Below, piece after piece: positions 1 to 12,822 of a stretch of DNA of 12,822 nt. How positions within the stretch are numbered: position 1 is the first letter of the stretch; each line of letters begins with the position of its first letter. Position numbers and translations under genes: made by a program. This DNA comes from Sedimentisphaerales bacterium (lineage in GTDB: Bacteria > Planctomycetota > Phycisphaerae > Sedimentisphaerales > SG8-4), in the NCBI GenBank assembly GCA_016928975.1, contig JAFGJR010000287.1, forward strand, positions 1 through 12,822, read 5' to 3'. The notes under the pieces were generated by a model. The model made no database searches. It saw only the letters and a list, made by a program, of their open reading frames with translations, and was not told the origin of the DNA.

Positions 1-3000
1 CCAGTCACATCTCCTATCAGCACTGGGTCCATCATTGGATACGCGGCAAAGCCGCTGTCGGACGCGACTGATACACGAAGGATGAGGTCTGCGTCGTAGT
101 CGCTGTAGGCGCGGTTGCCTGACGCATCGCCAATGTAGGCCACCACCTGGAGGCCACAGTCAGGCGCGACTTCTATGACCGCGCCGTTAATGTTCAGGTC
201 CTCAAGCCGCAGAATGGCAGTGGATTTGTATGGCGCATCCGCCGGAATAGCAGCCTGGAGCCGCACAAGCTCATTCTCACCTGCTGCCAAAGCCACAGAC
301 CCACCAGCCGTCACAGATACCCGGCCAGGCATTATCAGATCGTAGTCGACTACCCAGTTACCCGCCAGTCCCGGCGCCGCAGAGGCCCCCGTGACAGTCA
401 GCAATGTTGGATCGTACTCGAACACGAAGGACACCGCTTCAACATTGATGCCGTCATCGATTGTTATCGGGATACCGGAATCTGCCGCCGGGATATTCAC
501 GTCCTGGCCTGGGCCCCGCGTAACATCTGGCACGGATACTATCCTCCCCGTGCTGGACTCAACAGTCACGGTCGTTACGTAGTCGCCTCCCTCGACTCCA
601 TCTGCATCCCCGTCCAACAGGCGACCGCTAACATCCTTGAATCCATCAGGGCGGCTGACCAGCGTCACTGTGTATGTATCAGCCAACAATGGACCGCCAG
701 TCTTCACGAAGGTCACCGTTGAAGTCTCTTCGTTGTAGACCAGTGAACCTGCTACTGGGCCGACGGTATCACCTACGACTGTCATATCCGCTGGCCCGTA
801 TGCGCTCGCTCCCGTGTCGTATAGGTTCAGCACCGCCGAGTCGGGCCCGCTTGTGAAATGCACGACGAAGCCACACGGACGAACTCCGACGGAGTCTACC
901 CGCATTGGCGCAAGGATACCGTCCAGGGCCGGTTTCGGCGTTCTATCCTCATAGTGGAGCCCCCAGTGTCCCTCTACCTCCCCGTACTTCTGTTTCCACG
1001 GCTCGTCAAAAGCTTCGAATATGAAGTACTTGACATTCTGGGCTTCCGCGAGAGGCACAAAATCGACCAGGAACTGTGCCTGGTTCGCATCGCTCGGTAC
1101 GGCCGGCCCGTGAACGTCGCCGGCGGAGGGCCAGCCCGTCTCCAGAATGACAACCTCCTTGTCTGGATAGGCCTGTTGGACCGCGTTGTACTTGTCGATG
1201 ACGTATTGAGCCGCATCATCGATTGGGATGTCCTCCCAGTAGGGATGCACATGGATACCGATGAAATCCACCGCATTGGCCAGGTTGGGATGGTCCACCC
1301 AGATACTCCACGGCTCGCCGGTCGTTACGGGGACCTCCGTGGCAGCATCCACTTGGCCGATCAGATCGATCAACTCCTGCTCAGTGACATGGTTGAACAG
1401 CAGCGACTCACTGCCCACGATGAGTGCTTGGGTAGTGTCATAGCCCTCGCTCGCCAGGGCGATCAGGTCGGACACCGTCTGTTGATCCCATGTTGGGTCT
1501 CCCGATATCCAGCCTCCAGCGTAACAGCCAACCCCATACTGATCGCAGATTCTGGGTATCTCGCCCAGGACGTTGTCGATGCCGTAAGTTCTCGCCGCAC
1601 TTGCCATTCCAGCGATGATGGAGATGTCCTGCTCGACCTGCTCTTCCGTGGGGAAGATGCCCAGTTCAGGGCTTTGCCCCTCCCGGAACGGCCCATAGCA
1701 AACCCCGTACAGTGGCGGCCCTTCCGCAGCGACAATCACCGTTGATGCCTCGACCACGCCGGGGTCGTCCTCAACATGACCGACGTTGTCTCTGGCTACG
1801 CTACGGAACCCGTAGCTGTGGCCAACCTCGCCCGTGAATGCCGCCGAGGTCTCGGCGGTACCCGCCAGCCAGATTTCCCAGGGCCCCTCGTCATCGGAAA
1901 CGTAGATCGTGTACGTGGCGATGCCCGAGCCGTTCTCGTCGTCCTGCCCCGCCCAGCTCACGATCGTCCCCGATGCCATCTCACCCGGGAGTGCCTGCAC
2001 GCTGCTCGTCGGCTTGCCTGCGTCGATGGTATTGACCCAGGGCCCTTCTTTCGGTGCAGGGTGGTTGTAGAGATCGCCCGCGTGATCGAACTCAACGAAC
2101 GCCTGATTGGCGATCTGCGTCCCCGTGGCAAGCCCGTCTTTGGGCCGGACCGTGAAATCCACCCACCCGATCTCCTCACCGCTTTCGGTGATCGGAGGCA
2201 GGAAGCCTGCCATCGGATCGTCCGGCGTCTGCCGCGTTATGGGATCGAGCGTCCGGAACCGCCACGTTGCGAGCCCTGTGTCAGGATCGAAGGTGCCTTC
2301 CACATTGACGATCCAATCCATATCCGGACGTGTGTCCACATCCACGTTGAAATACTGGCAAGGCTCAAGGTCCACATTCCACTGGAGGAATCCCACCTCC
2401 TCGAAACGAAAGCTCCCCCAGTCCAGGCTCTCGTCAAGCTGATCCTCCACCAGAACGTCGTAGGCCGGTGCAGTCGCATCCTCCTTGTTCCAGAAGTCCA
2501 CCCGATAGTAGAACTCCTGATCTCCCGTCACAAACCGCTGACGTGCTTCGACAGAAGTGGCATCAACATCATAGCCAGCAGGACCATACTTGTCCTCGGG
2601 CGTAGTCGCCCCAACAGCAATGACCTCGAGGCTACTTTCATAGTCACCCTCTTGGATAGAGAACTCCTCTTCTATATCCTTCAGGTCTTCGTACAAGCTA
2701 TCTAGGTCAATAGCTGCATCGAATAGCTCATTGACAAGCTCCCCAAACTTGAACGCAAAATCCTTGATGAACTCTCCGAGTGTTACAGGCTCATATAGTA
2801 CACTCTCGTAATGCTCCTCGTAGACACGTTGTGCCTCGGCCTTTGCTGCGTCTGGATCTTCCCCTGATAGTAGCATGCCAACTTCTGCGAAACACGCATC
2901 CATGATACCTTTTCCGCCCTTCAAGGTCATTGTCAGCGACCCTTCCTGGGCAGTGCGGTATCCAAATCGAAAGCTCTTTCTGGTCTCAGGTGGGATTTTC

Positions 3001-6000
3001 CTGATCAGCCACCCCAAGAGACCTCCACCGCCGTCGTCGCCAGCCTGGACTGCCGACTCAGGCAACCTGCTTTCGAAAGATGCTGTGTACGAGCTTGGCG
3101 AGTTCTGTTCCCGCGCAGACTCATTCTCTGTCACCGTTAGGAGAACGTAAACATCGGTTGCATTCGTATTGGCGTGATTAGCCACGAGACAGTCGTAGTT
3201 TGTAGCTCGTCCGGATCTGACCACTGTCCTTCCAACAATCTCAAGAGACAGCTCCTCTGCGCAGCCAGTCTCAACCACAAATGGTTTTGCGGAAGTGGTC
3301 GTCTGTCCATCAGGGTTGGTCAAGATCAACTTCCATTCGCCGGGTTGCTGATCGGTCAGGTCGAATGTCGCCGTAAGCCCGAGGCCTCTGTCATCAGCCC
3401 AAACACTCTGGGCGACGATATCCTCATAGCCCGATCGGACCAGTGATACGGTAGCGTTCTCGTCCAGCCAGCCGCCTTTGATTTCGACCGTCACGAAACC
3501 TGTGTTTCCGCCCTTCTCGGGCGACACGCTGTAGATCGTGGGCAGATAACCCGGAGGCGGTTCGCCCGTGGCCTCGATGTCGGCCTTGAGCATCACATCG
3601 CGTGACTGGTCCTCGGCCCACTGGTCACCGACCCAGATCATGGCTGAATCGAGGAACTCCACGATGTACGTGCCAGGGGCGGGGTTGGGAATCTCTATCG
3701 ATGTTCCTGTCCCTTGAGCACTCACCCAATGTTGGGAGCTACCATATTGCCCCCGGTAGATATCGAAGTGGCTCCACATCCCCATCGCTTCGGCCTGGAG
3801 ATACAGCGTCTCCTGTCCCGGCGGCACCTCCACCTGGTACCAGACGGAGCCATAGCTCGCGAAGACTGTGCCGACGACCCACTCCCCCAGTGGCAACTCA
3901 GGCAGAGCGGTCCACACAGTGATGTGCCCCTCACCGCCTCTTTGTGCCGTCACCTCAACCGTATAAGAACCGGGTTCAGGATCAACGACATGTAGCATAA
4001 GATCGTGCGAGCCGCTCGTCGCAGCGATCTCTTTCCTGCCTCGAAGAAGCGACAGCTCGCTCGCCCAACTGTCGCCGTAGCTAATGAGCGTCGTCTTCTG
4101 CAACGTGACAAAGAGGTTCTGGGTATCGGGGACTTCGATGGGGTACTCCCTGGTCTCATCCTTGTACAGGTCCTGGTCCGGATATGAATACAGGGCACCG
4201 TCCGCCAATTCTCTGACATCAAGGGCCTCTTCGGTCGTCTCCTCATGGCCATCGGCCCAAGCTACGCACACGTCGTATAAGCCCAGCGAGGCAGCACTCA
4301 AATCGAAGTGGGCAATGATCACATTCGCAGACGAAAGAACCACCGTCTCGGCTGACGTCCTCTGGCCGCCCGCGTCCTGCACCGTAACCTCCATGCCAGT
4401 GTCAAAACCACCACCCAGGATGTGGACTATGGCCCTGTCCGACCGCGAAATCCTGCCTGGGTAGACGTCCACCACATACCGTTCTTGCTTAGGTACAAAG
4501 AACAGATAGGAGTCGTGAGCTTCGCCAACAAGGACAAATTCTCCGCTCACGGACACAGGCCCCCCAAAAAAAGAGAGTCCGTCGGCATCCGATGGCTCCA
4601 ACTTGGCGTACTCCGTCCAATACGTACCGCTACGCCTGAATAGGTAGGCTGAGCCAGAGTTCTGTCCGTTATCGTCGTCCTGTATCGCTCCGACAACGGC
4701 ATAGTCGCCATCGATGCAGACGGAGTACCCAAAGAAGTCTCCCTGGGCTCCGTATGGGGCCAGCAGCTTCTCTTGCTGCGTCCAGTCTATGCCATCGCGT
4801 TTGAAGACATACGCTGCCCCCGCGCAGCCCCCTTTGTCAGAATCTTGGGCAACCCCAACAAGAGCATATTCGCCATCGATCGACACAGCGTCCGGCCAAA
4901 TGATTGTGGTCTGGTGCGAGGGTATGTCCAGCTTCGCTTCCTCGGTCCACACTGTTCCATTGCGCCGGAATATGCAAGGTCCCAGCCGGTCCGCCCCGAT
5001 CAGAGCGTAATCCCCACTCACGGACACAGAGTGGCCGAATTCGTTATAATATTCGACATCTGAAGGCAGCAATGTGGTTTGCTGGGTCCAATCTGAGCCA
5101 TCACGCCCGAAGACGTACGCCGCGCCAGACGAATAGCCATTCTCAACGCCTGGTGCACCGACGACGGCATAGGCACCATCAATAGCCACTGAAGCGCCAA
5201 ACTCGTCCCCGCCGGCCCCATCTGAGGCAGCAAGCTTGGCCTCTTGAACCCAGCCTGTGTTGTCGCGTTTGAATATGTATGCCGCGCCAAGGCTGCTTCC
5301 AGATGCACCTGGTGCTCCAACGATAATGTGGTCGCCACTAATATCGACGGACCATCCGAACTGATCAAGCTCGGCACAATCTGAGGCATATAGCTTTGCC
5401 TCCTCGACCCATCTGGTACCGTTTCGTCTGAACACGTAAGCGGCGCCGGCACGGACACCTTTATCATTGTCCCACCGGTCCCCGACAACAGCATAATCGC
5501 CATCGATGGATACATTAGAGCCAATAGTACTACCGGATGGCGTAAGCGTAGCCACTTGGTGGTACGACTCGGCAGAGGATGCAAGATGGGACAAGGCGGA
5601 GGTGGCGGGGGCTGCGTCCTGGTGGACATAGCCGAGCAGATGCCCCGCTTCATGAGCGATGATGCAGGTCAACTTGTCAGCCAACGACGCCAAGTCAGGC
5701 AACTCACGCCCGAGACGCTCGCCGAAGACAAACGCCTCGTCAGCCAGGTCGGTGTTCCTCACATCCACCTGCTCCGCCAACCCAAGGAATGATCCATATT
5801 GATCAAAGGCCGAGTCATCCCCACCGATGTAGATGGTGGAGTACTCAGATCCCTCAGAGGGCTGTTGCGTTGCGAAGATAACGCCGGAACCGGCAAAGAT
5901 ATCCTGGAGGTTCAATAGGACTTGATCGATGATGACCTGTTCTTGTCCGGCCAGTTCGCCCACGGGCTGGAAGGCAGGGACATCGAAGGGACCGATGGTC

Positions 6001-6773
6001 ACAGGACCGTTGTAGACAGCGTCTTGCTCGCCGTCGAAATCGAGGTAAACGATCTGGCCTTGCCAGTTGGAGATGTCCGGGTCAAGCAGCACGAGCCCCG
6101 GCAGATCGGGCGCTACAAGGCTTGTGGTGGTCGATGAAGCTCCGCCTTCAGCCAAGGTGATGGGCTGTTCTTCCTCTCCGTATGTTGCCTGACATAAAGG
6201 ACTTACAGAGTCACAATCGCCGTTCGGGGGCCCGCGGGCCTCGATTGGGAACCCATCAGAACCTGTCATGCCATCCTGCTGGTCCGAGACGATCAGGCCA
6301 GCAGGTTCATCCTCAATCGGAGCAGTCAACCCGTAGGACTCGGTCGCAATCTGAACGGCGGATTCAACCTGCCCCAACGGCGTTGCCACAAAAGTCAGCG
6401 CCGCTACATCATCCACTTTGGCAGCCCGCACGGCGTCATCAAGGGGCTGCCTGCCGGGACCTGCATCTTCCGTGTCAGCAAGCGATGGACCATCGGACAT
6501 GTCGGCCTGCGGCGAATCTGGCTCGCCCGTGGACACAAGGTAGGTCAAGACGAGGGAGCAATCATTCTCCTGGACCACTTCCTGCCCTTGATTCAGATCA
6601 ACGACGATAGCCTGTTCGCCCGGCGATGACTGGAGGGGATTCAAGAGGTCGGTGCCGATCAGATCTGCACTGAGAAGCAGTCTCGGCTCAAGCTGCTCCA
6701 GGAGAGGTGGTCCAGGAGCCTGCACCATCCCCCTCGCCCCTTTTATTCCTCTCACTCGACCCAGCAGATCCAT
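1..6773 (-). CDS. Giant LEPR-XLL multidomain exoprotein with metzincin-like, FG-GAP, GH17, cohesin and dockerin modules (partial; C-terminus off the left edge)
   Basis: Open without a stop from ATG 6773 to the window edge (2257 codons). The start is supported by GGAG 5 nt upstream and an in-frame stop shortly before it. Domains by residue: LEPR-XLL 28-37 (LEPRLLLSAD), thought to be an N-terminal export or sorting signal; metzincin-like segment about 239-390 with HEAGHLLGYVH at 374-384; FG-GAP-type repeats 407-765; IPT/TIG about 766-853; two PPC-like beta domains about 860-1058; IPT/TIG 1077-1168; unassigned 1170-1378, with an acidic helical stretch 1305-1375; DUF11/DUF7619-like 1379-1585; Fn3-like 1584-1675; GH17 1687-1955; Big-like 1956-2076; cohesin-like 2079-2210; dockerin-like from 2214. 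Inferred to be a cell-surface or secreted protein acting on beta-1,3-glucan and binding partner modules. No operon partner is visible. Domain calls come from motif recognition; GH17, LEPR, FG-GAP and dockerin are the firmest. The protease and PPC calls are weaker. Confidence 0.9.
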   Translation of the reverse strand, partial: MDLLGRVRGIKGARGMVQAPGPPLLEQLEPRLLLSADLIGTDLLNPLQSSPGEQAIVVDLNQGQEVVQENDCSLVLTYLVSTGEPDSPQADMSDGPSLADTEDAGPGRQPLDDAVRAAKVDDVAALTFVATPLGQVESAVQIATESYGLTAPIEDEPAGLIVSDQQDGMTGSDGFPIEARGPPNGDCDSVSPLCQATYGEEEQPITLAEGGASSTTTSLVAPDLPGLVLLDPDISNWQGQIVYLDFDGEQDAVYNGPVTIGPFDVPAFQPVGELAGQEQVIIDQVLLNLQDIFAGSGVIFATQQPSEGSEYSTIYIGGDDSAFDQYGSFLGLAEQVDVRNTDLADEAFVFGERLGRELPDLASLADKLTCIIAHEAGHLLGYVHQDAAPATSALSHLASSAESYHQVATLTPSGSTIGSNVSIDGDYAVVGDRWDNDKGVRAGAAYVFRRNGTRWVEEAKLYASDCAELDQFGWSVDISGDHIIVGAPGASGSSLGAAYIFKRDNTGWVQEAKLAASDGAGGDEFGASVAIDGAYAVVGAPGVENGYSSGAAYVFGRDGSDWTQQTTLLPSDVEYYNEFGHSVSVSGDYALIGADRLGPCIFRRNGTVWTEEAKLDIPSHQTTIIWPDAVSIDGEYALVGVAQDSDKGGCAGAAYVFKRDGIDWTQQEKLLAPYGAQGDFFGYSVCIDGDYAVVGAIQDDDNGQNSGSAYLFRRSGTYWTEYAKLEPSDADGLSFFGGPVSVSGEFVLVGEAHDSYLFFVPKQERYVVDVYPGRISRSDRAIVHILGGGFDTGMEVTVQDAGGQRTSAETVVLSSANVIIAHFDLSAASLGLYDVCVAWADGHEETTEEALDVRELADGALYSYPDQDLYKDETREYPIEVPDTQNLFVTLQKTTLISYGDSWASELSLLRGRKEIAATSGSHDLMLHVVDPEPGSYTVEVTAQRGGEGHITVWTALPELPLGEWVVGTVFASYGSVWYQVEVPPGQETLYLQAEAMGMWSHFDIYRGQYGSSQHWVSAQGTGTSIEIPNPAPGTYIVEFLDSAMIWVGDQWAEDQSRDVMLKADIEATGEPPPGYLPTIYSVSPEKGGNTGFVTVEIKGGWLDENATVSLVRSGYEDIVAQSVWADDRGLGLTATFDLTDQQPGEWKLILTNPDGQTTTSAKPFVVETGCAEELSLEIVGRTVVRSGRATNYDCLVANHANTNATDVYVLLTVTENESAREQNSPSSYTASFESRLPESAVQAGDDGGGGLLGWLIRKIPPETRKSFRFGYRTAQEGSLTMTLKGGKGIMDACFAEVGMLLSGEDPDAAKAEAQRVYEEHYESVLYEPVTLGEFIKDFAFKFGELVNELFDAAIDLDSLYEDLKDIEEEFSIQEGDYESSLEVIAVGATTPEDKYGPAGYDVDATSVEARQRFVTGDQEFYYRVDFWNKEDATAPAYDVLVEDQLDESLDWGSFRFEEVGFLQWNVDLEPCQYFNVDVDTRPDMDWIVNVEGTFDPDTGLATWRFRTLDPITRQTPDDPMAGFLPPITESGEEIGWVDFTVRPKDGLATGTQIANQAFVEFDHAGDLYNHPAPKEGPWVNTIDAGKPTSSVQALPGEMASGTIVSWAGQDDENGSGIATYTIYVSDDEGPWEIWLAGTAETSAAFTGEVGHSYGFRSVARDNVGHVEDDPGVVEASTVIVAAEGPPLYGVCYGPFREGQSPELGIFPTEEQVEQDISIIAGMASAARTYGIDNVLGEIPRICDQYGVGCYAGGWISGDPTWDQQTVSDLIALASEGYDTTQALIVGSESLLFNHVTEQELIDLIGQVDAATEVPVTTGEPWSIWVDHPNLANAVDFIGIHVHPYWEDIPIDDAAQYVIDKYNAVQQAYPDKEVVILETGWPSAGDVHGPAVPSDANQAQFLVDFVPLAEAQNVKYFIFEAFDEPWKQKYGEVEGHWGLHYEDRTPKPALDGILAPMRVDSVGVRPCGFVVHFTSGPDSAVLNLYDTGASAYGPADMTVVGDTVGPVAGSLVYNEETSTVTFVKTGGPLLADTYTVTLVSRPDGFKDVSGRLLDGDADGVEGGDYVTTVTVESSTGRIVSVPDVTRGPGQDVNIPAADSGIPITIDDGINVEAVSFVFEYDPTLLTVTGASAAPGLAGNWVVDYDLIMPGRVSVTAGGSVALAAGENELVRLQAAIPADAPYKSTAILRLEDLNINGAVIEVAPDCGLQVVAYIGDASGNRAYSDYDADLILRVSVASDSGFAAYPMMDPVLIGDVT
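3..134 (-). other. Dockerin-like segment, first calcium-binding half (cut by the window edge)
   Basis: Residues 2214 onward begin IGDASGNRAYSDYDADLILR. D2216, S2218, N2220 and D2227 sit at the 1, 3, 5 and 12 positions of a dockerin EF-hand-like loop, followed by the expected helix. A second loop appears to begin at IGDVTG, where the window ends. Type I-like dockerins have two such halves. Confidence 0.75.
144..539 (-). other. Cohesin-like domain (within the giant exoprotein)
   Basis: Residues about 2079-2210. The sequence opens with VSVPDVTRGPGQDVNIP and continues with VEAVSFVFEYDPTLLTVTG, a strand resembling the cohesin signature (GFEFxLxYDPxxLxxxG). It then runs through PGRVSVTAGGS and ILRLEDLNING, the late strands of the jelly-roll. 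In cellulosomes cohesins bind dockerins; in planctomycetes the partner is generally unknown. A dockerin follows directly on the same chain. Confidence 0.72.
909..1715 (-). other. GH17 beta-1,3-glucanase-like catalytic domain (within the giant exoprotein)
   Basis: Residues about 1687-1955 run from YGVCYGPFREGQSPE through the ARTYG strand, GEPW, HVHPYWEDIP, NQAQFL and FEAFDEPWK to HWGL. These are the landmarks of bacterial GH17 domains, which fold as TIM barrels. The nucleophile is E1878 in ILETGWPS and the acid/base is E1789 in VGSESLL. The residue before the acid/base is Ser1788, where the family and its clan normally have Asn. Known GH17 enzymes hydrolyse or transglycosylate beta-1,3- or beta-1,3/1,4-glucans such as laminarin. 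Substrate is inferred from the family. Confidence 0.87.
4479..5555 (-). repeat. Seven tandem FG-GAP-type beta-propeller repeats (within the giant exoprotein)
   Basis: Residues about 407-765 contain seven units of roughly 45-57 residues. The typical unit has FGxSVxIDGDYAVVGAP, then GAAYVFxRxG, then WTQQxKLxxSD. The best conserved are units 2, 3 and 6. Unit 4 is shortened (its GAAYVF strand is reduced to GPCIF) and unit 5 has lost the FG. Seven blades fit a closed integrin-alpha-like propeller used for adhesion or protein contact. The set lies directly after the protease-like motif. Confidence 0.88.
5622..5654 (-). other. Metzincin-type zinc-binding motif in the giant exoprotein
   Basis: Residues 374-384 read HEAGHLLGYVH, an exact HExxHxxGxxH match: zinc ligands H374, H378 and H384, and catalytic base E375. 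Upstream are IVYLDFDG (241-248) and a YSTIYIGG strand, which I associate with matrixin-like segments in planctomycete exoproteins. No Met-turn methionine is obvious in the roughly 25 residues that follow before the FG-GAP block, so activity is uncertain. Confidence 0.7.
6663..6692 (-). other. LEPR-XLL motif at the N-terminus of the giant exoprotein
   Basis: Residues 28-37 read LEPRLLLSAD, preceded by LLEQ. This is the near-invariant core of the LEPR-XLL domain found at the N-terminus of very large secreted proteins, especially in planctomycetes. Its place within the first 40 residues supports the ATG at 6773. No classical hydrophobic signal peptide precedes it, as is usual for this family. 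The export role is inferred from the family. Confidence 0.9.
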
Positions 6774-6778
6774 CTGCT

Positions 6779-6782
6779 CTCC
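6779..6782 (-). promoter_or_regulatory. Ribosome binding site of the giant exoprotein
   Basis: The minus strand reads GGAG, then AGCAG, then the ATG at 6773, a 5-nt spacing. The frame is closed upstream by a TGA, leaving this ATG or a GTG six codons earlier as starts that keep the whole LEPR region. The Shine-Dalgarno favours the ATG. Confidence 0.65.
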
Positions 6783-6814
6783 GTTCACCCAGACATGTCA
6801 ATGCGGTGGTCCAT

Positions 6815-6856
6815 GTGCAGCAGACGTCGTACAGTACCAGCGTTGTTCTGCTGCAC
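6815..6856 (-). promoter_or_regulatory. Inverted repeat in the 5' leader of the giant exoprotein
   Basis: GTGCAGCAGA (6815-6824) and TCTGCTGCAC (6847-6856) are perfect 10-bp inverted copies around a 22-nt loop. They lie about 40-80 nt upstream of the ATG, inside the predicted transcript. A leader stem-loop or a protein-binding site is possible. Confidence 0.45.
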
Positions 6857-6917
6857 GATCCACATGCCTCGCACTGTCACCTCATACGGCACAGTGCCAT
6901 CGGCGGTTAATGATCGC

Positions 6918-6946
6918 CTTGTAGCCCCGTCTGTTCACTGTGTCAA
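6918..6946 (-). promoter_or_regulatory. Sigma70-like promoter for the giant exoprotein
   Basis: On the minus strand there is a perfect TTGACA (6946-6941), a 17-nt spacer and TACAAG (6923-6918), a 4/6 match to TATAAT. Transcription would begin near 6911, giving a leader of about 140 nt. The leader contains the inverted repeat at 6815-6856. Promoter consensus in planctomycetes is poorly known, so this rests on sequence match and position. Confidence 0.45.
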
Positions 6947-6999
6947 TATGCAAAACTACGTATTCCGCAACTTTTCTTTCATAATGCCAGCCACGTCTC

Positions 7000-7016
7000 C
7001 CCGAGCATTTCTCGGG
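7000..7016. repeat. Short hairpin, 6-bp stem
   Basis: CCCGAG, then CATTT, then CTCGGG: a perfect GC-rich stem with a 5-nt loop. No run of T follows on either strand, so intrinsic terminator function is not supported. Confidence 0.35.
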
Positions 7017-7051
7017 TAAATCGTGCACTTGCCTCTGATGCCACCCTGACA

Positions 7052-7069
7052 GTCCTCATAAATGAGGAC
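7052..7069. repeat. Inverted repeat, 8-bp arms with 2-bp centre
   Basis: GTCCTCAT, then AA, then ATGAGGAC. The near-zero spacer is more typical of a dimeric-protein operator than of an RNA hairpin. It lies about 105 bp upstream of the TTGACA candidate. Confidence 0.4.
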
Positions 7070-7233
7070 ATGAGAGCCGTGGCACCTACTGCCCACAATC
7101 GCGAACACTGGAGATACTCTGAACGTGGGACAAAGGGCTTGGTGGTCCGTGTGTCAATAGGTGGTGCCTGCATGCCCGAGACTGTGTCGGCGTGAATTCA
7201 CCACCCAGCCACCCCACCATCGGACACACACCT

Positions 7234-7251
7234 TGTGGACATATGTCCACA
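7234..7251. promoter_or_regulatory. Perfect 18-bp palindrome, candidate operator
   Basis: TGTGGACATATGTCCACA is identical to its reverse complement. It lies between the reductase stop (7299) and the giant-protein promoter (about 6946). It could be a binding site for a homodimeric regulator. I know of no assigned regulator for it. Confidence 0.4.
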
Positions 7252-7298
7252 TTCCCCATCCGAGTGTCTCCCACGAAGCCAACTGTATGCTCGACCTC

Positions 7299-7556
7299 TC
7301 ATCCGCATTTCGTATCCCCGCAGTAGTCGCAGACGGCACAGTTCGCTTCCCGCCGCATGGGCCGGCCACATTCCTCGCAGATCTGCCGGAACGGCGAGGT
7401 GGTCTCAGTGTCAGCAGCCCCCATGGCCTCCTTCAAGGCCCGAGCGATGGCATCAGGGCAGGAGAGGACATCGATCTCCTTGTTGGTCTTGCGAGCCACA
7501 GCTGCCGACAGGCACCGAATACCGGAGAGCTGATCGATCATGACGCCCGGATCGGC
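7299..7556 (-). pseudogene. 3' remnant of a B12-dependent (class II) ribonucleotide reductase: TSCPD region plus Cys-rich C-terminal tail
   Basis: About 86 residues. GVMIDQLSGIRC and VLSCPDAIARALKEAMG match the TSCPD-type region of adenosylcobalamin-dependent ribonucleoside-diphosphate reductases. The tail CEECGRP, NCAVC and DYCGDTKCG ending at the stop is the Zn-ribbon/redox C-terminus of the same enzymes. The natural stop is present, but everything upstream (the catalytic barrel, about 700 or more residues) is missing and replaced by a beta-helix gene in another frame. A short TTG-initiated product from 7571 is formally possible but would lack the active site. A free-standing TSCPD protein is the alternative, but the upstream half of that domain is also absent. 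Confidence 0.68.
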
Positions 7557-7972
7557 CCCCACCAGTCCCAACTCTTGAATCCCTTTGCAGGATCTCCGGA
7601 ATCGATCACGGTCCAGCCCGTGGCGCCGGAGCCGAGACTGCCGTCGAAGTCGCCAACCAGACTGTTGTATGCCCCGGGCGCACCTTTGTACGCCGGCGCC
7701 AGATTGGCTTCAACGTAGGTATCCGGCCGAATGATGATGCGATGACCACCCCTGTCGTCGGGCACTGAGTCCAGCGCCTTTTGAATCGTATGGAAGGCGG
7801 CTCTCCAGCTCCGTCCGTTCGAGTTGTCGCCCTGTTTCGAGACGTAGAGCGTCGCCCCGCGTCCAGCGTCACGCGCAACAGCGGACGATCCTTCCTGCGC
7901 AACACAAATCGGGAGACTGCCTGCGAGCAATATCAACAGTACGACGGCCTTTGCATCCAACGTAGAACTCAT
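7538..7972 (-). pseudogene. 5' remnant of a secreted right-handed beta-helix (pectate-lyase-like) protein
   Basis: 144 codons from ATG 7972 with GGGAG 6 nt upstream. Residues 1-25 are a signal peptide (LDAKAVVLLILLAGSLPICVA, probable cleavage before Q). The mature start ATLYVSKQGDNSNGRSW, then FHTIQKALDSVP and GHRIIIRPDTYVE, is the opening of parallel beta-helix carbohydrate-active proteins. GDFDGSLGSGATGW and GFKSWDWWGPIRA look like a conserved insert seen in planctomycete members. The family is usually several hundred residues long; here the frame ends just after GPIRAS, where reductase sequence begins. The gene start is intact, so a truncated, probably inactive product may be made. Confidence 0.75.
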
Positions 7973-7978
7973 CGATCA

Positions 7979-7983
7979 CTCCC
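7979..7983 (-). promoter_or_regulatory. Ribosome binding site of the truncated beta-helix gene
   Basis: GGGAG, then TGATCG, then ATG on the minus strand. A strong Shine-Dalgarno at 6-nt spacing shows that the gene's own 5' end is preserved, so truncation was from the 3' side. Confidence 0.65.
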
Positions 7984-8195
7984 ACTGCAACGAACCAGGG
8001 AATATCGCGCTCGCAGAGCACCCGGACGTGCTCGATGCGATATATCGACAGTTATGCACCTATCCCAACCGATACACTCCAATCACGGACGTCTCCCGTT
8101 GCTACGGCTCAGGAGGCAGTACACGTTGCTGATTCTACCACGCGCCAAGGACTTCTTCAAACCGCCGCCAGGCGCCATGCCGGCGTCCGCAATGA

Positions 8196-12212
<4,017 letters not shown>

Positions 12213-12526
12213 TCGTGCAAGGTGACGCCTTCGGGCATGATCTGGTCCACCTGACCTTGCCGGGCCACGTGATAGCCGGCGTCTGAAGGTTGCCGGGGCG
12301 TCGTTGAGCATGTGCGGAATCCAGGCAGACGCGCGGACACGTAGGTCTGGCGAGGCGGCAACGTGCTGGCCCAAGTTACGCAGTTCTGAGGATGAAGGGG
12401 GGTTTTGGGTGGCGCCAGGGGCGGTTTTCGCCAAGAGTCTTCACTACATTTGTACAAGCTCATCCATGCGGCGGAGCCGGCGCGGCAAGGTCGGACCCTG
12501 CCGATAAACGAGCAATTCCCCTGACT
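12213..12526. other. Non-coding region downstream of the GH2 gene
   Basis: About 310 bp with no recognisable gene. GCAAGGT (12217-12223) and ACCTTGC (12254-12260) form an inverted repeat just after the stop, but its loop is 30 nt and no T-run follows, so it is a poor terminator. The rest resembles degenerate extensions of the repeat array to the right, for example TTTGTACAA at 12450 and again at 12583. Confidence 0.5.
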
Positions 12527-12822
12527 GCTGCCGGTGCGATGTGGTCTTCCCAGATGCCCCATACCTCCCAAGTTTGGCTTTGTTTGTACAACGGGCCGTC
12601 CGTCGCCTCGTAGCGTGGGTCGCGCCCACCGGTTGCCTGGCGGGCAAATTGGCTTTGTTTCGCACGCTCGGCTCCGCGGTGGGAATCGCTGCCGGTGCGA
12701 TGTGGTTTCCCCCAAATGTCCCAGTCCTCCCAGATTTGGCTTTGTTTCGCACGACCTGCCATCCACCGCTTCGCAGGGCCCTGCCCTTCGGCTGCTTGGC
12801 AGGGCAAATTGGCTTTGTTTCG
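12527..12822. repeat. Composite intergenic repeat array with a TTGGCTTTGTTT core (continues past the right edge)
   Basis: Four copies of the core lie at about 12573, 12648, 12735 and 12807 (steps of 75, 87 and 72). Two kinds of unit alternate. The long unit, at 12527-12585 and 12688-12747, starts GCTGCCGGTGCGATGTGGT and ends GATTTGGCTTTGTTT or similar. The short unit ends GGGCAAATTGGCTTTGTTTCG (12643-12662 and 12802-12822) and is preceded by a GC-rich inverted repeat. On the minus strand the core reads as NKAN/NKAK, KQSQ or ETKP in the three frames, a motif I recognise from mispredicted planctomycete proteins. Not protein-coding. Confidence 0.8.
12778..12805. repeat. Inverted repeat inside the short array unit
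   Basis: GCCCTGCC (12778-12785) and GGCAGGGC (12798-12805) are perfect 8-bp inverted copies with a 12-nt loop, directly before AAATTGGCTTTGTTT. The other short unit has an equivalent, one-mismatch pair (GCCCACC and GGCGGGC) at the same place. Confidence 0.55.

Follow-up and report, generated by a model that had tools for sequence, protein, structure and literature searches.

The window, by which we mean the whole 12,822-nucleotide stretch of DNA that was analysed, carries on its minus strand a giant open reading frame (positions 3-6773, 2257 codons) that begins with an ATG at 6773 and runs off the low end of the window. The modules of the encoded protein, from its N-terminus onwards, and the gene divergent from it are as follows:

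6654..6704, minus strand: LEPR-XLL motif, residues 24-40, around LEPRLLLSAD, an N-terminal export/sorting-type signal (NCBIfam LEPR-8K, 26.7 bits, cut-off 17)
6093..6653, minus strand: variable linker, residues 41-227; the LEPR-to-head spacing differs among relatives
5562..6092, minus strand: zincin head module, residues 228-404, with 81 relatives and the zinc motif HEAGHLLGYVH at 5622-5654
4434..5561, minus strand: seven FG-GAP repeats, residues 405-780 (Pfam FG-GAP_2, seven stretches, 1.3e-86)
3234..4433, minus strand: IPT-like / PPC-like / IPT-like stalk, residues 781-1180 (Pfam PPC weak, 0.46; IPT is a by-eye reading aided by the Pfam labels of relatives)
2574..3233, minus strand: CARDB-like or unknown segment, residues 1181-1400, poorly conserved (CARDB is a by-eye reading, with no Pfam match)
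1734..2573, minus strand: DUF7619 and FN-like domain, residues 1401-1680 (Pfam DUF7619, 9.8e-8; four relatives aligned; FN is a by-eye reading)
909..1733, minus strand: GH17 cassette, residues ~1681-1955, with predicted acid/base Glu1789 and nucleophile Glu1878 (Pfam GH17; phmmer to 4wtp, 5e-26)
564..908, minus strand: Big_5-like Ig domain, residues 1956-2070
144..563, minus strand: cohesin, residues 2071-2210
3..143, minus strand: a dockerin-like module of which only the first half, residues 2211-2257, precedes the contig end; relatives extend beyond
8262..12212, plus strand: divergent from the giant gene, a GH2 beta-galactosidase of LacZ type that ends in an F5/8 type C domain (NCBIfam beta_gal_Bga2A, 1006.4 bits, cut-off 999; Pfam)

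A preliminary description of this DNA, made from the letters alone, had reported the 2257-codon open frame, and the frame holds up: its log10 chance of staying open in random sequence of the same composition is about -38, and the longest open stretch found in 200 shuffles was 332 codons. GC content at codon positions 1/2/3 is 0.64/0.45/0.65. The database copy of the protein, P0002, comes from a contig of the same 12,822 bases, so the window spans the whole contig. In Pfam, FG-GAP_2 (seven times), GH17 (1.2e-12), and DUF7619 exceed their cut-offs, and the scores for Cohesin, Reprolysin_4, Reprolysin_5, and PPC stay under theirs; an Rfam search gave no match. The domain search that the preliminary description had proposed thus found GH17 above cut-off, with cohesin also identified, and LEPR-8K confirmed the LEPR-XLL motif that had been placed at the front. 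The FG-GAP repeat motif occurs at seven positions spaced 47-55 residues apart, and so the seven units of the propeller described earlier are present as repeats, the propeller itself being predicted from them. The PPC-like part of the stalk is fully covered by 31 of 119 relatives among the matches listed, and residues 1181-1400 have low coverage in most stalk relatives.

Two further observations concern the DNA outside the giant frame. At 7299-7972 on the minus strand, two gene fragments are joined out of frame at ~7.57 kb. The first fragment encodes the opening 144 residues of a secreted protein, which by eye resembles a right-handed beta-helix and has no family above cut-off. The second encodes the C-terminus of a B12-dependent ribonucleotide reductase and matches TSCPD at 30.1 bits against 22.8 and PRK08665 at 3.6e-8, the latter far under the whole-protein cut-off as expected of a fragment. 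The junction is either a deletion scar or an assembly chimera. At the right contig end, positions 12527-12822 hold 1.8 copies of a 162-base tandem repeat.

The segment previously called metzincin-like has its HExxHxxGxxH zinc motif intact (residues 374-384), but the rest of the metzincin description did not hold: no Met is present at residues 385-424, where a Met-turn was looked for, and the Pfam scores for Reprolysin_4 (17.0 bits against a cut-off of 22) and Reprolysin_5 (16.9 against 27) both fall short. Any Met within 40 residues after the zinc motif was found in only 14 of the 76 family sequences with the motif. A chance origin of the zinc motif was rejected, given 0.0003 expected per protein by composition and the conservation of the module, which has 81 non-self relatives in the protein database, 75 of them with the motif intact. 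A fold search with this head gave weak, mixed matches that included zinc peptidases but also amidases and cutinases, and we therefore make no claim of a zincin fold. Neither Pfam nor NCBIfam yielded, in this analysis, a model specific to the head family; PF06262 matches 3 of 28 members, weakly.

When the heads were clustered, P0005 and P0144 were left out of the 82 sequences, since in both the earliest head copy sits past residue 400. The 80 N-terminal heads that remained (79 relatives and the window) form one similarity cluster, and the 300 residues that follow them form 39, the largest with 12 sequences and the window alone in its own. By these alignments, the family appears to be a tight, usually N-terminal head of planctomycete-type giants, and the occurrence of one head with so many different bodies argues for a general task. 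The database names of head-bearing relatives, such as P0125 and P0144 (Sedimentisphaerales), P0171 (Phycisphaeraceae), and P0173 (Phycisphaerae), would place the head in Phycisphaerae-type planctomycetes, with P0190 (Actinomycetota) and P0199 (Kiritimatiellae) as exceptions by name.

Several observations on individual heads are worth recording. A zinc ligand is lost (RETGH or HExGR) in the head copies of P0005 (residues 2036-2191, near the C-terminus), P0138, P0172, and P0196. P0126 carries, on the same chain as its Met-turn-less head, a second zinc-peptidase domain at residues 1121-1294 that scores over the Reprolysin_4 cut-off. We rejected this domain as a second head copy because its identity to the head is just 25% (E 6e-4) and a PIMG stretch resembling a Met-turn comes after it; it is best read as a separate, distantly related zinc peptidase. 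A plasmid search with the zincin head gave no match, and a search of viral contigs confirmed 1 locus among 45 pattern matches. At that locus (L002, an IMG/VR contig, 5434-6687), a gene with LEPR and zincin head lies just after a long frame labelled phage-tail-like by eye, perhaps at a prophage border.

The head is closely associated with the N-terminal motif. Of the 81 head-bearing relatives, 58 have a LEPR-type motif within their first 110 residues, versus 14 of 180 other relatives (Fisher 7.9e-26), and a stricter pattern still finds it in 51 of the 81; outside the first 110 residues, the motif occurs once in 549,885 residues. By a slightly different pattern, 24 of the 81 head-bearing relatives are without the motif, and since the head starts before residue 100 in 19 of these, some may be truncated. 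The distance between the motif's start and the YLDFDG head strand is 213 residues in the window and 27 to 251 in the 57 relatives with both, 14 of which have the motif start only 27-32 residues from the first conserved head strand. The highest value in N-terminal windows was 0.53, with no strongly hydrophobic stretch, which fits a LEPR/PF07595-type signal rather than a classical one.

The GH17 glucanase module named in the preliminary description is well founded, with a Pfam GH17 score of 48.5 bits against a cut-off of 28.2 and both catalytic glutamates in place, although its activity is a prediction. The best solved relatives retrieved by phmmer, over residues 1707-1950, were 4wtp and 4wtr (3.4e-25 for the latter), which are structures of the Rhizomucor miehei beta-1,3-glucanosyltransferase RmBgt17A. 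VGSE (Glu1789) and ETGW (Glu1878) of the window align with Glu99 and Glu189 of RmBgt17A by our own count (constant offset 34), and these are given as its acid/base and nucleophile, respectively, in the available text of PMC11005184. By the same count, the ETGW glutamate at which 4wtr differs from 4wtp is Glu189. That source also reports, in the text available, that Trp157, Glu158, and Tyr102 are necessary for transfer, that changing Tyr102 to Ala abolished transglycosylation, and that the exo-glucanase FbGH17B has Met at the Tyr102 position (PMC11005184). In the window, Trp157 and Glu158 are kept as Trp1846 and Glu1847, and Tyr102 is replaced by Leu1792. Other GH17 giants have Leu (P0066, P0104, P0215) or Tyr (P0206, P0262) at this position. 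The domain is therefore probably active, as far as its residues can tell, and the replacement of Tyr102 leads us, with modest confidence, to favour hydrolysis over transfer even though Trp1846 and Glu1847 are kept.

At the back of the protein, cohesin and dockerin modules had been proposed, of which the cohesin stands by fold and by the Pfam matches of its relatives, and the dockerin stands only as a dockerin-like first half. The Pfam Cohesin score of the window protein is under the cut-off of 24.1 bits (18.1 with the full chain, 22.5 with the tail). Nevertheless, the fold test identified a cohesin fold, and 14 of 15 aligned members match Pfam Cohesin at E<=0.01, the best at 1.4e-9. The contig ends within the first dockerin-like repeat. 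Of the 62 relatives with room for it, 41 show two matches to a loose calcium-loop pattern, 14 show one, and 7 show none.

To see how these modules are combined elsewhere, a set of 262 sequences, i.e., 261 database proteins and the L001 frame, was scored for five groups of modules, namely the zincin head, the FG-GAP repeats, the stalk block, GH17, and the tail. The three protein searches covered chains of ~1240-3950 residues, two of them scoring the 7980 and 7988 candidates that shared most words, and the whole-protein relatives were the best 120 of 173 matches. Among the matches listed, 247 of the 262 sequences have one group, 15 have two, and none has three or more, so that within this set and these chain lengths the full combination is seen in the window protein only. 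At least one stalk module is present in 47 of the 262 listed. Whole-chain alignments differ slightly from this map, as some FG-GAP relatives, e.g., P0077, also align into the stalk. The L001 frame itself (7967-12877, 1637 codons, from a MAG labelled Chloroflexi) shows several repeated domains by eye, and its best segment is 61% identical to the stalk block of the window, which reflects either exchange between phyla or misbinning. LEPR-8K gave no match in this MAG, a result of no weight because it also gave none in the 14 controls.

Eight relatives have both stalk and tail, and in all eight the stalk comes before the Big_5-cohesin tail. In P0204, P0212, P0201, and P0202, only 2-4 residues separate the FN-like domain from the Big_5-like one, and the window's GH17 (~1681-1955) occupies exactly this junction, with good alignment to these four relatives on both sides; the remaining four have ~440-650 other residues between the two domains. 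Because the neighbouring modules abut in four of the eight, GH17 looks like a cassette inserted between stalk and tail, judging from the alignments. The five other GH17 giants found among the matches listed all lack both the zincin head and the LEPR motif. The earlier suggestion that this combination had not been described agrees with the 262 mapped sequences, as far as the matches listed go, and with the literature searched. In that literature, mostly papers outside subscription and in the text available from them, no description was found of the LEPR-zincin head as a family or of this architecture, the nearest being a Vibrio protein (PMC10868602).

Several known systems bear comparison with the window protein. 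A PF07595-type N-terminal signal of planctomycete surface proteins has been described as probably serving export (Studholme 2004, cited in the available text of PMC8567305), and a related motif is reported there for 8 of the 10 longest proteins of Tuwongella (PMC8567305). These proteins resemble ours in carrying a LExRxLL-like N-terminal motif, taken here as kin of LEPR-XLL, on very long chains. In contrast, the window protein does not match PF07595 at E<=1, and their description, in the text available, includes no conserved zincin head behind the motif. The 'planctosome' model of Nemodlikiaceae likewise links cohesin/dockerin modules to a zinc peptidase in planctomycetes, namely one that is M12B Reprolysin_4-like, and its available text gives no evidence for a cellulose role (PMC6461901). 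There, however, the peptidases bind an adaptor chain by cohesin-dockerin contacts, whereas the window has zincin, GH17, cohesin, and half a dockerin on one chain. The Vibrio giant, of about 8000 residues, also joins an N-terminal LEPR-XLL to a zinc peptidase on one chain, but its peptidase is C-terminal and of serralysin type, next to RTX domains, and GH17 and cohesin go unmentioned in the available description (PMC10868602). The mini-zincin Acel_2062 (PF06262) shares a HExxHxxGxx-type motif near the domain end and the lack of a Met-turn, but its third ligand is given as Asp (PMC3890501, in the text available) where the window has His. P0206, like the window protein, has a protease and GH17 on one long chain, but the protease is an unrelated cysteine peptidase, and LEPR, zincin head, and Big_5-cohesin tail were not found in it. 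RmBgt17A and MlGH17B share both catalytic Glu motifs with the window, and RmBgt17A its Trp157 and Glu158 as well; the window differs in having Leu1792 for Tyr102 and a domain embedded in a giant chain. The window protein fits the known context of planctomycete surface giants and planctosomes as a variant.

Our best explanation of the whole, to which we give a probability of roughly 0.62, is an exported modular giant with a general zincin head, a GH17 cassette, and an assembly tail, from a bacterium that is planctomycete-type going by the names of relatives. What is observed is the frame, the identity of the modules (partial for dockerin), the placement of GH17 as an insertion, and the sharing of the head; from these we infer export, catalysis, substrate, and assembly as follows. 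The LEPR-XLL segment would direct export, going by the published motif. The head would be a general peptidase, most likely active near the cell surface with its own chain or neighbouring ones as substrate. The propeller of FG-GAP repeats and the Ig-like stalk would hold and display the chain, and the GH17 cassette would cut beta-1,3-glucan such as laminarin. Through calcium-dependent cohesin/dockerin contacts, the Big_5-cohesin-dockerin tail may then link the giant to other proteins.

Misassembly of separate genes into one long frame is very improbable. It might be suspected from the single metagenome contig, from the out-of-frame fragments nearby at ~7.57 kb, and from the fact that zincin head and FG-GAP stand side by side in no relative (P0168 and P0191, which have both groups, hold them ~980-1180 residues apart). 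Against this stand the 2257 open codons with their codon-position GC, the stalk-then-tail order shared by all eight relatives with both, and the alignments of P0003 and P0077, which continue from FG-GAP into the next IPT-like region; the window protein is a real, well-formed modular giant. Also unlikely is that its GH17 remodels glucan by transglycosylation, like RmBgt17A and MlGH17B, instead of degrading it: the closest solved structure is a glucanosyltransferase and two of its acceptor-site residues are kept, but Leu1792 replaces the third, a position where the exo-glucanase FbGH17B has Met (PMC11005184, in the text available).

The preliminary description had envisaged a surface machine attacking both the protein and the beta-1,3-glucan parts of algal or fungal walls. 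In such a dual attack, the zincin would cut the proteins and GH17 the glucan of one and the same wall, and the tail would dock more enzymes. Both active-site motifs are intact on one chain, and a precedent of another kind exists in P0206, which combines peptidase C25 (1e-63), polysaccharide deacetylase, and GH17. The zincin, however, goes with LEPR-XLL and not with GH17, being common to 80 chains with 39 body clusters and missing from all five other GH17 giants among the matches listed. What survives of the machine is thus a giant of modular build that has an export-type signal, a GH17 that is probably active, and an assembly module; the zincin and GH17 as one wall-attacking pair do not, and we consider such a dual attack improbable, slightly more so than transglycosylation. 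We can only infer an algal or fungal target. Since the head recurs on 39 body clusters, is absent from the other GH17 giants, and stands beside a second peptidase in P0126, it likelier serves something common to these proteins, and its sequence relationships suggest a peptidase with a probably general role, in processing or at the surface, and not a partner of the glucanase. One such task would be that of a maturase in a signal-linked sorting system, which trims LEPR-XLL or processes its own or sister chains after export. The usual order of LEPR then zincin, the tight spacing in 14 of 57 relatives, the enrichment of LEPR in head-bearing proteins, and the zinc site retained in 75 of 81 heads all speak for it. 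On the other hand, LEPR is kept in P0138, P0172, and P0196, which are half of the six relatives whose zinc site is broken, 14 of the 180 other relatives have LEPR without the head, and no cleavage site was found. Furthermore, four relatives have a head copy away from the front, as a second copy in P0122 and P0123 and as the sole copy in P0144 and P0005 (degenerate in the latter). We regard the maturase as a tentative idea with the odds against it. The same doubt attaches to its broadest form, in which LEPR-XLL and the Met-turn-less zincin would be one sorting device, reused with dozens of bodies, that exports a giant and afterwards, by cutting, releases itself or its sister chains or sets them in place on the planctomycete surface.

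Within the reading of an exported modular giant with a general head, the main interest of the window protein is that head. Giants with a PF07595-type signal are among the longest planctomycete proteins, and the signal is thought to serve export, per the available text of PMC8567305. The clean insertion of GH17 shows how enzymes can plug into a ready-made surface chassis, and a zinc-peptidase module tied to an export-type signal offers a concrete, testable candidate for how different giants are processed.
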